Virus record (IMG/VR): IMGVR_UViG_3300031774_000014
Span: 1 to 58,317 of that record
DNA length: 58,317 nucleotides
Direction: 5' to 3' (one strand)
Source of the DNA: a virus
Shown here: positions 1 through 58,317 of the stretch, in pieces
Layout of the letters: each line of letters opens with the position of its first letter
How positions within the stretch are numbered: the first letter of the stretch is position 1
Program-made: the position numbers and the translations under genes
The notes under the pieces: model-generated
What the model was told of the DNA's origin: nothing
The model's database searches: none
The model's input: the letters and a program-made list of their open reading frames with translations, nothing else

Positions 1-73
1 CCATAATAGGCTCTTGCCCTTCTTCAGCCAATAGTACGGGCACATCTTCATATCTGTAAAAAGGTTTTCCCAT
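1..73 (-). CDS. Partial tail-region protein, N-terminus only
   Basis: The first 24 codons of a minus-strand gene run off the left edge of the window. The peptide begins MGKPFYRYEDVPVLLAEEGQ. The ATG lies 2 bp after the stop of the upstream LamG tube-like gene, so it is probably the next gene of the tail operon. Too little is present to assign a function. A baseplate or distal-tail component would fit the position, but that is only context. Confidence 0.7.
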   Translation of the reverse strand, partial: MGKPFYRYEDVPVLLAEEGQEPIM

Positions 74-75
74 AA

Positions 76-1998
76 TTATACTACTGGACGTTTTTCTTTA
101 TAGGTGTGATCTTCTGGCAATAAATCTACAAACCCCCATTTGTGAGCTAAATACCCTTGAGTTCTGAATATTTCACTATCAGGAATAAAGCCACTAACAA
201 CCACATTCTCTGCTATGAATCCATTGATAGTAGATTCCATTTCATTCATAACTGAACCGATGGAAAAAGCTTCTACTTTATTGAGGCCTAAAGAGCCTTC
301 GACTATTGCAGATCTTCCATTTATATCTAAATATGAATTATCTCCATCAATTAAAACTGTTATTATAAATTCCTCTACCCTAATAGTGTCTGCACTAGAC
401 GAAGCACTCTGATAGCTTTCTTTTATTCCTCCGTCAACAATGTCATCTCCTTTGCTTTTTATTGAGCCAGTTTCTTCTAATACTCCATCCGGCCTTCTAG
501 TTTGAGTAGATACCTTTATATTGTTTGTGTCTAACCTCTCTATCAGGAGCCTATCAAATTCTTGATGAAAATCAACGCCCAGTGTATCCACCAAAACAGC
601 CCGCTTATTCATATCCTTAAACTGACCAGCTATAAAGACATAATAAGGCTCCCCCCTGTTTATATTAATATCTCTAGTGGTTAAAATACTTTTGCCGTAA
701 AAATTAATAGCAGGTTTTTTATTAAATATATATTGAGTAAACCTTGGATCAAAACCCCCGCTTGAAGATTCCAATACGGCATCATTAGGTCCCTTACTCC
801 TCCATCCCTTTACAGCATATCCATCTAAATTTAGATAGTTTTTATCTAAAGCATCATTCCATAAGGTTGGTCTCAAAAACGAAGGGCTCCACATTGCTTC
901 GGTAAAATTGCTATTTGTAAAATCTTTAGAGTGGGGTAGTTTTCCCCTTTTATTATAATAAGATTTATACTGAAGATTTACAGTTAATCTTCCATCTACA
1001 GAAGATGAAACAGATTCCCCAATAAGCCTAGCTTGCTCGATAGTATAATGTTGAATTGGATCCCCAAAGCAATCATTAATCTTTATAGCGATATCTTCTA
1101 CAGTGGGTGTGAACATATACTTCCTAAGACTTTGATATTTGTATTCATCTATCTCAAGGGTAAACGAAGTATCTGTAATAATTGGCCAATTAACATCGAC
1201 CTGAGCAGCATATGCTGACCCAACAACATATATTGGCTCTATGCCTACATTAATTGAATGGTTAAATGCCACAACTCTATCTGTCTCTGAGCCTGCACAT
1301 TTTATGCTTATCGATCCTTGGTCGGGAACTCTTATCTCTGGGAAAGGATTGTCGCCCTTAGCATTATACTCTGGTTTATTATAATATGAATCTTCCAGTA
1401 TATAAGCAAATCCATTTTCATCCAGCACGGAAAATTGATCGTTTTCCTTGTCAACGAAATTTGGCGAACCACCTATGTCCCCAAACACTCTTATACTTGT
1501 CGATGTTGACGGAACCTGACCTATGGCACATGATACTGTATGACTAGTAATATAACCACTATGGAACCCAAAATACTCATGGCCATGATGCAAACTTCCA
1601 GTAAATGGAGTGTCACCCAAAAATTGTATAAAAAAATCTTCACTTACTAGCGTTGAATTTATTGAGAAATTTCCTTCTAGTGGCGCATTCAATACCGCCA
1701 TCGATTTGGGATCAGGGCACCTCCTCGGTCTGTCTTCGGGGCAACTAAGAACATCTTCTTGTAATAAATCAAAAAGCCCATGCTCTTGAATCACGAAGCC
1801 GTAGCAACTATCTTCTGGTTTATTTTCAATTTCTATTTTAGGCTCTGGTGGATAATAATCTTCTCCAACTAGCCCCCAGCCTAATACATTAATTGGTTTT
1901 TCTTGTATAGAGTACGAACCCTCAACGCTCTGGATACCAGACATTTGAGTTCCATTAATAAAAAATTTCTGCTCGTGAGCTAAGAATGCTTGCTTCAT
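76..1998 (-). CDS. Tail tube-like protein with C-terminal LamG-type domain
   Basis: A 640-residue protein in two parts. The N-terminal part (about 1-350) resembles the proteins at 12032-13426 and 13490-15001. It has an IQS...I..LG segment at 22-40, a GYITSHTVSCAIGQVPS segment at 147-163, and a second half ending near ARLIGESVSSSVDGRLTV. The C-terminal part (about 355-640) ends in QGYLAHKWGF followed by LPEDHTYK, the usual end of concanavalin/LamG-like domains in aquatic bacteria and phages. I infer a tail-tube-related protein carrying a carbohydrate-binding domain, perhaps a decorated or distal tube protein. Its ATG overlaps the tape-measure stop codon (ATGA), so the two are translationally coupled. 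Confidence 0.65.
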   Translation of the reverse strand: MKQAFLAHEQKFFINGTQMSGIQSVEGSYSIQEKPINVLGWGLVGEDYYPPEPKIEIENKPEDSCYGFVIQEHGLFDLLQEDVLSCPEDRPRRCPDPKSMAVLNAPLEGNFSINSTLVSEDFFIQFLGDTPFTGSLHHGHEYFGFHSGYITSHTVSCAIGQVPSTSTSIRVFGDIGGSPNFVDKENDQFSVLDENGFAYILEDSYYNKPEYNAKGDNPFPEIRVPDQGSISIKCAGSETDRVVAFNHSINVGIEPIYVVGSAYAAQVDVNWPIITDTSFTLEIDEYKYQSLRKYMFTPTVEDIAIKINDCFGDPIQHYTIEQARLIGESVSSSVDGRLTVNLQYKSYYNKRGKLPHSKDFTNSNFTEAMWSPSFLRPTLWNDALDKNYLNLDGYAVKGWRSKGPNDAVLESSSGGFDPRFTQYIFNKKPAINFYGKSILTTRDININRGEPYYVFIAGQFKDMNKRAVLVDTLGVDFHQEFDRLLIERLDTNNIKVSTQTRRPDGVLEETGSIKSKGDDIVDGGIKESYQSASSSADTIRVEEFIITVLIDGDNSYLDINGRSAIVEGSLGLNKVEAFSIGSVMNEMESTINGFIAENVVVSGFIPDSEIFRTQGYLAHKWGFVDLLPEDHTYKEKRPVV

Positions 1999-4900
1999 CC
2001 GCTAAGCTCTCCACCTATTCGCTTCTCCTCTCGAATAACTTCGAGTACCTTTGTCTTTATCTTCATGGCAAGTTGTTGCTCTTGCTCGTATGTTCCTTGT
2101 GCCCCTTCGGTGGAAACCTTTTCATTTCCGGATTTGTCAATTGTTACATTGACATTTATATTGTTTGTTACTTCTGTATTTTGATTTGTCGCAGCAGTTT
2201 CTGTTTGGTTTGCTTGTGTTCCTTCTAATAGAGAGCTTATCCTATTCTCTACTACAGGAGCAGGCTTTGATCCTGATGTTGTCTGTGGGGTAGAAATGGA
2301 AGAACTAGGAGAGCTTGCTGTACCAACTATGCCGCCCTTATAGTATCCTTTTTCTGCCTTGCGAAATCCGTCTGGATTTTGCATTGCAAACTTCATCATG
2401 TTTGGGTTGTCTCGAAGTAACTTATCTGTAGAACTTCTTCTTATGATAAAATCTCCTTCGCTTAGTCCAACTGGACCCACATTATCTACACCTCCCGGTC
2501 CATCAATGATGGGGATTGATCCAGTGCGATTCATTTTATTTAAATTGTCATAACCTATGCGCTTCGCAATTGGTGCTGGTATAAAAGATTCTCCTGCAGT
2601 CAACATGGCTGGAATTTCTCCACCCGAAAATACTTCTAATGGCTTGCCCCTGTCTATTCCCGTGATGGCTTCAGTGGACCTTGGCCGCATTTTCACCTTT
2701 TCCATTTGAGTAGAATTTATCTTATTTTGCAAATCTTGAGCGGTAGCGCCCCTATAATTAGGATTATTCGCTTCTGTCTTTTTAATTGACTCAAACCAGC
2801 TTCCATGCTTCTTCCCACCCCTAGCCCTAAACTGGAAATTGCTCACTTCATTGCCTTTTGCATTGGATGCAAAATCACTACCATACAATTTGCCATTATA
2901 CTCAAGAGGTTTTCCGGATTCTATACTGTCTGCTATATCCTTATAGTTTACATTATCCAGTCCAGCCTTTCTTGCGGCCTTAAATGCCTCAGAGTGCTTA
3001 CCTATCCCACTATGGCCAAGAGCTACATTTTTACCCTTTTCTATAAGTGCATTAAGTGGCTTTGCAGCCAAGGAAGTTAATTGACTAATCGCAAAACTTG
3101 CCACGGTTCCTACAATCGATCCAATTTTCGACATTCTTTTACTGACATCTTTATTTTTCTGCGCCGCACGATATGAAGCTACATCTAATAAATGCCCCCG
3201 ATACTCTTCCATAACTGGATCTTTAGCTAGAAGCTTCCCACTTGATCTAGGGTCTCCTCTTGAAATTGAAAGTGTAGAATCCAAGTTCAAATTCTTAAAC
3301 TTGTTCATATCAAATTCAGGTGGCTTGTCTTTGTGGGCATCCTTGTCTTGCATTTTCTTGGCAACATATCTCGCTGCTTCTTGCATCGCAAATCCCTGGG
3401 CTAATCCGGTCGCTCCGGCCTTCACTCTTTGAGCAACACCACCCTCCTCAAAGTGTTGCAATATGCCGCCATCTTTTAATGCCTTTGCTGCCTTTTTAGG
3501 TACAACAAATTCTCCTGCAGTGAGCATGGCTGGTACTTTATCAACCCCGGGCTCGCCCTCAACAAATCCACCTTTTGCAAATTTTTGTATTTTGCCGCCG
3601 AAAAAATCCGTTCTTGGTTTGGCAGCTGGAATTGTTATTTCATTAAATGGTTTATATGAACTAAAATTTTGTTGATTAGCATTTTTTAAGTTTTGGGTCA
3701 CAATATCAATTTGTTGACCTGCAGAAACAATTGATGAAGTAAGGCTTGAGATTTCCTGTTGAGTTAATTCACTAGCACGACCCCTCTTTATAAGCTCCAT
3801 GTTTATTTTTTTTAAGTTAGACTTTAACTGGTTTATTTCTGTAGCCAATTGAACATTTGCTGTTTTTGTAGCATCAACTCCATCCATTGCAACCTTCAAA
3901 GACTTACCCTCATCAGTGTGCGGATTAGTGGCTGCATATTTTTTCTCTAAAGTGCCAAATTCTGGATCATAATTTGCTTTTTGTAAAAACTTCTTATTTC
4001 GTTGAAATTCATTTTCTTTCTCCACTATTAAACGTTCAACCTCTCTTTTTTGCCTACCTGGCTCTAACTCTGGCATGTTTTCTACCTTTAGGTCACTGCT
4101 AGCAAGTTCGTTAGGGTCATAATCTTTATCCCTTAAACCAAACCTCGACCTATCTGGATTCGCTGCTATATCTTCTGCTCTCTGTCTCTCTTGGGCATTT
4201 TTTGCCTGTCTAGCTAACTCAGCAAGGTGTTCTTTTTTAGCCTGCTCTTCCATTTGCCTATGAAGTATATCTTCGCGCGCTTGGGCATCTATTTCAGCGC
4301 CTCTTTTTGTGTTTGGATCTGAGAGAGAAATATCATTAGGGTTTACTCCTGTTTTTGTCACACCAATATCAGCCCTACTTGCAACCTGCCCCTCTACTGC
4401 TCTTTTTTGTCCTTCTACGGACATTCTTAGTGCATCAAGCGAACTAACCAACTTCTGATTTTCACTAATCAGATTATTGTTCGATGAAGCCATTTTCTCG
4501 GCTTCAGAAAGTGCATTCTCTCCAGTAAATGCAAAAGTTAAATTTTTAATAATCTGATCGATATTGTGCTCCATCATGCGGTCAAGCAAAACATCTGCCA
4601 ATCCTAAACCAAAGTCAGACCATGCTTCCTTTGCACTTTTTGCACCGCTTCCAATATCTTTAAAGAGTTGCTTCATGCCGCTCCTAGTTTGATCTAGTCC
4701 TATGTCAACTAAATCAGCTCCAAGATTTTTGGCGGCCACATCCATCTCCGCAATTTTCGTACGCATTCTATCAAATGCACGCGATCCAATTTGTAATTGT
4801 TTGTTTGTTTCTTCTAGCGACTGAGAGAAGGCCAGGGCATCTTCTGGGCTGCCAGTTATCGTTGCCCTCATGCCGGCTTCTCTTGTTCCTCTAATTCCAG

Positions 4901-7900
4901 TGGCCCTTTCTGTCGCTATATCTGTACCAACACTTAACCTTAACTCTTGCTCGCTTACCGCAGCTTTTCTTATCGCATTCTCTAACCCGATTAATTTATT
5001 AGAAGATTCTTGCAATTCATTTGCTTGGCGCAGTAATTCTCCTTGTTTACCCATTGCACTTAATATTAATGCTTTCTCGCTATTAACTAAGGCGGATGAT
5101 TGAGCTGAAGTTATTTCTTCTTGAATCTGTAAGTCTACTTGTTTTCTTAACTCTTCAGATCCTGCTAATAATTTTAATTTAGTAAGATTATTTCTTGCGG
5201 TTGTTTCGAGGGTAGTAGTTTCTTCGCTTATTTGCGACTGAACCAAAGACTCTCTAGTTTCGTTATAACTTAAATATTCATTCCTGAATGCTGCATCTTT
5301 GGCAGCTGCACTAGCCCCAAGAACTTCACTTTGTATCTTAGCTATTTGAATAATTTTAAATTCATCGGTATCCCGAAGTATATTTTCTTGAACTTGTAAT
5401 TGCTTAAGGGACAATACAGCAGCTTCTGCATCTGTGCGGTTTTTAGCTGTTTGTTGTTCATAGGCTTTGTCATCAAGGGCTCCGCTCTCCATGATCTTTT
5501 TAAGGCTATCTTTTCTAAAATGATTAATGACAGCCAGAGTGTCAACTTCGCCCTGTAAGTTTTCAAGCATGGATTCTGCGGGGTTCTTTTGCTCGGCAAA
5601 AATCATAGCTAATTCCCTAGCACCTTCGACTGTTTTTTGTTTTATTAAATTTAAAGCCTTTTCGTTTTCTAATCCAGCTCTAGCTACTTTAGCATTTGTT
5701 TCTGCTGTTTGCTGCGATCTTCTAAGACTATCACCAGTTTTCTTGAGAGCCTCTATGTTTTCTGGCAGTATAGTAGTAAGCTTCATATGATGTTTTGCCA
5801 AAAGCACAGACATTGATAAAATTGAATCTTGATTATCTCCATATTTTTCGACAAGCTTATTTATAATTTCTTGATTATCTGTATGATCTTTAATTTCTTT
5901 CCCTAATTCCTTGAAGAATGTATTTAGGTCTTGAATTTGACCTTTATCTAATCCGCCTAATGAATCGCTAACTTCGGCAATCATCTGAGGGTTTAATCCT
6001 TTTTTAATTGCATTTTTAAGTTCAGCGACACCAGTTTGAGCATCTTTAGCATCGCTATTAAATTGAGAGCTTAAAGCGGTAATGTTTACATATTTTTTAC
6101 GAATAGCCTCAAGGCTATTTAATGCTTCATTATTTGCTTTTAATTTATCCGACTCAAGTTTTTCAGTTATTGTTGCGCCATCTAAAGCTGATTTGTTCTG
6201 TATAGCAGTAGAGCGACTCATCATTTCATATTCACTCTGTAAATCAATCAATCTACTATTAATCTTTCTTTTAGACTGAGTAATAATATTATCTAATTTG
6301 TTTTGATGAATTATTTCTTCTCTTTGCTTTTTATAGTTAGCTACTATTTTAGTATATTCAGTTAGTAGTCCAGACTTAGCTTGTTGGGCTTTCTTGGTCT
6401 CCTTGTGCTCTCTTTCTGATACTTTGATTTGTTCATTTAATGCATTAATGAAAAACTTTTTCTTTTCTGCAGTTTCTAAATCTAAAGACTCTAGTCCGGA
6501 AATGCCTTGAATATTTCCTGCTTCTAGGTTTTTCTTCATCGCTTCTTTTTTCTTAGGGTCAAGGCCTACTGTTATTTCTGCAATTCTATTTGCTAAAGAG
6601 TTCAGTTCATCTTTTAATTCTTTACTAGGAGAGCTTCCTTCAAACATTCCGAATTCGCCCTCAGTTTTCTCGCCGAAATCTTTAATGGCTGTAGCGAAAG
6701 CCATTTGAACCGCTTCTTGCTTTGCTATTTTCTCGAGTACACGGATCAATGTTTCTGTACCTTTAACTTCTCCAGACTTGGCCTTATTGATTTCATTTAT
6801 TAAATCCTTGTTTTTGAGATTGGCTATGTCTACTTGTGCAAGTTTAGACTGCAAACTAGTCTGCTGCTTGATTTCTTTTATTCTCAGGCTGATTAGTTCT
6901 TTTTCTTGCTTTAATGTTCTACCCGACCCAATAATTTCTAGTTTAGACATTTTGTCTCTGGTCGAGGAAAGGCCATTTGCTACATCTAGTGCTGACTGTG
7001 TTTTTTCTGCAGACTCAGAGAGCTTTTCTAATTTATCTGCGGCTTTATCCGCATTATCCTTAAAAAGATCAAATATATCTATACCAGCAAATTTCAAGAC
7101 TTCGTTTAGCACACTAAAACCAGTAATTAATTGGCCAACCGCAGGAGCAAGCCTCAATAAGCCTTTGCCGAATTTTGCAATACCACCTATCGTCTTAGCG
7201 ATTTTATCTAAACCTAATCCCTTGCCTTTTCCTGCTCCCCCAGCACCCCCAGTAACTTTACCAAGCAAGCCTCCAAGACCAACTTCTTTGCCTTTCTCGA
7301 CCCCTCCCATCTCTGCGAGTTGGCTTGCAAATTCTTTAGTAGCGATCATGGTGGACACAACATTGCTAACCCCTAATCCAAGTTCAGCCATTGTTTTGGT
7401 CGTCTCTCCGCCTGTCTCTGCAAATTCCTGAAGGAACCCACTAGCCATACTAATGCTTGATTGAAGGTAAAACAGCCTCTGCAGTCCCTCCATATTTGAA
7501 GTGGTATGCTTATCCACCCCTTCTTCATTATCCTTTAAAGAATTAGTGGTCGATTCTACTTGATTTTCAAAATCTTTAAACTTTTGACCCGCCGGTCCTC
7601 CAGCCGCACCACCAACTACAAAGTTAGGCATAAATCCTCCGGCCGCACCATGGCTCTTAGGATCGATTCCCATGCTTTTTGCCCGCCTGATCCCCTGGCC
7701 AACCCCAGCAGGCTCATCTCTTGTATTAGTAACAGCAAGACCCATTGGGTTTCCGGGCCCTTTTAATTGATTACTTTGTTCAATTTTTATATTGCTCGCT
7801 GGAATTCCGGCGGCCTTTTCTCGCTCCACCGCTTCTGCTAATGGGTCTGCAAAATTAGGAACAAAACCGCCAGATAATATTCTATAATCTTCTGGATATT

Positions 7901-10900
7901 TTTTTAAATCCTGCAAGGTTTTTCTGTCATAAAATTTAGACAAAAATTGAAGCATAGTTTGCCCGGGCCTGAATTGAGTTTCACCCCCTGCAAATTCCTT
8001 TAAGTATTCTTGATGCATCAAGTTTTTTGACTTGATTGTTTTCTTCTTAAAAGGTACAGCATTATCAAAAGGAACTATATCTGCAAAGTTGGGAACGAGG
8101 CCGCTTGATGCATCACTAAAGGAACCTAAACTTCTACCGCTATTATACCTCTCGACTTTGTCTTTAAGGTTTTTAATAAAAATACCATTTAAATCAATCG
8201 TGCCTTTTCTGTCTTGAATCGCAGCTTTTGATGCATAATGTTTAGCACCCTCCCTTCCCATAGATGGGCCGCCAAGACCCTTTAGGTCTTTATTTGCCCT
8301 TGCTTTAAACCCTTGAGTTTGTTTATTTATTTTTGCAATCTCTTGTGGTTTGGTGTCCGTATGGTTTTGCAAATAATTAGCAAAATCCGTTAAAGTAAAA
8401 TCATCTCCCCGAAGGCCCCAGCCATTTGGACCTTTAGACCATTTGAGAAATTTTTGCCAGTAATGAAAGTTTGGCACAAAGCCTTGATTGTTAAATTTAG
8501 ATTGTATATCCGAAAACTTTCCGGTCTTCCTTTTTATTAAATCAGCATCCTGCTTAGATAGATATTTATTTATGTCTTGAAAGGTTAATTTATTTAAATC
8601 AATATCATCTACATGATAATCATAGCTTATTTTTTTATTTAATTCTTTTTTGCTTTTTATAGATTGATCAATCGCCTGTTTTGTTAATGGTTTTGATTTA
8701 GATCTTATATCACCAAGAGTAGTAGTTAAGTTCTTCTTTGGTCTAGCATCTGCCCCTTCGGCTATAATATCTACAAATCGGCTACCAGGTAGTTCGACTT
8801 TCCCTGATTGACTCAAAATCTGACCAAGTTTCCCTTGATCAGCTAACTCTCTAAGAACTTTAGTTCTCATTAATTTGGCGCCATGCCCTGTTCCAGATTC
8901 TGTATCTCCGTAAATAATTGAGTCTTGCAGTCCTATTTTTTTTCTGAGCTCACGAGGCACCCTAATTCTCCTACCTCGAGCTTCGGAAAAATCTAAAGCG
9001 TCTGTGCCTTTCTTAAATGGCTGACCAGCTAACATAGAGAAAACTTCCTCAAATAAGTCTCCTTTTATTCTGACATCACTTAAGTGACCGGTTCGGTCTT
9101 TAACTTCATTATATATTTTTTTAGCATTATTAAATTTTTTATCACCTAGCGCTTTCCTCATTCCTGATTGCCGGGTATTATATTTTTTTCCCTTTACGGT
9201 TTGAGTCCTTGTTTGCTCTTTGAGGTAATTTAAAAAAGATGGGCCTGACATACCAAAAACATCTTTGTATATATTTTTTGGCGTTTTAATTTGGCCTGCT
9301 TCATACTTTTTGATTAAATCATTGTAAAGAGAATTCCAGTCTTTTTTGAAATTCGGAACAAACCCTTCACTCATGCCCCACATATCCGCATCAGATTCAG
9401 AAAATTCTCCACCCTTGCCTGAACCCTTGATCCCCATCTTACCTGCGAGTTTTTGGGCTCCGCTCAAATTTTTTCCCTTTAACCCCTTTCCACCACTTAT
9501 TTTATTTGCAGACATCCAACCGCTTAATTCGCGATCAGAAGCCATTCTTAAACTTTTTGATATTATGTTTGCCGCACTTAATTTTCCGCTCTTTACCTCA
9601 TGAGCCCCACCAGGACCAATAATATCTACAGGATAATTCTGTACTCCTTTTTTTGTTTTTGGATCGTATGTTAATTGATTCCCGCCAACTTCTTTATTTA
9701 ATAAATTAAGAGATTTTCTTTCTGCAAATTGATCCCGACTTAACTTACCCTTACCCTTGCCCCCTGGAATCGGAGGTCTTACATTAAACGTTCTTTCAAT
9801 TGAATCAATACCCGCGCCGGATAATGCACTGAATGCTTCAAATAATGTCTCCTTACCTGATATCTTTTGCTTTCCACCATCTGAAGACATAATGATATCT
9901 TTTAGGCTTGCGGACATTTTTACCGGTTGCCTACTAGCAAATAATTTCTCTATTTCTTTATAATTGACCCCAGTTGCTCGTGCAATATCCATAGATCCGC
10001 CAAACAATGTAAGTTTGGACTTATCCATAACCAAATTTTTACCCATAGCTGTTGCGAAATTAGGCACGAATCCGTCGCTTGCGTATGGATCAAACCCATG
10101 CTTTCCTTGAAATGCTTTTTGGTATACCGATCCAGCCCTACTATTCTCAGGAGGCATAATTGCAGGTTGCTTCATTCCTGGAAATTGTTTTACTGTTTCA
10201 GCTTTATTATAGACTACATCCCCCACTCCCTGTACCCGCATTGAGTCAATAGGTCCAGCACCATATCCACCCATAGCGGCCCCTTTTCTTTCTTTCCTCC
10301 TTGATGCTTCTGGAACCAGCCCTCCTGATGCCCCAAGGTCCGGGGATACTCCTTTTGCGACCAAGGGTCCAGCTAAAGATTGAGCGATCCTTCTTTGCTG
10401 TTCCATGGCATCTGTTTGAGCCTCTATAATACCCAGCATGAATTTTTCTTGAGCTAATCGATCTCCCTCTAAATTGTTTAAAGATTGCTGAATATTATGG
10501 TTCCTAGATAATGCATCCACAATAGAATCTTCCATCTGTTTTATTCTATCTTTTTGGCTGACAACACCAAGAACATCCTTCATTGAATTAGAAGCGAACT
10601 TGGCGATATTCATGAATAGCTTGATGAATATAGCTCCAAATGCGATTGCCGCAGGGCCCGATATGACATTTCCAATGCCCCTAACTAATCCTTTACCAAA
10701 AGTGCTACCTTCTTCTTCTCCTCCTCCTAGGGCTCCTCGTATTTCTTCGATTCTTTCGTTTACAAACTCAAGGGCATCTGCCATTTGTGGGCCGATAGCT
10801 AGTTGCCCTATAGTCGCTGCTAATTCTTGAAGGTTCGTGCCGGCTTGACTCGCTAATGCAGAAACCGTCTTGTTTAATAATTCATTTTTCCTGGCAGCTT

Positions 10901-11963
10901 CTCCGGCTGCATCTGCAGATATTTTAGTGGCTTGAGCATGTAAGCTATTCTCTTTTGATAGGTCTTTTAATGCTGCCCTAAACACATTGGCTTGAAATAT
11001 TCCTGCTGAAAACTGAACCACATTAGATTGCTGGGATTGGGTTAAACTATCGAAAGTCTTAGACATATTAAGCAAAACTTTATCTGCAGGTAAAATTGCT
11101 CCACTCAAGTCTCTTACAACTATTCCCATTTGCTCTAATTGATTTAAAGCCTCCGGCCTTTGTATTCTCGTGAAAATTGTTTTTAAACTATTACCAATAA
11201 CCGCGCCACCTCTAGCTGTAGTTTGTTGAAGCGCCGCAACAATACCAACAAGGCTATCAAACTCGACACCAGCATCAATTGCAACGGCTCCCGCACGCTG
11301 CAAAGCATTAATTAAATCCTCAGAACTAACTGCGAAGTTAACATCTACCGCTGATAATTTATCAATAATATCAGTCGTAGTCAATCCGGCATCCCCAAAA
11401 GCATTAACCGCTGCCGTTAATCCAGCTACAGCATCCGCAGCCTTCAGGCTCGTTAACCTGGTAAGTATTAAAGCATCATTAGTTCGCTTTATGACTTCCT
11501 CTGTAGATAAACCTTGCCTGGAAAACTCTAGCGCAGCTTCCGCCGCAATATTAAACCCTTGGGCAGTGTTCCTTGCCGCATCAAACAGTCCCTCCCCAAA
11601 GGATCTTATCTGAGAGTTTGATAAGCTTAGTACCGCATTAATATCAGCAAGGGTTTTCTCGAATGCTACAGCCTCTGTAACCAAACTTTTGAAAGCATTG
11701 CTTATCCCGTCAAGGATTGCAACCGATGCACCAAAAGCTATAACACGAGCATTTGAAGCCTCTAAAGATTTCGTAAACTCGTTGGCAGACGCGTTGATTC
11801 TACCAAGTGGCTGCGTAAAGCTTTTTTCGTTAACACTGAACCCTACATTCTTACCACTAATTTTATTAACAACCTTGTTGATTTCATTAGTGGCACGATC
11901 CAGGCTACGCTTAACACCCTGAGTGTTAACGCTTAGATCAATATCTGCTCTTATTCCTGCCAT
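1995..11963 (-). CDS. Tail tape measure protein with embedded GFVPNF-punctuated cassettes
   Basis: A 3322-residue protein that sets tail length and occupies the tube lumen. Residues about 1-400 look like the TP901-type tape-measure core (SFGEGLFDAARNTAQGFN, AALQQTTARGGAVIGNSLKT). The C-terminal third is largely coiled coil and has tape-measure end motifs such as VPAMLTAGEFVVPKKA near 2800, with weaker copies later. A GFVPNF-type motif recurs at residues 631, 867, 1161, 1288, 1366 and 1443, with a relative (GGLVPEA) near 547. Between copies lie globular-looking cassettes. One has D780...E789-V-K791, matching a PD-(D/E)XK nuclease core. Another has VDII at about 1064-1067 and GDIRSKSK near 1084. 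At about 0.15 nm per residue the length would predict a tail near 0.5 um if all residues were helical; the cassettes make this an upper bound. A Shine-Dalgarno AAGGAA lies just before the ATG. Confidence 0.93.
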   Translation of the reverse strand: MAGIRADIDLSVNTQGVKRSLDRATNEINKVVNKISGKNVGFSVNEKSFTQPLGRINASANEFTKSLEASNARVIAFGASVAILDGISNAFKSLVTEAVAFEKTLADINAVLSLSNSQIRSFGEGLFDAARNTAQGFNIAAEAALEFSRQGLSTEEVIKRTNDALILTRLTSLKAADAVAGLTAAVNAFGDAGLTTTDIIDKLSAVDVNFAVSSEDLINALQRAGAVAIDAGVEFDSLVGIVAALQQTTARGGAVIGNSLKTIFTRIQRPEALNQLEQMGIVVRDLSGAILPADKVLLNMSKTFDSLTQSQQSNVVQFSAGIFQANVFRAALKDLSKENSLHAQATKISADAAGEAARKNELLNKTVSALASQAGTNLQELAATIGQLAIGPQMADALEFVNERIEEIRGALGGGEEEGSTFGKGLVRGIGNVISGPAAIAFGAIFIKLFMNIAKFASNSMKDVLGVVSQKDRIKQMEDSIVDALSRNHNIQQSLNNLEGDRLAQEKFMLGIIEAQTDAMEQQRRIAQSLAGPLVAKGVSPDLGASGGLVPEASRRKERKGAAMGGYGAGPIDSMRVQGVGDVVYNKAETVKQFPGMKQPAIMPPENSRAGSVYQKAFQGKHGFDPYASDGFVPNFATAMGKNLVMDKSKLTLFGGSMDIARATGVNYKEIEKLFASRQPVKMSASLKDIIMSSDGGKQKISGKETLFEAFSALSGAGIDSIERTFNVRPPIPGGKGKGKLSRDQFAERKSLNLLNKEVGGNQLTYDPKTKKGVQNYPVDIIGPGGAHEVKSGKLSAANIISKSLRMASDRELSGWMSANKISGGKGLKGKNLSGAQKLAGKMGIKGSGKGGEFSESDADMWGMSEGFVPNFKKDWNSLYNDLIKKYEAGQIKTPKNIYKDVFGMSGPSFLNYLKEQTRTQTVKGKKYNTRQSGMRKALGDKKFNNAKKIYNEVKDRTGHLSDVRIKGDLFEEVFSMLAGQPFKKGTDALDFSEARGRRIRVPRELRKKIGLQDSIIYGDTESGTGHGAKLMRTKVLRELADQGKLGQILSQSGKVELPGSRFVDIIAEGADARPKKNLTTTLGDIRSKSKPLTKQAIDQSIKSKKELNKKISYDYHVDDIDLNKLTFQDINKYLSKQDADLIKRKTGKFSDIQSKFNNQGFVPNFHYWQKFLKWSKGPNGWGLRGDDFTLTDFANYLQNHTDTKPQEIAKINKQTQGFKARANKDLKGLGGPSMGREGAKHYASKAAIQDRKGTIDLNGIFIKNLKDKVERYNSGRSLGSFSDASSGLVPNFADIVPFDNAVPFKKKTIKSKNLMHQEYLKEFAGGETQFRPGQTMLQFLSKFYDRKTLQDLKKYPEDYRILSGGFVPNFADPLAEAVEREKAAGIPASNIKIEQSNQLKGPGNPMGLAVTNTRDEPAGVGQGIRRAKSMGIDPKSHGAAGGFMPNFVVGGAAGGPAGQKFKDFENQVESTTNSLKDNEEGVDKHTTSNMEGLQRLFYLQSSISMASGFLQEFAETGGETTKTMAELGLGVSNVVSTMIATKEFASQLAEMGGVEKGKEVGLGGLLGKVTGGAGGAGKGKGLGLDKIAKTIGGIAKFGKGLLRLAPAVGQLITGFSVLNEVLKFAGIDIFDLFKDNADKAADKLEKLSESAEKTQSALDVANGLSSTRDKMSKLEIIGSGRTLKQEKELISLRIKEIKQQTSLQSKLAQVDIANLKNKDLINEINKAKSGEVKGTETLIRVLEKIAKQEAVQMAFATAIKDFGEKTEGEFGMFEGSSPSKELKDELNSLANRIAEITVGLDPKKKEAMKKNLEAGNIQGISGLESLDLETAEKKKFFINALNEQIKVSEREHKETKKAQQAKSGLLTEYTKIVANYKKQREEIIHQNKLDNIITQSKRKINSRLIDLQSEYEMMSRSTAIQNKSALDGATITEKLESDKLKANNEALNSLEAIRKKYVNITALSSQFNSDAKDAQTGVAELKNAIKKGLNPQMIAEVSDSLGGLDKGQIQDLNTFFKELGKEIKDHTDNQEIINKLVEKYGDNQDSILSMSVLLAKHHMKLTTILPENIEALKKTGDSLRRSQQTAETNAKVARAGLENEKALNLIKQKTVEGARELAMIFAEQKNPAESMLENLQGEVDTLAVINHFRKDSLKKIMESGALDDKAYEQQTAKNRTDAEAAVLSLKQLQVQENILRDTDEFKIIQIAKIQSEVLGASAAAKDAAFRNEYLSYNETRESLVQSQISEETTTLETTARNNLTKLKLLAGSEELRKQVDLQIQEEITSAQSSALVNSEKALILSAMGKQGELLRQANELQESSNKLIGLENAIRKAAVSEQELRLSVGTDIATERATGIRGTREAGMRATITGSPEDALAFSQSLEETNKQLQIGSRAFDRMRTKIAEMDVAAKNLGADLVDIGLDQTRSGMKQLFKDIGSGAKSAKEAWSDFGLGLADVLLDRMMEHNIDQIIKNLTFAFTGENALSEAEKMASSNNNLISENQKLVSSLDALRMSVEGQKRAVEGQVASRADIGVTKTGVNPNDISLSDPNTKRGAEIDAQAREDILHRQMEEQAKKEHLAELARQAKNAQERQRAEDIAANPDRSRFGLRDKDYDPNELASSDLKVENMPELEPGRQKREVERLIVEKENEFQRNKKFLQKANYDPEFGTLEKKYAATNPHTDEGKSLKVAMDGVDATKTANVQLATEINQLKSNLKKINMELIKRGRASELTQQEISSLTSSIVSAGQQIDIVTQNLKNANQQNFSSYKPFNEITIPAAKPRTDFFGGKIQKFAKGGFVEGEPGVDKVPAMLTAGEFVVPKKAAKALKDGGILQHFEEGGVAQRVKAGATGLAQGFAMQEAARYVAKKMQDKDAHKDKPPEFDMNKFKNLNLDSTLSISRGDPRSSGKLLAKDPVMEEYRGHLLDVASYRAAQKNKDVSKRMSKIGSIVGTVASFAISQLTSLAAKPLNALIEKGKNVALGHSGIGKHSEAFKAARKAGLDNVNYKDIADSIESGKPLEYNGKLYGSDFASNAKGNEVSNFQFRARGGKKHGSWFESIKKTEANNPNYRGATAQDLQNKINSTQMEKVKMRPRSTEAITGIDRGKPLEVFSGGEIPAMLTAGESFIPAPIAKRIGYDNLNKMNRTGSIPIIDGPGGVDNVGPVGLSEGDFIIRRSSTDKLLRDNPNMMKFAMQNPDGFRKAEKGYYKGGIVGTASSPSSSISTPQTTSGSKPAPVVENRISSLLEGTQANQTETAATNQNTEVTNNINVNVTIDKSGNEKVSTEGAQGTYEQEQQLAMKIKTKVLEVIREEKRIGGELSG

Positions 11964-12001
11964 TTTTCCTTATACCTTATAATAAAACCTTAAAAGGTTA
12001 T

Positions 12002-12006
12002 TACAC
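12002..12006 (-). promoter_or_regulatory. Late-type GTGTA motif before tape measure
   Basis: GTGTAATAACC reads toward the tape-measure gene and ends 38 bp before its ATG. It matches the GTGTA motif found before about ten other structural-region genes. The function as a late promoter element is inferred. Confidence 0.4.
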
Positions 12007-12031
12007 CTAAAATTTTTATATTTAAACTACA

Positions 12032-13426
12032 TTAATCCATATTTATTATTTGCCTGTCATCGTCTGGACCTCCATGACAAGTTGCTGGTTTATTATTGCC
12101 ATATGTACCGCTAGCAAAAAGACCTTCTCTTGCATTCATTTCAAAAGAAAAATTACAATCAACCGTTCCGTAGTCTCCGATTCCTTGGCTTAAAGAATAT
12201 CCATCAAGCCTAGCATTATCTATTGTGAATTTCATCGCTTTTTGTCTTTCATATTCTGGAAAACAGTGAAACGAGCATTCATTGGTCAACTCGATCTCAA
12301 TTTCATACTCAGTGTCCCCGCAAAATATATCAATAAACCTACCACTTTCAAATGTGCTAGATAATAAAGACATAGACAATGTGCCCAGCTGTGGGTACTT
12401 CAATTTACTAGCATACATATGCATAGACTCGAAACCTTCAAGATCTTCTCTCTCAAAAGGTATGTTAACATTAAAAGATTGAATGTTAGCGGAGCTCTCA
12501 AAACAAGAATCGCCATCAGGTTCAGTGTTTAGTGTTGGACCTCCTATATTTAAATTTTTTATTTTTAGATTTATTCCATGTGGAGGTATAGCAGTAGCTG
12601 CTGACTTGTATAGTTTTGGCCTAAAGGTAAGTGCGGGAAATCCTATTTTATCTAACGGTGTTCCTTTATTTATTAAGTCTAGGGAAGGGTTCCTGATTGC
12701 ACCTATTTTTTGGTATTCTAAATCCTTATCTAATTGTATCTCACTTCCGTCCTGGAATAAAATAAAATCTACATCATTCTGATCTCCTTGCCATAATAAG
12801 TTACCTAAAGTTTCTGTTATTTTTTCCCAGTAAAACCCTCCGCCCGCATCCATGCAGTCATAATTAAAATCGGAAGCCGTAAATGAAACCGAAGCTTTTG
12901 CTATATCTCCGACTGATGCTGAGAATGAATAGCTTGATATATAGCCATTACCTATACCTAGTACATTAGTACCCTCTAAACCCAGTTCCCTTTTATCGTA
13001 TGCAGTCAAATCATGTCCTTCGTCACCTAAAACAAAAAACATGGATTTATTTTCTTTTAAATTATTGTATATAGTTCCACTATCCTGTACATTTAAATTG
13101 TATGCAGAGCCCTCTTCGTCGTACTTTACACTGGGCCCTAATATATTCAAGCCTAATAAACTTTCTTCGTAACCATCTGTAAGTAAGTAATCAAAACTAA
13201 CATTTATCGAACCATGCTTAACCATGGTCCTTGCGACATAATGATCGCTTCCAATTTGCTTGATATTTTCTCTATTTGTATCTACTGAAAATTGAAAGGA
13301 CTGAAGTTTATTGAAAAAACTGACTTCGGTTTTTGCGACATCATCCTCCCTGCTGCTATCAGAAACTGAATCCGCAAGGAAAAGCCCCACCGAATTGTAC
13401 CTGATAACATTTCTGGTTTTTGCCAT
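12032..13426 (-). CDS. Tail tube-like protein (paralogue B)
   Basis: A 464-residue protein. It contains LQSFQFSVDTNRENIKQIG at 41-59 and GYISSYSFSASVGDIAKAS at 161-179, with a second half holding NIQSFNVNIPFER and ARLDGYSLSQGIGDYGTVD. The same ordered segments occur in the neighbouring 503-residue protein and in the N-terminal part of the 640-residue protein. Each protein therefore seems to be two copies of one beta-rich fold, as expected of a tail tube subunit. It lies between the tape measure and the neck genes, the usual place for major tail proteins. Specific identity (major versus minor tube) is not clear. Confidence 0.65.
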   Translation of the reverse strand: MAKTRNVIRYNSVGLFLADSVSDSSREDDVAKTEVSFFNKLQSFQFSVDTNRENIKQIGSDHYVARTMVKHGSINVSFDYLLTDGYEESLLGLNILGPSVKYDEEGSAYNLNVQDSGTIYNNLKENKSMFFVLGDEGHDLTAYDKRELGLEGTNVLGIGNGYISSYSFSASVGDIAKASVSFTASDFNYDCMDAGGGFYWEKITETLGNLLWQGDQNDVDFILFQDGSEIQLDKDLEYQKIGAIRNPSLDLINKGTPLDKIGFPALTFRPKLYKSAATAIPPHGINLKIKNLNIGGPTLNTEPDGDSCFESSANIQSFNVNIPFEREDLEGFESMHMYASKLKYPQLGTLSMSLLSSTFESGRFIDIFCGDTEYEIEIELTNECSFHCFPEYERQKAMKFTIDNARLDGYSLSQGIGDYGTVDCNFSFEMNAREGLFASGTYGNNKPATCHGGPDDDRQIINMD

Positions 13427-13433
13427 ATATATA

Positions 13434-13465
13434 AATACACCACAGCCCGAAAACTGTGGTGTATT
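13434..13465 (-). other. 12-bp hairpin between two tube-like genes
   Basis: AATACACCACAG (13434-13445) and CTGTGGTGTATT (13454-13465) form a perfect 12-bp inverted repeat with an 8-base loop, 25 bp after the stop of the 503-residue tube gene. There is no U-run, so it is not a standard terminator. It may limit or stabilise mRNA between the two genes. A GTGTA late motif sits in its downstream arm. Confidence 0.6.
13436..13440 (-). promoter_or_regulatory. Late-type GTGTA motif before tube gene B
   Basis: GTGTATTTATATAT lies directly before the ATG at 13426 and is embedded in the downstream arm of the hairpin at 13434-13465. Confidence 0.4.
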
Positions 13466-13489
13466 GTTGTTAAATAATTTTTATTTTAA

Positions 13490-15001
13490 TTATGCTCGAT
13501 ATCCAAATAGGTATCCACTTACAGCATCTTCAGTGCTACCATTGAGCCCTGTCCATGCTGGGGGGAGTCCGTTGTTACCCTCGGTTGATTCTTTGCCGTA
13601 TAAAAATAATCCATTATGCAGGTCATCTGCGCCACCAATTTGAGTGGTAAATGTAAGGTCGACAGTTTTATTATCACCAAGACTGCTGCTGTAGTTTTCA
13701 GATTCTAAACGAGCACCCTTAAGAGTAAATCCCATTGCTTTAGTTCCTTCCTTTACTGTGCAGTCGTCGCACTGAGGATCGTAGATGTCAAGTGAAACAT
13801 TATACTCTTCACAGGAGCATAAAAAGTCGATCAAATTATCTTCTTTCATGTCTGCGACTAATGCAGAAACACTCATAGTTACGGTCAATGGAAGGTCCAT
13901 CGCCTTAGAGAATCCAAATGTTGATCCAAGTCTCTGAAGAGTAGTTCTCCCCATTGGGACAGAAATACTTGCGGACTGCACGTGGGCACTTCCTACTAAA
14001 GGTTGGTTTTGAGCACCAGATACTGCTTTGTGCATAAGGGATGCATTTTGTAAATTAACAACTACATCTCCTGGGCGCAACGCTGCAACATCTTGCCCAC
14101 AACCATCGTAACCACTCATAGTTGGAGGAAGCGAATAAAGTCCAGTACATCCATCTGAACCTTTAGAGACTCTGTTGCCTTGAGCATCCTTATTCCATGC
14201 ATTACTTGTTTTAGAGCCATCTTTCATGTCCATGGCGGGGACATCATTACCGGTAGTCCCCAGGTCACTCTTGATGTTCATTCCTTCAACAGTTACACTG
14301 GCAGTCGGAATTGATCCTACAGATACATCTACACTGTAGTCGGTTATATATCCATTACCAAGAGAGATTACGGATTTGCTGTCTTCCTTGCCTTCTTCAT
14401 GTATATTAGTGTCTCCATTTACAGCATCTCTTGCTTCTGGAGTTGTTAGTATAAAGAAGTTATTTCCAGCTTGGTATAACTCTGGCGATAATGCTCCGCT
14501 TAATGTATTAGTCTGACCGTCTGTAACAAACTCGAGCAAGCGCTCGTTTCTACCATCCACTAAATAATAAGAAAAATCTAAATTAACAGTTGGTGACTCA
14601 ACTACGATTGAGTCAAGACGGGCTGCATGACCAAATTGGTTGATGTCTTGACGATTAACTGTGAAACCATAATTCGCACTTTGAACACGCTCTAATTGCT
14701 GGATAATACTTCCATGGGCTTTTGCAAATGCAGGATTATCTCCCTTAGGGTTCCACTCTGGCCAGGCATCTCCTTCGGCCCATCCAGCCAATTGACCATT
14801 ATTAGTCCTGGTTGGCGAATCTAATTCTCCACCAAACACTTGAGATGAGTCAACCGGAGGGGTTGCAAGTCCAAATGGACCGCTTCCTACTCCCTCAATT
14901 GGGCTACTAGCTTTTGCTCCTGTAAAATGATACCCAGTGGAGTCGGGGCTAATAAATAACGCTTCTGATTGATAAATTACTCGATTTCTATGTACGGCCA
15001 T
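13490..15001 (-). CDS. Tail tube-like protein (paralogue A, candidate major tail protein)
   Basis: A 503-residue protein with RVQSANYGFTVNRQDINQFG at 105-124 and GYITDYSVDVSVGSIPTASV at 217-236. A second half contains HVQSASISVPMGR and GARLESENYSSSLGDNKTVD. These match segments in the 464- and 640-residue neighbours, pointing to a duplicated tube fold and to gene duplication. A strong Shine-Dalgarno (AAGGAG) precedes the ATG, consistent with an abundant virion protein. I favour this as the major tail tube subunit, but the two paralogues cannot be ranked from sequence alone. Confidence 0.7.
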   Translation of the reverse strand: MAVHRNRVIYQSEALFISPDSTGYHFTGAKASSPIEGVGSGPFGLATPPVDSSQVFGGELDSPTRTNNGQLAGWAEGDAWPEWNPKGDNPAFAKAHGSIIQQLERVQSANYGFTVNRQDINQFGHAARLDSIVVESPTVNLDFSYYLVDGRNERLLEFVTDGQTNTLSGALSPELYQAGNNFFILTTPEARDAVNGDTNIHEEGKEDSKSVISLGNGYITDYSVDVSVGSIPTASVTVEGMNIKSDLGTTGNDVPAMDMKDGSKTSNAWNKDAQGNRVSKGSDGCTGLYSLPPTMSGYDGCGQDVAALRPGDVVVNLQNASLMHKAVSGAQNQPLVGSAHVQSASISVPMGRTTLQRLGSTFGFSKAMDLPLTVTMSVSALVADMKEDNLIDFLCSCEEYNVSLDIYDPQCDDCTVKEGTKAMGFTLKGARLESENYSSSLGDNKTVDLTFTTQIGGADDLHNGLFLYGKESTEGNNGLPPAWTGLNGSTEDAVSGYLFGYRA

Positions 15002-15079
15002 GGTTTTTTTCTCCTTTTTATTTAAAAATAAGTGTTTGGTTATTATTACATCTTTATAATGTATATGGGAAATATTTTT

Positions 15080-15991
15080 TTAGGCCCTAGGAAACCTTGG
15101 TTGACTGATTTCAAAATCCACAAAGCCCAAATATAATCCTGGATTTATTTTTTTTGATAATTTGTCATTAATTTTGGAGGATCTAGTGTCTTCTATAAAC
15201 ATTAACGGTTCGCATTTTGTGTTATTTTTAACTTGCTCTCTATAACTGTAAAATCCTGTCTTTAGATCCCCAAATTCATTAAAAGGATGACTGTTGTACC
15301 CTATGTTTTTTATTGCCAAATTATATGCGTCCGTACATAAAGACATTATTCCATCCAATTGATATAGGTCTTCAGTGAAAAATATCACCCTATAGTTTAA
15401 TGTGGTTAAGTCTTCCCCGCCAAAGGCAAAGGGTTCGTTATGGGACCTTTCCATAGAAACAAATGCTGCTGGAGAAACTTTCTCGTATGGAAGAATTCCA
15501 GTGTTGCTAAGAAGCTCTGGGGTGGTTCTACTATTTATATTGTATTTATTTTCAATAACAATGTTTTCTTCTGTATCATCTGCGAGGTATATATTTATAT
15601 CCTTAACGGAGAATTCCGCCTCTACATTTAATTTATTGTAATTTTCTCCAAAATGCCTTCCCTCGAACAATACCCTACCGTTATCAAAATCAATAATTAA
15701 CCCGCTTTGACCTCTGCTGCAAAAATTATATACTCCATCGCCTGTGTCAACATAAACCCCCGTTGGAATAACTGCTCCCTCTATATCGCTATTATAAACC
15801 CATTGCTTGTAGGGGCTATTATAAGATATGTATCCGTTGTGGTCATCTTCCGGATAGGAAGGTAACCTTTCATCCTCATGGTAGTAGAGGCTATCAAAAT
15901 GGTTCGAAAAAGCCTCCCCTTTACAGGTTAAATGCTGGTCTAACCATAATGCGAAACTAGTGTTTGCTTCATGTTGGAATTGAGGTTTCAT
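15080..15991 (-). CDS. Neck/tail virion protein, unknown function
   Basis: A 303-residue protein, probably beta-rich, that I do not recognise as a named family. Its place between the tube genes and the small neck-type genes suggests a tail terminator, completion or tail-to-head joining protein. Visible features are aromatic-rich stretches (DNGRVLFEGRHFGENYNKL) and a conserved-looking C-terminus (NPGLYLGFVDFEISQPRFPRA). The gene begins 4 bp after the stop of the upstream 207-residue gene, so it belongs to the same operon. Confidence 0.5.
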   Translation of the reverse strand: MKPQFQHEANTSFALWLDQHLTCKGEAFSNHFDSLYYHEDERLPSYPEDDHNGYISYNSPYKQWVYNSDIEGAVIPTGVYVDTGDGVYNFCSRGQSGLIIDFDNGRVLFEGRHFGENYNKLNVEAEFSVKDINIYLADDTEENIVIENKYNINSRTTPELLSNTGILPYEKVSPAAFVSMERSHNEPFAFGGEDLTTLNYRVIFFTEDLYQLDGIMSLCTDAYNLAIKNIGYNSHPFNEFGDLKTGFYSYREQVKNNTKCEPLMFIEDTRSSKINDKLSKKINPGLYLGFVDFEISQPRFPRA

Positions 15992-15995
15992 AGTA

Positions 15996-16619
15996 TTATT
16001 TGGATAATTTAATGAATTCTTTTTGCCACTTATTAATAAATCTGGATATGTATGGAGTATTGGAGAACTTGCCCGACCTTAGTCTACTACTTGATTGTAT
16101 TCCTCCTCCGGACCTGCTAAATGTAGAATTTGTTTTCATGTACTGACCCAGTCCAGATAATCCAGTTTCGATTCCTTTCGCCCAACTGATCCCAGTTGCC
16201 CATGGCAAGGGTGTTACAGCAAAAATATCTTTTGGGCTTGGCATTTCTATCCTTATTCTGGTTGTACCTCTCGAGGTTAAACCGGTAAACTTAATATCTG
16301 TTTTTTGCAATAAATCAATGATTGGCGATACAGGGCTCGATCCACTTTCGAACCCTATAAAACTAAAAAGGTTTCCGTATCCTCCCAATGTACCACTAGT
16401 ATTGCTTGCTCGCGGACCTGCCAGTAACTCTCTGGTTATGGGTAAGTTTAAAAACTCTTGAATCATTCTTTTTTTTTGTTCTTCAAACTTCTTGTATACA
16501 AGTTTTCCGGATTTGTCTTTTAAATTATTTTTTAATTTAGTCGCATTTGCTCTTTTAGACATGGACGACTTTATTTCTTTATCCAGCTCTCTTTGATTAA
16601 CTTTGAATCTTACTTTCAT
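15996..16619 (-). CDS. HK97-gp10-like neck/tail completion protein (tentative)
   Basis: A 207-residue basic protein. The segment PLPWATGISWAKGIETGLSG followed by a Gly/Ser-rich run (SRSGGGIQSS) resembles small neck or tail-completion proteins, which often carry a G-x-SW-x-x-G-I-E-x-G signature. Its ATG overlaps the stop of the upstream gene by one base (TAATG), so translation is coupled. The family assignment is a weak motif match and the structural role is inferred mainly from position. Confidence 0.45.
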   Translation of the reverse strand: MKVRFKVNQRELDKEIKSSMSKRANATKLKNNLKDKSGKLVYKKFEEQKKRMIQEFLNLPITRELLAGPRASNTSGTLGGYGNLFSFIGFESGSSPVSPIIDLLQKTDIKFTGLTSRGTTRIRIEMPSPKDIFAVTPLPWATGISWAKGIETGLSGLGQYMKTNSTFSRSGGGIQSSSRLRSGKFSNTPYISRFINKWQKEFIKLSK

Positions 16620-17068
16620 TAATCTGTTGGTCTTAAGTAGTAAGTAAAGAATTTGGGGCTAAATAATCCATGTTTTTTTACATCCGTAACCTTAAACATA
16701 AGGCGGCCATCAATTTCTATACGTTTAGCATCTTTAAGGTAATCGTAACCTTCTGCATCTAGTTTTATTCTTACCTCTCCTATATCGTGGCTAACTTTTA
16801 TTTGCGCCCCAACATCAGCGTCATATGAAACTTCGCTCTGCTTGTCCATATACATTATCCTTGCTTTTATGGCTTTAAACTGAGTCCTATTAAGTACTTG
16901 CTTTACTCCTTTCACATTATTATATAAATAATTAAAATTAGGATCTGTGCTTATTATTATTTTTTTTGATTCCTTATAAGCGAATATCGATCTAGCAAAA
17001 GTATCATGCATATTTTGCATAACAGACTCAAGTGCTTCTTTCTCTTCTGAATTAAAATAAGATGGCAT
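16619..17068 (-). CDS. Head-tail joining/completion protein (tentative)
   Basis: A 149-residue protein, helical at the N-terminus and then beta-rich (AQIKVSHDIGEVRIKLDAEG, GRLMFKVTDVKKHG). Size and place fit a head-closure or neck protein. It is the first gene of the minus-strand tail operon and starts just after a GTGTA motif. I do not recognise a named family. Confidence 0.45.
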   Translation of the reverse strand: MPSYFNSEEKEALESVMQNMHDTFARSIFAYKESKKIIISTDPNFNYLYNNVKGVKQVLNRTQFKAIKARIMYMDKQSEVSYDADVGAQIKVSHDIGEVRIKLDAEGYDYLKDAKRIEIDGRLMFKVTDVKKHGLFSPKFFTYYLRPTD

Positions 17069-17080
17069 GTTAAAATATAT

Positions 17081-17085
17081 TACAC
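17081..17085 (-). promoter_or_regulatory. Late-type GTGTA motif opening the neck/tail operon
   Basis: TGTGTAATATATTTTAAC precedes the ATG at 17068. It is back-to-back with the leaderless-type promoter of the plus-strand chaperone block. Confidence 0.45.
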
Positions 17086-17101
17086 ATAGCTTGTTAATTC
17101 A

Positions 17102-17130
17102 TTGGAAAAAATATTAAGATAGATTACTAT
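17102..17130 (+). promoter_or_regulatory. Leaderless-type promoter for chaperone block
   Basis: TTGGAA, 17 bp, TACTAT, 6 bp, then ATG at 17137. This is the same rigid geometry as the early-region promoters, and the only such promoter seen in the structural half. Confidence 0.55.
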
Positions 17131-17136
17131 AGTTAA

Positions 17137-17421
17137 ATGACACCGGACGAACTTATTAATTCTGCTTACTCGAAAAATACAAAAATTTTGTTTAAATCTT
17201 TTTTGGTTTTAATTGAAGATCTGCATAAAGACCATTCGATCAATTTCGAGAAACTAAAAAAATCCTTACCCCCAGAGTATCACTCGTTAATAAAGCAGGC
17301 TGATTACTTTGATGATCAAAAGTTACAGTACTTAAGAAAAAAGATACTAGACATGGGTAATGAGACAATAAGAGAAACAGAAAACAGTTTTGAAAATTTT
17401 ACTATAAGTTTTAAGTTTTAA
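17137..17421 (+). CDS. Small protein of the tail-chaperone block, unknown function
   Basis: A 94-residue, lysine- and glutamate-rich, mostly helical protein (NFEKLKKSLPPEYHSLIKQA). It opens a three-gene plus-strand block set inside an otherwise minus-strand late region. No family is recognised. The start is supported by the promoter geometry, with ATG exactly 6 bp after the -10. Confidence 0.6.
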   Translation: MTPDELINSAYSKNTKILFKSFLVLIEDLHKDHSINFEKLKKSLPPEYHSLIKQADYFDDQKLQYLRKKILDMGNETIRETENSFENFTISFKF

Positions 17422-17457
17422 TTTTATTATAAATAAACAAAGGTATAAGGAATATAT

Positions 17458-18222
17458 ATGAATAAAAAAGTAATCTATCAATTTAAAATCGCCAAAAGCG
17501 AAGAGGTTGAAAAGGAAGAGGTTTCTCAAGTAAAAAACAAAGAAACCGGTGAGGTGGAAAAAATCACCAAAACTAAAAAAGTCAAGCAAGATACTCCGTA
17601 TGACATTATCATACACGAGCCATCTCGCAGGCAAGTAGAGGATGCTGATATGGAATTCAGTATTGAAATGAGTAAGTGCATTAAAAAAGGCATACTTACA
17701 AAAGCTATGCTAGCTAAGAAATATAGCGATAGTGGGGGACTCTTAAGTGAAGAAGACTCCAACCGATTAATTCGTCTTTATCAAGAATTAAATGAAATTA
17801 ATAATTCCCTTGGTCGTCTTTTAGATAAAAAGCAAAAAAACGAAAAAGAAAAATCTAGAGAGGCCGAACTATCTAAATCTTTTGCTTCTACCAGGAAAGA
17901 GATTGTAGATCTTGAGACCGCATACCAGAATGTCTTTAATCATACGGCGGATACTAAAGCTCAAAATAAAGTTATTTTATGGTACCTGTTAAATCTCTCT
18001 CATTACCAGGCAGAGGGTGGAGAAGTTTTACCCTTATTTCCAGGTCAAAGCGCGGAAGAAAAAGAAGAGTCCTACTATGAAATGGACGAAGGTGGCAATG
18101 ATATTTTTGATCTATCGAGAGATAAGTTAATGACATTCATTAGTTTTTGGTACTTCAGTCAAAATCCAACTGAGAAAGAGTTCCAGGATCTAGAGTCAGA
18201 TATTGATTCAGGTAATTTGTGA
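17458..18222 (+). CDS. Probable tail assembly chaperone, first component
   Basis: A 254-residue, strongly charged helical protein. The N-terminal 70 residues are rich in K and E; the middle is coiled coil (LIRLYQELNEINNSLGRLLD); the C-terminus is acidic. Next to the tape-measure region, a pair of helical acidic proteins in tandem is the usual form of tail assembly chaperones. A good Shine-Dalgarno (AAGGAA) precedes the ATG. The gene ends in two consecutive in-frame stops (TGA TGA), after which the 328-residue gene continues in the same frame. The chaperone role is inferred. Confidence 0.5.
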   Translation: MNKKVIYQFKIAKSEEVEKEEVSQVKNKETGEVEKITKTKKVKQDTPYDIIIHEPSRRQVEDADMEFSIEMSKCIKKGILTKAMLAKKYSDSGGLLSEEDSNRLIRLYQELNEINNSLGRLLDKKQKNEKEKSREAELSKSFASTRKEIVDLETAYQNVFNHTADTKAQNKVILWYLLNLSHYQAEGGEVLPLFPGQSAEEKEESYYEMDEGGNDIFDLSRDKLMTFISFWYFSQNPTEKEFQDLESDIDSGNL

Positions 18223-18225
18223 TGA

Positions 18226-19212
18226 GTGGATTCCCGCAACTACAGAAAAATATTTAAAGAAATCTCTGAAGGGTTTTCTTCCTATTTTATAGGGGAAGAA
18301 AGAAGGTATATAAAGCATCAGTCATTTCATGATGTTGTAGATTTTGACGACATCTATGACATGCATCTAGAGAGAGCTCAAAAAAAAGGTCTACCTACTG
18401 AAGCGGAGATCTTTGAAGAGCTTAAAAAAGATGAAGTGTGGACCGAAAAAGATGATGCTGAAATAGAAAAGCAATCTTTTTATGTCGATAGCTTGATTAA
18501 GAATAAAAAGAATATATACCTCAAAAGTGCCCTTGATCAAATAAATAAACAGATAACTGAAGCTGAAGAGAAACTATCACGCATTCAGTCAAAAAAACAA
18601 GATCTCGTATCTAATAGTGCTGACAAGTATGCATTGAGTCGAGCGAATGATTTCTATATAGTCAATAGTTTTTACAAGGATAAGGGGTTGCAGGAAAAAC
18701 TGTACTCAGAAAAGGAATTTGAATATGCGTCCACGACGGAAGTCTCTAACCTTGTAGTGACATACAATGAGTTTCATAAGGCTTTCTCTGATAACAATAT
18801 AAAACATTTAGCAATACAAGATTTTTATAAATCCTATTATAGTTTCATAGAAAACTTAACTGATTTTTTTGGAAAACCCGTGGTTGAATTAACTAACTTC
18901 CAGCTAAACTTAACACTTTACACAAAGATATATAAAAATATATTTGAGCAGTATAGCGAAGATATACCTGAGAGAATTAAAAATGACCCAGACGGCTTAT
19001 TGGATTTCGCAAACTCATCGGAAAGTAGAGAGAAAATTAAGCAGGAAATATCTAAAGACTCTGGTGCATCTACTATTGTTGGGGCAACAAAAGAAGACAT
19101 GGATGAATTGGGGTTATCTCAACCAAAACAAGGGAGAACCCTAGAAGATTTAGCTAAAGAAAAAGGAGGTTCTCTCTCAATGAAAGATTTAATGAACCTT
19201 AGTGGGGCTTAG
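18226..19212 (+). CDS. Probable tail assembly chaperone, second component
   Basis: A 328-residue helical protein starting at GTG 18226 as (M)DSRNYRKIFKEISEG. It holds a KAGLPTE-like helix (AQKKGLPTEAEIFEELKKDE), a YLKSALDQINKQITEAEEKL coiled coil, and a C-terminus LEDLAKEKGGSLSMKDLMNL. The GTG follows the preceding gene after TGA TGA in the same reading frame. The nearby ATG at 18222 is out of frame and reaches a stop after 11 codons, so GTG is the best start. Its end overlaps the convergent 220-residue gene by 4 bp. A chaperone or tail-assembly role is inferred from context. Confidence 0.5.
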   Translation: MDSRNYRKIFKEISEGFSSYFIGEERRYIKHQSFHDVVDFDDIYDMHLERAQKKGLPTEAEIFEELKKDEVWTEKDDAEIEKQSFYVDSLIKNKKNIYLKSALDQINKQITEAEEKLSRIQSKKQDLVSNSADKYALSRANDFYIVNSFYKDKGLQEKLYSEKEFEYASTTEVSNLVVTYNEFHKAFSDNNIKHLAIQDFYKSYYSFIENLTDFFGKPVVELTNFQLNLTLYTKIYKNIFEQYSEDIPERIKNDPDGLLDFANSSESREKIKQEISKDSGASTIVGATKEDMDELGLSQPKQGRTLEDLAKEKGGSLSMKDLMNLSGA

Positions 19213-19871
19213 TTATATAAACCCATACCCGTAGGGCTAATTCCTGAAAGATCGACACCAGAAGGGCTAACTCCCGTCTCCGTTAGAAGATGTCCTGAAT
19301 AGGGTGTGTCAGCGTCTGTTTGGCATAATATATAATCTATATCCGGGGCATCTTGTCCCGCTACTTGCCTTGGCGTAGCTCCATACATATTATATGCATA
19401 TGCTAAGTCTTTAATTTTTTGTTCGGACTCTGAAGCTAAAGCCTTGAAGTTTTTACTTAAATCTAATTTGTTGGTAAATAATCCCGGAATCGCTGACACC
19501 GGTCTTTTTATCGTCGTGTCTCCTTCCCTAAGCTCCGTCCAGTTTGATTGTCCGCCTCCGTCTATTCCGGAAATTGTGCTATCATAACTGCCCCTTAATA
19601 TTTTCCTGGCTTGTTTTGTGTTGTAATCCCTCAGGTACATTTCTTCCAGTATAGAGGATTCCTCATCTCCTAGCCTTGGATAAGGGTTACCATCTACCCC
19701 GGTAAAGCAAAATTTTTGATTTAATATTATATTAAGCTCTCCAAGCTTTCCGCTTAAAGAGCCCGATATACTGAGTAATTCAGCCTGCTGTTCAGTAGGG
19801 TCTTCTATGAAGTCAAATTCATATTTTAATATACCACTAGCTAGCTCACCAATTTGATTAAATGAATGCAT
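19209..19871 (-). CDS. Head-tail connector-type protein (tentative)
   Basis: A 220-residue protein located between the capsid genes and the tail genes, where head-completion adaptors usually lie. It has helical stretches (EQQAELLSISGSLSGKLGEL, LDLSKNFKALASESEQKIKD) and a Gly/Asp-rich C-terminal tail. It is preceded by a GTGTA late motif. It converges with the chaperone gene, sharing 4 bp. No confident family match is visible. Confidence 0.45.
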   Translation of the reverse strand: MHSFNQIGELASGILKYEFDFIEDPTEQQAELLSISGSLSGKLGELNIILNQKFCFTGVDGNPYPRLGDEESSILEEMYLRDYNTKQARKILRGSYDSTISGIDGGGQSNWTELREGDTTIKRPVSAIPGLFTNKLDLSKNFKALASESEQKIKDLAYAYNMYGATPRQVAGQDAPDIDYILCQTDADTPYSGHLLTETGVSPSGVDLSGISPTGMGLYN

Positions 19872-19880
19872 GTAATTAAG

Positions 19881-19885
19881 TACAC
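19881..19885 (-). promoter_or_regulatory. Late-type GTGTA motif
   Basis: CGTGTACTTAATTAC lies immediately before the ATG at 19871. Confidence 0.4.
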
Positions 19886-19895
19886 GTGAAACAAA

Positions 19896-20294
19896 TTATT
19901 GATTTAAAATCTTTAGGATATCTTTTTCTTTTTGAGAGCCAGGTTCTACCATTGGCTTCGTAATTTGAATTGATTTTAATGCTCCCTGTGCTTGTTGCTT
20001 ATATGCTTTAATTAATTTAGACTTCAGTGTAACTTTTGTTCCTGATGGGAAGACCCCTGCACTTACTGCTAATTCTTGCATTTCAGTCAATTGCATGCTA
20101 GCTAAACTTGCCTCGAATTCTTCAATTGTATTAGCCCCAAAAGGATTTTTTTGCTTTCTGCCAATCATATGTTCTAGGCTCCTTGCATAACTAGCCTCTT
20201 CCTTTATGTGGTTTTTCCCATCACTGAATTCTTGTATTTTTTTAGATGTCTTCTTTGCGGGCTTTTTTGCATTTACATTTTTTTTATTTTTCAT
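19896..20294 (-). CDS. Basic protein with SAP/Rho-N-like helical motif
   Basis: A 132-residue protein with a Lys-rich N-terminus (NKKNVNAKKPAKKTSKK) and a central LTEMQELAVSAGVFPSGTKV-LKSKLIKAY segment. This resembles the helix-loop-helix of SAP/Rho-N DNA-binding domains. It follows the capsid gene after a terminator and has its own Shine-Dalgarno (AAGGAGAAAGG). A DNA-binding head or packaging-associated role is inferred. Confidence 0.5.
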   Translation of the reverse strand: MKNKKNVNAKKPAKKTSKKIQEFSDGKNHIKEEASYARSLEHMIGRKQKNPFGANTIEEFEASLASMQLTEMQELAVSAGVFPSGTKVTLKSKLIKAYKQQAQGALKSIQITKPMVEPGSQKEKDILKILNQ

Positions 20295-20347
20295 AATTTA
20301 CCTTTCTCCTTTAATCTATATATATATGATAATGTTTATAAACAAAA

Positions 20348-20369
20348 AATCCACCGCTATGGGTGGATT
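20348..20369 (-). terminator. Intrinsic terminator after the major capsid gene
   Basis: On the minus strand AATCCACC and GGTGGATT pair around a 6-base loop and run directly into TTTT. It lies about 30 bp after the capsid stop codon. Confidence 0.85.
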
Positions 20370-20397
20370 CTTTGAAGTCCTTTTAGAGACGCTCTTA

Positions 20398-21480
20398 TTA
20401 TAGAGTGATTCCTGTAAGAACTCTGTTGTCGAGAATCATACGACCCTCTTCCATGGAACCGTAGTATCCAATTTTTTGTTGACGAACGCTGTATTGGTCG
20501 TCAGCAAGAAGACTAAGCTCGGATCCGCTTTCTGCATCAAGAGCAATAGCACGGAACAAGGATTCACGGCCACGGTCAAGACCGATAACCAAATCGTTGT
20601 CAGTACGAGAGCTAAGTGCATTCCAGGTAGCAAGGAATTTTTGAGCGGTACCATTAGTAGTTCCAAGCTCATTGATTTCCATGATGCTAATTCCGTAGAA
20701 TTCAGGAATTCCTCCGTTACTGTAAATAGAGTTGCGCATTTCGTCGGTTGCTGGAATAGCAGTACCAGCTCCAAGTCCCGGCTCAGTATTAATTGGGTTG
20801 TAAGCCATAGCACGAAGACCTTCTACTGCCTCAGGAGACATAATCAAGTCGGTAACACCTTTAGAGCGTCCACCTTCTGGGGCTCCACCGGTCCATGCTG
20901 TGTTAATGCGCTTTGCAAGGGTCAATAACTTATTGAAATCGTCAAGGATTAAGTTACCTCCGCTTGCGGAAACTAAGTGGTCTTGTCCGTTAGTTTGAGC
21001 ATCAGCTAAAGATCCAAGGATCAAGTTTGCAGATGTATCTTCTTGGCGAAGCAAGATTTCTTGAGCAATACGTGTAAAAGTCTTTCCAATTACATCCATG
21101 CGGGATTTAGCAGCATAACGTTTGTCAAAGTCAACAGCACTATCAAGGCGATAGGTGTTAAACTTCATTTCAGAAACGGTAGGCGTTACAGTGTTGGTGG
21201 GTAACCCGCCAGGAACCGTGGTGCTGTAAACCTTAACATAGTCTGGAGCAGTTACATCATAGTAAAGGTCCAAGGGAATGCTAGGGCTATCCATCTCGTT
21301 GAATTGAAAGCTCGTGAAAAGATTGCTTAAAGTAGGAGCTTGGCCGATAACTTCGGACAATACTGGCCCGATGAATTCAGCTAATGCTTGCTGAGCCTCG
21401 TAAGCGACATCTCTGTTACGAGAGGCCATGGCTTTTACAAGTTCTACTTGTTCTTCTGTTCTCTTAAGTGTGATTTTCAT
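20398..21480 (-). CDS. Major capsid protein
   Basis: A 360-residue protein. It has a charged helical N-terminus, then a body typical of HK97-fold capsid proteins: an E-loop-type region, a long spine-like helix region (IGKTFTRIAQEILLRQEDTS) and a late beta-rich P/A-domain segment (DLIMSPEAVEGLRAMAYNPI, ISIMEINELGTTNGTAQKFL). It lies in the standard order portal, protease-scaffold, decoration, capsid. A Shine-Dalgarno (GAGAGGAC) precedes the ATG, and a strong terminator follows, consistent with high expression of a discrete message. Confidence 0.9.
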   Translation of the reverse strand: MKITLKRTEEQVELVKAMASRNRDVAYEAQQALAEFIGPVLSEVIGQAPTLSNLFTSFQFNEMDSPSIPLDLYYDVTAPDYVKVYSTTVPGGLPTNTVTPTVSEMKFNTYRLDSAVDFDKRYAAKSRMDVIGKTFTRIAQEILLRQEDTSANLILGSLADAQTNGQDHLVSASGGNLILDDFNKLLTLAKRINTAWTGGAPEGGRSKGVTDLIMSPEAVEGLRAMAYNPINTEPGLGAGTAIPATDEMRNSIYSNGGIPEFYGISIMEINELGTTNGTAQKFLATWNALSSRTDNDLVIGLDRGRESLFRAIALDAESGSELSLLADDQYSVRQQKIGYYGSMEEGRMILDNRVLTGITL

Positions 21481-21510
21481 GTTTTTTTGTGTCCTCTCTT
21501 GACTTACAGA

Positions 21511-22185
21511 TTAAAGATCAATTTTGATGATATAGTATGATCCAGTTGAACCATCTCCAGCAAAGTAGTCGGCGGATTGAGGATCGTAGACATCTCCACG
21601 GTTTCCTACTCCAAGGCATTTTCCAACAACTGTGTTTCCGCTGCCACCTTCTGCACGGAACTTTCCTCCGGCTCCCAATGCGACTAAATCTCCGACTGAA
21701 GGCTCGTTACCTGCAATGACTGCGCTTGCTGCAACCGTGATAATACCCTTAGTGAGTACTGGTACAACTTCGCCTGGAAGTACAGCTTGAAGCTCGAGTG
21801 CTTTTTGGCGATAGTAAAGAAGCTTTTCTCCATTTTCGTCGAATGCTAAAGTTTGATTCAAGGTAACACCAAGAACAATGTCGGTTCCGCTTGCTACTTC
21901 AAATTTTGGAGCGGCTTCAGGATTAACGTTACGCCCTACATGGGGGTAACCAGTTTCACCAAGATAAGCATTAAGCTCTGTAGATCCTTGGCCGTCACTT
22001 CCGTAACCGGCTGGTTCTCCAGCTGCCCAACTGCCATCAGTAACCTTTACTAAGGTACCTGCATCGTGAGCTCCTGAAGCTGCGTGAGTAAAGCCACTTA
22101 AAGTAGCACCACTTACGTCTAGTGAAAACAAATTCACTACGAAGTGTTCGTTGTATTGTCTGAATGGTAGTAGTCTATTAGCCAT
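21511..22185 (-). CDS. Capsid decoration-type protein
   Basis: A 224-residue, Gly/Ala-rich, beta-type protein starting MANRLLPFRQYNEHFVVNLF. It lies between the protease-scaffold and the capsid genes, the usual position of a head decoration or stabilising protein (compare gpD-type proteins). The segment VLTKGIITVAASAVIAGNEP followed by GDLVALGAGGKF resembles the small domain that such proteins share. Shine-Dalgarno AGAGGAC is present. Confidence 0.7.
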   Translation of the reverse strand: MANRLLPFRQYNEHFVVNLFSLDVSGATLSGFTHAASGAHDAGTLVKVTDGSWAAGEPAGYGSDGQGSTELNAYLGETGYPHVGRNVNPEAAPKFEVASGTDIVLGVTLNQTLAFDENGEKLLYYRQKALELQAVLPGEVVPVLTKGIITVAASAVIAGNEPSVGDLVALGAGGKFRAEGGSGNTVVGKCLGVGNRGDVYDPQSADYFAGDGSTGSYYIIKIDL

Positions 22186-22201
22186 TTTTTATGTCCTCTT
22201 T

Positions 22202-23794
22202 TTAGTATTGAATTTGTACACCGTCCTTAGAGAAAGATTTTTTAAACTTTTCCCTTAAAGAAATTTCTTCTTCGATTGACTCGCTATTATTATTCGCAAC
22301 AGCTTCTTCTTCGGTCTCTGCGGATTCGATAACTTCTTCTGCGGCTGCCTCTGTTTCTTCAGCGGTTTCTGCCTCAGCTTCGGTTTCGTTGGCGAGAGAT
22401 GCAAGACGTTTTTGAACCTCTTCCTCAATCTTTTCATTAAAAATCTTTTCTTGCTCTTCTTTGAAAGCTTTTGTCTTATGTTTCCATACTACATTTAATT
22501 TTTCTTTGTATTGAGCATAAGCCTCTTCGGATGAATCAAGTTCTTTAAGCTCTGAAGCTAAAAGGACTCTGTCTTCATCTTCTAGCAAAAATTCACTATC
22601 AAGTTCGGTCATTCTTTCGTTGAACCTCTCGGATTCTTGTTGTGCAGCCACTTCAGTTTTGATAGTAGCAAGCTCTTCGCTAACTTCAGAAAGCTTTACT
22701 TTCATATCTTCAAGATCTTGATCGGAAACCTCTTGAGCTTTAGCAAGCTCTTCTTTTTCCTTCTGAAGGTCTTCTTTTTCTTGCTGCCATTTTTCGCTCT
22801 TGTCGATAATAGCATCATGAAATACTTTAGTAATATTAGCAATAGCCTCTTCAGACAATTTCTTGGAAGAAGCTTGAGCCTCGAGTGTTTCGGTTACTTG
22901 ATTTAGAATTTCTTTGTCCATAATGTGCTTTAGTTTATGATTCTTGTTAATGATTACATTGCCTTTATGTAAATGGGAACTTTTTTCTTGTAAAAAATTA
23001 TTTTTTATTTTCAATACTTCTATCGATGCCTCAGTTTCTTTATCATCTTCGTTTTGCAACTCATCCTCTGTTAATAAAACCACCCCTTTGACATCAGCCG
23101 CAGGATTAGATGTAAAGCCTATACCGATTGGGTAAATGTCTCCAACTATTAACCTATGAACTTCTTCACCTTTGTCGGTTCTGCCATTTCCCCCATATGC
23201 TTTAAGGAATTTTGAATATTCGTCTCTTTGCTCTCTTGGGATGATTGTTGCCTCTTCTAAATTCTCACTGCCTACCGCAATAACATAATCGTTAAATCCA
23301 ATTTCCCAGCTTGCAGACACGGTTTGGTAAAGCTCGCTTTCCTTGTCTGTTGATTTTTCGACCAGTTCCGCAAACTCTGGGTTAACTGTTTTATACACTA
23401 CGGCAGAGAGAGCTATATTAAATGGCTTTGCAGTTAATGAAGCATCTTCGGTCGCCAAAACTTCGTTACTTCCATAAGATGACAATGATGCACCTACGAT
23501 ATGGCCCACTACCTTTTGCTTTTGATGTTCAATATTCGTAGGTTTATGAATAAAGTAATCCTTGATAGCTAATGCCGTGGCGGTATCTATTCCGTCGCCG
23601 TTTTTATTAAACCTATTAGCTACAGCCGCATTAAATGCAACCCCAACTAAGTCGATGTTTTTCTCGAAGTCAATATTGTCAGGGGCCAGCTCTTTCAGTG
23701 AATCAAGTGATGCAGAACTTATTAGTTGATCACTATCGTTATTTTGTACAGCTATACTCTCTTCAAAACTAGTTATATATTTATATGGAAGCAT
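22202..23794 (-). CDS. Prohead protease fused to scaffold
   Basis: A 530-residue fusion. The N-terminal part (about 40-240) has NIEHQKQKVVGHIVGA (H90, H98) and TVSASWEIGF (S160/S162), the histidine and serine expected of a herpes-assemblin-type prohead protease. The C-terminal part (about 290-530) is a highly charged coiled coil with an acidic Glu/Ala-rich tail, typical of scaffolds. M292 (DNA 22921) falls at the junction and could start a separate scaffold product, though no clear Shine-Dalgarno precedes it. The protein would guide prohead assembly and then cleave scaffold and capsid proteins. Confidence 0.8.
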   Translation of the reverse strand: MLPYKYITSFEESIAVQNNDSDQLISSASLDSLKELAPDNIDFEKNIDLVGVAFNAAVANRFNKNGDGIDTATALAIKDYFIHKPTNIEHQKQKVVGHIVGASLSSYGSNEVLATEDASLTAKPFNIALSAVVYKTVNPEFAELVEKSTDKESELYQTVSASWEIGFNDYVIAVGSENLEEATIIPREQRDEYSKFLKAYGGNGRTDKGEEVHRLIVGDIYPIGIGFTSNPAADVKGVVLLTEDELQNEDDKETEASIEVLKIKNNFLQEKSSHLHKGNVIINKNHKLKHIMDKEILNQVTETLEAQASSKKLSEEAIANITKVFHDAIIDKSEKWQQEKEDLQKEKEELAKAQEVSDQDLEDMKVKLSEVSEELATIKTEVAAQQESERFNERMTELDSEFLLEDEDRVLLASELKELDSSEEAYAQYKEKLNVVWKHKTKAFKEEQEKIFNEKIEEEVQKRLASLANETEAEAETAEETEAAAEEVIESAETEEEAVANNNSESIEEEISLREKFKKSFSKDGVQIQY

Positions 23795-23831
23795 AATATT
23801 TTTTTAAATTAAAAATGATACTTTATATAGA

Positions 23832-23836
23832 TACAC
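23832..23836 (-). promoter_or_regulatory. Late-type GTGTA motif before protease-scaffold
   Basis: AGTGTATCTATATAAAG lies 38 bp before the ATG at 23794, just inside the end of the portal gene's 3' region. Confidence 0.35.
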
Positions 23837-25846
23837 TTATTTTTTATTTTTTTTACTATGATACAGTATAGCCGCAGGATAAGATACTATTTTATGCTCT
23901 TCTCCAACCTCTAATACTTCAGGCATAATATTTAAATCTTCTATATTATTAAAATCTTTAATGCATTCGCTTGCCTTGCTTTTCCAGCAGTCCATATTGG
24001 AAGACATGACTATACTTTCAGAAAGACTCTCTATCATTGTTTTATGGTTTTTAGATAAACGCTTCTTGTCGTATGCTTTCTTGAGTTCAGATTCCATATG
24101 TTTACCCAAGTCTTCAATGGCATATATAACGGACTGTATGTCAGCTCTACTGTATGAATCTTCTTTTGCGAGTAAATTGTTTGTTTTTGTTTTTGTGCCA
24201 GCGGGTCTTCCTGTTTCTTGCTGGGTGGATTGTTGTGGCTGGCTTTGATCTAGCTCCTGACCTTCTGGTAAAATAGGCTGAGCGACACTCAGGGGGGTAT
24301 AAAAACCCTGCTCCCTTTGTTCTACGAATTTTTCTTGGGCAGACTTTAAGTCGGAAGGGTTTGGGTAAACGCCTTGCTTGAGGGCAGTCATTCCTTGCTC
24401 TGGGGTTATGATGCCCATCTCGATAAGTCTAGAAGTTACTCTATGCATTTGCACTTCATCTTTAATATCTATCTCCACAAACTTCGCCTTGGGGTAGTTC
24501 TTGAATCCCATGGCCTTGCAAACCTCTTTTATTTGTGGCTGTAAAATGTCATTAAGGAATGTGTTCCTTGCTTCTTTTAGCCTCTCGAGAAATATTTGAG
24601 CTTTAACTTGAGTGCTGGAGTAGTTTTCTTTACCCACGATAATATTCTGCAAACCCTCCTTGATGTCTTCGTTAACTATATCGTATTTATCGGATCCAAG
24701 AACTTTGTTTAGGTCAGGGATTACAAATTCCGCCTTTGTGGTATAGTCTGCTATTAATGCTCTACCTATGCTTTCATTTTGAAATAAATCCTGCATAGCC
24801 TTCAAGTTGTTTGGGTTTATTCCTCCTTTGTCAGGAGTATTACCCATTGTAACTAGTAATATAACATTTTCAATAGTTCGAGTAATTGCCTGGTCCACTT
24901 TCTTGAGTTCCATCTTCCAGTTTATATCATCAAGAACCGGAAACCCAAAGGGAGTAGCAAACGGCTCGTAGTCTTGTTTTTTGTAAAAAGAGAATATAAG
25001 TTTGGATGGATCTAGACTAATTAAAACTCCTTCTTGATTAAACTGGCTACCATTAATCGCTTTTTTAGCATCCTCAGGAAGGGCATCAAATACTTCTTGG
25101 TCGTAATCTGTCTGGGGGTGCTTAAGCTTTTGAATATCGTATTCGCTTAATATTTTCTTATAGACTCCGTCTTGAGCATCAAAAGATAATACCCTATCAG
25201 CTACAAAATCATAAGGGTTTAAGAATACATACTTAACTGGAATTTTCCTATTAGGCAATACTTCTTTTTCAGCAGCATATACTTTATTTAATTTTACTAA
25301 GTCTTCTGGAGTGAACTTAGCATTTAACTTATACATAAATACATTGCCAGACCTATAATATTCTCTAAAATACTGATCTTTAAGTTTCCATATTTCTATT
25401 CTATCCATCCATTTCTCTATAAAGTTTCTTGCTTTTTCAGACCCCCCTTCTAGGTATATGTCAGAATTTGAGAACTCAGACATTACATCGATAGCATTTC
25501 TAAAGATCGCTATATTCGCATAAGCCTTTTGGCATAGCAATATTGAGGATCGAGGGCTAATGTAATTCTTCTCATTACTGTAAGAAAGTGGACAGTCCTC
25601 TATATTCTTATATTTATTTTGTTTTTGATTTGTCGAAATATAGTTTCGTCTTGTTCTTGTTCCGTCTTCACACCCAGGCTGATTTACATTCCTGTTGCGA
25701 GATGCCTCTGCATAATATGCTTCCCCAGCACTTGAGGGTTTTACTTCTTCATCTTTTAATGGTAGGGAGTTCTGACTTTCTCCGGCCCCATTTGCAGTAT
25801 TAAAATTATTCCAATAATCCGATTTTTTTACATATTTTCTTGGCAT
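23837..25846 (-). CDS. Portal protein
   Basis: A 669-residue protein between the terminase and the protease-scaffold, the standard portal position. Residues about 100-500 contain a portal-like core (FREYYRSGNVFMYKLNAKFT, PVKYVFLNPYDFVADRVLSF) and a helical segment (LKKVDQAITRTIENVILLVT) consistent with the stem helices. The last ~120 residues form a charged helical extension. The dodecameric ring at one capsid vertex would act as the DNA entry channel and tail attachment site. A GTGTA motif precedes the ATG. Confidence 0.88.
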   Translation of the reverse strand: MPRKYVKKSDYWNNFNTANGAGESQNSLPLKDEEVKPSSAGEAYYAEASRNRNVNQPGCEDGTRTRRNYISTNQKQNKYKNIEDCPLSYSNEKNYISPRSSILLCQKAYANIAIFRNAIDVMSEFSNSDIYLEGGSEKARNFIEKWMDRIEIWKLKDQYFREYYRSGNVFMYKLNAKFTPEDLVKLNKVYAAEKEVLPNRKIPVKYVFLNPYDFVADRVLSFDAQDGVYKKILSEYDIQKLKHPQTDYDQEVFDALPEDAKKAINGSQFNQEGVLISLDPSKLIFSFYKKQDYEPFATPFGFPVLDDINWKMELKKVDQAITRTIENVILLVTMGNTPDKGGINPNNLKAMQDLFQNESIGRALIADYTTKAEFVIPDLNKVLGSDKYDIVNEDIKEGLQNIIVGKENYSSTQVKAQIFLERLKEARNTFLNDILQPQIKEVCKAMGFKNYPKAKFVEIDIKDEVQMHRVTSRLIEMGIITPEQGMTALKQGVYPNPSDLKSAQEKFVEQREQGFYTPLSVAQPILPEGQELDQSQPQQSTQQETGRPAGTKTKTNNLLAKEDSYSRADIQSVIYAIEDLGKHMESELKKAYDKKRLSKNHKTMIESLSESIVMSSNMDCWKSKASECIKDFNNIEDLNIMPEVLEVGEEHKIVSYPAAILYHSKKNKK

Positions 25847-25855
25847 ATTTAATAG

Positions 25856-25860
25856 TACAC
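25856..25860 (-). promoter_or_regulatory. Late-type GTGTA motif before portal
   Basis: GGTGTACTATTAAAT runs directly into the portal ATG. Confidence 0.45.
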
Positions 25861-25907
25861 CAAAGTTATTGAAAGTCTACTTTAAAGTTAAAAGTCGACT
25901 TTCTGTT

Positions 25908-27782
25908 TTAAATCATCATCGGGGCAAATGTCGCAGCGGTCGGGTCTGTTTTTGCCATAGTAAAGTCATAGTAAGTCTTAATCATCCAGTTACCTAATAC
26001 TAGTGCAGAATAAGAATCTTTTCTTGTTTTTCCTGGACCTGTTTGACGTCTCAAGTTACTGGGCAGTCCAAATGTTTGAGTTCCCTGCGTAGAGGAAGAC
26101 ACTTGTATTAATGCACATTGGTTTTTTGTATAATTAACCATGTCATACTGGTGATCCAGGAAATCTATAATCTTAGAGGCTCCAGCATTTTTTAAAACTT
26201 CTTTTTGGTTTGGCAGAAATGTTAAACCGTCAATAGGTACTTTGGCTTTTACTTGTTGATGATAACTTTCATCTAATGCCCGGCACCCAAATGATATCCT
26301 CTTATGGTCAAAATTAGCTTGCAATAATTCGTTTGCTCTTCGAATCCAGTCGGATGTAGCTTTTCTTAATACACATATTCTTTTGTCCTTTATATTGTAT
26401 TGATTCTTGGCCTGCAATAAAACATCTTGATATTTCTCTAGGTCATCAAAGTTGGCTGTAATCTCACCGATATTAATACCGCTTTTATTAAACTGCTCGC
26501 TAGCATTTGCGGCCTGCATAAACTGAACACCTCCACCATAGTCACCAACAATAGCTACTATATTAAAATTTGTTAATAAATAATGAAAATAATTAATATG
26601 ATCTTGCATTTTTAAACCAGGCATTGCATAACTATGAATTAATGTCCCTGTCTGGGTATTATCGTTTAATTTAAACACATGTATAGCAAAGTCATCAGAG
26701 CTTTCTGATTCTGCCCAACTAGGGTCAAAAGCTAGCAAATATTTAGAGTCCCTATCTCCAGATATTTCTAGGTGAGGCCCCTCTCCATCCTTGACGGTAC
26801 ATTCCGCCATGGTAGATGTCTTAAAGTACCCAGAACTATCATCGGTAAATACAGCATTAAATTCCCTATCGAATTGAGATTGACTCATGGTCTGTTTTGA
26901 TTGATTAATCAAGTTTTGATCATAAAGAGCTTTTGGGGCTACATCATAGCTAAAATGCATAATAACTCTCTTAGAAGTATCTAAGCTATTGTCAGGCATG
27001 CCATTTAATATCAAATCTTCAAAAGTTTCATATACTTTATATAAGTATTCGAATTTATAACTAGCAGAAGATAAAGCTATTAATTTATTGTTTGGCCATT
27101 GATATCTGTCTGCTTCTTTCATTTTTCCTTGAGCTATAAGGTCGTCTTCAAGCTTCCTAACCTTTTCACGTTCGGTAGGGTTTTGAACAACACTTAAGAA
27201 CGGCAAGATAACTTCGTTGTATATATGCTCAGGCATTAAAAGAAACTCGTCAATAATAATCCTATGAAACCTAAAACCTCGAAGCTTTGACCCGTCGCCT
27301 AATGGTAATGCGATAATCCTGGACTCTCCAATTTCTAGTGTCCATTGGTCATTCTTTTTAGATTTTTTTGTTATGCATTGTGCTAAAAACTGGGCCTCTG
27401 GTTTATTGGCAATGTCTTCGATTTTTTCAAATATCATTTTTGACTGCCTGAAAGTAGCTGCCATAATACCTATTTGGACCCCTTGATTAAATATAGCATC
27501 GAGAAATGCATATATAGCGGTGCTGAAAGACTTAGACATGCCCCGGCTCCATATACCCAGGAAATAATCTGTTTCAAGCATTGATTTAATTGCAAGGTGC
27601 TGAAATGGGAATAAGTCCACCCCAGCAATAAGGTTGGTAGTAAAGGTTATATTTTCTCGCAAGAAATTATGTAAATGATACTTGGCATCTTTCTCTTCAA
27701 GATGCCCTGTTATTTTAAGTAGCTCCTCATTTATATTCGGAGTATTTTTCTTAATTAAGAATTTACCTTCTTCCCAGGACAT
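25908..27782 (-). CDS. terL: Terminase large subunit
   Basis: A 624-residue DNA-packaging motor. The ATPase half has an atypical Walker A, SRGMSKS at 79-85, and a Walker B, RIIIDEF, with D178/E179. The nuclease half has acidic residues in LLAFDPSWAE (D353) and IVGDYGGGVQ (D413), as in RNase-H-like headful nucleases. It cuts concatemeric DNA and pumps it through the portal. It starts inside the last 20 bp of the upstream ERCC4-type nuclease gene, indicating coupled expression. Confidence 0.95.
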   Translation of the reverse strand: MSWEEGKFLIKKNTPNINEELLKITGHLEEKDAKYHLHNFLRENITFTTNLIAGVDLFPFQHLAIKSMLETDYFLGIWSRGMSKSFSTAIYAFLDAIFNQGVQIGIMAATFRQSKMIFEKIEDIANKPEAQFLAQCITKKSKKNDQWTLEIGESRIIALPLGDGSKLRGFRFHRIIIDEFLLMPEHIYNEVILPFLSVVQNPTEREKVRKLEDDLIAQGKMKEADRYQWPNNKLIALSSASYKFEYLYKVYETFEDLILNGMPDNSLDTSKRVIMHFSYDVAPKALYDQNLINQSKQTMSQSQFDREFNAVFTDDSSGYFKTSTMAECTVKDGEGPHLEISGDRDSKYLLAFDPSWAESESSDDFAIHVFKLNDNTQTGTLIHSYAMPGLKMQDHINYFHYLLTNFNIVAIVGDYGGGVQFMQAANASEQFNKSGINIGEITANFDDLEKYQDVLLQAKNQYNIKDKRICVLRKATSDWIRRANELLQANFDHKRISFGCRALDESYHQQVKAKVPIDGLTFLPNQKEVLKNAGASKIIDFLDHQYDMVNYTKNQCALIQVSSSTQGTQTFGLPSNLRRQTGPGKTRKDSYSALVLGNWMIKTYYDFTMAKTDPTAATFAPMMI

Positions 27783-28884
27783 GATTATCGATAAAGTATT
27801 GGAGGTCTGTTTCCCATAGTTTTTTTCCGTACACTAATAACTTAGGTATGATATTTTGAGATTCGATGCGGGCATCTGCGACATACTTTTCGTATGCCGG
27901 TTCGAATATTTTTTTTCTCATAACCCACATTTTTTTACTAATTTTACTGGCACGGTCTTCGTTCTTGACTTTTTTTAAATTAATTAATAAATCATTTAAT
28001 TCATTATATTCATTATAAAAGTCAGAGTCGAGCTGGTCAAATAAATTTTTACCATTTTTACCAGTAAATATAAATTGACAACGACCAGCATATTCGTGAG
28101 ACAATATTCTCATGTTATGCCAAATAAAAGACAAGTTAGACCTAGAACCAAATAATATATTATTTTTTATAATTGATTCTATAGAGCCTTCTACAACAAC
28201 AAATAAAAAAGCATCAAAGTGTTTGGCACGGTCAAGTTCTCGCTTGAATCGTTCGAAGCCCGTGGTTAATGTGCTCTTGAAGTCGCTTTCGTCCTTTCGA
28301 TCAACATAAGTATAGTTGTAATAAGGATCACCCACGGCATAATCACCGAAGTCTAACTTTAAGCTTGTACTTTTCTTAAACTCTAATGGTTTTCGCTCGC
28401 GAGTATCAATCATAATCTTCACATCATCCAGTTCTGGATTTGAAGCAAAAAAGTCTTTCATCAATCCTTTAGGGTATAAAGGAGGAACTCCAACCTCTTC
28501 ACAAGCTTTAGAATAGGATCCAAAATACTCTCTAAACATATCGATAGAAGGCATCTTATTGAGACATAATTCAAGATGCGGAGGGGCAGACTTCAGTTCT
28601 TTGCCCGTTACACGGGCTTTGAGCTGTTTCAGCATCAAACCCCGAACTTCTTCAATTTTAGTATTTTTAGCCCAACTTATAAAATTATTTATATTTTTAA
28701 AGTCTCTATTAAAGTAATCAGTAAAGTCTTTAAACTCTAATAGTTCTCCTGTATGCTTATCTCTCTTCTGATATACTTGTATATAGTATTCTGGTATTGT
28801 AAGCTTATGTATTCTGGACACATGGGAATGAAGGCCTTGCTTGTTTTTGCAGACCTTGCCGCATATCTTACAGGTTAGGGACAT
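27763..28884 (-). CDS. Zinc-finger + ERCC4-type nuclease
   Basis: A 373-residue protein if the ATG at 28884 is used. The frame stays open to a TTG at 28917, but that gives an unlikely leader. Residues 5-26 form a C2H2 zinc finger (C5, C8, H21, H26). Residues about 155-260 match the ERCC4/XPF nuclease core: IDTRER (D160, E163), FGDY (D181) and VDRKDESD, where the usual ERK is DRK (D195, K197). It overlaps the terminase gene by 20 bp. A nuclease so placed may take part in packaging initiation, end processing or replication intermediates; this is inferred. Confidence 0.75.
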   Translation of the reverse strand: MSLTCKICGKVCKNKQGLHSHVSRIHKLTIPEYYIQVYQKRDKHTGELLEFKDFTDYFNRDFKNINNFISWAKNTKIEEVRGLMLKQLKARVTGKELKSAPPHLELCLNKMPSIDMFREYFGSYSKACEEVGVPPLYPKGLMKDFFASNPELDDVKIMIDTRERKPLEFKKSTSLKLDFGDYAVGDPYYNYTYVDRKDESDFKSTLTTGFERFKRELDRAKHFDAFLFVVVEGSIESIIKNNILFGSRSNLSFIWHNMRILSHEYAGRCQFIFTGKNGKNLFDQLDSDFYNEYNELNDLLINLKKVKNEDRASKISKKMWVMRKKIFEPAYEKYVADARIESQNIIPKLLVYGKKLWETDLQYFIDNHVLGRR

Positions 28885-28934
28885 AGTTCGTTTACTGTGA
28901 GCCCGAATAATAAGCAAGGGCAGGGCCCCAGAAA

Positions 28935-29174
28935 TTAGACTGATTGCTGGGCGGTTTCCTGAACCTGAGCAGTTTCTTCTTGAGCTTTTTCTTGTGATTC
29001 GAGCTCAGAAAGAATCTTACCTTTAGTTTCGTCGTCTAATTCTTCAAATTTAGCTTCTGCCTCTTTAATGCAATAAAACTTTGCTGCATGTATAAGTCCA
29101 TTAAGGTTTAGTGACTGAAAAGTCGCATTAGCAAGAGATTGAATAATTTTTTGGTTTTGTTCTTCAGTGGTCAT
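28935..29174 (-). CDS. Small helical protein, unknown function
   Basis: A 79-residue acidic protein, helical, with a Glu/Gln-rich C-terminus (QEKAQEETAQVQETAQQSV). It overlaps the upstream gene by 4 bp (ATGA) and stands before the nuclease-terminase pair. No family is recognised. Confidence 0.6.
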   Translation of the reverse strand: MTTEEQNQKIIQSLANATFQSLNLNGLIHAAKFYCIKEAEAKFEELDDETKGKILSELESQEKAQEETAQVQETAQQSV

Positions 29175-29428
29175 AATTTAAAATTTACATTACCTGTGTC
29201 TAATGATTTATCTTCAGGTTCTTTAACTTTTTTATAGATTACTTGGTCTGTGTCTGCTTGTCCGCCGACATCCTTCTCTATTAAGTTATTAGGGTTAATG
29301 ATTTGCTTTAAGGCTTTTATTATAACAAAGTCTTTTTCGTTGACTGGAAGAAAGTCTTTTTCGTTTTGAAAAATCTCTTCAATTTGACTATATTCAAAAT
29401 CACCTATTAATAATTCAATTTTTTTCAT
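29171..29428 (-). CDS. Small protein, unknown function
   Basis: An 85-residue acidic protein (MKKIELLIGDFEYSQIEEIF). It overlaps both neighbours by 4 bp, so it is translated as part of the sigma-to-terminase operon. No family is recognised. Confidence 0.6.
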   Translation of the reverse strand: MKKIELLIGDFEYSQIEEIFQNEKDFLPVNEKDFVIIKALKQIINPNNLIEKDVGGQADTDQVIYKKVKEPEDKSLDTGNVNFKL

Positions 29429-30477
29429 ACTGCATCGTTTTTTGATATTCCTAATATTCTTGCTTTCCAGCTTTCCATATTATCAAGTCTAGTTACCTCT
29501 TCTTCAACTAATTTTTTCTGCATCTCTGCTATTTCAACCATTCTTCTTCTTTCAGATTCAGCTTGAAAGTTTTTAACTAGAGATATAATGGTTGCATTGT
29601 CTTGTCTGCGGTTCTTTAATCGCTCTGCACGGTCACCGTTGAGTTTTTTAATGAGAGACTCCATTCTCTTCTCGCATTTATCGTATTCGTCGGTTTTTGA
29701 TTTTAATACTTCAGCCAACCTAACAGTCATGTCTTGTTGGTCTTCAACTTCATTAAACATAGTATTTAACTTTTCGATATGATAGGTAATATTTTTTAAA
29801 TTAATATAATCAACACAAACATTAATATATAAATTAATCTCATCACTTGTTAAGTCTGGCTTATCCCATGTAGCCCTTATAAACTCTGCTTCAAACAATT
29901 CTCTATCCTTCATGCTTGTATAGTTGCTTATTACTTGAATAAGGCGGGGGGCAGAGAGGCTCCTAAGTAAAGCATTAATGCAATCCTCTTCCTCGTGAGT
30001 TAACCTGTCTTCTTGGAGCTCTATCATTGTATACATGTTTATTTTCTTGAGGCATGTAATATTTAATTTGGGGGGGCTGTACACCCTATTAACCGCACTC
30101 TCACTGTCATGAACATAAGAGGGTTCATAATGCCGCAGGAATTCAAGGACAGTTAAATGCTCCTTGCATAACCTTCTGACATTAGAATCAGGAAAGAGTA
30201 TTTCAGCAATTTGATAAGCACTTAGCCCATTTTGAGCCTGAGCTTTTATAAATTCCCTTTGGTGGTCATTTAACTGGATGTCTGGCACTTTGTCTTTTTT
30301 TGTAGTTCGGTACTCCAAGTTTTCTTCGGCCAAAAACTCCCTTACAGATCTACCCTCTCGACTTCTTCCGTCAATATCAGGGTTATCAAATAACTTGCGG
30401 GTCAACTCTAATAAGTCTGGAGTCTCCTTAAAGTTATCCCTAATGAATTGTTTTTGCTCGTCAGTTAAGTTCATCAT
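29425..30477 (-). CDS. Helical protein with repeated HTH-like N-terminus; candidate small terminase or regulator
   Basis: A 350-residue protein. Two N-terminal segments look like copies of one helical unit: LTDEQKQFIRDNFKETPDLL...VREFLAEENL and LNDHQREFIKAQAQNGLSAY...VLEFLRHYEP. The second half is a long coiled coil. It lies between the phage sigma factor and the packaging genes. A DNA-binding unit plus coiled coil would fit a terminase small subunit or a sigma partner, but neither is proven by motif. Its start overlaps the sigma gene end by 17 bp. Confidence 0.5.
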   Translation of the reverse strand: MMNLTDEQKQFIRDNFKETPDLLELTRKLFDNPDIDGRSREGRSVREFLAEENLEYRTTKKDKVPDIQLNDHQREFIKAQAQNGLSAYQIAEILFPDSNVRRLCKEHLTVLEFLRHYEPSYVHDSESAVNRVYSPPKLNITCLKKINMYTMIELQEDRLTHEEEDCINALLRSLSAPRLIQVISNYTSMKDRELFEAEFIRATWDKPDLTSDEINLYINVCVDYINLKNITYHIEKLNTMFNEVEDQQDMTVRLAEVLKSKTDEYDKCEKRMESLIKKLNGDRAERLKNRRQDNATIISLVKNFQAESERRRMVEIAEMQKKLVEEEVTRLDNMESWKARILGISKNDAV

Positions 30478-31231
30478 CGCCTAAAAATGCTATTCCTTTC
30501 TTGTTTAAAATTGCAGCGGCCTTATCCTTTAAAGTCTTTTTTAAGTTTTTGATCTGTTTGTATCCGGCTTTTCTCCCTGTCTCTGTACTCTTGAAACCCA
30601 TCTCGTGGGCAACTTCTTCGTCTGTCATGTTTTTAATAAATAATAATTCAAAAGCTTGAAACTGTCTAGGATTTAATTGTTTCTTTAATTCTTTTATTAA
30701 TTTTGCTGATGCCACGTCTATGTCTGTCCCAAGTACATTATCTGAACGTGCATCTATTTGATTTATGTGATTTTCTAAAGATAATGTTATTTTGATATTA
30801 TATGCATTCTTCTTGCTCTTAGTCCACTTTTTGTATAGCGGGCATGTGCAGTCTTGCTCTCCAGAGGCTGTAAAACTGCAAAGATTATACTCTGAATCTG
30901 AATTAAATGGGCAATTTAAGCATGGCCTCGCATAATTACTATAATGATTCCTTAGGATATTTTTCATCTGATTGGCGATGATTTTGTTTATCCATGGCTT
31001 GATGGGGCGAGACTGATCCCACTGACTCCATTTATTAAATATATGAGCTCGAATAATCTGGCAAACATCGTCGAAGTCAACCCAGGCAACTGATGTTAAA
31101 AACCAATTCTTCCTTCTTTTGGACAGCTCTTGATCTATTAAGTCTGAGTGATCTTCGTATGTTTGGGTTTCTGGATTGGACGAGGTATCTTTCTTTGAAT
31201 TATTTTCCGGGTTTCTGCTCTGGTTCGACAT
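30461..31231 (-). CDS. Phage sigma-70-family factor with cysteine-rich insert
   Basis: A 256-residue protein from the ATG at 31231, chosen because GGAG sits 9 bp upstream; an in-frame ATG at 31276 lacks any ribosome site. Residues about 50-100 resemble region 2 (WDQSRPIKPWINKIIANQMK). Residues about 185-235 resemble region 4, with a helix-turn-helix (LNPRQFQAFELLFIKNMTDE, EVAHEMGFKS). Between them C104, C107, C118, C128 and C130 suggest a metal-binding knuckle. It probably directs host RNA polymerase to late promoters. It follows a zinc-ribbon gene that overlaps its 5' end. Confidence 0.75.
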   Translation of the reverse strand: MSNQSRNPENNSKKDTSSNPETQTYEDHSDLIDQELSKRRKNWFLTSVAWVDFDDVCQIIRAHIFNKWSQWDQSRPIKPWINKIIANQMKNILRNHYSNYARPCLNCPFNSDSEYNLCSFTASGEQDCTCPLYKKWTKSKKNAYNIKITLSLENHINQIDARSDNVLGTDIDVASAKLIKELKKQLNPRQFQAFELLFIKNMTDEEVAHEMGFKSTETGRKAGYKQIKNLKKTLKDKAAAILNKKGIAFLGDDELN

Positions 31232-31514
31232 TGACAATATCTCCGAATTTGTAAGTTTTGTTGCCTGATCCTTCATGAGCTAAATCATAACTCAATCTCC
31301 CAATGCTTGGAACATAGTCAATGTCTGTTTCATCATCTTTCAACGGCACTGAAGCTTTGGATTGCGATGTCTTTTTATTCAGGTTCACTTTTGTCTTTGT
31401 GCTCGACTGAGTTGACACTCCTCCAATAGGTGAGCCGCATGAAGAACAAAATTTAGGTTTAGCCCCAGAGTATGAGACCTTACCTCCACATTCAGTACAA
31501 TATATATGTTGCAT
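31200..31514 (-). CDS. Zinc-ribbon protein
   Basis: A 104-residue protein from the ATG at 31514 (the frame extends to a TTG, judged unlikely). It starts MQHIYCTECGGKV and then has CSSCGSP, giving two CxxC pairs of a classic zinc ribbon. The rest is Ser/Thr/Lys-rich and probably unstructured. It overlaps the sigma gene, which suggests that the two act in one process such as late transcription. That link is inference. Confidence 0.65.
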   Translation of the reverse strand: MQHIYCTECGGKVSYSGAKPKFCSSCGSPIGGVSTQSSTKTKVNLNKKTSQSKASVPLKDDETDIDYVPSIGRLSYDLAHEGSGNKTYKFGDIVNVEPEQKPGK

Positions 31515-31554
31515 ATTATTATATAATAATTGACTGCAAAAAAAAATCAATTAT

Positions 31555-32196
31555 TTATATTAAGTATCCACCTATTGCTCTTGCTTGTGCTTTTATAAAT
31601 TTAAGTAAATAAAGTTCGAAGTCTTCTTCTCCAAATTTTTCCCGAATCTTCACTAGGTCAACATTCCCCTTGACATAGTCTACTCCAAGAATACCTATAA
31701 TGTTGCCATTAAGAGTCTTGATTGGTACATTGAAAATTGACTTAACCCCCTTGGAATGCAGAAGAGATGAAAATGCATGGTCATCTAGACTGTCGGAGTC
31801 AAAACTAAAAAACTTTCCGTCATCAATTAAATGGCTTATATAAGAGTGGTAGTTTGATACTTTATATTCTTGCATCTCGATACATTCTCTACTAGTTCCT
31901 TCTGTGACAATCTCATGAGTACAGCTAAATTTCTGCTGATGCCTGCCTGATAAGTAACTGTTTCCATTGTGGAACTCAATCACATATGCTCTGTCTCCAC
32001 CTAACTCGGTTAAAATGAACTCTAATGCTTTGTATACGTTCCTGCTTTGAAGAGTGTCTTTAATGACCGGGTCCTTGCAGTCAGAATCACAGGAGGCTTG
32101 ATTCCTGTTTTTAAATATTCTATGTCCGAATATTACACTGCTTAATGTAGCCAGTGCAGTAATCACGGATGCTATTATTGTGGACCAATCTATCAT
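31555..32196 (-). CDS. Membrane-anchored GAF-like protein
   Basis: A 213-residue protein. Residues about 6-24 form one hydrophobic segment (IIASVITALATLSSVIFG) followed by basic residues, so the bulk should lie in the cytoplasm. Residues about 50-210 resemble a GAF domain (AYVIEFHNGNSYLSGRHQQK, SIFNVPIKTLNGNIIGILGV). GAF domains bind small molecules or act as partner modules. The role in a phage is unknown; a holin-like, signalling or superinfection role is possible. A GTGTA late motif precedes it. Confidence 0.6.
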   Translation of the reverse strand: MIDWSTIIASVITALATLSSVIFGHRIFKNRNQASCDSDCKDPVIKDTLQSRNVYKALEFILTELGGDRAYVIEFHNGNSYLSGRHQQKFSCTHEIVTEGTSRECIEMQEYKVSNYHSYISHLIDDGKFFSFDSDSLDDHAFSSLLHSKGVKSIFNVPIKTLNGNIIGILGVDYVKGNVDLVKIREKFGEEDFELYLLKFIKAQARAIGGYLI

Positions 32197-32208
32197 TTAA
32201 AAAAATAG

Positions 32209-32213
32209 TACAC
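32209..32213 (-). promoter_or_regulatory. Late-type GTGTA motif before GAF gene
   Basis: AGTGTACTATTTTTTTAA precedes the ATG at 32196. Confidence 0.4.
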
Positions 32214-32217
32214 TAAT

Positions 32218-32937
32218 TTATTTGTTTTTTAATTTTTTGACTATATATTTAAGTATTTCACTCCTAAAAATATCTGACTCGTTAAATTTAAAGCAATAAA
32301 TCCCCCTGTCTCTGCTTTCATCGTCGTCAAACACTTTAATCATGTCATTAAAACCGCTCTTTCCGTTGATGTCGCTCTGCATTGTGTCGCCACATACAAA
32401 GAGTTTCGTGCCTTCACCAATTCTGGTGATTAACGTAACAAGCTCTCTGAATGTAAAGTTTTGTGATTCATCAGCTATAACGATTTTGTTTAACCAGCTT
32501 GCTCCTCGTAAGAAATTGATTGGCATCGCTTGAACTCTACCGCTTTTAATGAGCTCTTGCTTGATAGTCGTTGTTTTTGGCAACATCTCGTCGAGCTTAT
32601 CTTCTAGTGGAGCCATGTATGGATTAAACTTATCCTCTATGGTGCCAGGAAGGGCTCCAAGGCCTTTTTCCGCACTCTCTATAGCTGTCCTCACATAAAG
32701 CAGATCAAGTTCGCCATCCTGCCTTAGTTGCCTAAGGGCAGCGAAAACCGCCATGTATGTTTTAGTGGATCCGGCTGGTCCAGAAACAAAAATTATTTTG
32801 CATTCTGGATCTAATGCTATATCTACAAATTTTTTTTGTTTTTCACTCAGTTTCAATCCTTTAATTCGGATCTTAGGCTGAAAGGCGTTATCGTTAATGA
32901 TTTCAATCTCTTCTTGATTAATTTTTTTTCTTCCCAT
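32218..32937 (-). CDS. phoH: PhoH-like ATPase
   Basis: A 239-residue P-loop protein with Walker A GPAGSTKT at 53-60 and Walker B KIVIADESQN (D156, E157), followed by TKLFVCGDTMQSD, the PhoH family signature. PhoH-like proteins are very common in aquatic phages; proposed roles are in phosphate stress and RNA metabolism, with no settled function. It is read divergently from the plus-strand fibre block. Confidence 0.88.
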   Translation of the reverse strand: MGRKKINQEEIEIINDNAFQPKIRIKGLKLSEKQKKFVDIALDPECKIIFVSGPAGSTKTYMAVFAALRQLRQDGELDLLYVRTAIESAEKGLGALPGTIEDKFNPYMAPLEDKLDEMLPKTTTIKQELIKSGRVQAMPINFLRGASWLNKIVIADESQNFTFRELVTLITRIGEGTKLFVCGDTMQSDINGKSGFNDMIKVFDDDESRDRGIYCFKFNESDIFRSEILKYIVKKLKNK

Positions 32938-32963
32938 ATGTTTTTGTTAGGATTGTATATAAT

Positions 32964-32968
32964 TACAC
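32964..32968 (-). promoter_or_regulatory. Late-type GTGTA motif before phoH
   Basis: TGTGTAATTATATACAA, minus strand, lies 26 bp before the phoH ATG and 8 bp from the opposing GTGTA motif. Confidence 0.4.
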
Positions 32969-32976
32969 AAAGTTTA

Positions 32977-32981
32977 GTGTA
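32977..32981 (+). promoter_or_regulatory. Late-type GTGTA motif, divergent plus-strand copy
   Basis: AGTGTATAATATATAT precedes the ATG at 32997. It is back-to-back with the phoH motif and contains a canonical TATAAT. Confidence 0.5.
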
Positions 32982-32996
32982 TAATATATATATTAT

Positions 32997-33194
32997 ATGG
33001 GAAATTTATCAAAATACGACGTACTTAATTTATTGTCAAAGAAAATGCCTTTTTTTGCGGCCACACAATGGCTAAAAAATCCACATCCAGAATTTGACGG
33101 AAAGGCTCCGTCTGACTTGATGAAAGAAGGGGAGATCGAAGCTGTTTATGCTCAATTAGAAGCCGACCTCAACGCTAAAAAGAAAAATGGGTAG
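32997..33194 (+). CDS. Small DUF2384-like (MbcA/ParS/Xre antitoxin-type) protein
   Basis: A 65-residue protein. WLKNPHPEFDGKAPSDLMKE followed by GEIEAVYAQLEA matches the toxin-binding C-terminal domain of MbcA/ParS/Xre antitoxins, with the usual P-x-x-x-x-x-G-x-x-P-x-x-L order. There is no cognate RES-type toxin next to it. A role in countering host toxins or in binding a virion protein is possible but not shown. It overlaps the next gene by 8 bp. Confidence 0.6.
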   Translation: MGNLSKYDVLNLLSKKMPFFAATQWLKNPHPEFDGKAPSDLMKEGEIEAVYAQLEADLNAKKKNG

Positions 33195-33669
33195 AGAATT
33201 CGCCAGATTTTCGGTAAAACTGAGCGAGACCTTCGATTTAGGTGAAGGCCTTGATACTGAGTCCCCGGGGGTAACTTCTGCTAATTTTTATGGCCCAGGT
33301 GGCTCCCACACTGATGTCACTAATTCCCTTGAAAGCTTGAATGCGCTTGCATCTAATAATACTAAGTATACTATTATTGATATTAAAGACGAAACTCAAG
33401 AGCCTCAAGTTGCTGCAAGAGTCATAGCTCAAGGATTAGCATCAGGAAACACTTCAGGAAATTGGACTTTGATCAGCGGCATAGGTTGCACTATTGAGGG
33501 TTTTGGTCAAGGGGGTTTCAAAATTACCCCTACTGAGTCAATGGGTCGCTCAATTATAACTTTTGGAGCCGGAGATGGCGTCGTACTATCGGTTGGAAAA
33601 AGCAGTGAGTCCTTTACGGTCAATACTCGTAATGGAAATAAAGCTGTCTTCTTTGTGATAACAAAATAA
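33187..33669 (+). CDS. Beta-rich protein, probable virion appendage
   Basis: A 160-residue protein rich in Gly, Ser and Thr with alternating beta patterns (FGQGGFKITPTESMGRSIIT). It lies between the DUF2384-like gene and a fibre-type gene. No family is recognised; a capsid or fibre appendage is the best guess. Confidence 0.5.
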   Translation: MGREFARFSVKLSETFDLGEGLDTESPGVTSANFYGPGGSHTDVTNSLESLNALASNNTKYTIIDIKDETQEPQVAARVIAQGLASGNTSGNWTLISGIGCTIEGFGQGGFKITPTESMGRSIITFGAGDGVVLSVGKSSESFTVNTRNGNKAVFFVITK

Positions 33670-33681
33670 TACTCATTTGAA

Positions 33682-34878
33682 ATGAAAATCAATATTATAT
33701 GGGGCAAGTATGTGGTCTACGATTATGGCCGCGAAGATATATCCACCGCAATAGGAGAAAAATCCATAGACATCAAAGATTCAACAGGAACAGTCGTCTC
33801 GAAACTTAAGATCGATACAACAAATAACCAGATTTTAAAGCTACCCACATTGTCACGAGATGTTTCTTATGATATCGAAATAGACGACGGTATCCTTGAT
33901 GTTCAAAGCGATCTACCTTCGGAAGATGAAGAGCCAGAGCAAGACGGTATAAAAATTAGCGAATTGCCAGCCACATCTGCCCTACAGCAAAGCGATTTGT
34001 TTGCAATATCCAGGGACGATGCGGAAGATGGCAGCTATAATCGAACACTGCATGTTACCTTGACTGATTTAATCGCCTCAATCAACCCATTGGCTACATA
34101 CATTCTGACCGTTAATGGCGTCACTGGGGGCGCAGTAACTCCTTTGGCTCCAGAAAACTACCAAGAAGGTGCGACTGTTACCGCCGGTATAACAATGGAA
34201 CCAGAGTATAATTTTCTATCTTGGACCTCTGATTGGCCCACTCTAGATGGATCAACTGATGCAAGTTTAAACTTTCAAATGCCCGCGCAAGATGTCACTT
34301 TAACACCAAATGTCGAGGTCGCTGACAATAGCACATGGGATCATACTATAAATGAGGCCGGGGCCTTAGGCTTGGGATGGCCTGGATATGATCCGCCTGC
34401 TTTAAGATATTCTAACGAAACTACAAAAACCAGCGATTCTAACGATTTCAAATTCTTCTATCATAATAATAGCACATTTACTTATACATCTATTCTTGTA
34501 TTAGATAACGAGTTTGATTGGGTAAAAACAGAAATTCAGTCTAATCCATCAAATTTACTAGTTGAATATATCGATAATACCGGAACCGTGCTGCAGGATT
34601 CTTCCTTGCAAGATTTATCTTATACCGGGCTAGGGATTGAGACTAAATGGTTTGGTGCGAGCTCTAACAATATACAAACAGGCGGGATTCGAGTATTGGG
34701 CATATCTGACGACACAGGGGGAGGATTTCCTGGTCAAGTGTATCTCGGCATGCAATATGATCTACCATATCCGCATGTACAAGCTAGGATCACAAAAATA
34801 GATACCAACGATACCTTGACCTCACCAAAACTTATAGTATATGATCGTAATGATCCTACATTTGGAGTAGGAGTTTAA
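33682..34878 (+). CDS. Fibre-type protein with InlB-B-like repeat
   Basis: A 398-residue protein. Residues about 90-135 have IKISELPATSALQQSDLFAI, a motif common near the start of phage fibres. Residues about 140-210 (ILTVNGVTGGAVTPLAPENY through FQMPAQDVTLTPNV) match a divergent InlB B-repeat/Flg_new fold, an adhesion-type beta-grasp unit. The rest is beta-rich. I infer a receptor-binding or head-fibre protein. Its TAA lies in the loop of the terminator hairpin that ends the block. Confidence 0.6.
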   Translation: MKINIIWGKYVVYDYGREDISTAIGEKSIDIKDSTGTVVSKLKIDTTNNQILKLPTLSRDVSYDIEIDDGILDVQSDLPSEDEEPEQDGIKISELPATSALQQSDLFAISRDDAEDGSYNRTLHVTLTDLIASINPLATYILTVNGVTGGAVTPLAPENYQEGATVTAGITMEPEYNFLSWTSDWPTLDGSTDASLNFQMPAQDVTLTPNVEVADNSTWDHTINEAGALGLGWPGYDPPALRYSNETTKTSDSNDFKFFYHNNSTFTYTSILVLDNEFDWVKTEIQSNPSNLLVEYIDNTGTVLQDSSLQDLSYTGLGIETKWFGASSNNIQTGGIRVLGISDDTGGGFPGQVYLGMQYDLPYPHVQARITKIDTNDTLTSPKLIVYDRNDPTFGVGV

Positions 34879-34886
34879 TCTCTTAC
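34867..34886 (+). terminator. Intrinsic terminator of plus-strand fibre block
   Basis: GTAGGAG (34867-34873) and CTCTTAC (34880-34886) pair with one G-U, followed by TTTTT. The loop contains the stop codon of the fibre gene. Confidence 0.75.
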
Positions 34887-35122
34887 TTTTTATTTAAAAA
34901 AGAGCGGTACCAATATTCTCCACCTTGCCTCAAGCTGTCATTGCTTTCCCTAATATATTCAAGCAAAGAATCAATCAATAATAATTTTTCTCCTATAAAG
35001 TAATTATTTGTTTCGTCCCTGACTTCCTTTATAATATCTTTTGCGAAGTCTATATACGGACATGTATTTGTTGGTATTTGTGGGGCATCTGCCTTGTAAT
35101 CTTCTATTGTTTTGCGTTTCAT
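34883..35122 (-). CDS. Small protein, unknown function
   Basis: A 79-residue helical protein (YIDFAKDIIKEVRDETNNYF). It has its own GTGTA motif and follows a terminator, so it is probably an independent transcription unit. No family is recognised. Confidence 0.55.
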   Translation of the reverse strand: MKRKTIEDYKADAPQIPTNTCPYIDFAKDIIKEVRDETNNYFIGEKLLLIDSLLEYIRESNDSLRQGGEYWYRSFLNKK

Positions 35123-35133
35123 ATAATTTATTA

Positions 35134-35138
35134 TACAC
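35134..35138 (-). promoter_or_regulatory. Late-type GTGTA motif
   Basis: CGTGTATAATAAATTAT, containing TATAAT, precedes the ATG at 35122 and sits 10 bp after the upstream terminator hairpin. Confidence 0.5.
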
Positions 35139-35147
35139 GCAAAAAAA

Positions 35148-35165
35148 AGCCCTCTGTAGAGGGCT
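35148..35165 (-). terminator. Intrinsic terminator
   Basis: AGCCCTC and GAGGGCT form a 7-bp stem with a 4-base loop followed on the minus strand by eight T residues. It ends the operon that starts with the RCC1 gene. Confidence 0.9.
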
Positions 35166-35179
35166 AATAATTTATAATA

Positions 35180-35410
35180 CTATACAACCTTGTTGCCAGG
35201 AGGTAAGTCGGCGATTTTGTAAACTTCTGCGGGGTCTTGTTCGGTGACCGTTTTAGTGCAAACATAAAGGGCGGGGCTAGCTCCTGTCACAAGAAGCATT
35301 TCTCCGGCTATGGCGTCACTTAAACTGTTTTGTATGTCGGAGCCTGTCCGGATTTTAACACGAAACTCTTTGTTATCTAAGTATTGCCCACTGTATCCTA
35401 TGTTTTGCAT
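35180..35410 (-). CDS. Small beta-rich virion-type protein
   Basis: A 76-residue protein. GEMLLVTGASPALYVCTKTV recalls short phage fibre or head-fibre segments. It is the last gene before a strong terminator. The function is not established. Confidence 0.5.
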   Translation of the reverse strand: MQNIGYSGQYLDNKEFRVKIRTGSDIQNSLSDAIAGEMLLVTGASPALYVCTKTVTEQDPAEVYKIADLPPGNKVV

Positions 35411-35414
35411 CTAA

Positions 35415-36248
35415 TTATTTACTTTTTTTCTTTTTCCAACCGCTGTCAGAAACAGGTACACATTTGCCGTCTTTTTCTACATATCCCTCGTTGCATTTGG
35501 GAGGGTAACCAGCTTTTTCGTCAGCCTTAGATTCTTTTTTTTCTTTGCTTGATTTTTGAGCTTTTTTTAATGCTTTAGGGTCTGGATAGTCCTTGTCGCC
35601 TGGTTTGGCAGGCTTGTAATTCTTGCCTTCACGTTTTTTCTTGTCGCGAATATTTTCCCAAAGACCTTTTTTTGCGTCAGACTCTTTCTCTGTTTTCTTA
35701 TCACCGCCCTTTTTCTTATCGTCGCTTTCTTTCTTGTTTCCACCTTCTTTCTTATCTTTTGAGTCTTTGCTTGTTTTACCTTGCTTATCTTCGATCTTTT
35801 TCTGGATTGCAGGTGGAAGCTTTTTTTGTTTGTCAGTCAAAGCCTCTGATTCGTCTAACTCGTTCAATAATTCATCTTCGGCAGAGCTACCTTTGGTAAC
35901 TTTAGTGACACTCTTCTTGCTCCACATCTTGCAACTCCAATACTTTGCTTTTGTCTTGGGTCCAGGATTATCACAGCCATGACGAGCACGAAAGCTTTTG
36001 CGGCGAGCAGGGTCGTCACGCTTGATTTCCATGTTGGGGTCGCCAAAGTTTACTTTTACGACATTGCCTTTTTCGTTTTTGACATATACTGAGAATTTCT
36101 TAGGCCCTCCCGAAGTTCTAAATGGCTTGTTTAATTTTTTACCCTTTTTTTCTTCGGCCGCCCAGGATTCCTGGGAGATTTCTTCCGCGTTACCCTCTTC
36201 AGCTTCTAGTTGAGCCCGTATTTCTTGTGTGAAGTCTAGTTCTTTCAT
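35415..36248 (-). CDS. Lys-rich protein with conserved RRKSFRARH motif
   Basis: A 277-residue protein. Residues about 40-110 contain YVKNEKGNVVKVNFGDPNME, RRKSFRARHGCDNPG and YWSCKMWSKKS, a compact motif I associate with conserved proteins of aquatic viruses, with three cysteine positions. About 130-250 is low-complexity Lys/Asp/Glu/Ser. The end (PPKCNEGYVEKDGKCVPV) is a small two-cysteine EGF-like tail. It could be a head-associated, DNA-contacting protein; this is inferred from its charge. Confidence 0.5.
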   Translation of the reverse strand: MKELDFTQEIRAQLEAEEGNAEEISQESWAAEEKKGKKLNKPFRTSGGPKKFSVYVKNEKGNVVKVNFGDPNMEIKRDDPARRKSFRARHGCDNPGPKTKAKYWSCKMWSKKSVTKVTKGSSAEDELLNELDESEALTDKQKKLPPAIQKKIEDKQGKTSKDSKDKKEGGNKKESDDKKKGGDKKTEKESDAKKGLWENIRDKKKREGKNYKPAKPGDKDYPDPKALKKAQKSSKEKKESKADEKAGYPPKCNEGYVEKDGKCVPVSDSGWKKKKSK

Positions 36249-36300
36249 TATATTATAATGTATATTAAATTATAAATTTTCTATTTTAAATTATTAATTT

Positions 36301-36804
36301 TTAATTAAATTCACCCATTAGGCAAGGGTCACGAGCCACAATAGCGGAATATCGGGGAGTGTCTCTAACCGGGTTCACCCAGTGCATCGCACCTTTTTCA
36401 ATGTGTAGCACCCGACCAGGAATGTCATTGTAGAAATTGAATCTTTTGTTGTGTTTGTCCTCTATCACAATACCATCATGTTCCGATGATGTGAACACCA
36501 TCAAAGCATGCCATGGCCAAGGATCATGGTGTGGTGGTATGTAATCTCCTTGATCGTACCTGTTCACACCAACATATGACCAATCATCAGGTATGTCGAT
36601 TTCTTTAGCGAATTGAGACAACACCCAATCAACTAGTTGAGGAGTCATGTTATTCAAAGGTTGTTTATCTTCTGGGAGAACCTTTATTGCGGATGACTCG
36701 CGATAAGCTAAATTGTAACGTGGATACTTGACGTGATCCATTGAAGACTCAAGTGCTGGGCGATGCCATTGCACATTTTGTTCTATTCTATCAATGAAAC
36801 TCAT
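36301..36804 (-). CDS. 2OG-Fe(II) oxygenase-like protein
   Basis: A 167-residue protein with the cupin iron motif H92-x-D94 (PPHHDPWPWHA), the distal H141 (GAMHWVNPVRD) and R151 for 2-oxoglutarate. This is a small prolyl-hydroxylase/AlkB-type dioxygenase. It overlaps the RCC1 gene by 4 bp, so the two are coupled. The substrate is unknown; a virion protein (for example the propeller) or nucleic acid are both possible. Confidence 0.75.
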   Translation of the reverse strand: MSFIDRIEQNVQWHRPALESSMDHVKYPRYNLAYRESSAIKVLPEDKQPLNNMTPQLVDWVLSQFAKEIDIPDDWSYVGVNRYDQGDYIPPHHDPWPWHALMVFTSSEHDGIVIEDKHNKRFNFYNDIPGRVLHIEKGAMHWVNPVRDTPRYSAIVARDPCLMGEFN

Positions 36805-38297
36805 AATCTACCTGCGATCCTGGTCCAAGAGTATTTATTATTAGCATTATCATCAAAAAGACTGTAATTTCCTTGACCGATTCCGAACAAATGACCTTTT
36901 GCATCTACATACACTGCAAAACCAACACCATCACCATATGCACCAGTGTAACATCTGAACTGAACCGGTGTGGTTGGTGTGTTGGACCGTGTAAATATTA
37001 ATTGAGCGCTGGTTATACCATTTCCTATCTGTCCGTATCCATTGTTACCAGCAGCATACAGTTGTTTATCATCGCTGAGAGCGTAAGCTGTTGTTTCGGA
37101 GCCATAATTGCACAAGAACATTTTGGTGATATTTTTGTCGCTCAAATCTGGTACCAACTCCCATGTGTTTCTGCTGGTAGTATCACCAAGACCAAGTTGT
37201 CCGTATGAATTGCGACCACAACTGTATATGTTACCATCTGTCTTCAACACATACGCACTGGCAGAACTTCCACCGGCAACCCAAAAATCAACCACGTCGT
37301 TGGTTACTGTGATTTGAGGAGTTCCGGAATGTGTGGTGTTTCCAACTCCCAGTTGACCATAAGCGTTGTAACCCCATGCGTACAACCGACCAGTGGATGT
37401 TCTTACATACACAGTTGTGGCGTGACCGTTAGTAACTATTTTCATGTCCACAACTTGTTGGTCTATCATACCTCCTTGAATAACTTTGTGCCAATTTTGA
37501 TGTTCAGCTTCTGTACCGGTACTAGTTGTACCATCACCTCGTTGACCATAACTATTACAACCGGTGGTTTCAACAGTACCGTCGTGTTTCAACACGAATC
37601 CACACTGACCGTAATATGTGTTTGTATGACCAATACTCGTGGTGGTCCACTGACGACCACCGATGTATGCTTGCTTTACATTGGTATTGATCAACGCTGG
37701 TGCTGGCCCCAACGTATTCATTTGATTATTATTTATACCCAAACCAAACAGATAACCATGTGGATTGTGACCTGAGCCATACAAATCACCATTTTCCATC
37801 AAATAGTAAAATGTTTTATGATTGTGGGATCCAGTGGAAACGTGGATACATTTCAGATCTTCTGGTAAATCCACTTGACCAATCCAATTATTAGTCATGT
37901 GGGTTCCATCCTTGTAACCCAATTGTCTATTGTCATTTAAACCAGTGGCGTAACATTTACCTGTTTTGGAAATTATAAACATATTGTCATGACCTTCGAA
38001 CACCTTGTCCGCTAGTTCACCGTCTGGTAAAGGTAAATTAAGGAAGGCACCATGATTGCTGCTATTACCAGCGCAATGATAGCTTGTGCCACCAAAAACA
38101 CGAGCCTGATGCGCTTGATCGATCAACGCCATTTTATGAGTATGATCGTGCATTATACCGTCACCATGTCCAAATTCTGAGAATTTTTCAACAAGCGTGG
38201 AGTCTAGTTGTCCACCACCGGTGTCGTCAAGAGTTAATTGATAAACAGGATCTGATGCCGTACCTATGTTCTTGTAACTTTTTCCAAATTTTTTCAT
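36801..38297 (-). CDS. RCC1-repeat beta-propeller protein
   Basis: A 498-residue protein with RCC1 repeats shown by NSYGQRGDGTT, NAYGQLGVGNT, NSYGQLGLGDT and NGYGQIGNG, each with an upstream K-x-DG...G-x-N element. Seven blades would fit the length. Such propellers in phages are probably host-binding or tail-tip proteins. It is first in the minus-strand operon, with the oxygenase coupled behind it. Confidence 0.75.
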   Translation of the reverse strand: MKKFGKSYKNIGTASDPVYQLTLDDTGGGQLDSTLVEKFSEFGHGDGIMHDHTHKMALIDQAHQARVFGGTSYHCAGNSSNHGAFLNLPLPDGELADKVFEGHDNMFIISKTGKCYATGLNDNRQLGYKDGTHMTNNWIGQVDLPEDLKCIHVSTGSHNHKTFYYLMENGDLYGSGHNPHGYLFGLGINNNQMNTLGPAPALINTNVKQAYIGGRQWTTTSIGHTNTYYGQCGFVLKHDGTVETTGCNSYGQRGDGTTSTGTEAEHQNWHKVIQGGMIDQQVVDMKIVTNGHATTVYVRTSTGRLYAWGYNAYGQLGVGNTTHSGTPQITVTNDVVDFWVAGGSSASAYVLKTDGNIYSCGRNSYGQLGLGDTTSRNTWELVPDLSDKNITKMFLCNYGSETTAYALSDDKQLYAAGNNGYGQIGNGITSAQLIFTRSNTPTTPVQFRCYTGAYGDGVGFAVYVDAKGHLFGIGQGNYSLFDDNANNKYSWTRIAGRL

Positions 38298-38312
38298 ATC
38301 TTAATATAAGAT

Positions 38313-38317
38313 TACAC
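38313..38317 (-). promoter_or_regulatory. Late-type GTGTA motif before RCC1 gene
   Basis: TGTGTAATCTTATATTAAG lies 15 bp before the ATG at 38297. Confidence 0.4.
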
Positions 38318-38686
38318 AAGAATCTTATTTTCGGCGGCATATTCTGTCGCCAATCTCAACACGACCCCCACACTCATGCCAGACATTATTTCTTTTTTTG
38401 TTTTTTTATTCAACTATACAGTATTTATTATAAAATATTATAAAATTTGTATTGTTTTATTTTTTGCTATACATTTTTATCCCCTTCCAATTTTTTTAAA
38501 AACCCTTTTTTGATTTTTTACCCGCCGATTTTTTTTGATTTAGTAAATTATATAAAGTTATAATATTCAAAATTGAGAATGAAGATACCCACCCCCCCCG
38601 CTATTTAGAAAGTCATACCTTCGTATAAATTCAAAAAAGTACCCCCGGGGTCGGATTAATTTTCTTTAAAATAAATGCCAATTAGT
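38318..38686 (+). other. Divergent regulatory gap with T-tracts and (C)8
   Basis: No gene is seen in this stretch between the leftward late genes and the rightward early genes. It holds a series of T-tracts (38450-38540, including TTTTTGATTTTTT-type runs), a run of eight C at 38592-38599, and a CCCCGGGG palindrome near 38645. The T-tracts are expected to bend DNA. A replication or promoter-switch role is possible. Confidence 0.5.
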
Positions 38687-38715
38687 TTGACGTCACCTCT
38701 TTTTTGCCTTACCTT
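38687..38715 (+). promoter_or_regulatory. Leaderless-type promoter
   Basis: TTGACG, 17 bp, TACCTT, 6 bp, ATG at 38722. Confidence 0.8.
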
Positions 38716-38721
38716 GTATAT

Positions 38722-39045
38722 ATGAACTTAATAATAGATAACTTAAAAATTGATCAAGTCGAGCATATCGAGTCTAACCTTGTAAATGTGTTTTGTGAGC
38801 TTGACTCAGGCAAAGACTGCTACGAAGGTGGTGTTGACGTTGACATAGTAGTAAGAGGAGATGACGACCGCATTCTTGTTGACGCTGTAAAAATTAACTG
38901 CGTAGAAGACGAAAGCGGTAATGAAGTTGAGGCTACTTTTAATGCAAAGGCGTTAGAAAATAAGTTTGAAACCTTACTTGGTAAAGTTCTACATAGTAAA
39001 TTCACTAACCAAAACGAAAGAGAACTTGTTGAGGCATTAAGCTAA
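38722..39045 (+). CDS. Small acidic early protein, unknown function
   Basis: A 107-residue protein from the ATG at 38722, fixed by the promoter exactly 6 bp upstream. It is acidic (GGVDVDIVVRGDDDRILVDA), with alternating beta then helix. It is the first gene of the rightward early block. No family is recognised. Confidence 0.65.
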   Translation: MNLIIDNLKIDQVEHIESNLVNVFCELDSGKDCYEGGVDVDIVVRGDDDRILVDAVKINCVEDESGNEVEATFNAKALENKFETLLGKVLHSKFTNQNERELVEALS

Positions 39046-39062
39046 AATAATTGCCAATAAGT

Positions 39063-39091
39063 TTGACGTAAGTTAAAAAATATACGATAGT
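39063..39091 (+). promoter_or_regulatory. Leaderless-type promoter
   Basis: TTGACG, 17 bp, GATAGT, 6 bp, ATG at 39098. Confidence 0.75.
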
Positions 39092-39097
39092 AGTAAT

Positions 39098-39331
39098 ATG
39101 AACGAATTAGATATAATAAACACAGAAGCACGGATCAAACACATTAAATCCGTAATAGCAAATACACGTAAGAACTCAACGAACGTTGAAGCCGATGAAA
39201 TTGCCATTGAAGAACTTGCCTTGCCCGAACTAGCAAGAGCAGAAAAGAGGCTTGCCGAACTTAAGGCTAGCAGTGCAAAGCTTGACAAGTTCCTCGACAA
39301 GTTGGAAGCGCGCCATACTCACTTAAAATAA
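39098..39331 (+). CDS. Small coiled-coil early protein
   Basis: A 77-residue helical coiled-coil protein (LALPELARAEKRLAELKASS), unknown function. It has its own leaderless-type promoter. Confidence 0.6.
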   Translation: MNELDIINTEARIKHIKSVIANTRKNSTNVEADEIAIEELALPELARAEKRLAELKASSAKLDKFLDKLEARHTHLK

Positions 39332-39333
39332 GT

Positions 39334-39362
39334 TTGACACAATTAACTAAATAGACAATAGT
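39334..39362 (+). promoter_or_regulatory. Leaderless-type promoter
   Basis: TTGACA, 17 bp, AATAGT, 6 bp, ATG at 39369. It starts 3 bp after the preceding stop codon. Confidence 0.8.
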
Positions 39363-39368
39363 AATAAC

Positions 39369-39521
39369 ATGACAGAACAATTAGAAACATTCATGACAGA
39401 AGAACTCGGTATCATCGACCGCTTGGGCAGAGACCCACTTGAGGGACTTGACCTCTTCGAGGACGTAGGCGGTAACATATGGACACTTGACCAAATCATC
39501 CACGAATTCAATAACCAATGA
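39369..39521 (+). CDS. 50-residue acidic early protein
   Basis: A short gene read directly from the sequence: MTEQLETFMTEELGIIDRLG, ending in HEFNNQ. The start is set by the promoter 6 bp upstream, and its stop overlaps the next ATG (ATGA). This placement supports a real gene despite its size. Function unknown. Confidence 0.65.
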   Translation: MTEQLETFMTEELGIIDRLGRDPLEGLDLFEDVGGNIWTLDQIIHEFNNQ

Positions 39522-39736
39522 GCGCCGAAAGAGTACCATACCCCGAACTTGATTGCTCCATTGCAATGAGCAAGGCACGCGGCAACCTAAACTTTCTTGT
39601 GAATAGAACTAAGGAAGAATGGAGCGAAACCTTTACCACAGCGCAAGCCATACAAGATGCCCATGCTGCGCTTGTACTAGCACAAGAAGAATACGAGAAA
39701 GTCTTGACTTTACTCAGAGAATCTACTAAATTATAA
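39518..39736 (+). CDS. Small early protein, unknown function
   Basis: A 72-residue helical protein (AIQDAHAALVLAQEEYEKVL). It is translationally coupled to the preceding 50-residue gene through ATGA. Confidence 0.6.
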   Translation: MSAERVPYPELDCSIAMSKARGNLNFLVNRTKEEWSETFTTAQAIQDAHAALVLAQEEYEKVLTLLRESTKL

Positions 39737-39738
39737 GC

Positions 39739-39939
39739 ATGAAATTAGTTCTCACAACAATAGGTCAAGGCAAGGTCGCCATAGTAGAAAGCGCCGAAAA
39801 GGCGGATGAACGTAAAGGGGAAATGTACATCAGCCATGCAGTAGCAAGGTACAATGTGGAAAAAGGCAACTTTGTAGATGTATCAGCCAAAGGATGGAAT
39901 CCCGAAGGTCGTCTCTATGTGCTAGCCGAAGACATGTAA
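39739..39939 (+). CDS. Small early protein, unknown function
   Basis: A 66-residue protein (GKVAIVESAEKADERKGEMY), beginning 2 bp after the previous stop. Its own stop codon forms the first bases of the dyad element at 39937-40003. Confidence 0.55.
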   Translation: MKLVLTTIGQGKVAIVESAEKADERKGEMYISHAVARYNVEKGNFVDVSAKGWNPEGRLYVLAEDM

Positions 39940-40003
39940 GTCGTTGAGTATCAGGCGCTTATGGCGCCCTGGCCCGCCTAAGTCGTTGACTATCAGTGGG
40001 TTA
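39937..40003 (-). repeat. Two-dyad 67-bp element, copy a (no promoter)
   Basis: Two 25-bp dyads starting at 39937 and 39979 (42 bp apart) flank a GC-rich core (TGGCGCCCTGGCCCGCC). Unlike copies b-g it lies between converging genes and has no promoter at the fixed distance. Confidence 0.85.
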
Positions 40004-40008
40004 CGGGT

Positions 40009-40263
40009 TTAATTACACCATTCGGCGTCTTCTCCTTGTTCGTCCATTAGCCACTCGTCTAGTGCGTAGGTGTCAAGGTCAGGATCGTTATAGCTCACCC
40101 CGTCAGGGGTGACAGGGGTGCCGCAATCTACTAGCGCTTGAGCTAGGTCTTTGTAGTGAACGAACCGACGCGCCTTCTTATAAAGACTCCGGTCGTTGCC
40201 TAGCCATAGCGCTACGTTCCAAGTCTCCCAATTCTTCCATCCGTTGTATGTTGTATCTGTCAT
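40009..40263 (-). CDS. Conserved phage protein with NWETWNVALWL motif
   Basis: An 84-residue protein starting with YNGWKNWETWNVALWLGNDR, a motif recurrent in small conserved phage proteins of unknown function. The acidic C-terminus ends in AEWCN. It lies 2 bp after the upstream gene, in the same unit. Confidence 0.7.
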   Translation of the reverse strand: MTDTTYNGWKNWETWNVALWLGNDRSLYKKARRFVHYKDLAQALVDCGTPVTPDGVSYNDPDLDTYALDEWLMDEQGEDAEWCN

Positions 40264-40265
40264 AA

Positions 40266-40469
40266 TTAACTTTCTTTGAATTCTTTTATAATTTGTTCCA
40301 TTTGTGAAAGTACAGATTTTTTGTTTCCTTTGAATCCGTACTCAGTTTTTGCGATTGAATATGCTGATTGACCTCTTCCCTTCATTCCAAGACACTCTAA
40401 CTTGAGCGCGGATCTTATACTGAGAAATCGAAACATATCAATTTGTTCGGGTGTTTTTAATACTAACAT
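40266..40469 (-). CDS. Conserved small phage protein, unknown function
   Basis: A 67-residue protein with FRFLSIRSALKLECLGMKGR followed by GYGFKGNKKSV-like residues (EYGFKGNKKSVLSQMEQIIK), a pattern I have seen in cyanophage-like small proteins. Function unknown. Start fixed by its promoter. Confidence 0.65.
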   Translation of the reverse strand: MLVLKTPEQIDMFRFLSIRSALKLECLGMKGRGQSAYSIAKTEYGFKGNKKSVLSQMEQIIKEFKES

Positions 40470-40475
40470 AATAAT

Positions 40476-40504
40476 AATCTAGTTGAGTTTTTCGGTTTTG
40501 TCAA
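40476..40504 (-). promoter_or_regulatory. Leaderless-type promoter
   Basis: TTGACA, 17 bp, TAGATT, 6 bp, ATG at 40469. Confidence 0.8.
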
Positions 40505-40505
40505 A

Positions 40506-40691
40506 TTAAATAACAAGGCAATTAGCGATAGCCATTTGGTCAATAGCATCACAAATCTGTTCTTTCTCAAGTTCTGCATTGATGATTGTACCTTGTGACC
40601 AATTACAACCTGCATCTGCATCGATTTTCTCTGAGTCGATAATTTGTTGAAGTTGGTTAATTCTTTCGTTGAGTTCTTTTAATGTTGTCAT
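40506..40691 (-). CDS. Small early protein, element-controlled
   Basis: A 61-residue helical protein (LKELNERINQLQQIIDSEKI), unknown function. It sits behind a TTGCTA promoter and dyad element b. Confidence 0.6.
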   Translation of the reverse strand: MTTLKELNERINQLQQIIDSEKIDADAGCNWSQGTIINAELEKEQICDAIDQMAIANCLVI

Positions 40692-40697
40692 AATAGT

Positions 40698-40726
40698 AAA
40701 CTAACACCCTAACCTAATTATAGCAA
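40698..40726 (-). promoter_or_regulatory. Leaderless-type promoter with degenerate -35 (element b)
   Basis: TTGCTA, 17 bp, TAGTTT, 6 bp, ATG at 40691. An A/T-rich UP-like stretch (AACTTTTTTC) abuts the -35. Confidence 0.8.
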
Positions 40727-40756
40727 GAAAAAAGTTAAATTAAATGCATGTTGCCA

Positions 40757-40823
40757 TAAGCACTTGACTATCAGGCACTTATGGCGCCCCGGCCCGCCTA
40801 AGTCGTTGACCATCAACAACTTA
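40757..40823 (-). repeat. Two-dyad 67-bp element, copy b
   Basis: Dyads begin at 40757 and 40799. The distal one reads TAAGTCGTTGACCATCAACA..TTA. The near edge is 66 bp upstream of the ATG at 40691. Confidence 0.9.
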
Positions 40824-40835
40824 GGGGGGATTATG

Positions 40836-40946
40836 CTACTTTTCCCAAGTGTCGTCTTGCCCAAGCATACATTGAAACATAAGAAAGAAAGCAAAGAATG
40901 TGGGCGTCAAGAAGAAAAAGTAAATAATAAATTCTAAAATACTCAC
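40836..40946 (-). CDS. 36-residue membrane micropeptide
   Basis: A very short gene starting at GTG 40946, overlapping the previous stop (GTGA). The peptide MSILEFIIYFFFLTPTFFAF followed by FLMFQCML has one long hydrophobic span, then a polar tail ending in DTWEK. Coupled position plus a clear membrane segment support it as real. Function unknown. Confidence 0.5.
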   Translation of the reverse strand: MSILEFIIYFFFLTPTFFAFFLMFQCMLGQDDTWEK

Positions 40947-41209
40947 TTGTAAAGTCCTTTCATTTGGTCGCTAATACCAAGATCCAAATCCTCTTCGTCA
41001 ATCGACTCGGCAGTAGGGTTGTAATCAATAAGAGACATCTCGTCTTCGATGTCATGCTTTTGATTGTCAAGTAATCCATGCTCGCCCAAAACCTCTTGAG
41101 ACTTAATCTCTGAAACAAAATCTTCTAGAGACTTGTTGAGACCAAGACCTTTAGGCGATTGGACGGCGTGCTTAATGATGGATAATCTTTGTTCTTGTGT
41201 TAATGTCAT
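40943..41209 (-). CDS. Small acidic protein, unknown function
   Basis: An 88-residue protein (KSLEDFVSEIKSQEVLGEHG). It overlaps genes on both sides by 4 bp, as the middle gene of a coupled three-gene set. No family is recognised. Confidence 0.6.
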   Translation of the reverse strand: MTLTQEQRLSIIKHAVQSPKGLGLNKSLEDFVSEIKSQEVLGEHGLLDNQKHDIEDEMSLIDYNPTAESIDEEDLDLGISDQMKGLYK

Positions 41210-41472
41210 AGTTTTAATTGTTTTAATTGTTTATCATTTATAGACTGTCTCATTAAATAAGTCAATTCATTATCATACTTTTGTTGCTCTTTAGCTGACT
41301 CAAGAGCATAATTTGCTTCAATACCGCATTTAACTAAAAGATTTACTTGTTGAAATGTTTCTAGTCTTAGTTTAGCTTTTGACTTTCTATAATTAGCTTG
41401 AAGTTTGTTTTGTTTTTGTCGGGTTGCTTCTTTTTGGATAAGCGAGATTCTTTCTTGTTTTTTTAATGTCAT
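41206..41472 (-). CDS. Small basic coiled-coil protein
   Basis: An 88-residue, Lys/Gln-rich helical protein (QKEATRQKQNKLQANYRKSK). Function unknown. Start fixed by the leaderless-type promoter. Confidence 0.6.
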   Translation of the reverse strand: MTLKKQERISLIQKEATRQKQNKLQANYRKSKAKLRLETFQQVNLLVKCGIEANYALESAKEQQKYDNELTYLMRQSINDKQLKQLKL

Positions 41473-41478
41473 AATAGT

Positions 41479-41507
41479 AAATTAGTTTAATGGTAATGCT
41501 TTGTCAA
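41479..41507 (-). promoter_or_regulatory. Leaderless-type promoter
   Basis: TTGACA, 17 bp, TAATTT, 6 bp, ATG at 41472. The -35 lies inside the end of the upstream gene. Confidence 0.8.
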
Positions 41508-41709
41508 GCCTTGTGATAACAAATCGCCTAATGTTTTTAAGCACATCTCTTAATTTTATTTCAACCCTTGCTCTACTTACATCAATCTCTTCCCCTATCT
41601 CTCTGAGTTTCATCTTATGCCAATAGCGCATTTCTAATAGTTCTGAGTCTTCATTGTTCAAGCGAGCCATAACTTGCTCGATGTAATCTTTTGTTTCGTA
41701 TGGTGTCAT
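41482..41709 (-). CDS. Sigma-70 region-4-like HTH protein
   Basis: A 75-residue protein. LNNEDSELLEMRYWHKMKLR followed by EIGEEIDVSRARVEIKLRDV matches the helix-turn-helix of sigma region 4 (L-x-x-R-Y-x-x-x-x-x-L-x-E-I-[GA]-x-x-x-x-x-S-x-x-R-V). It has no region 2, so it cannot act alone as a sigma; an anti-sigma, sigma-appropriating or DNA-binding regulator role is likely. It is a candidate early regulator of the dyad element. Confidence 0.65.
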   Translation of the reverse strand: MTPYETKDYIEQVMARLNNEDSELLEMRYWHKMKLREIGEEIDVSRARVEIKLRDVLKNIRRFVITRLDKALPLN

Positions 41710-41715
41710 AATAGT

Positions 41716-41744
41716 AAGGTAAATTAGTTTTAGGAGTTAAGCAA
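41716..41744 (-). promoter_or_regulatory. Leaderless-type promoter
   Basis: TTGCTT, 17 bp, TACCTT, 6 bp, ATG at 41709. Confidence 0.7.
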
Positions 41745-42086
41745 GCTTTTTTCTTCACGAATTGCAACGAGTAAATCTTCGTGAGCTTTTCCGTCAAGTT
41801 GAAATTGTCTCATGAGTTTAGAAATGTCAATAGGTTTTTGCCATCCTAGCACATCATCATATAAAGAAAGAGGAACTTTCTTTCTGTCTCCGCCCTCATC
41901 AAATTGAGCACCAAACACTGCAACTTCAAAAGTTTCATGCTGATAAGTACCATAAGGCAAAGACCAATCGTCTTCTATGTCGCCCGCAATAACAGAAAAT
42001 AAATATCCGTTGTCAAGCTCAAGTGATGCAGTCCATCTTTTAATATCTTTGTGGTGTGTGAATTTTAAATCATTGAATGTTTTCAT
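41730..42086 (-). CDS. Small early protein, unknown function
   Basis: A 118-residue mixed alpha/beta protein (WTASLELDNGYLFSVIAGDI). No family is recognised. The promoter lies 8 bp rather than 6 bp from the ATG. Confidence 0.6.
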   Translation of the reverse strand: MKTFNDLKFTHHKDIKRWTASLELDNGYLFSVIAGDIEDDWSLPYGTYQHETFEVAVFGAQFDEGGDRKKVPLSLYDDVLGWQKPIDISKLMRQFQLDGKAHEDLLVAIREEKSLLNS

Positions 42087-42094
42087 ATAATAAT

Positions 42095-42123
42095 AAACTA
42101 AATTAGTTTGTTTTGTTTGTCAA
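42095..42123 (-). promoter_or_regulatory. Promoter, 2-nt leader variant
   Basis: TTGACA, 17 bp, TAGTTT, 8 bp, ATG at 42086. Confidence 0.7.
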
Positions 42124-42512
42124 CTATTATCTTCAAGGCTTGCCCACTCTGCTTCGCCCGCAATAATATCCATGATGTCAGAAATAACTTGATCGTAAAT
42201 TTTAGCATCCATTCTGTGATACTTGTTAAGCTTTTTATCAAATTCTTTACAAGCCTGACTTATAAAACATGGAGCATGGTCAACGAACCGATTAAAGAGT
42301 CCGTCATCTGTGTGAATGACATTTTTTTTCTTGCCCGATTCTATAATCTCTTCCAATTCACTTTCTATCCAGTCTTCATGCTCTTCGGAAATTTCACCAC
42401 AATCTTTGTAATATTGTTTTTTTCTTTCTCCTATTAGTTCTTGATGTAATTTTTTATGCTCAATCAAGTCGTCTCTTAATTCAAATAATTTTTTAAAAGT
42501 TTCTTTTTTCAT
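42120..42512 (-). CDS. Small early protein, unknown function
   Basis: A 130-residue charged helical protein from the ATG at 42512, chosen because the promoter lies exactly 6 bp upstream (a longer reading frame exists but has no such support). It contains DDLIEHKKLHQELIGERKKQ. No family is recognised. Confidence 0.6.
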   Translation of the reverse strand: MKKETFKKLFELRDDLIEHKKLHQELIGERKKQYYKDCGEISEEHEDWIESELEEIIESGKKKNVIHTDDGLFNRFVDHAPCFISQACKEFDKKLNKYHRMDAKIYDQVISDIMDIIAGEAEWASLEDNS

Positions 42513-42517
42513 AATAA

Positions 42518-42757
42518 TTATATAACTTCTTGTAAGTCTTTTGTCAATGCTCTTTCTGCATCTACTTGTTCTTGTAATAAGTTGAGTTTGTTTAGTAAGC
42601 CTTTGTAGCCGATATAGTCGCCACGAAAGTGACCTTTCCATACTCCGTCAACTCGTTGAAATGTGATATCCCACTTCGATTTATAGTCATAAGTTCTTAG
42701 CAAGCCATTTGGCAAGCGCTCGAAGTAGAATTCTTTTCCGTTGTCTTTAATTGTCAT
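42518..42757 (-). CDS. Small early protein, unknown function
   Basis: A 79-residue protein from the ATG at 42757 (promoter-supported). WDITFQRVDGVWKGHFRGDY suggests a small beta domain. Its last codons contain the promoter of the next gene. Confidence 0.6.
   Translation of the reverse strand: MTIKDNGKEFYFERLPNGLLRTYDYKSKWDITFQRVDGVWKGHFRGDYIGYKGLLNKLNLLQEQVDAERALTKDLQEVI
42519..42547 (-). promoter_or_regulatory. Leaderless-type promoter
   Basis: TTGACA, 17 bp, TATATA, 6 bp, ATG at 42512. It lies entirely inside the 3' end of the upstream gene. Confidence 0.8.
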
Positions 42758-42763
42758 AAATAT

Positions 42764-42792
42764 AAAGTAGTTTAGTTTTTGCTCTGTGTCAA
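42764..42792 (-). promoter_or_regulatory. Leaderless-type promoter
   Basis: TTGACA, 17 bp, TACTTT, 6 bp, ATG at 42757. Confidence 0.8.
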
Positions 42793-42971
42793 ATAGAAAC
42801 ACGAATAAATTCTGTAGTGCTGTTACCCACATCAGCGCGGATAAAATGAATCAAATCTTCCTCCAATGCTTGCTCGACTGTGGCGAGGTGATCTTTGAGT
42901 TTGCTACTGTAGAGCCAAATCTCTCCGTCCTGGGTTGAATTGATAAGTTCGATTAGTTCTTTTGTTGTCAT
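42789..42971 (-). CDS. Small early protein, element-controlled
   Basis: A 60-residue protein (QDGEIWLYSSKLKDHLATVE). Function unknown. It is controlled by a TTGCTA promoter and dyad element c. Confidence 0.6.
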   Translation of the reverse strand: MTTKELIELINSTQDGEIWLYSSKLKDHLATVEQALEEDLIHFIRADVGNSTTEFIRVSI

Positions 42972-42977
42972 ACCAAT

Positions 42978-43006
42978 ACACTAAGGCATCCGGCTAACTA
43001 TAGCAA
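42978..43006 (-). promoter_or_regulatory. Leaderless-type promoter with degenerate -35 (element c)
   Basis: TTGCTA, 17 bp, TAGTGT, 6 bp, ATG at 42971. Confidence 0.8.
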
Positions 43007-43036
43007 GAAAAAAGTGAAATTAATTTAAGATTGTCG

Positions 43037-43103
43037 TAAGTCGTTGACTGCCAGACACTTATGGCGCCCCGGCCCGCCTAAGTCGTTGACTATCAGCGGG
43101 TTA
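43037..43103 (-). repeat. Two-dyad 67-bp element, copy c
   Basis: Dyads begin at 43037 and 43079, with GC core TGGCGCCCCGGCCCGCC between them. The near edge is 66 bp from the ATG at 42971. An orphan promoter points into it. Confidence 0.9.
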
Positions 43104-43114
43104 TAAGATTAATA

Positions 43115-43143
43115 AATGTAGTTGAGTTTGTCGCTCGTGTCAA
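43115..43143 (-). promoter_or_regulatory. Orphan promoter firing into element c
   Basis: TTGACA, 17 bp, TACATT with no ATG at the expected start (TCT instead). The expected start near 43108 is 5 bp from element c, so the RNA would consist of the element itself. Confidence 0.6.
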
Positions 43144-43152
43144 ATTAAAAGA

Positions 43153-43767
43153 TCATTTTTTTTCTTGAGCTTTGTAGTCGGCAACCATGTCATCCGCCTT
43201 TTTTTTGTCAGATTTCTTAAGTTTGCCGATCTCTTCCAGGAAAACTATAGTGCAACGAGATAATTCTGATTCTTTCCACTCTTCAAATATCATATTCAAG
43301 ATTTCTTTACCAATATTCAAAATATTCTTCCACTCAATATCATCATTACGACGCCAAAGTTTATTCCCATAGCTGTTGTAGTATGCTCGATTGACGTATA
43401 AAGAGTCAATATATTCAAGTAATGTATAATTGATTGCATCCTCAGTTCCTGAATCAAACGTGATAAATGCATTGCAAAAATTTTCCAATGTCAAACTCAA
43501 CCCTTGGCCGAAAACACCTTGTCCGATTATAGATTCTTGAAACATATCGAATACTGAGCAAACCCTTGAATTCTCTACTTTAGGAAAGTTTTCTTGCTCT
43601 TCATCTATTAGTGAAAGGTAATCAGCTTCTACATCATGATCAAGTAAAATGTAAACATCTTCTTGTTTTTTAGCAAGCAAGTGCCTGAACAATTCTGACA
43701 TGAAATAGATTTGCCTGTGAGTTAATTGTTGGTAGATTTTTCTGTTGCTTTCTATTGTTGTTGTCAT
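43153..43767 (-). CDS. Early protein, unknown function, element-controlled
   Basis: A 204-residue helical protein (LTHRQIYFMSELFRHLLAKK; TLLEYIDSLYVNRAYYNSYG) with a Lys-rich end. No family is recognised. It follows dyad element d and a TTGCTA promoter. Confidence 0.6.
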   Translation of the reverse strand: MTTTIESNRKIYQQLTHRQIYFMSELFRHLLAKKQEDVYILLDHDVEADYLSLIDEEQENFPKVENSRVCSVFDMFQESIIGQGVFGQGLSLTLENFCNAFITFDSGTEDAINYTLLEYIDSLYVNRAYYNSYGNKLWRRNDDIEWKNILNIGKEILNMIFEEWKESELSRCTIVFLEEIGKLKKSDKKKADDMVADYKAQEKK

Positions 43768-43773
43768 AATAGT

Positions 43774-43802
43774 AACCTAACACCGCCACCTAACTATAGC
43801 AA
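43774..43802 (-). promoter_or_regulatory. Leaderless-type promoter with degenerate -35 (element d)
   Basis: TTGCTA, 17 bp, TAGGTT, 6 bp, ATG at 43767. Confidence 0.8.
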
Positions 43803-43832
43803 GAAAAAAGTAAAATTAAATGAATGTTGTCG

Positions 43833-43899
43833 TAAGTCGTTAACTATCAGGCACTTATGGCGCCCCGGCCCGCCTAAGTCGTTGACTATCAACAACTTA
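43833..43899 (-). repeat. Two-dyad 67-bp element, copy d
   Basis: Dyads begin at 43833 and 43875. The distal dyad extends outward as CCTAAGT...ACTTAGG, 13-bp arms with one mismatch. The near edge is 66 bp from the ATG at 43767. Confidence 0.9.
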
Positions 43900-43920
43900 G
43901 GAGACTTTTTGGGGGTTGAC

Positions 43921-44649
43921 TTAGTGGGCTAAGTACGCTATGCCCTTTTTGCATCCCTTAATAAAGCAAAGGTTGCAATTATGCGCTTGACAAGTTGCAA
44001 GAATCTTGCCGTCCTCACCCTTTACATAAGTTGCGGGGCAAACAAAATGTCCGTCTTGCTCGGCTTGCTCTTTGCTAGTATAAACCGAAGTGCCCGCGTC
44101 GAGTCCGTCCACTTGAGGGGCTGGCTCGTCAACATAAATTGCGCTTGGCTTAATGCAAACGTTTTTGAGACTAGCTAACTTTTGCAAGTGGGGAAGTTGA
44201 GAATCGCGCTTCCATTCCCTAGTTGGAAACCAAAATTTGATAGTTGGAAATTGTTCGCAAATCTTAATCCACGCGGTAATATACTTAGGCGAAAATAGGT
44301 CGCCTGAATCATGAACTCGAAACAAATCTGTGTTTGTCTTTTTGAGTTGCTTTTTGTTTCCGTGCTTGTCGAAATACTTTGCGCGAATTTGCTTGCACAT
44401 CTCGTCAATAAAGGTTTGCCCGTTGTCTTGATGTAAAGACTTTGTAATAAGATCCGCCTTGCCTTGTAAACTTGCCTTGACATTGGAAAACATATAAAAG
44501 CCCTTGCAAGCATAGCAAGAATCACAAATAAACTTTTTGCCCGCTTCTTTAATCTTTGCTAATAGCTGCGCGGCAGGGCAATACTTGAAAGCGGGAATGT
44601 TGAACGAATAGCAAGGCATCTTGCTTGGATTGGATAATAAGTTAATCAT
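43921..44649 (-). CDS. Gp88-domain-like protein (cysteine-rich)
   Basis: A 242-residue protein. SKMPCYSFNIPAFKYCPAAQ, FICDSCYACKGFYMF, LFRVHDSGDLFSPKYITAWI and the Cys-rich end CQAHNCNLCFIKGC match the mycobacteriophage gene-product-88 domain, a conserved family with no proven function. Multiple CxxC-type pairs suggest metal or Fe-S binding. Start is fixed by the leaderless-type promoter. Confidence 0.75.
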   Translation of the reverse strand: MINLLSNPSKMPCYSFNIPAFKYCPAAQLLAKIKEAGKKFICDSCYACKGFYMFSNVKASLQGKADLITKSLHQDNGQTFIDEMCKQIRAKYFDKHGNKKQLKKTNTDLFRVHDSGDLFSPKYITAWIKICEQFPTIKFWFPTREWKRDSQLPHLQKLASLKNVCIKPSAIYVDEPAPQVDGLDAGTSVYTSKEQAEQDGHFVCPATYVKGEDGKILATCQAHNCNLCFIKGCKKGIAYLAH

Positions 44650-44655
44650 GTATAA

Positions 44656-44684
44656 AATATAGTTGAGTTGTTTTGAGATTGCAA
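44656..44684 (-). promoter_or_regulatory. Leaderless-type promoter
   Basis: TTGCAA, 17 bp, TATATT, 6 bp, ATG at 44649. Confidence 0.7.
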
Positions 44685-44687
44685 GCT

Positions 44688-44879
44688 TTAAGCAACTAAA
44701 TCTTCAAAGAAGTCAGGCTCAAGAGAAAATTCACTTACAAAATGATTTTCCCAATCCGATAGTGTACCGCCTTGTCCGATATCTAGCCACATTGCTGAGT
44801 TAAACGCGACCACTTGATCCTCCGCCTCTCGATGAGTTAATCCGTCGCGGTTCATTAAGGTTTTAATTATTCTGTTCAT
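44688..44879 (-). CDS. Small early protein, element-controlled
   Basis: A 63-residue protein (MNRDGLTHREAEDQVVAFNS), a helical pattern common in small phage proteins. Function unknown. It lies behind element e. Confidence 0.6.
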   Translation of the reverse strand: MNRIIKTLMNRDGLTHREAEDQVVAFNSAMWLDIGQGGTLSDWENHFVSEFSLEPDFFEDLVA

Positions 44880-44885
44880 AAATAT

Positions 44886-44914
44886 AAAGTACCACCAAAC
44901 CTAACCGAACACAA
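44886..44914 (-). promoter_or_regulatory. Leaderless-type promoter with degenerate -35 (element e)
   Basis: TTGTGT, 17 bp, TACTTT, 6 bp, ATG at 44879. Confidence 0.75.
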
Positions 44915-44944
44915 GAAAAAAGTGAATTAAATCGAAAGTTGTCG

Positions 44945-45011
44945 TAAGTCGTTGGCTATCAGGCACTTATGGCGCCCGGGGCGCTGTAAGTCGTTGACTA
45001 TCAGTGGGTTA
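44945..45011 (-). repeat. Two-dyad 67-bp element, copy e
   Basis: Dyads begin at 44945 and 44987. The core reads TGGCGCCCGGGGCGCTG, different bases but again self-complementary. The near edge is 66 bp from the ATG at 44879; a terminator lies just upstream. Confidence 0.9.
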
Positions 45012-45034
45012 TACAACTTATACCCCCACAAAAA

Positions 45035-45059
45035 AGCCCCTCCGACAACGGGAGGGGCT
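45035..45059 (-). terminator. Intrinsic terminator
   Basis: AGCCCCTCC and GGAGGGGCT pair around a 7-base loop, followed on the minus strand by TTTTT. It ends the operon that begins at 47112. Confidence 0.9.
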
Positions 45060-45078
45060 GTATTTGGCAAGATCGTAT

Positions 45079-45237
45079 TTATCGTCCTCGCTTTTCCAAT
45101 TGATACAATTTATCCAAAAGGCCCATATGCTGAGATTTTAGGTTATAATAATCCGGAGTGTTCTCTCCGTAAATCTCGCGCACTGCGAGTTGATATCCAA
45201 GTTTACGAATGTTGTCCTGTAGTGTTTTAATTGACAT
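45079..45237 (-). CDS. 52-residue protein, last gene of operon
   Basis: A short gene read directly: MSIKTLQDNIRKLGYQLAVR, ending LYQLEKRGR. It starts 5 bp after the stop of the WYL-like gene and ends 20 bp before a strong terminator. GAGGATAAAAATT before the ATG gives a ribosome site. Function unknown. Confidence 0.65.
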   Translation of the reverse strand: MSIKTLQDNIRKLGYQLAVREIYGENTPDYYNLKSQHMGLLDKLYQLEKRGR

Positions 45238-45242
45238 AATTT

Positions 45243-45476
45243 TTATCCTCTGTTAAGTGAAATGACGCGATCATAGCGAAAAGAACGGATTCCGCCTTTG
45301 TTGAAGCAATAAGCTCTAAAGCCCGCAACCGAAAGACCTTCCTTCGAATTGCCGAACTCGTTCTTGTGTTTTGGTTTAGTGATGGTGTACATCTGAGTGA
45401 CTCCGTTAGCCTTGGTATAAAGCACTTGGTAGCGCGCATTAAATAGACTAAGAATTTTGTTTAATAACTTCTTCAT
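45243..45476 (-). CDS. WYL-like small domain protein
   Basis: A 77-residue protein from the ATG at 45476, chosen because AGGAG lies 8-9 bp upstream. GLSVAGFRAYCFNKGGIRSF followed by RYDRVISLNRG resembles the C-terminal WYL-domain pattern (FRAYC...R.FR.DRI), a ligand- or nucleic-acid-sensing fold. It overlaps the upstream gene by 29 bp. Confidence 0.55.
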   Translation of the reverse strand: MKKLLNKILSLFNARYQVLYTKANGVTQMYTITKPKHKNEFGNSKEGLSVAGFRAYCFNKGGIRSFRYDRVISLNRG

Positions 45477-45699
45477 TTTCTTCTTCTCCTGTGATAGGGT
45501 TTTGATTGTAGTGGTTGTAAGCATCAGTCACTTCTTGTGCTGATTCGAAACTTACAGAAATAATATCTCTTGTGTTGTATGGGTGGTAATCTGTGGAAGA
45601 CTCTTCAAAGAATAACTCCCAAAGCTCGCTTACTTCATCCCATGTTGGTAAATCTAGTGGTCTGCCGATGCAGGTTGCTTCTATGTAATTGTTTTTCAT
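45448..45699 (-). CDS. Small early protein, unknown function
   Basis: An 83-residue acidic protein (LPTWDEVSELWELFFEESST). It is coupled by 4 bp to the gene before it. A weak promoter-like TTGCAA, 16 bp, TAATAT also lies before its ATG. Confidence 0.6.
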   Translation of the reverse strand: MKNNYIEATCIGRPLDLPTWDEVSELWELFFEESSTDYHPYNTRDIISVSFESAQEVTDAYNHYNQNPITGEEENEEVIKQNS

Positions 45700-45956
45700 T
45701 CTTCTATATTATATATGCCGAAGTGGTTTGCAAGCTTTAAAATGTTAGAATCTTCATTAAAAAAGTGGTAAGCATATGTGAGTAGTGCCTCTTTACTCCT
45801 GTCGTTGTAATCTCTAATCTCATCATAAATCTCAAAAATATTGAGATTCCAATTCCATGATTCTACTATGTCTGACACTTTCTCTCCGTCTACCAAGAGA
45901 GAGCCTGTCTGATCCATAGCTTGTTGCTTTGTTAATTTTGTATAAGTAGTAGTCAT
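45696..45956 (-). CDS. Small early protein, unknown function
   Basis: An 86-residue protein (LLVDGEKVSDIVESWNWNLN), coupled by 4 bp overlaps on both sides. No family is recognised. Confidence 0.6.
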   Translation of the reverse strand: MTTTYTKLTKQQAMDQTGSLLVDGEKVSDIVESWNWNLNIFEIYDEIRDYNDRSKEALLTYAYHFFNEDSNILKLANHFGIYNIEE

Positions 45957-46180
45957 AGTGATGCCCCTTCCATTGAGCCGTTAAGGCATAGTTCGTATTC
46001 TAGTGATTGTAAATCAACAATAATGTCCGCAAGGACTTCTTCTGCTGATTGTACTGTGAATCCATCCACGCCAAGTTCTTGTCCGCGTTCGACATTAGCC
46101 TTGTCCATAGCATCTGCATATCTAAGGTTTCCGTCAACGAGATGGCGAATGGTTTGTATAACTTTTTCTTGTGTCATCAT
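45953..46180 (-). CDS. Small early protein, unknown function
   Basis: A 75-residue helical protein (TIRHLVDGNLRYADAMDKAN). Internal promoter in the operon; the first of two adjacent ATGs is at the leaderless distance. Confidence 0.6.
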   Translation of the reverse strand: MMTQEKVIQTIRHLVDGNLRYADAMDKANVERGQELGVDGFTVQSAEEVLADIIVDLQSLEYELCLNGSMEGASL

Positions 46181-46186
46181 ATAAAC

Positions 46187-46215
46187 AATATAGGTTATCT
46201 GAGTGCGGTTGTCAA
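46187..46215 (-). promoter_or_regulatory. Leaderless-type internal promoter
   Basis: TTGACA, 17 bp, TATATT, 6 bp, ATG at 46180. It overlaps the end of the upstream gene. Confidence 0.75.
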
Positions 46216-46398
46216 CTCATTTTGAAACTTTTTTGCTTCAACTAAATCTTTTAAGTCGAAGCTAATAGATACAAGGTTTTCATTGATGTTCTTCATTACC
46301 TTGACGAGATCCTCCATGTTTGCATGTCTGCGGTGTTCCAGCATCTCATCGCTGAGTCCGTCAATGGCGGTTTTAATTGCATATATTTCTTCTTTCAT
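46195..46398 (-). CDS. Small coiled-coil protein, unknown function
   Basis: A 67-residue helical protein (DGLSDEMLEHRRHANMEDLV), directly abutting the stop of the upstream gene. Confidence 0.6.
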   Translation of the reverse strand: MKEEIYAIKTAIDGLSDEMLEHRRHANMEDLVKVMKNINENLVSISFDLKDLVEAKKFQNELTTALR

Positions 46399-46596
46399 TT
46401 AACTATACATTACTCCTTCTAATTCTGATTGCAACCATAATATGGCTTTTTGTCTGATGTCACAGTGTGAGACTTCAGTAAATACATTGTCATTGACTCG
46501 AAGATAAAGATCGTTTCCGTTCTTTTTCTCTGTCTCTAGGTCGTTTTCTTTATACCACTTTTGGGCATAATCTATCATTCTTTGTTCGTGGCTCAT
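46399..46596 (-). CDS. Small early protein, unknown function
   Basis: A 65-residue protein (YAQKWYKENDLETEKKNGND) inside a tightly packed operon. No family is recognised. Confidence 0.6.
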   Translation of the reverse strand: MSHEQRMIDYAQKWYKENDLETEKKNGNDLYLRVNDNVFTEVSHCDIRQKAILWLQSELEGVMYS

Positions 46597-46597
46597 T

Positions 46598-46702
46598 TTA
46601 ATCCTCGCTGTTTATGTAAGCATTGTATAGTTTTAATAAATCTGCATCAGATCCATGTTCAATGATGCTCATTAGGTAGTCGACAATTTCTTCTTTGTTC
46701 AT
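46598..46702 (-). CDS. 34-residue acidic peptide gene
   Basis: A short gene read directly: MNKEEIVDYLMSIIEHGSDA, ending NAYINSED. Its ATG overlaps the previous stop (ATGA) and its TAA lies 1 bp before the next ATG, so it fills the gap exactly. Function unknown. Confidence 0.6.
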   Translation of the reverse strand: MNKEEIVDYLMSIIEHGSDADLLKLYNAYINSED

Positions 46703-47112
46703 GATATATAGGCGGTTACTTGGTTGTGTGATAATAAAACTTCATCTGCATAGTATACAAAACTTTCATCCTTCTTGTCAACAAAAGTTTCATACTTATA
46801 GGGGTTGTATGTTACCTCAACTTCTCTAGTGGCAACTTGGGGATTGCGGGATACATTCTCAGCATCCTGAAGATAACCCTTGACAAAAGCATGGACATTC
46901 TTACGCTTCTCACGAAGAACCTTTTCTCTGCCCTTGATGTCAACATGGAAATAGCAATCCCAAAGTCCAATACTTTCTCCCCTGGGAATGTGAGCCTTAA
47001 CTAAACCATGTTGCTTGATGCTCCAACAATCCTTGTGTAGATTCTTGTAAACATATACGGGGCGATTCTTTTTAATCGTGTATCTTGGGTCTTGTTGGTT
47101 TCTCTTAATCAT
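46699..47112 (-). CDS. Conserved phage protein, first gene of element-controlled operon
   Basis: A 137-residue protein with VYVYKNLHKDCWSIKQHGLV, a motif seen in small conserved phage proteins of unknown function. It opens the operon 47112-45079 (nine genes) behind dyad element f. Confidence 0.65.
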   Translation of the reverse strand: MIKRNQQDPRYTIKKNRPVYVYKNLHKDCWSIKQHGLVKAHIPRGESIGLWDCYFHVDIKGREKVLREKRKNVHAFVKGYLQDAENVSRNPQVATREVEVTYNPYKYETFVDKKDESFVYYADEVLLSHNQVTAYIS

Positions 47113-47118
47113 ATAACT

Positions 47119-47147
47119 ACAATAAGGTAGTTTTTTAATAACTGCAA
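47119..47147 (-). promoter_or_regulatory. Leaderless-type promoter with degenerate -35 (element f)
   Basis: TTGCAG, 17 bp, TATTGT, 6 bp, ATG at 47112. Confidence 0.8.
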
Positions 47148-47177
47148 GAAAAAAATGCGATTAAATGAAAATAGTTG

Positions 47178-47244
47178 TAAACCGTTGAGTACCAACACTT
47201 TATGGCGCCCGGGGCGCCGTAAGTCATTGACTATCAACAACTTA
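47178..47244 (-). repeat. Two-dyad 67-bp element, copy f
   Basis: Dyads begin at 47178 (most diverged box) and 47220, with a self-complementary core GGCGCCCGGGGCGCC. The near edge is 66 bp from the ATG at 47112, and a terminator lies upstream. Confidence 0.9.
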
Positions 47245-47267
47245 TGAAACTATGTGGCACAAAAAAA

Positions 47268-47287
47268 CCCCCTCCCGAAGGAGGGGG
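47268..47287 (-). terminator. Intrinsic terminator with tetraloop
   Basis: CCCCCTCC and GGAGGGGG around a four-base loop (UUCG on the transcript), followed on the minus strand by TTTTTTT. Confidence 0.95.
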
Positions 47288-47310
47288 CGAACCAACAACA
47301 TATAACTAAC

Positions 47311-48183
47311 CTATAAAACCTCTACCAACTCGCCTTCTTCAACCTCCATGTCAAGAGTATTGTCGACATGATTATTGATATCGAAACTAACTTCGCCATC
47401 GAGAACAGAATGCAAAGCATCTGACCTATTAGGAAGCTGAACAAGATTGCCCTTGTACACTTCTGTGAAAGCATTGTAAAGAGAATTAACATTGCGATCC
47501 CAAAATTCGGGATGATCGGAAGACTCCCATTGATCGACAACATCAATGATTTTAGATTTCGGCAATGCCCCTGCTTTGCAGGCGCGAATTACTATATCAT
47601 TAGCTTGTGCATTGCTAATCTCTAAATTCTTGTAAGCCTCTATTCTTGAGTCTTGACCATGCCAAAAGCCAAAAAGCTTACCGAGTGCGCGATTGATTGT
47701 AAAATCAAGATCGTTAAGAATGTTTCGAGTATGACGACGCGCAAGCTTGATCGTATTGGTAAAAATTAAATTGTCACAAACAAATGGCGCGTCACCTGCA
47801 CACAATCCCGCAGGAAAAGTTTTGTCGTGAGAATTGCGGATGCCAACTACACAACCACGATCAGTTGAAACCCTGTTAGGGTGATCAACCGAAAATAATC
47901 CGAAGTAATGCTTGCGATCCCTAGCAAGAGAGTGAACCTCATCTTGAATCGTAAAACCATTGGAATCAAGAAACCCTTTGGTGCGCTCAACTACATCATG
48001 GTGAGCGATAGGTTGGTAAGAAACGGCTCGCTCGCCATTGGCATTTTCTTTTTTGCGATACTCTACGGGTGGAGTAGGAACTCCAACAACTTGGTCAAAT
48101 TCTACAAGAGTACGATTACCTCCGCAGATGTTAAGGTTAACAGATTTGCGAGGAGCGGTAGTGATGTTTTGTTCGTTATTCAT
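47311..48183 (-). CDS. DUF932-like phage/plasmid protein
   Basis: A 290-residue protein whose segments (YFGLFSVDHPNRVSTDRGCV, VGIRNSHDKTFPAGLCAGDA, FVCDNLIFTN) match the DUF932/phage-plasmid protein family (about 250-300 residues) of unknown function. A short acidic tail follows. It is a single-gene unit with its own promoter and strong terminator. Confidence 0.75.
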   Translation of the reverse strand: MNNEQNITTAPRKSVNLNICGGNRTLVEFDQVVGVPTPPVEYRKKENANGERAVSYQPIAHHDVVERTKGFLDSNGFTIQDEVHSLARDRKHYFGLFSVDHPNRVSTDRGCVVGIRNSHDKTFPAGLCAGDAPFVCDNLIFTNTIKLARRHTRNILNDLDFTINRALGKLFGFWHGQDSRIEAYKNLEISNAQANDIVIRACKAGALPKSKIIDVVDQWESSDHPEFWDRNVNSLYNAFTEVYKGNLVQLPNRSDALHSVLDGEVSFDINNHVDNTLDMEVEEGELVEVL

Positions 48184-48189
48184 AATGTT

Positions 48190-48218
48190 GATAATATAGT
48201 AATGATTGTTTTTGTCAA
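48190..48218 (-). promoter_or_regulatory. Promoter with the same -35 to ATG distance
   Basis: TTGACA lies at the standard distance from the ATG at 48183. The best -10 (TATTAT) gives 16 bp spacing and a 7-bp gap. Confidence 0.65.
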
Positions 48219-48227
48219 TGGTTAATT

Positions 48228-48461
48228 TTAATTGTTGTAAGTTTTTTTTAGTTGGTCGTAGGCATAAGCTTTTCCTGCGATACTTTCAAAAACTTCTTTT
48301 AATAAAGAGTAGCCTAATAAATCCCTAGCATCTAAATCTGCTTTGTCAATGATATTGGTCTCTAATAATTCAGTCGCTGTATCCATTGCTTGTATGGAAT
48401 CTAAATTACTAAAGTCGATCTCTGTGTCGTCTTCGTTGTGTGAGTTAGGTATATAATACAT
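48228..48461 (-). CDS. Small acidic early protein, unknown function
   Basis: A 77-residue protein (EIDFSNLDSIQAMDTATELL). It overlaps the 41-residue gene by 17 bp. Confidence 0.6.
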   Translation of the reverse strand: MYYIPNSHNEDDTEIDFSNLDSIQAMDTATELLETNIIDKADLDARDLLGYSLLKEVFESIAGKAYAYDQLKKTYNN

Positions 48462-48570
48462 AATTTTTCTTGTGTTTAAGTTTGCGGTCTAAAACTTTGT
48501 TATTCATCTTGAAGGCTCTTGCCTTAGTGAAAAGGATTGGTTTTCTTACTTTTACTTCTCTCGCTTTCAT
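48445..48570 (-). CDS. 41-residue basic peptide gene, element-controlled
   Basis: A short gene read directly: MKAREVKVRKPILFTKARAF, ending KNYVLYT. Very Lys/Arg-rich. The ATG lies 6 bp after the -10 of an element-g promoter. A nucleic-acid-binding role is possible but not shown. Confidence 0.65.
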   Translation of the reverse strand: MKAREVKVRKPILFTKARAFKMNNKVLDRKLKHKKNYVLYT

Positions 48571-48576
48571 ATATAC

Positions 48577-48605
48577 ATACTAGGCTAGTTTTTTAATTAT
48601 AGCAA
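48577..48605 (-). promoter_or_regulatory. Leaderless-type promoter with degenerate -35 (element g)
   Basis: TTGCTA, 17 bp, TAGTAT, 6 bp, ATG at 48570. Confidence 0.8.
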
Positions 48606-48635
48606 GAAAAAAGTTCGACTAAATGAAAATAGTCG

Positions 48636-48702
48636 TAAGTCTTTGGCTATCAGGCGCTTATGGCGCCAGGGGCGCCGTAACCCCTTGACTATCAAAACTT
48701 TA
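48636..48702 (-). repeat. Two-dyad 67-bp element, copy g
   Basis: Dyads begin at 48636 and 48678. The core GGCGCCAGGGGCGCC is self-complementary. The near edge is 66 bp from the ATG at 48570. Confidence 0.9.
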
Positions 48703-48936
48703 TAAAACTTAATTTTAAAAAACAAAAATTTTAATAATAATTATTTTATATATTATTATGTATTGTATTTATTACATTGTATGTGTTGTTATTATGTATA
48801 TTTGGGAGTGATGTATTTAATGGTGAGGTATTTGTAAGCAATAGAGTTATTGTTTACAGAGTATAGTTGCGATAACGAGAGTGAGAATAATTTTAATGCA
48901 GATAATCATTAATAATTTTAATTGTAATTAAAAAGA
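48703..48936 (-). other. AT-rich gap without a clear gene
   Basis: About 230 bp of AT-rich sequence between element g and a terminator. A 20-codon minus frame (MIICIKIILTLVIATILCKQ, from 48909) encodes a hydrophobic peptide but lies behind a terminator and has no promoter. Nothing else is seen. Confidence 0.4.
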
Positions 48937-48939
48937 AAA

Positions 48940-48965
48940 CCCCGCCCCCAAAAATAGGGACGAGG
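48940..48965 (-). terminator. Intrinsic terminator
   Basis: On the minus strand CCUCGUCCC pairs with GGGGCGGGG (two G-U pairs), followed by TTTTCTTTTT. It ends the 48980-49273 gene. Confidence 0.85.
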
Positions 48966-48979
48966 CATACATCATACAA

Positions 48980-49273
48980 CTAAAATGCTCTTAAAGATTC
49001 AATGGCTTGCTTAACTGCAAAAGGTACAAATGGAGAGGTGCTCATGCCATCTAATGTTCTTGCTGGAATTGATACATCACGAACATAGTCGCCCGCTTCC
49101 TCGACATAGTCCATTCGAGCTTTAGTGTCGCAAGCTTGAGCGATATATCTGTCGCATCCGCATCGGATAAGAAGTGGAAGGTTAGGCATCTCAACTTCTA
49201 ATAAGTCGAGATCTTCTTTAGTAACGAAACCAAATTGTTGTTTGGAGAGAACTTTTAATAATGTTTTAATCAT
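48980..49273 (-). CDS. Early protein, unknown function
   Basis: A 97-residue protein (EEAGDYVRDVSIPARTLDGM) with a cysteine-containing segment RCGCDRYIAQACD. No family is recognised. It is a single-gene unit between a leaderless-type promoter and a terminator. Confidence 0.65.
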   Translation of the reverse strand: MIKTLLKVLSKQQFGFVTKEDLDLLEVEMPNLPLLIRCGCDRYIAQACDTKARMDYVEEAGDYVRDVSIPARTLDGMSTSPFVPFAVKQAIESLRAF

Positions 49274-49279
49274 AAGAAC

Positions 49280-49308
49280 ACAATAACGGATTGAACGTGT
49301 CGCGTCAA
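49280..49308 (-). promoter_or_regulatory. Leaderless-type promoter
   Basis: TTGACG, 17 bp, TATTGT, 6 bp, ATG at 49273. It starts 6 bp beyond the terminator of the non-coding RNA. Confidence 0.8.
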
Positions 49309-49314
49309 ATAAAA

Positions 49315-49356
49315 AACCCCTGAATAGGAATTAAATTACTGACCTACTCAGGGGTT
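49315..49356 (-). terminator. Intrinsic terminator of candidate ncRNA
   Basis: AACCCCTGA(A)TAGG and CCTA(C)TCAGGGGTT form a 13-bp stem with one mismatch and a 14-base loop, followed on the minus strand by TTTTTT. Confidence 0.9.
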
Positions 49357-49661
49357 GGGTGATGGGGAAAGGGTGTGGGGAGGGACTACTAAATACCCTC
49401 GACTTTCGGTGTGAACTTTAGTTCAGTGGTTATCCTAATCGAACTACACTTGGATTGGTCATCCTACTTCAGACATTTGTCCATCAGTACCCCGCCACAG
49501 AGAAGCATATACCTTATCTCGAACACAAAGAGATTACTCGGTCACCCACAGGAAGGATTATAAGCCCTTCCAAAGTTTATTTGAACTAAAATTAATTCAA
49601 ATTTAAAATGTAAAAGATCAATTATTTTATTTACTTGAGTTTGTTTCTCAATTTTGATTAT
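49315..49661 (-). ncRNA. Candidate structured non-coding RNA, about 345 nt
   Basis: The segment from the promoter at 49668-49696 to the terminator at 49315 has no open frame of note on the minus strand. Hairpins read by eye include GGAAGG...CCTTCC, ATCTC...GAGAT, GACA-AA-TGTC, GGAT...ATCC, GAACT..AGTTC and AGGG...CCCT. TGTGGG (near 49550) can pair with CCCACA (near 49375) to close a domain of about 175 nt. The 5' part holds TTGAG...CTCAA and TTTGAA...TTCAAA stems. GC content rises sharply against the AT-rich surroundings. It matches no RNA family I can name. Function unknown. Confidence 0.65.
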
Positions 49662-49667
49662 GTATAT

Positions 49668-49696
49668 ATAATACTATATATTTGGTTATTTGTCAA
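49668..49696 (-). promoter_or_regulatory. Promoter of candidate ncRNA
   Basis: TTGACA, 17 bp, TATTAT: the closest to consensus in the region. No start codon follows. Confidence 0.8.
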
Positions 49697-49704
49697 GTAT
49701 TGTT

Positions 49705-49896
49705 TTAAGCTTTTGCTAACTTTAATGCTCGCGCGGCTTTGATTTCCTTGAGCCTACGATCTGCTTCGCGTTGTTGTGCGAAGATACTATCGGTAACTAC
49801 CGATCCGAAGTTGGCGAACTTTGCTCCACGGATATAACTTCCGCTTTTAACATTGTTCATAATTGAAGTGGCTTGTGCGCATTTTGCTATGTTCAT
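49705..49896 (-). CDS. Small basic protein, unknown function
   Basis: A 63-residue protein (IFAQQREADRRLKEIKAARA) with a Lys/Arg/Ala-rich helical end. It has a longer 5' leader from a TATAGT-type promoter. Confidence 0.6.
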   Translation of the reverse strand: MNIAKCAQATSIMNNVKSGSYIRGAKFANFGSVVTDSIFAQQREADRRLKEIKAARALKLAKA

Positions 49897-49935
49897 AATA
49901 ATATTGTGTGAGTGATTGATGGTTAATATAAAACT

Positions 49936-49964
49936 ACTATAATAGAGGATATGAGATGTGTCAA
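49936..49964 (-). promoter_or_regulatory. TATAGT-type promoter with leader
   Basis: TTGACA, 17 bp, TATAGT. The expected start lies about 33 bp before the ATG at 49896. Confidence 0.7.
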
Positions 49965-50398
49965 GTGGGAAAATACTCTAATTTATCTAAGCATGGTTCA
50001 TGCTTGTCGATATGATCTAGGTATCTTTGAATTTCGTGTTCAACGCGAAACCAACTCTCATTGGATGCAAAGAAAGATAATTCGCTCACAAAATTGCACC
50101 AATTATCGCAAACTGAGTAAACAAGGCGATCTTCTTCTTTATCTTTGGGATGATTATATATAAATGGTTTGGCGCACCAATTTCCACTATCTTCAAATGA
50201 TAGACCTAGTCTCGCATAAGGAGAAAGAGTTGATGCCCAATCGATTTCTGTTGCAAACAAAGCATCAGTAAACCATTCTTTCTTATCTTGTGAATCGAAT
50301 TCATTCCAATCAGGAGTTTCTTCGTCTTGCTCAATCCAAGCAACTTCTTTGTGGCAAATCTCTTTAATTTTATTTACAATTAATTTTATGTCTCTCAT
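49961..50398 (-). CDS. Early protein, unknown function
   Basis: A 145-residue acidic protein with several Trp (VAWIEQDEETPDWNEFDSQD). No family is recognised. An AAAGGA ribosome site lies 5 bp before the ATG, matching a leadered transcript. Confidence 0.6.
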   Translation of the reverse strand: MRDIKLIVNKIKEICHKEVAWIEQDEETPDWNEFDSQDKKEWFTDALFATEIDWASTLSPYARLGLSFEDSGNWCAKPFIYNHPKDKEEDRLVYSVCDNWCNFVSELSFFASNESWFRVEHEIQRYLDHIDKHEPCLDKLEYFPT

Positions 50399-50430
50399 AT
50401 TTTCCTTTCGTTGGTGATTAATGAAACCCT

Positions 50431-50459
50431 ACTATATAGGGGTGCAGAAGTAATGTCAA
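50431..50459 (-). promoter_or_regulatory. TATAGT-type promoter with leader
   Basis: TTGACA, 17 bp, TATAGT; about 26 nt of leader with a Shine-Dalgarno before the ATG at 50398. Confidence 0.75.
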
Positions 50460-50713
50460 CCCCCTTTTTGTAATAATCTGCATTCTTTTAGGATTTGTTT
50501 CAATTTAAAAAATGCTTGGTCGGGCGGAAACAACTTAGCGTTAGCTTCAGAAGTGGTCGAGCGATATAAATCTTCCACGAACTCCTCTGCTTTAACCAAA
50601 TTAATTAAAGTAATTTCTTTTGTAGTTAATTTATCATACATCTCTTCTTTTGAATCGAATAGACCTATGTTTTTAATTTCTTGTTGTTCTGCTATGTTTT
50701 TAATTTCTGTCAT
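50456..50713 (-). CDS. Early protein, unknown function
   Basis: An 85-residue helical protein (NLVKAEEFVEDLYRSTTSEA). The N-terminus repeats EIKNIAEQQEIKNIG. No family is recognised. Confidence 0.6.
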   Translation of the reverse strand: MTEIKNIAEQQEIKNIGLFDSKEEMYDKLTTKEITLINLVKAEEFVEDLYRSTTSEANAKLFPPDQAFFKLKQILKECRLLQKGG

Positions 50714-50719
50714 ACCTAC

Positions 50720-50748
50720 TACTATATGGAGTTATATTTTAATGTCAA
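50720..50748 (-). promoter_or_regulatory. Promoter with the same -35 to ATG distance
   Basis: TTGACA is at the standard distance from the ATG at 50713; the best -10 is TATAGT with a 16-bp spacer. Confidence 0.65.
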
Positions 50749-50802
50749 TACCTTTTATTAAATAAAGTTAAATCAAATCAAATTTAATTTTAATTAACTT
50801 AT

Positions 50803-50834
50803 AAGTTATTGATTATTAAGGCTTTATGATGCCC
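50803..50834 (-). repeat. Decayed half of the dyad element (copy h)
   Basis: TAAGTTATTGATTATTAAGG followed by CTTTATGATGCC aligns with the near dyad and core start of the intact elements (about three quarters identity by eye). The second dyad is missing. Confidence 0.55.
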
Positions 50835-50926
50835 TAGAGTAAACTAAAATGTTGTGTCCCCTGTGTCCCGATTATTTATTTGCAAAAATTTCTTTTACAA
50901 TTATTTCGGGGCGTGTACTATTTGGC

Positions 50927-51121
50927 ATGAGACATATTATAATTCGTTATTTAGTGAAAGAACTAAAAAAAGGCATGATCCATTATGAAGTTAATGGAAC
51001 TCCAGAAAAGAGGATGTTTAGAATAAATTCGTTAGCGGTATATCAATACACAAAGCTAACTAAAATTAAAAAATGTAAATTATTTATTAAAATTTTATTC
51101 AAAATTATTTTGAACAAGTAG
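50927..51121 (+). CDS. Possible small plus-strand gene
   Basis: A 64-codon frame starting MRHIIIRYLVKELKKGMIHY. TTTACA, 16 bp, TACTAT and 5 bp stand before its ATG, close to the leaderless geometry. It is very Lys/Ile-rich at the end and overlaps the convergent gene by 27 bp. It may be real or a chance frame in AT-rich DNA. Confidence 0.4.
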   Translation: MRHIIIRYLVKELKKGMIHYEVNGTPEKRMFRINSLAVYQYTKLTKIKKCKLFIKILFKIILNK

Positions 51122-51391
51122 TTTATCTTGTATCATATCATTAATATAATACTCATTATCGAATAAACCTTTAATGCTTTTGCCGTTATTTGTGAGTTTA
51201 TTTAACTCGTTTTTAACTTGAGTTATTTCGACTTCTGCGAGTTCTAATACCTGTTTCTTGGTTATTTTCTCGCCTGTCTCTTGGTTTATTAATCCCTTGC
51301 GACCATCGACTTCCTTGTGGAGTCGTTGAGCTTCCGCTTGTAAGGTCAACAGATCATCAAGACATTTATTTATTTGTTTTGCAGTATTCAT
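51095..51391 (-). CDS. Early coiled-coil protein, unknown function
   Basis: A 98-residue helical protein (DDLLTLQAEAQRLHKEVDGR). No family is recognised. It has its own promoter. Confidence 0.6.
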   Translation of the reverse strand: MNTAKQINKCLDDLLTLQAEAQRLHKEVDGRKGLINQETGEKITKKQVLELAEVEITQVKNELNKLTNNGKSIKGLFDNEYYINDMIQDKLLVQNNFE

Positions 51392-51397
51392 AATTCA

Positions 51398-51426
51398 AAT
51401 GTACACAACAGATAGTTATTTGTCAA
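51398..51426 (-). promoter_or_regulatory. Leaderless-type promoter
   Basis: TTGACA, 17 bp, TACATT, 6 bp, ATG at 51391. Confidence 0.8.
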
Positions 51427-51494
51427 GCCCCGAATAATATATTATATTTAAAAATTATTAAACAAAATTTTAATTTAAATTATTTGGGTGCTAT

Positions 51495-51740
51495 TCATTT
51501 GTATTTCTTTATATTAAATGGGGGGCATAAGCATACTATGTTATTTGGGATGTCTAGTATTGGTTCTATAATCAATGTGGCATAAACCTCCTCATCGTTG
51601 TCTGCTTCATACCAATCAACACTATTAAGGATGTGTGTCGGCTCGATAGGGTTATCGCCCTTAGCCCCGAAGATATGCACGAACTCTGCCCCTAGGCAAG
51701 CCTCTACATGGGCTACACTCGCTTTTCCTGCATCATCCAT
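51495..51740 (-). CDS. Early protein, unknown function
   Basis: An 81-residue protein (ACLGAEFVHIFGAKGDNPIE). Hydrophobic strands alternate with acidic turns. No family is recognised. Confidence 0.55.
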   Translation of the reverse strand: MDDAGKASVAHVEACLGAEFVHIFGAKGDNPIEPTHILNSVDWYEADNDEEVYATLIIEPILDIPNNIVCLCPPFNIKKYK

Positions 51741-51748
51741 ACCTAAGT

Positions 51749-51777
51749 ATACTAAATTATTATTTGGCTTAAATCAA
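51749..51777 (-). promoter_or_regulatory. Promoter, 2-nt leader variant
   Basis: TTGATT, 17 bp, TAGTAT, 8 bp, ATG at 51740. Confidence 0.55.
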
Positions 51778-51824
51778 TTAAAATATGCCAAACTACTCTA
51801 AAAGATATTAAAACAAATTAAAAT

Positions 51825-52242
51825 ACTTTATTTGAATTAAAATTTATTATAATTATTTGGGGGCTATTCAATATACTTTGTTCAGACTTGTTACCTCTTG
51901 CCCCGCCACTTTATTTGAATTGTTTTTATTTAAAGTTAATTTTTAATTAATATATATGCACAAAATATTGTTAAAGCTATTGTTATAAACACTTTATTTG
52001 AATTAAAATTTATTCAAGTTATTTTGTTTATTGCTTTTAACTTCTTTATCTTCCATTATTGGATAGCCAAATTTATTATATTTTATTTTTTGTTCAATTA
52101 TTTCGGGGCTATTATTTTTATTTGAATAAAATTTTTGTTTAATTAATTTATAAAAGCTATTGAATTTTGTTTTTAGTTTGTTTGTTTTCATTGAGTAGAT
52201 TTTTTTTTTAAGTTAAAAAAGTTAATTTGAATAAAATTTTGA
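51825..52242 (+). repeat. AT-rich dispersed repeats (TTATTTGAAT..AAAATTT)
   Basis: An exact 24-bp repeat occurs at 51825-51848 and 51991-52014. Shorter copies of its core TTATTTGAAT occur at about 51910, 52117 and (TAATTTGAAT) 52224. A second motif, AATTATTT(C/G)GGGGCTATT, occurs at about 51851 and 52096 and, further off, near 50899 and 51478. The stretch 51741-52002 contains no other gene. Confidence 0.65.
52003..52191 (-). CDS. Doubtful small Lys/Asn-rich gene
   Basis: A 62-codon frame (SFYKLIKQKFYSNKNNSPEI) within AT-rich repeats. There is no promoter at the usual position and no ribosome site. The composition is what AT-rich DNA gives by chance, so this is listed as possible only. Confidence 0.3.
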   Translation of the reverse strand: MKTNKLKTKFNSFYKLIKQKFYSNKNNSPEIIEQKIKYNKFGYPIMEDKEVKSNKQNNLNKF

Positions 52243-52638
52243 TAGAATTAAGTCCGCCACATCACATTTTAACCTATTTTTAATATTCACACAGGGATTT
52301 TTGTATTTGGTCTATATATAGTCTATTATACTAGGGGTAATGGATGTGTTGTTATCATTGAAGGTAATTATAAAGGAATTATAAATAAGGTTCAATGAAA
52401 TTATAAAAAAGGTTTCCGCTTTTATGTGGTTACGGAATAGGCGATGAAACTAACCACAAGCAACAAATAACTCGCGCCACAATGCCTTGTTGGAAGATTA
52501 AATAGGAGTATAATCAACCAAAATTTTTATTATATATTTACAATTTTAATTTTTTAATTATTGTTATTTTGTTTTTTATTATCTTTATATGTATAAGCCC
52601 TAATATTAGAGAATAGTTTTCTTACTATGTAGGTTAAA
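52192..52638 (-). other. Gene-free stretch with phased AT repeats and pseudoknot; origin candidate
   Basis: No gene is seen. AATTATAAA occurs at 52366, 52377 and 52399 (spacings of 11 and 22 bp). Next to it is the hairpin/pseudoknot at 52405-52458. A CTATATATAG palindrome lies near 52311. The combination (phased iterons, AT-rich duplex, hairpin) is what one might expect of an origin, but no initiator gene is nearby. Confidence 0.35.
52405..52458 (-). terminator. Pseudoknot-like terminator of rIIB operon
   Basis: On the minus strand TGTGGTTA and TAACCACA form an 8-bp stem with an 18-base loop. GTTTC in the loop can pair with GAAAC beyond the stem, followed at once by CCTTTTTT. It would end the transcript 180 bp or more past the last gene. 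Confidence 0.55.
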
Positions 52639-52914
52639 CTACTTGTTATCATCTCTAACGATTCCATTTATGGCATTATATTCATCCACTACTTGTATAA
52701 GTTTGTTCGTAGACTCTACCATTTCTCTTTCAGCTTCGATTGCTCCTTCGTGCTTCTTTAGGAAAGCAAGAAATTCGGGAGTAGGTTCTTTGCCGTCAAA
52801 TTTAAAGTTTCGCTTTTGAGCTTCCTTGATCATTTCACCATGACCACTCATTTTAAAGGTAGCGTTACGAAATGCAACCGCACTTTCCACAATTTTATCT
52901 TTAATATCAGACAT
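52639..52914 (-). CDS. Small protein in rIIB operon
   Basis: A 91-residue helical protein (RNFKFDGKEPTPEFLAFLKK). It begins 2 bp after the rIIB stop codon. No family is recognised. Confidence 0.6.
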   Translation of the reverse strand: MSDIKDKIVESAVAFRNATFKMSGHGEMIKEAQKRNFKFDGKEPTPEFLAFLKKHEGAIEAEREMVESTNKLIQVVDEYNAINGIVRDDNK

Positions 52915-52916
52915 AA

Positions 52917-54026
52917 TTAATTAATCTCAAATAAATATAATGGTTTATCTTCATTTACTAATACATTGTAATCTGTATCATTGTCAACTATATCTTTGAT
53001 TTGAGAACAAGTTAAATTTCTATCTCTTGATGCTTTAATGTCGGCAAGATGTTTTAATGTCACCTTTTGCCCCGAAGTTAGACGATTACCAATATAAATA
53101 TTATATGTAGTAACTAGATCAAGGTCTAAGTTATCATCTTCTTCGTAATCATCTTCTTCATCTACATAATCATAGTCATCTTCATAGTCATCTTCTTCAT
53201 CATCGATAAAGTTTATATCATTATCTGACCCATAGATAGGTTGATTAGCCTCATAGACAGGTCTACTTAACTCTTTCTTTTGGTCAGTAATGTCTGCGAT
53301 CACATTATACTTGGAAACTCGCAATTTTTGGAAGTTGCAATCAGTAGGAACTGAAACTGCATCAGCAGGATCAAACTCTACAAGAAGCAATTTACCATCT
53401 TCGCCCGACCAACCACTAGCATAATCGAAACTACCAACATGAAGACCGAAAGAACAATGATTGTCCTTGTTGTCATCTACACAACGACGTGCAACCTCGA
53501 TAGTCGCGCCAACTTCATTGAGAATTTGGTGACGTTCATTGGTTTCACCTTGTACAACAATGGTATCTGCATTGCCTGTTGAAGACCAATAGTCGGATTG
53601 TACACCTTTGTAGCCCAAAACTTTACCTTCGGGAGTGGTTGGAAGAGACTTGTAGCCCAAAAATGTATACAATTCCGCAACACTATTAGCACTTGGATTG
53701 GCTTGCAATCGAGTAATAAAGTTTACGATTGGAGCAGAATCTTTCATTCCACTACGAAGCATATCAATAAGCTTGTCGACAACAACGCCATGCAAGCGAT
53801 GACCTTTATAATAAACAACCTCATCCTTGATCTCAATATCGCCTTGAACAAAGTTCTCGATTGACTTTTTAATGTCGAGCAGATCACCTAGATCGTCATA
53901 TCTAGCTTCAAGCAATGCTTTGTTAGCTAGTTCAAAGTTGGCATTTTCCTTACGTAATGTATAAGGTTTGCCTTCCCAAAAGATGGTGAGTGAATTTTCG
54001 CTTGTAATATATGGTACTTGTTTCAT
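52917..54026 (-). CDS. rIIB: rIIB-like protein
   Basis: A 369-residue protein. TTPEGKVLGYKGVQSDYWSS, RRCVDDNKDNHCSFGLHVGS and FDPADAVSVPTDCNFQKLRV follow the order of T4 rIIB (PT-x-G...AYKGV, C-S-x-GLHV-x-S-F-x-Y, NP-x-DVVSIP). An Asp/Glu-rich linker (about 270-305) and a C-terminal about 60-residue unit follow. rIIB acts with rIIA at the membrane in lysis timing and phage exclusion in T4; the exact role here is inferred. Confidence 0.8.
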   Translation of the reverse strand: MKQVPYITSENSLTIFWEGKPYTLRKENANFELANKALLEARYDDLGDLLDIKKSIENFVQGDIEIKDEVVYYKGHRLHGVVVDKLIDMLRSGMKDSAPIVNFITRLQANPSANSVAELYTFLGYKSLPTTPEGKVLGYKGVQSDYWSSTGNADTIVVQGETNERHQILNEVGATIEVARRCVDDNKDNHCSFGLHVGSFDYASGWSGEDGKLLLVEFDPADAVSVPTDCNFQKLRVSKYNVIADITDQKKELSRPVYEANQPIYGSDNDINFIDDEEDDYEDDYDYVDEEDDYEEDDNLDLDLVTTYNIYIGNRLTSGQKVTLKHLADIKASRDRNLTCSQIKDIVDNDTDYNVLVNEDKPLYLFEIN

Positions 54027-54062
54027 AATTTTTAATCTGATTGTTTAATTGTTATATATCCT

Positions 54063-54090
54063 ACTATATAGATTAATGTTGTTTTGTCAA
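54063..54090 (-). promoter_or_regulatory. TATAGT-type promoter for rIIB
   Basis: TTGACA, 16 bp, TATAGT; about 30 nt of leader before the ATG at 54026. Confidence 0.75.
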
Positions 54091-54143
54091 TAGTTTTTTT
54101 TCTGATTTCTGTTTTTTTTAAAAAGTTTGGGGAAAGGGAGCAA

Positions 54144-56426
54144 TCACTCCCCCTCTCCCCTATTTTGGTCACACAAGGAAATATAGTCAAGAACATTTTG
54201 CATAATGTTACCGAAATTACGATCTTCAGTTAGATTAGAACTATAACTTACTGAACTAGCAACCATCTTGAGCAAAGGATAATTAGCTTCAATTTCCTTG
54301 TAATTATTCTCGTAGGCATCTACATCTACATTTAAATTTAAGAAATTTTCGAGCCAATTAAAGTCCTTATGAGTCACAAGACACACACATTGATTAAGAA
54401 AATGCTTGACATTATCCAAGTTTCTTGCCTTGTAGTCTATGAGAAAACGATTTAACACATGATCTTCACCAAGTGAACTTGTATCAAGCGAGCGATTGGA
54501 AAGAAAATTATTCCAATGATAGTCCATATGGACATCAGCTTTATCGAGTTGATTTTTACGTACAATTAACTTTGCATCATTCTTTTTTGAGCGAATGTGG
54601 TTTTTGGCGAAATCGACATACATATCTTCCCAAGAAATCCATAAATCAGTATCTAGTTTAGATACATCCTTTGAGCGAATGCCATAGACATCTAGCATTG
54701 GATCATTTTCATCTGCTTGTAAATTCTTGCGAATTAACTTTGTAGTCTTGAGAACTTTTTCATTGTCGAATTCATCACTATCAACTTTGTAGTTCTTGAT
54801 GGCAACATAAACATTCTTACCCTTGTAATTAGATTGACCATCAAATTCTAGGCTTGACAATGGTGCTTTTACGTCTTCCCAAAAATCTGCATTGCGATAT
54901 GGTTGATAACCATTAAAGTTCATTTTGAACAAAGGAACATTTGCACGACTTTGACCTTTACCACTAGCAACACGATTAGGTTTTTCCTTCTCGACTTCAG
55001 AACTATTGAAAAGATATTTTTCGTTAATTAAGTCACGATGACATTCATCATCGAACCATGCCCAACCCGAACCATTTTTGGGGTGAACAATATAAACATT
55101 CTTTAGTTCGGAGTCATTGTTCATCATTGTACGAACTCTAAGATTGTTGCCATGAGAAGAATCTAAATCTTGAATCAAGATTGCGGTATCATCTTGACAA
55201 ACAACTCTATTAGTCTTTTGACTTTGCACCTTGAAACCATTACGCGCATCTTTATCTTCATTTTTTTGCGATAAAGTAATAATTACATCGTCATGCAAAT
55301 CGTATGGACGATCAAAAGTTGAAGAGTTAACACTATAACCTTGCCATTCAAATGCTTGACCAAAGCTAGAACGAATGCCATAAGGTAAACTATTTAGTAC
55401 GATTGCATAGTTGCGTTTAGCATCAAAGTAGCAAGTAGAACTTGAAAGTTTTTCGACTGCAATTACTTTTATATCTTTAGCAACTTTAAACAAAATTTTG
55501 CACAATGATTTTTGTGTTGCTTTGTTGTACTCTAAAGCCTCACGACTATGATGCAACTTTACTGAACCAAGTGGCACACGAAATACAAAGTTGCGATCAC
55601 TAATTAATTCAGTAACAATTTTGCGGATTTTTTCATCAGCAATAAAGTTGTCTACATTGATTGCATTGGCATCGAGTTTGTACTTGACTCTACCCATAAG
55701 AATAGAAGCATGATAATGACCATAACCATAATGATTCCTATCCTCTTCAACAAAGAACCATGAATCATCATCTGCACCGAAAGATTTCTTGACTTCGGGA
55801 ATAAAATGCTCTTCTACACCAAGAAACTTGGGCATATCTTTTTGTGGAAAGAATCGGAAGAAGTCTTGCACAACGTTACGAAATTCACTAATGTCACTTT
55901 CTGCAACTGCAACTTCGATTGACAATCCTGTTGGCTCATTAGTTGGCTCGGAAAACAATTTGGAAATCTTGGTATCGTCATCATCATTAACAAATACATT
56001 GTAAGATGTCTTGAGTCCACCATGATAAGAAACACAAGTAAAGTTTTCACCATAAGACAATGGAGCAAACTTACCGATACCGAAAGCACCGATATAGTTA
56101 TTAGATTCGCGCTTGGTGCTTTTACCATACTTGGAATAAAGACCGAAAACATCTTCTTCACTAAGTCCACCCCCGAAATCACGAACCGCAAAGGTTGGAC
56201 TTAAAGAGGTTGGTACTTTGATTTCGATTTGGCACGTAGAATTTGCTTCTCTGTTCGCGTCGATTGCATTGGCACTAATTTCGCGTACTACTGCGAGTCG
56301 AGTGTTGGAATAATTGTTTCTTAGTAGCGAAGCTACATAACGCATATCTTCTGCATCTATTGTGCAGTTGACACTTTCAAAGTTGTGACTACTTGTGACT
56401 TGTGTTTTTTCTTGTGTGATTATCAT
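54144..56426 (-). CDS. rIIA: rIIA-like protein (GHKL ATPase fold)
   Basis: A 760-residue protein. Residues about 45-125 form a GHKL ATP-binding site: VREISANAIDANREA (E49, N53, D56), VRDFGGGLSE (D83, G85) and YIGAFGIGKFAPLS (G113-G118). This is the N-terminal fold of T4 rIIA, here with a long C-terminal region. It lies upstream of rIIB with separate promoters, and AAAGGA precedes its ATG. It probably pairs with rIIB in lysis inhibition or host defence contact. Confidence 0.85.
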   Translation of the reverse strand: MIITQEKTQVTSSHNFESVNCTIDAEDMRYVASLLRNNYSNTRLAVVREISANAIDANREANSTCQIEIKVPTSLSPTFAVRDFGGGLSEEDVFGLYSKYGKSTKRESNNYIGAFGIGKFAPLSYGENFTCVSYHGGLKTSYNVFVNDDDDTKISKLFSEPTNEPTGLSIEVAVAESDISEFRNVVQDFFRFFPQKDMPKFLGVEEHFIPEVKKSFGADDDSWFFVEEDRNHYGYGHYHASILMGRVKYKLDANAINVDNFIADEKIRKIVTELISDRNFVFRVPLGSVKLHHSREALEYNKATQKSLCKILFKVAKDIKVIAVEKLSSSTCYFDAKRNYAIVLNSLPYGIRSSFGQAFEWQGYSVNSSTFDRPYDLHDDVIITLSQKNEDKDARNGFKVQSQKTNRVVCQDDTAILIQDLDSSHGNNLRVRTMMNNDSELKNVYIVHPKNGSGWAWFDDECHRDLINEKYLFNSSEVEKEKPNRVASGKGQSRANVPLFKMNFNGYQPYRNADFWEDVKAPLSSLEFDGQSNYKGKNVYVAIKNYKVDSDEFDNEKVLKTTKLIRKNLQADENDPMLDVYGIRSKDVSKLDTDLWISWEDMYVDFAKNHIRSKKNDAKLIVRKNQLDKADVHMDYHWNNFLSNRSLDTSSLGEDHVLNRFLIDYKARNLDNVKHFLNQCVCLVTHKDFNWLENFLNLNVDVDAYENNYKEIEANYPLLKMVASSVSYSSNLTEDRNFGNIMQNVLDYISLCDQNRGEGE

Positions 56427-56459
56427 TTTTGTTTCCTTTGTGATTGTTAAGTATGATTG

Positions 56460-56488
56460 AAGTATGACAGATTTTTAGGTTATGTCAA
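56460..56488 (-). promoter_or_regulatory. Promoter for rIIA
   Basis: TTGACA with a -10 near 56460-56466 (ATACTT/CATACT); about 27 nt of leader with a Shine-Dalgarno before the ATG at 56426. Confidence 0.6.
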
Positions 56489-56512
56489 CACCTTTTTTAA
56501 AATTTCTTAATT

Positions 56513-56725
56513 TTATCTGCTCCCCCCATTTATACCTTCTAATCTATTATATTGAGCTTGATAGTTATAACCTTCAATAATTTCTTGTTCAACTAAATCA
56601 TTGATTCTGCTAACATCTTCTATTTCTATATCGAAATATGTTTCAATAGCATGAGCTATATCTTCAACACAATCGTTGAATGCTTCGGTTTGAGTAAATC
56701 CATTTTTTGTTTTTGCAATTTTCAT
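56513..56725 (-). CDS. Small early protein, unknown function
   Basis: A 70-residue protein (VEDIAHAIETYFDIEIEDVS). AAAGGAG lies about 12 bp before its ATG. No family is recognised. Confidence 0.6.
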   Translation of the reverse strand: MKIAKTKNGFTQTEAFNDCVEDIAHAIETYFDIEIEDVSRINDLVEQEIIEGYNYQAQYNRLEGINGGSR

Positions 56726-56772
56726 GTCGATATTTTCTCCTTTTGTAAACGTGTTGTTGATAATATGTACTC

Positions 56773-56801
56773 AACATAAACAGATTAATTAGAGTTGTCA
56801 A
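56773..56801 (-). promoter_or_regulatory. Promoter with leader
   Basis: TTGACA, 17 bp, TATGTT; about 41 nt of leader before the ATG at 56725. It overlaps the end of the upstream gene. Confidence 0.65.
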
Positions 56802-56973
56802 TACTTAAATGCATTTGTTCAAAAAGAGCAGAATCTTCCTCTACTTCTTTGATCTCTACTTTAATATCGGGTAAATCTTCATTGTTTTTAAAAGTAAATT
56901 CCAATGGTTGCCCCCCTAATAACCCTACGATTTCTTCGTGAGTTATCCCTAATTGTATCTTGTATTTATTCAT
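56785..56973 (-). CDS. Small acidic early protein, unknown function
   Basis: A 62-residue protein (HEEIVGLLGGQPLEFTFKNN). It overlaps the preceding gene by 8 bp and ends the four-gene operon that starts at 57659. Confidence 0.6.
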   Translation of the reverse strand: MNKYKIQLGITHEEIVGLLGGQPLEFTFKNNEDLPDIKVEIKEVEEDSALFEQMHLSIDNSN

Positions 56974-57169
56974 TTTCGTGTTTGTCTATTAAATCTTCCA
57001 AGTCCCATTCAGATAAATGCTCGAAATTTTCTGTGGATTTAAATGACCCATCTAAATAGGTTGCTCCACCCATGCCATCGTTACATATTTCGACGCCATC
57101 TATATTTGTTTTACATTGATAACCAATGCCTTTGTTGGTTTGAAAATATCTTATGCTTGTTACTTTCAT
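56966..57169 (-). CDS. Small early protein, unknown function
   Basis: A 67-residue protein (YFQTNKGIGYQCKTNIDGVE), probably beta then helix. It is coupled by 4 bp to the gene before it. Confidence 0.6.
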   Translation of the reverse strand: MKVTSIRYFQTNKGIGYQCKTNIDGVEICNDGMGGATYLDGSFKSTENFEHLSEWDLEDLIDKHENE

Positions 57170-57396
57170 GCTATTTCCAATCTATAATATTCGTTCTCTA
57201 TTAGTTCTGCTTCGGTAAGGCTATCAAGACCATTATAATTTTCATAAACTTCACGAATGTAATCTAAACCTTTTCCAACATAAAATGCAGGAGTATAATC
57301 TTCTTCTTCGTGCAAACCATTTAATCTGTCTACCTCAAGGATATAATCTAACATTTTTTGTGGCTCGATATTCCAAACTTTTCTTACATATTTCAT
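57166..57396 (-). CDS. Small early protein, unknown function
   Basis: A 76-residue protein (EPQKMLDYILEVDRLNGLHE). It is coupled by 4 bp overlaps on both sides. Confidence 0.6.
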   Translation of the reverse strand: MKYVRKVWNIEPQKMLDYILEVDRLNGLHEEEDYTPAFYVGKGLDYIREVYENYNGLDSLTEAELIENEYYRLEIA

Positions 57397-57659
57397 TTTA
57401 TATATTCTCTTTCTCTTAAATTTTCTTCAAACTCTACGCGGAAATGATTAAGCCAATTAGGGCAATCTTCAGCAATTTCTGCGACAATCTTCCAAGGATC
57501 ACCTATAAAATTGTCAATGTCAACATCATAATAGAATTTAATTTGTTCTACTAATGGCATATCTTTTATGTATTGTTCGTATGTTGGTAATTCCATGATT
57601 ACATTATCATAGTATTCGCACTCATCTTCATTTGTGCCATCATATATTGGTTGTTTCAT
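57393..57659 (-). CDS. Small acidic early protein, unknown function
   Basis: An 88-residue protein (NEDECEYYDNVIMELPTYEQ), acidic and Tyr-rich. It is the first gene of a four-gene coupled operon. Confidence 0.6.
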   Translation of the reverse strand: MKQPIYDGTNEDECEYYDNVIMELPTYEQYIKDMPLVEQIKFYYDVDIDNFIGDPWKIVAEIAEDCPNWLNHFRVEFEENLREREYIK

Positions 57660-57666
57660 ATTTTCT

Positions 57667-57695
57667 AAACTAGGTTAATTTGCATGATATGTCAA
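57667..57695 (-). promoter_or_regulatory. Near-leaderless promoter
   Basis: TTGACA, 17 bp, TAGTTT, 7 bp, ATG at 57659. Confidence 0.75.
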
Positions 57696-57770
57696 GCATT
57701 TTTATGTGTTTTGGGTAAAAAGTTTGTATTTAAGTATGAAAACTATTATTCTGCATCTTTTATCATGCAA

Positions 57771-58004
57771 TTATTGTAATCTACCCCCTGCATCTAATAC
57801 ATTGCGAAGACAACTAGATTGACCTGCGCGAGCAGTAACTTTCTTGGCATGGGCGAATGCACTTGGATCATTAAATGTTTGCATGACCATAGTCGATTTG
57901 TCAAGATAAACATTAAGACCCTTCTTGGGGATCGAGTTGGCAACCTTGGTTGCATTGGTGATTGATTTTTGTATATCTGCTAAGAATGCTTGCGCGGTAT
58001 CCAT
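57771..58004 (-). CDS. Small basic early protein, unknown function
   Basis: A 77-residue protein from the ATG at 58004; a longer open frame to 58067 would run through the promoter, so it is not preferred. It contains KSTMVMQTFNDPSAFAHAKK. No family is recognised. Confidence 0.6.
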   Translation of the reverse strand: MDTAQAFLADIQKSITNATKVANSIPKKGLNVYLDKSTMVMQTFNDPSAFAHAKKVTARAGQSSCLRNVLDAGGRLQ

Positions 58005-58038
58005 AATTTTTCTTTTGTTAGTGTGATTAATAAGAAAG

Positions 58039-58067
58039 ACAATAAATGAAGTGATTGCTATTGTCAA
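58039..58067 (-). promoter_or_regulatory. Promoter with leader
   Basis: TTGACA, 17 bp, TATTGT; about 28 nt of leader before the ATG at 58004. Confidence 0.7.
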
Positions 58068-58069
58068 TA

Positions 58070-58317
58070 CTATTTTACATATTTTTTAATTTCACCATTT
58101 TTTAAACTCAATTCACTTTCTATATTTTCCGCCATATTTTGACCGACAGATATTTCGTGATCTTTAGACAGGGTATTTAATAATTGAGCTAAATTTTTAC
58201 CTGTTTTAATTCTATAATCTTGTCCTGCAAGAAATAAATTTTCAGTAGTCATCAAAGTAAGATCATCTATCTTAATTAAAATGTAATTTACTGAATCTGT
58301 GCTACCTCGTACTCCTA
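58070..58317 (-). CDS. Partial early protein, 5' end outside window
   Basis: An open frame runs from the right edge (GVRGSTDSVNYILIKIDDLT) into LMTTENLFLAGQDYRIKTGK and ends at 58070. An internal ATG lies at 58252, but the sequence upstream of it looks coding, so I treat the gene as cut by the window edge. No family is recognised. Confidence 0.55.
   Translation of the reverse strand, partial: GVRGSTDSVNYILIKIDDLTLMTTENLFLAGQDYRIKTGKNLAQLLNTLSKDHEISVGQNMAENIESELSLKNGEIKKYVK

What the first reader, a model, noticed from the sequence alone, without database searches (positions are those of the whole stretch)
39937..48702. A 67-bp two-dyad DNA element locked at -66 in front of six promoters
Seven copies (39937, 40757, 43037, 43833, 44945, 47178, 48636) each hold two 25-bp dyads (half-site about TAAGTNNNTGA, 3-bp centre) whose starts are exactly 42 bp apart, four helical turns, with a GC-rich core between. 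In the six copies with a promoter the near edge is exactly 66 bp from the ATG and 31 bp from the -35. Those six promoters have a poor -35 (TTGCTA x4, TTGTGT, TTGCAG), whereas most others have TTGACA or TTGACG. This is what an activator-dependent phage regulon would look like: two dimers on one face of the DNA upstream of weak promoters. Spacing and sequence are seen; the regulator is inferred and not identified.
Basis: partly seen in the sequence, partly recalled or inferred. Interest (0 to 1): 0.9.

Follow-up and report, generated by a model that had tools for sequence, protein, structure and literature searches.

The report
Paired-dyad switch upstream of phage promoters
A large group of uncultured viruses of bacteria carries, in front of a special set of weak gene switches, a paired DNA landing site that a still unidentified protein probably uses to turn those switches on; the site and its distance to the switch are conserved across many related viruses, although the exact geometry differs between lineages.

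Summary
In detail: seven 67-bp copies, each with two 25-bp dyads 42 bp apart, none elsewhere in the 58,317-bp phage record; six lie 65 bp in front of an ATG with a poor -35. About 50 of 64 relatives, sampled through a neighbouring gene, carry the dyad (TAAGTCGYTGR half-sites, 3-bp centre), nearly always paired. Dyad spacing is uniform within a phage but differs between lineages, so 42 bp is no universal 'same face' rule. The distance to ATG clusters at 65/66 or 61-63, with further classes at 51/52 and about 75; some copies sit at convergent gene ends without a promoter. The central inference is strengthened: with the element 57-67 bp upstream only 20/119 promoters have TTGAC, against 64/93 at other distances and 272/386 without it (p about 1e-25; sequences are related). 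These weak promoters share an A/T box, ATTTAATTTAACTTTTTTC, and are apparently leaderless. Half-sites do not covary as a hairpin would, so a dimeric protein is likely. A phage protein with two Fis-type HTH domains beside a sigma-like gene is a tentative candidate. Best reading: an activator-dependent phage promoter class.

The parts
39937..40003 (.). Element copy 1, between convergent gene ends (39739-39939 + and 40009-40263 -); no promoter
   Evidence: the same junction carries an element in G024 (53899) and G025 (182064)
40757..40823 (.). Element copy 2 (dyads 40757-40781 and 40799-40823, core 40782-40798), upstream of the - strand gene starting at 40691
40698..40756 (-). Promoter of gene 40506-40691: -10 TAGTTT 40698-40703, 17-bp spacer, -35 TTGCTA 40721-40726, A/T box and linker 40727-40756
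43037..43103 (.). Element copy 3 upstream of the - strand gene starting at 42971 (-35 TTGCTA 43001-43006)
43833..43899 (.). Element copy 4 upstream of the - strand gene starting at 43767 (-35 TTGCTA 43797-43802)
44945..45011 (.). Element copy 5 upstream of the - strand gene starting at 44879 (-35 TTGTGT 44909-44914); a terminator-like GC hairpin with T-run (- strand, about 45023-45060) lies just beyond its far side
47178..47244 (.). Element copy 6 upstream of the L5 gp82-like gene starting at 47112 (-35 TTGCAG 47142-47147); a terminator-like hairpin lies just beyond its far side
   Evidence: orthologous promoter carries an element in 40 of 51 relatives
48636..48702 (.). Element copy 7 upstream of the 41-aa gene starting at 48570 (-35 TTGCTA 48600-48605)
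   Evidence: orthologous promoter carries an element in 42 of 52 relatives
41482..41709 (-). 75-aa sigma-70 region-4-only protein, considered and set aside as regulator
   Evidence: Pfam Sigma70_r4 E 9.2e-10; no homologue in the 14 relatives searched at 1e-4

Best explanation
The element is an upstream activating site for a class of activator-dependent phage promoters. A dimeric DNA-binding protein occupies each of the two dyads. From there, through the A/T-rich box just upstream of the -35 (the UP-element position), it helps the host RNA polymerase start at promoters with a poor -35 (TTGCnT, TTGTGT), a TAnnnT -10 at 17 bp and a start at or next to the A of the ATG. Seen directly: the sites, their pairing, the lineage-specific geometry, the fixed distance to the promoter and the link to weak -35s. 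Inferred: that a protein binds, that it activates, that the mRNAs are leaderless, and which protein it is. A phage-encoded protein with two Fis-type helix-turn-helix domains, encoded next to a sigma-like protein, is the best available candidate, with low confidence (about 0.2).
For: Dyad conserved and paired across relatives not chosen by the element. Half-sites in 892 unique dyads show no compensatory pairing; a changed base is usually faced by the consensus base. Near edge to -35 is 30/31 bp in the 41/42 and 53 lineages and 26-28 bp in the 46-48 lineage. TTGAC: 20/119 with the element 57-67 bp from the ATG, 64/93 at other distances, 272/386 without (Fisher p 1e-25 near vs none; 0.80 other vs none). 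Both lineage groups share ATTTAATTTAACTTTTTTC directly upstream of the weak -35, a T-run-plus-C being present in 91/119 against 37/386. Orthologous promoters keep the element with lineage-specific geometry. Leaderless spacing: 140 starts with the -10 at exactly 6 nt, at most 20 at any other offset.
Against: No expression or binding data. 93 of 212 element-bearing promoters have the element at another distance, and their -35s are as good as those without. About 28 copies in 18 records sit at convergent 3' ends (my ORF calls are crude, 47 copies overlap called ORFs). Varying dyad spacing means the far dyad cannot always sit on the same face. Sequences are related, so the p-values overstate independence. 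The regulator is not known.
Confidence: 0.62

Rival explanations
1. Boundary or roadblock element: a protein bound to the paired dyads stops or insulates transcription at ends of transcription units, and the closeness to the next promoter follows from that.
For: Copies lie between transcription units, including convergent junctions they almost exactly fill (39937-40003 here; orthologous in G024 and G025). The element is roughly symmetric, which suits a two-way boundary.
Against: Gives no reason for a fixed 65/66 or 61-63 bp to the start or for the link to weak -35s. Two copies already have a terminator-like hairpin next to them (44945, 47178). Not every unit boundary has a copy (promoters at 40469, 41472, 46180 lack it).
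Confidence: 0.17
2. RNA or DNA hairpin: the dyads act as stem-loops in the transcript (terminator or stabiliser) or as cruciforms.
For: Each dyad and, more than shuffled controls, the GC-rich core are palindromic (0.51 against 0.36). AAGTCGTTGA hairpins occur in terminator-like settings in some Prevotellaceae genomes.
Against: No compensatory changes in dyad arms; no T-run after the element; with leaderless starts the element is not part of the downstream mRNA.
Confidence: 0.07
3. Repressor operator: the paired dyads bind a repressor that shuts these genes off later in infection.
For: Paired palindromes are common repressor operators (general knowledge); the element clusters in one 9-13-kb region of small, early-type genes near rIIA/rIIB.
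Against: Nearest base is 30 bp upstream of the -35, outside the core promoter; a repressor does not explain weak -35s at exactly this distance.
Confidence: 0.07
4. Site for phage DNA maintenance (replication origin, partition or packaging) that happens to lie in intergenic space.
For: All copies cluster in one region of about 9-13 kb in 200-kb genomes; similar single dyads beside a parS-like palindrome in two Akkermansia-type genomes.
Against: Promoter-locked distances and promoter-class correlation.
Confidence: 0.05

Closest known systems
Phage phi29 protein p4 sites at late promoter A3 (PMC3100819)
   Same: Dimeric activator on imperfect inverted repeats upstream of a promoter with a poor -35; sites come in pairs
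   Different: p4 site is CTTTTT-15 bp-AAAATG; one late promoter and four sites in a small phage, not a regulon of paired sites; no p4 homologue was sought here
Phage T4 middle promoters (MotA box plus AsiA; PMC2988021)
   Same: Phage regulon of sigma70 promoters with a good -10 and non-consensus -35 in a T4-like phage with rIIA/rIIB
   Different: The MotA box is a 10-bp site at -30 replacing the -35; here the site is two 25-bp dyads entirely upstream of the -35
Fis sites upstream of E. coli rrn P1 promoters (own knowledge)
   Same: Several dimer sites upstream of an A/T-rich UP element and a core promoter; the candidate protein has Fis-type HTH domains
   Different: rrn core promoters have good -35s and fixed multi-site arrays; site sequence differs
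Mycobacteriophage L5 stoperators (PMC9283540)
   Same: Many dispersed sites in short intergenic spaces of a phage genome
   Different: Stoperators are 13-bp, asymmetric, bound by a monomer and oriented with transcription; here sites are dyads, nearly always paired

Membership tests
phi29 p4-type activator sites | Upstream inverted repeat with a poor -35 | tested here: met
phi29 p4-type activator sites | Site CTTTTT-15 bp-AAAATG bound by p4 | tested here: not met
   dyad consensus TAAGTCGYTGR-N3-YCARCGACTTA against PMC3100819
T4 MotA middle promoters | MotA box WWWTGCTTtA 12 +/- 1 bp from the -10, replacing the -35 | tested here: not met
   consensus has TTGC with 17-bp spacing and dyads 26-31 bp further upstream; PMC2988021
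L5-type stoperators | 13-bp asymmetric site oriented with transcription | tested here: not met
   PMC9283540
sigma54 promoters with enhancer | GG at -24 and GC at -12 | tested here: not met
   promoter consensus shows -35/-10 spacing of 17 and no GG upstream of TTGC
Intrinsic terminator | RNA stem-loop kept by compensatory changes, then a T-run | tested here: not met
   for the dyad arms; no T-run next to the copies
Class I activator-dependent promoter | Regulator bound upstream contacts polymerase alpha CTD and raises output | not testable with these tools
   position and A/T box fit; no binding or expression data
Class I activator-dependent promoter | Allowed site positions differ by whole helical turns | tested here: inconclusive
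   near-dyad centres about -64, -75 or -78 and -88 from the start; differences of about 10-14 bp do not fit one phase

The most novel reading that the evidence does not exclude
A phage-encoded two-part regulator, a protein with two Fis-type HTH domains per chain plus a sigma-like partner from the adjoining gene, reads paired dyads and directs RNA polymerase to a separate class of leaderless promoters, with a geometry that each phage lineage has re-set (41 to 55 bp between dyads).
Probability: 0.17. Interest if true: 0.82.

Novelty: new variant of a known kind. Interest (0 to 1): 0.64.

Why it matters
It defines, from sequence alone, a conserved regulon and a new composite promoter type in a widespread uncultured lineage of T4-like phages of about 200 kb. 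Dozens of lineages with different dyad spacing form a natural experiment on how an activator site can change geometry while keeping its function. It also gives a testable regulator candidate and a clear set of target genes of unknown function, possibly for host takeover.

Tried and rejected
(1) The 75-aa sigma-region-4 protein inside the region (41482-41709) as regulator: no homologue in 14 relatives. (2) 42 bp as a universal helical rule: refuted by other lineages. (3) RNA hairpin: no compensatory changes. (4) Actinobacterial host, suggested by L5 gp82/GP88-like genes and TTGACN-17-TAnnnT leaderless promoters: no WhiB in 24 records; host unresolved. (5) Host-encoded site: perfect dyads occur in a few bacterial genomes, 15 and 12 copies in two Verrucomicrobiota genomes but 0-1 in the other 239, single rather than paired; not convincing, and no host link could be made. 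(6) Prediction test of the Fis-type candidate: seven further contigs with the gene hold no dyad, but all are fragments of 37-139 kb and the gene lies roughly 35-65 kb from the element region in near-complete genomes, so the test is uninformative to mildly negative; G011, a 137.7-kb fragment with 15 elements, also lacks the gene. (7) Fold search with the candidate's model: nothing at E <= 0.001; Fis structures appear only as weak matches. (8) Isolated phages: no close relative.

Full report
Observation. The window is a 58,317-base virus record of a T4-like phage (terminase, RIIA and RIIB hits). Each has two 25-bp dyads with starts 42 bp apart and a GC-rich core of 17 bp. In a Markov model of the window such dyads occur about twice by chance and never as a 42-bp pair in 30 runs; the window has 17 dyads and 7 pairs.

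Leaderless promoters. In 15 records of this clade, TTGNNN-17-TANNNT lies exactly 6 nt before the ATG in 140 ORF starts, against at most 20 at any other distance; among TTGAC promoters with that offset the spacer is 17 in 85 of 88. This is inferred from sequence; no 5' ends are available.

Relatives. The terminase has at least 127 relatives in IMG/VR, up to a 200-kb contig, and none above 60% identity among 50,697 isolated phage records. To avoid choosing relatives by the element itself, I sampled 64 loci through a neighbouring DUF932 protein. Most carry the dyad, nearly always as pairs. In 200-kb contigs the pairs are confined to one region of about 9-13 kb.

Geometry. Dyad spacing is uniform within a phage but differs among lineages: 41/42, 46-48, 50, 53, 55. 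The distance from near edge to ATG is 65/66 in the 41/42 and 53 lineages and 61-63 in the 46-48 lineage, with smaller classes at 51/52, about 75 and beyond 80.

Promoter class. Where the element lies 57-67 bp from the ATG, 20 of 119 promoters have TTGAC at the -35. The figure is 64 of 93 for elements at other distances and 272 of 386 without an element (Fisher p 1.3e-25 for near against none, 1.1e-14 for near against other distances, 0.80 for other distances against none). The effect holds in the 42 and 47 lineages taken alone (p 3e-7 and 8e-5) and is in the same direction but not significant in the 53 lineage (p 0.19). Related sequences make these p-values too optimistic. The weak promoters of the 41/42/53 group and of the 46-48 group share ATTTAATTTAACTTTTTTC immediately upstream of the -35, at the place of an UP element. 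At orthologous genes the element is kept (40 of 51 for the L5 gp82-like gene, 42 of 52 for the 41-aa gene); several orthologues without it have TTGAC, though not all.

What reads it. In 892 unique dyads TAA and TTG are nearly fixed, and when one arm changes the other usually stays at consensus. That is expected for half-sites of a protein dimer and not for a hairpin. Cores are GC-rich (median 0.82), somewhat palindromic, and share 6-mers more often within than between records (0.75 against 0.49), which suggests concerted evolution within each phage. One lineage (L190 type) has changed only the left half-site, to CAATTATATGA.

Candidate regulator. Only 9 of about 240 proteins of the 200-kb contig G025 are present in G041 and G039 (many paired elements) and absent from G045 and G058 (few, weak sites). 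Three of the nine are transcription-related: two sigma-like proteins (19499-20053 and 23914-24630) and a 283-aa protein (24617-25468) whose family carries Fis-type HTH_8 domains (7 of 8 members; 1.5e-15 with two matched stretches in L336:2930-4033). The Fis-type gene overlaps or abuts a sigma-like gene in every phage where it was read. Two HTH domains per chain would fit a half-site with two conserved blocks (TAAG and TTGA). The case is weak: five genomes, shared ancestry, no dyads in seven further fragmentary contigs with the gene, absence from the 137.7-kb fragment G011, and a model of moderate confidence without a clear structural relative.

Copies without a promoter. In 18 records about 28 copies lie between convergent genes (ORF calls are approximate, and 47 copies overlap called ORFs). 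The one in the window is conserved at the same junction in G024 and G025. A pure activator site does not explain these. A second role as roadblock or boundary is possible and is kept as the main rival.

Conclusion. The element is most likely an upstream activating site for a distinct class of leaderless, weak-35 phage promoters. It works like phi29 p4 at late promoter A3 (poor -35 compensated by a dimeric activator on upstream inverted repeats; PMC3100819) and, in logic, like T4 middle promoters (PMC2988021), but it fails the defining site features of both and of L5 stoperators (PMC9283540). I call it a new variant of a known kind. Literature searches found no description of it, but only an open-access library was searched.

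Noticed in passing
whole window and 14 related records: Apparently leaderless promoters throughout: the -10 lies exactly 6 nt before the ATG in 140 starts with a fixed 17-bp spacer.
   Followed up: partly
41482-41709 (-): A 75-aa protein consisting only of sigma-70 region 4 (Pfam E 9.2e-10), with no homologue in 14 relatives at 1e-4.
   Followed up: partly
G025 (200 kb; loci L148-L158): 19499-20053, 23914-24630, 95466-96035, 167977-168720: Four sigma-like genes in one phage genome.
   Followed up: no
L149:10745-11143 (-): ARAGORN predicts a tmRNA gene in the 200-kb relative, tag AESSQRVVDLDSIELGLEMAA.
   Followed up: no
43107-43143 (-): A TTGACA-17-TACATT promoter-like sequence points toward element copy 3 with no ATG at the expected place; it could transcribe the element.
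   Followed up: no
L281, L274 (Akkermansia MAG and an unnamed bacterium), L267, L268, L275 (Fibrobacter): Perfect TAAGTCGTTGA-N3-TCAACGACTTA dyads in bacterial chromosomes, in two cases beside a parS-like palindrome; 15 and 12 relaxed copies in two Verrucomicrobiota genomes, 0-1 in 239 others.
   Followed up: partly
L190, L194 lineage: Dyads with a changed left half-site (CAATTATATGA) and conserved right half-site, mostly unpaired.
   Followed up: partly
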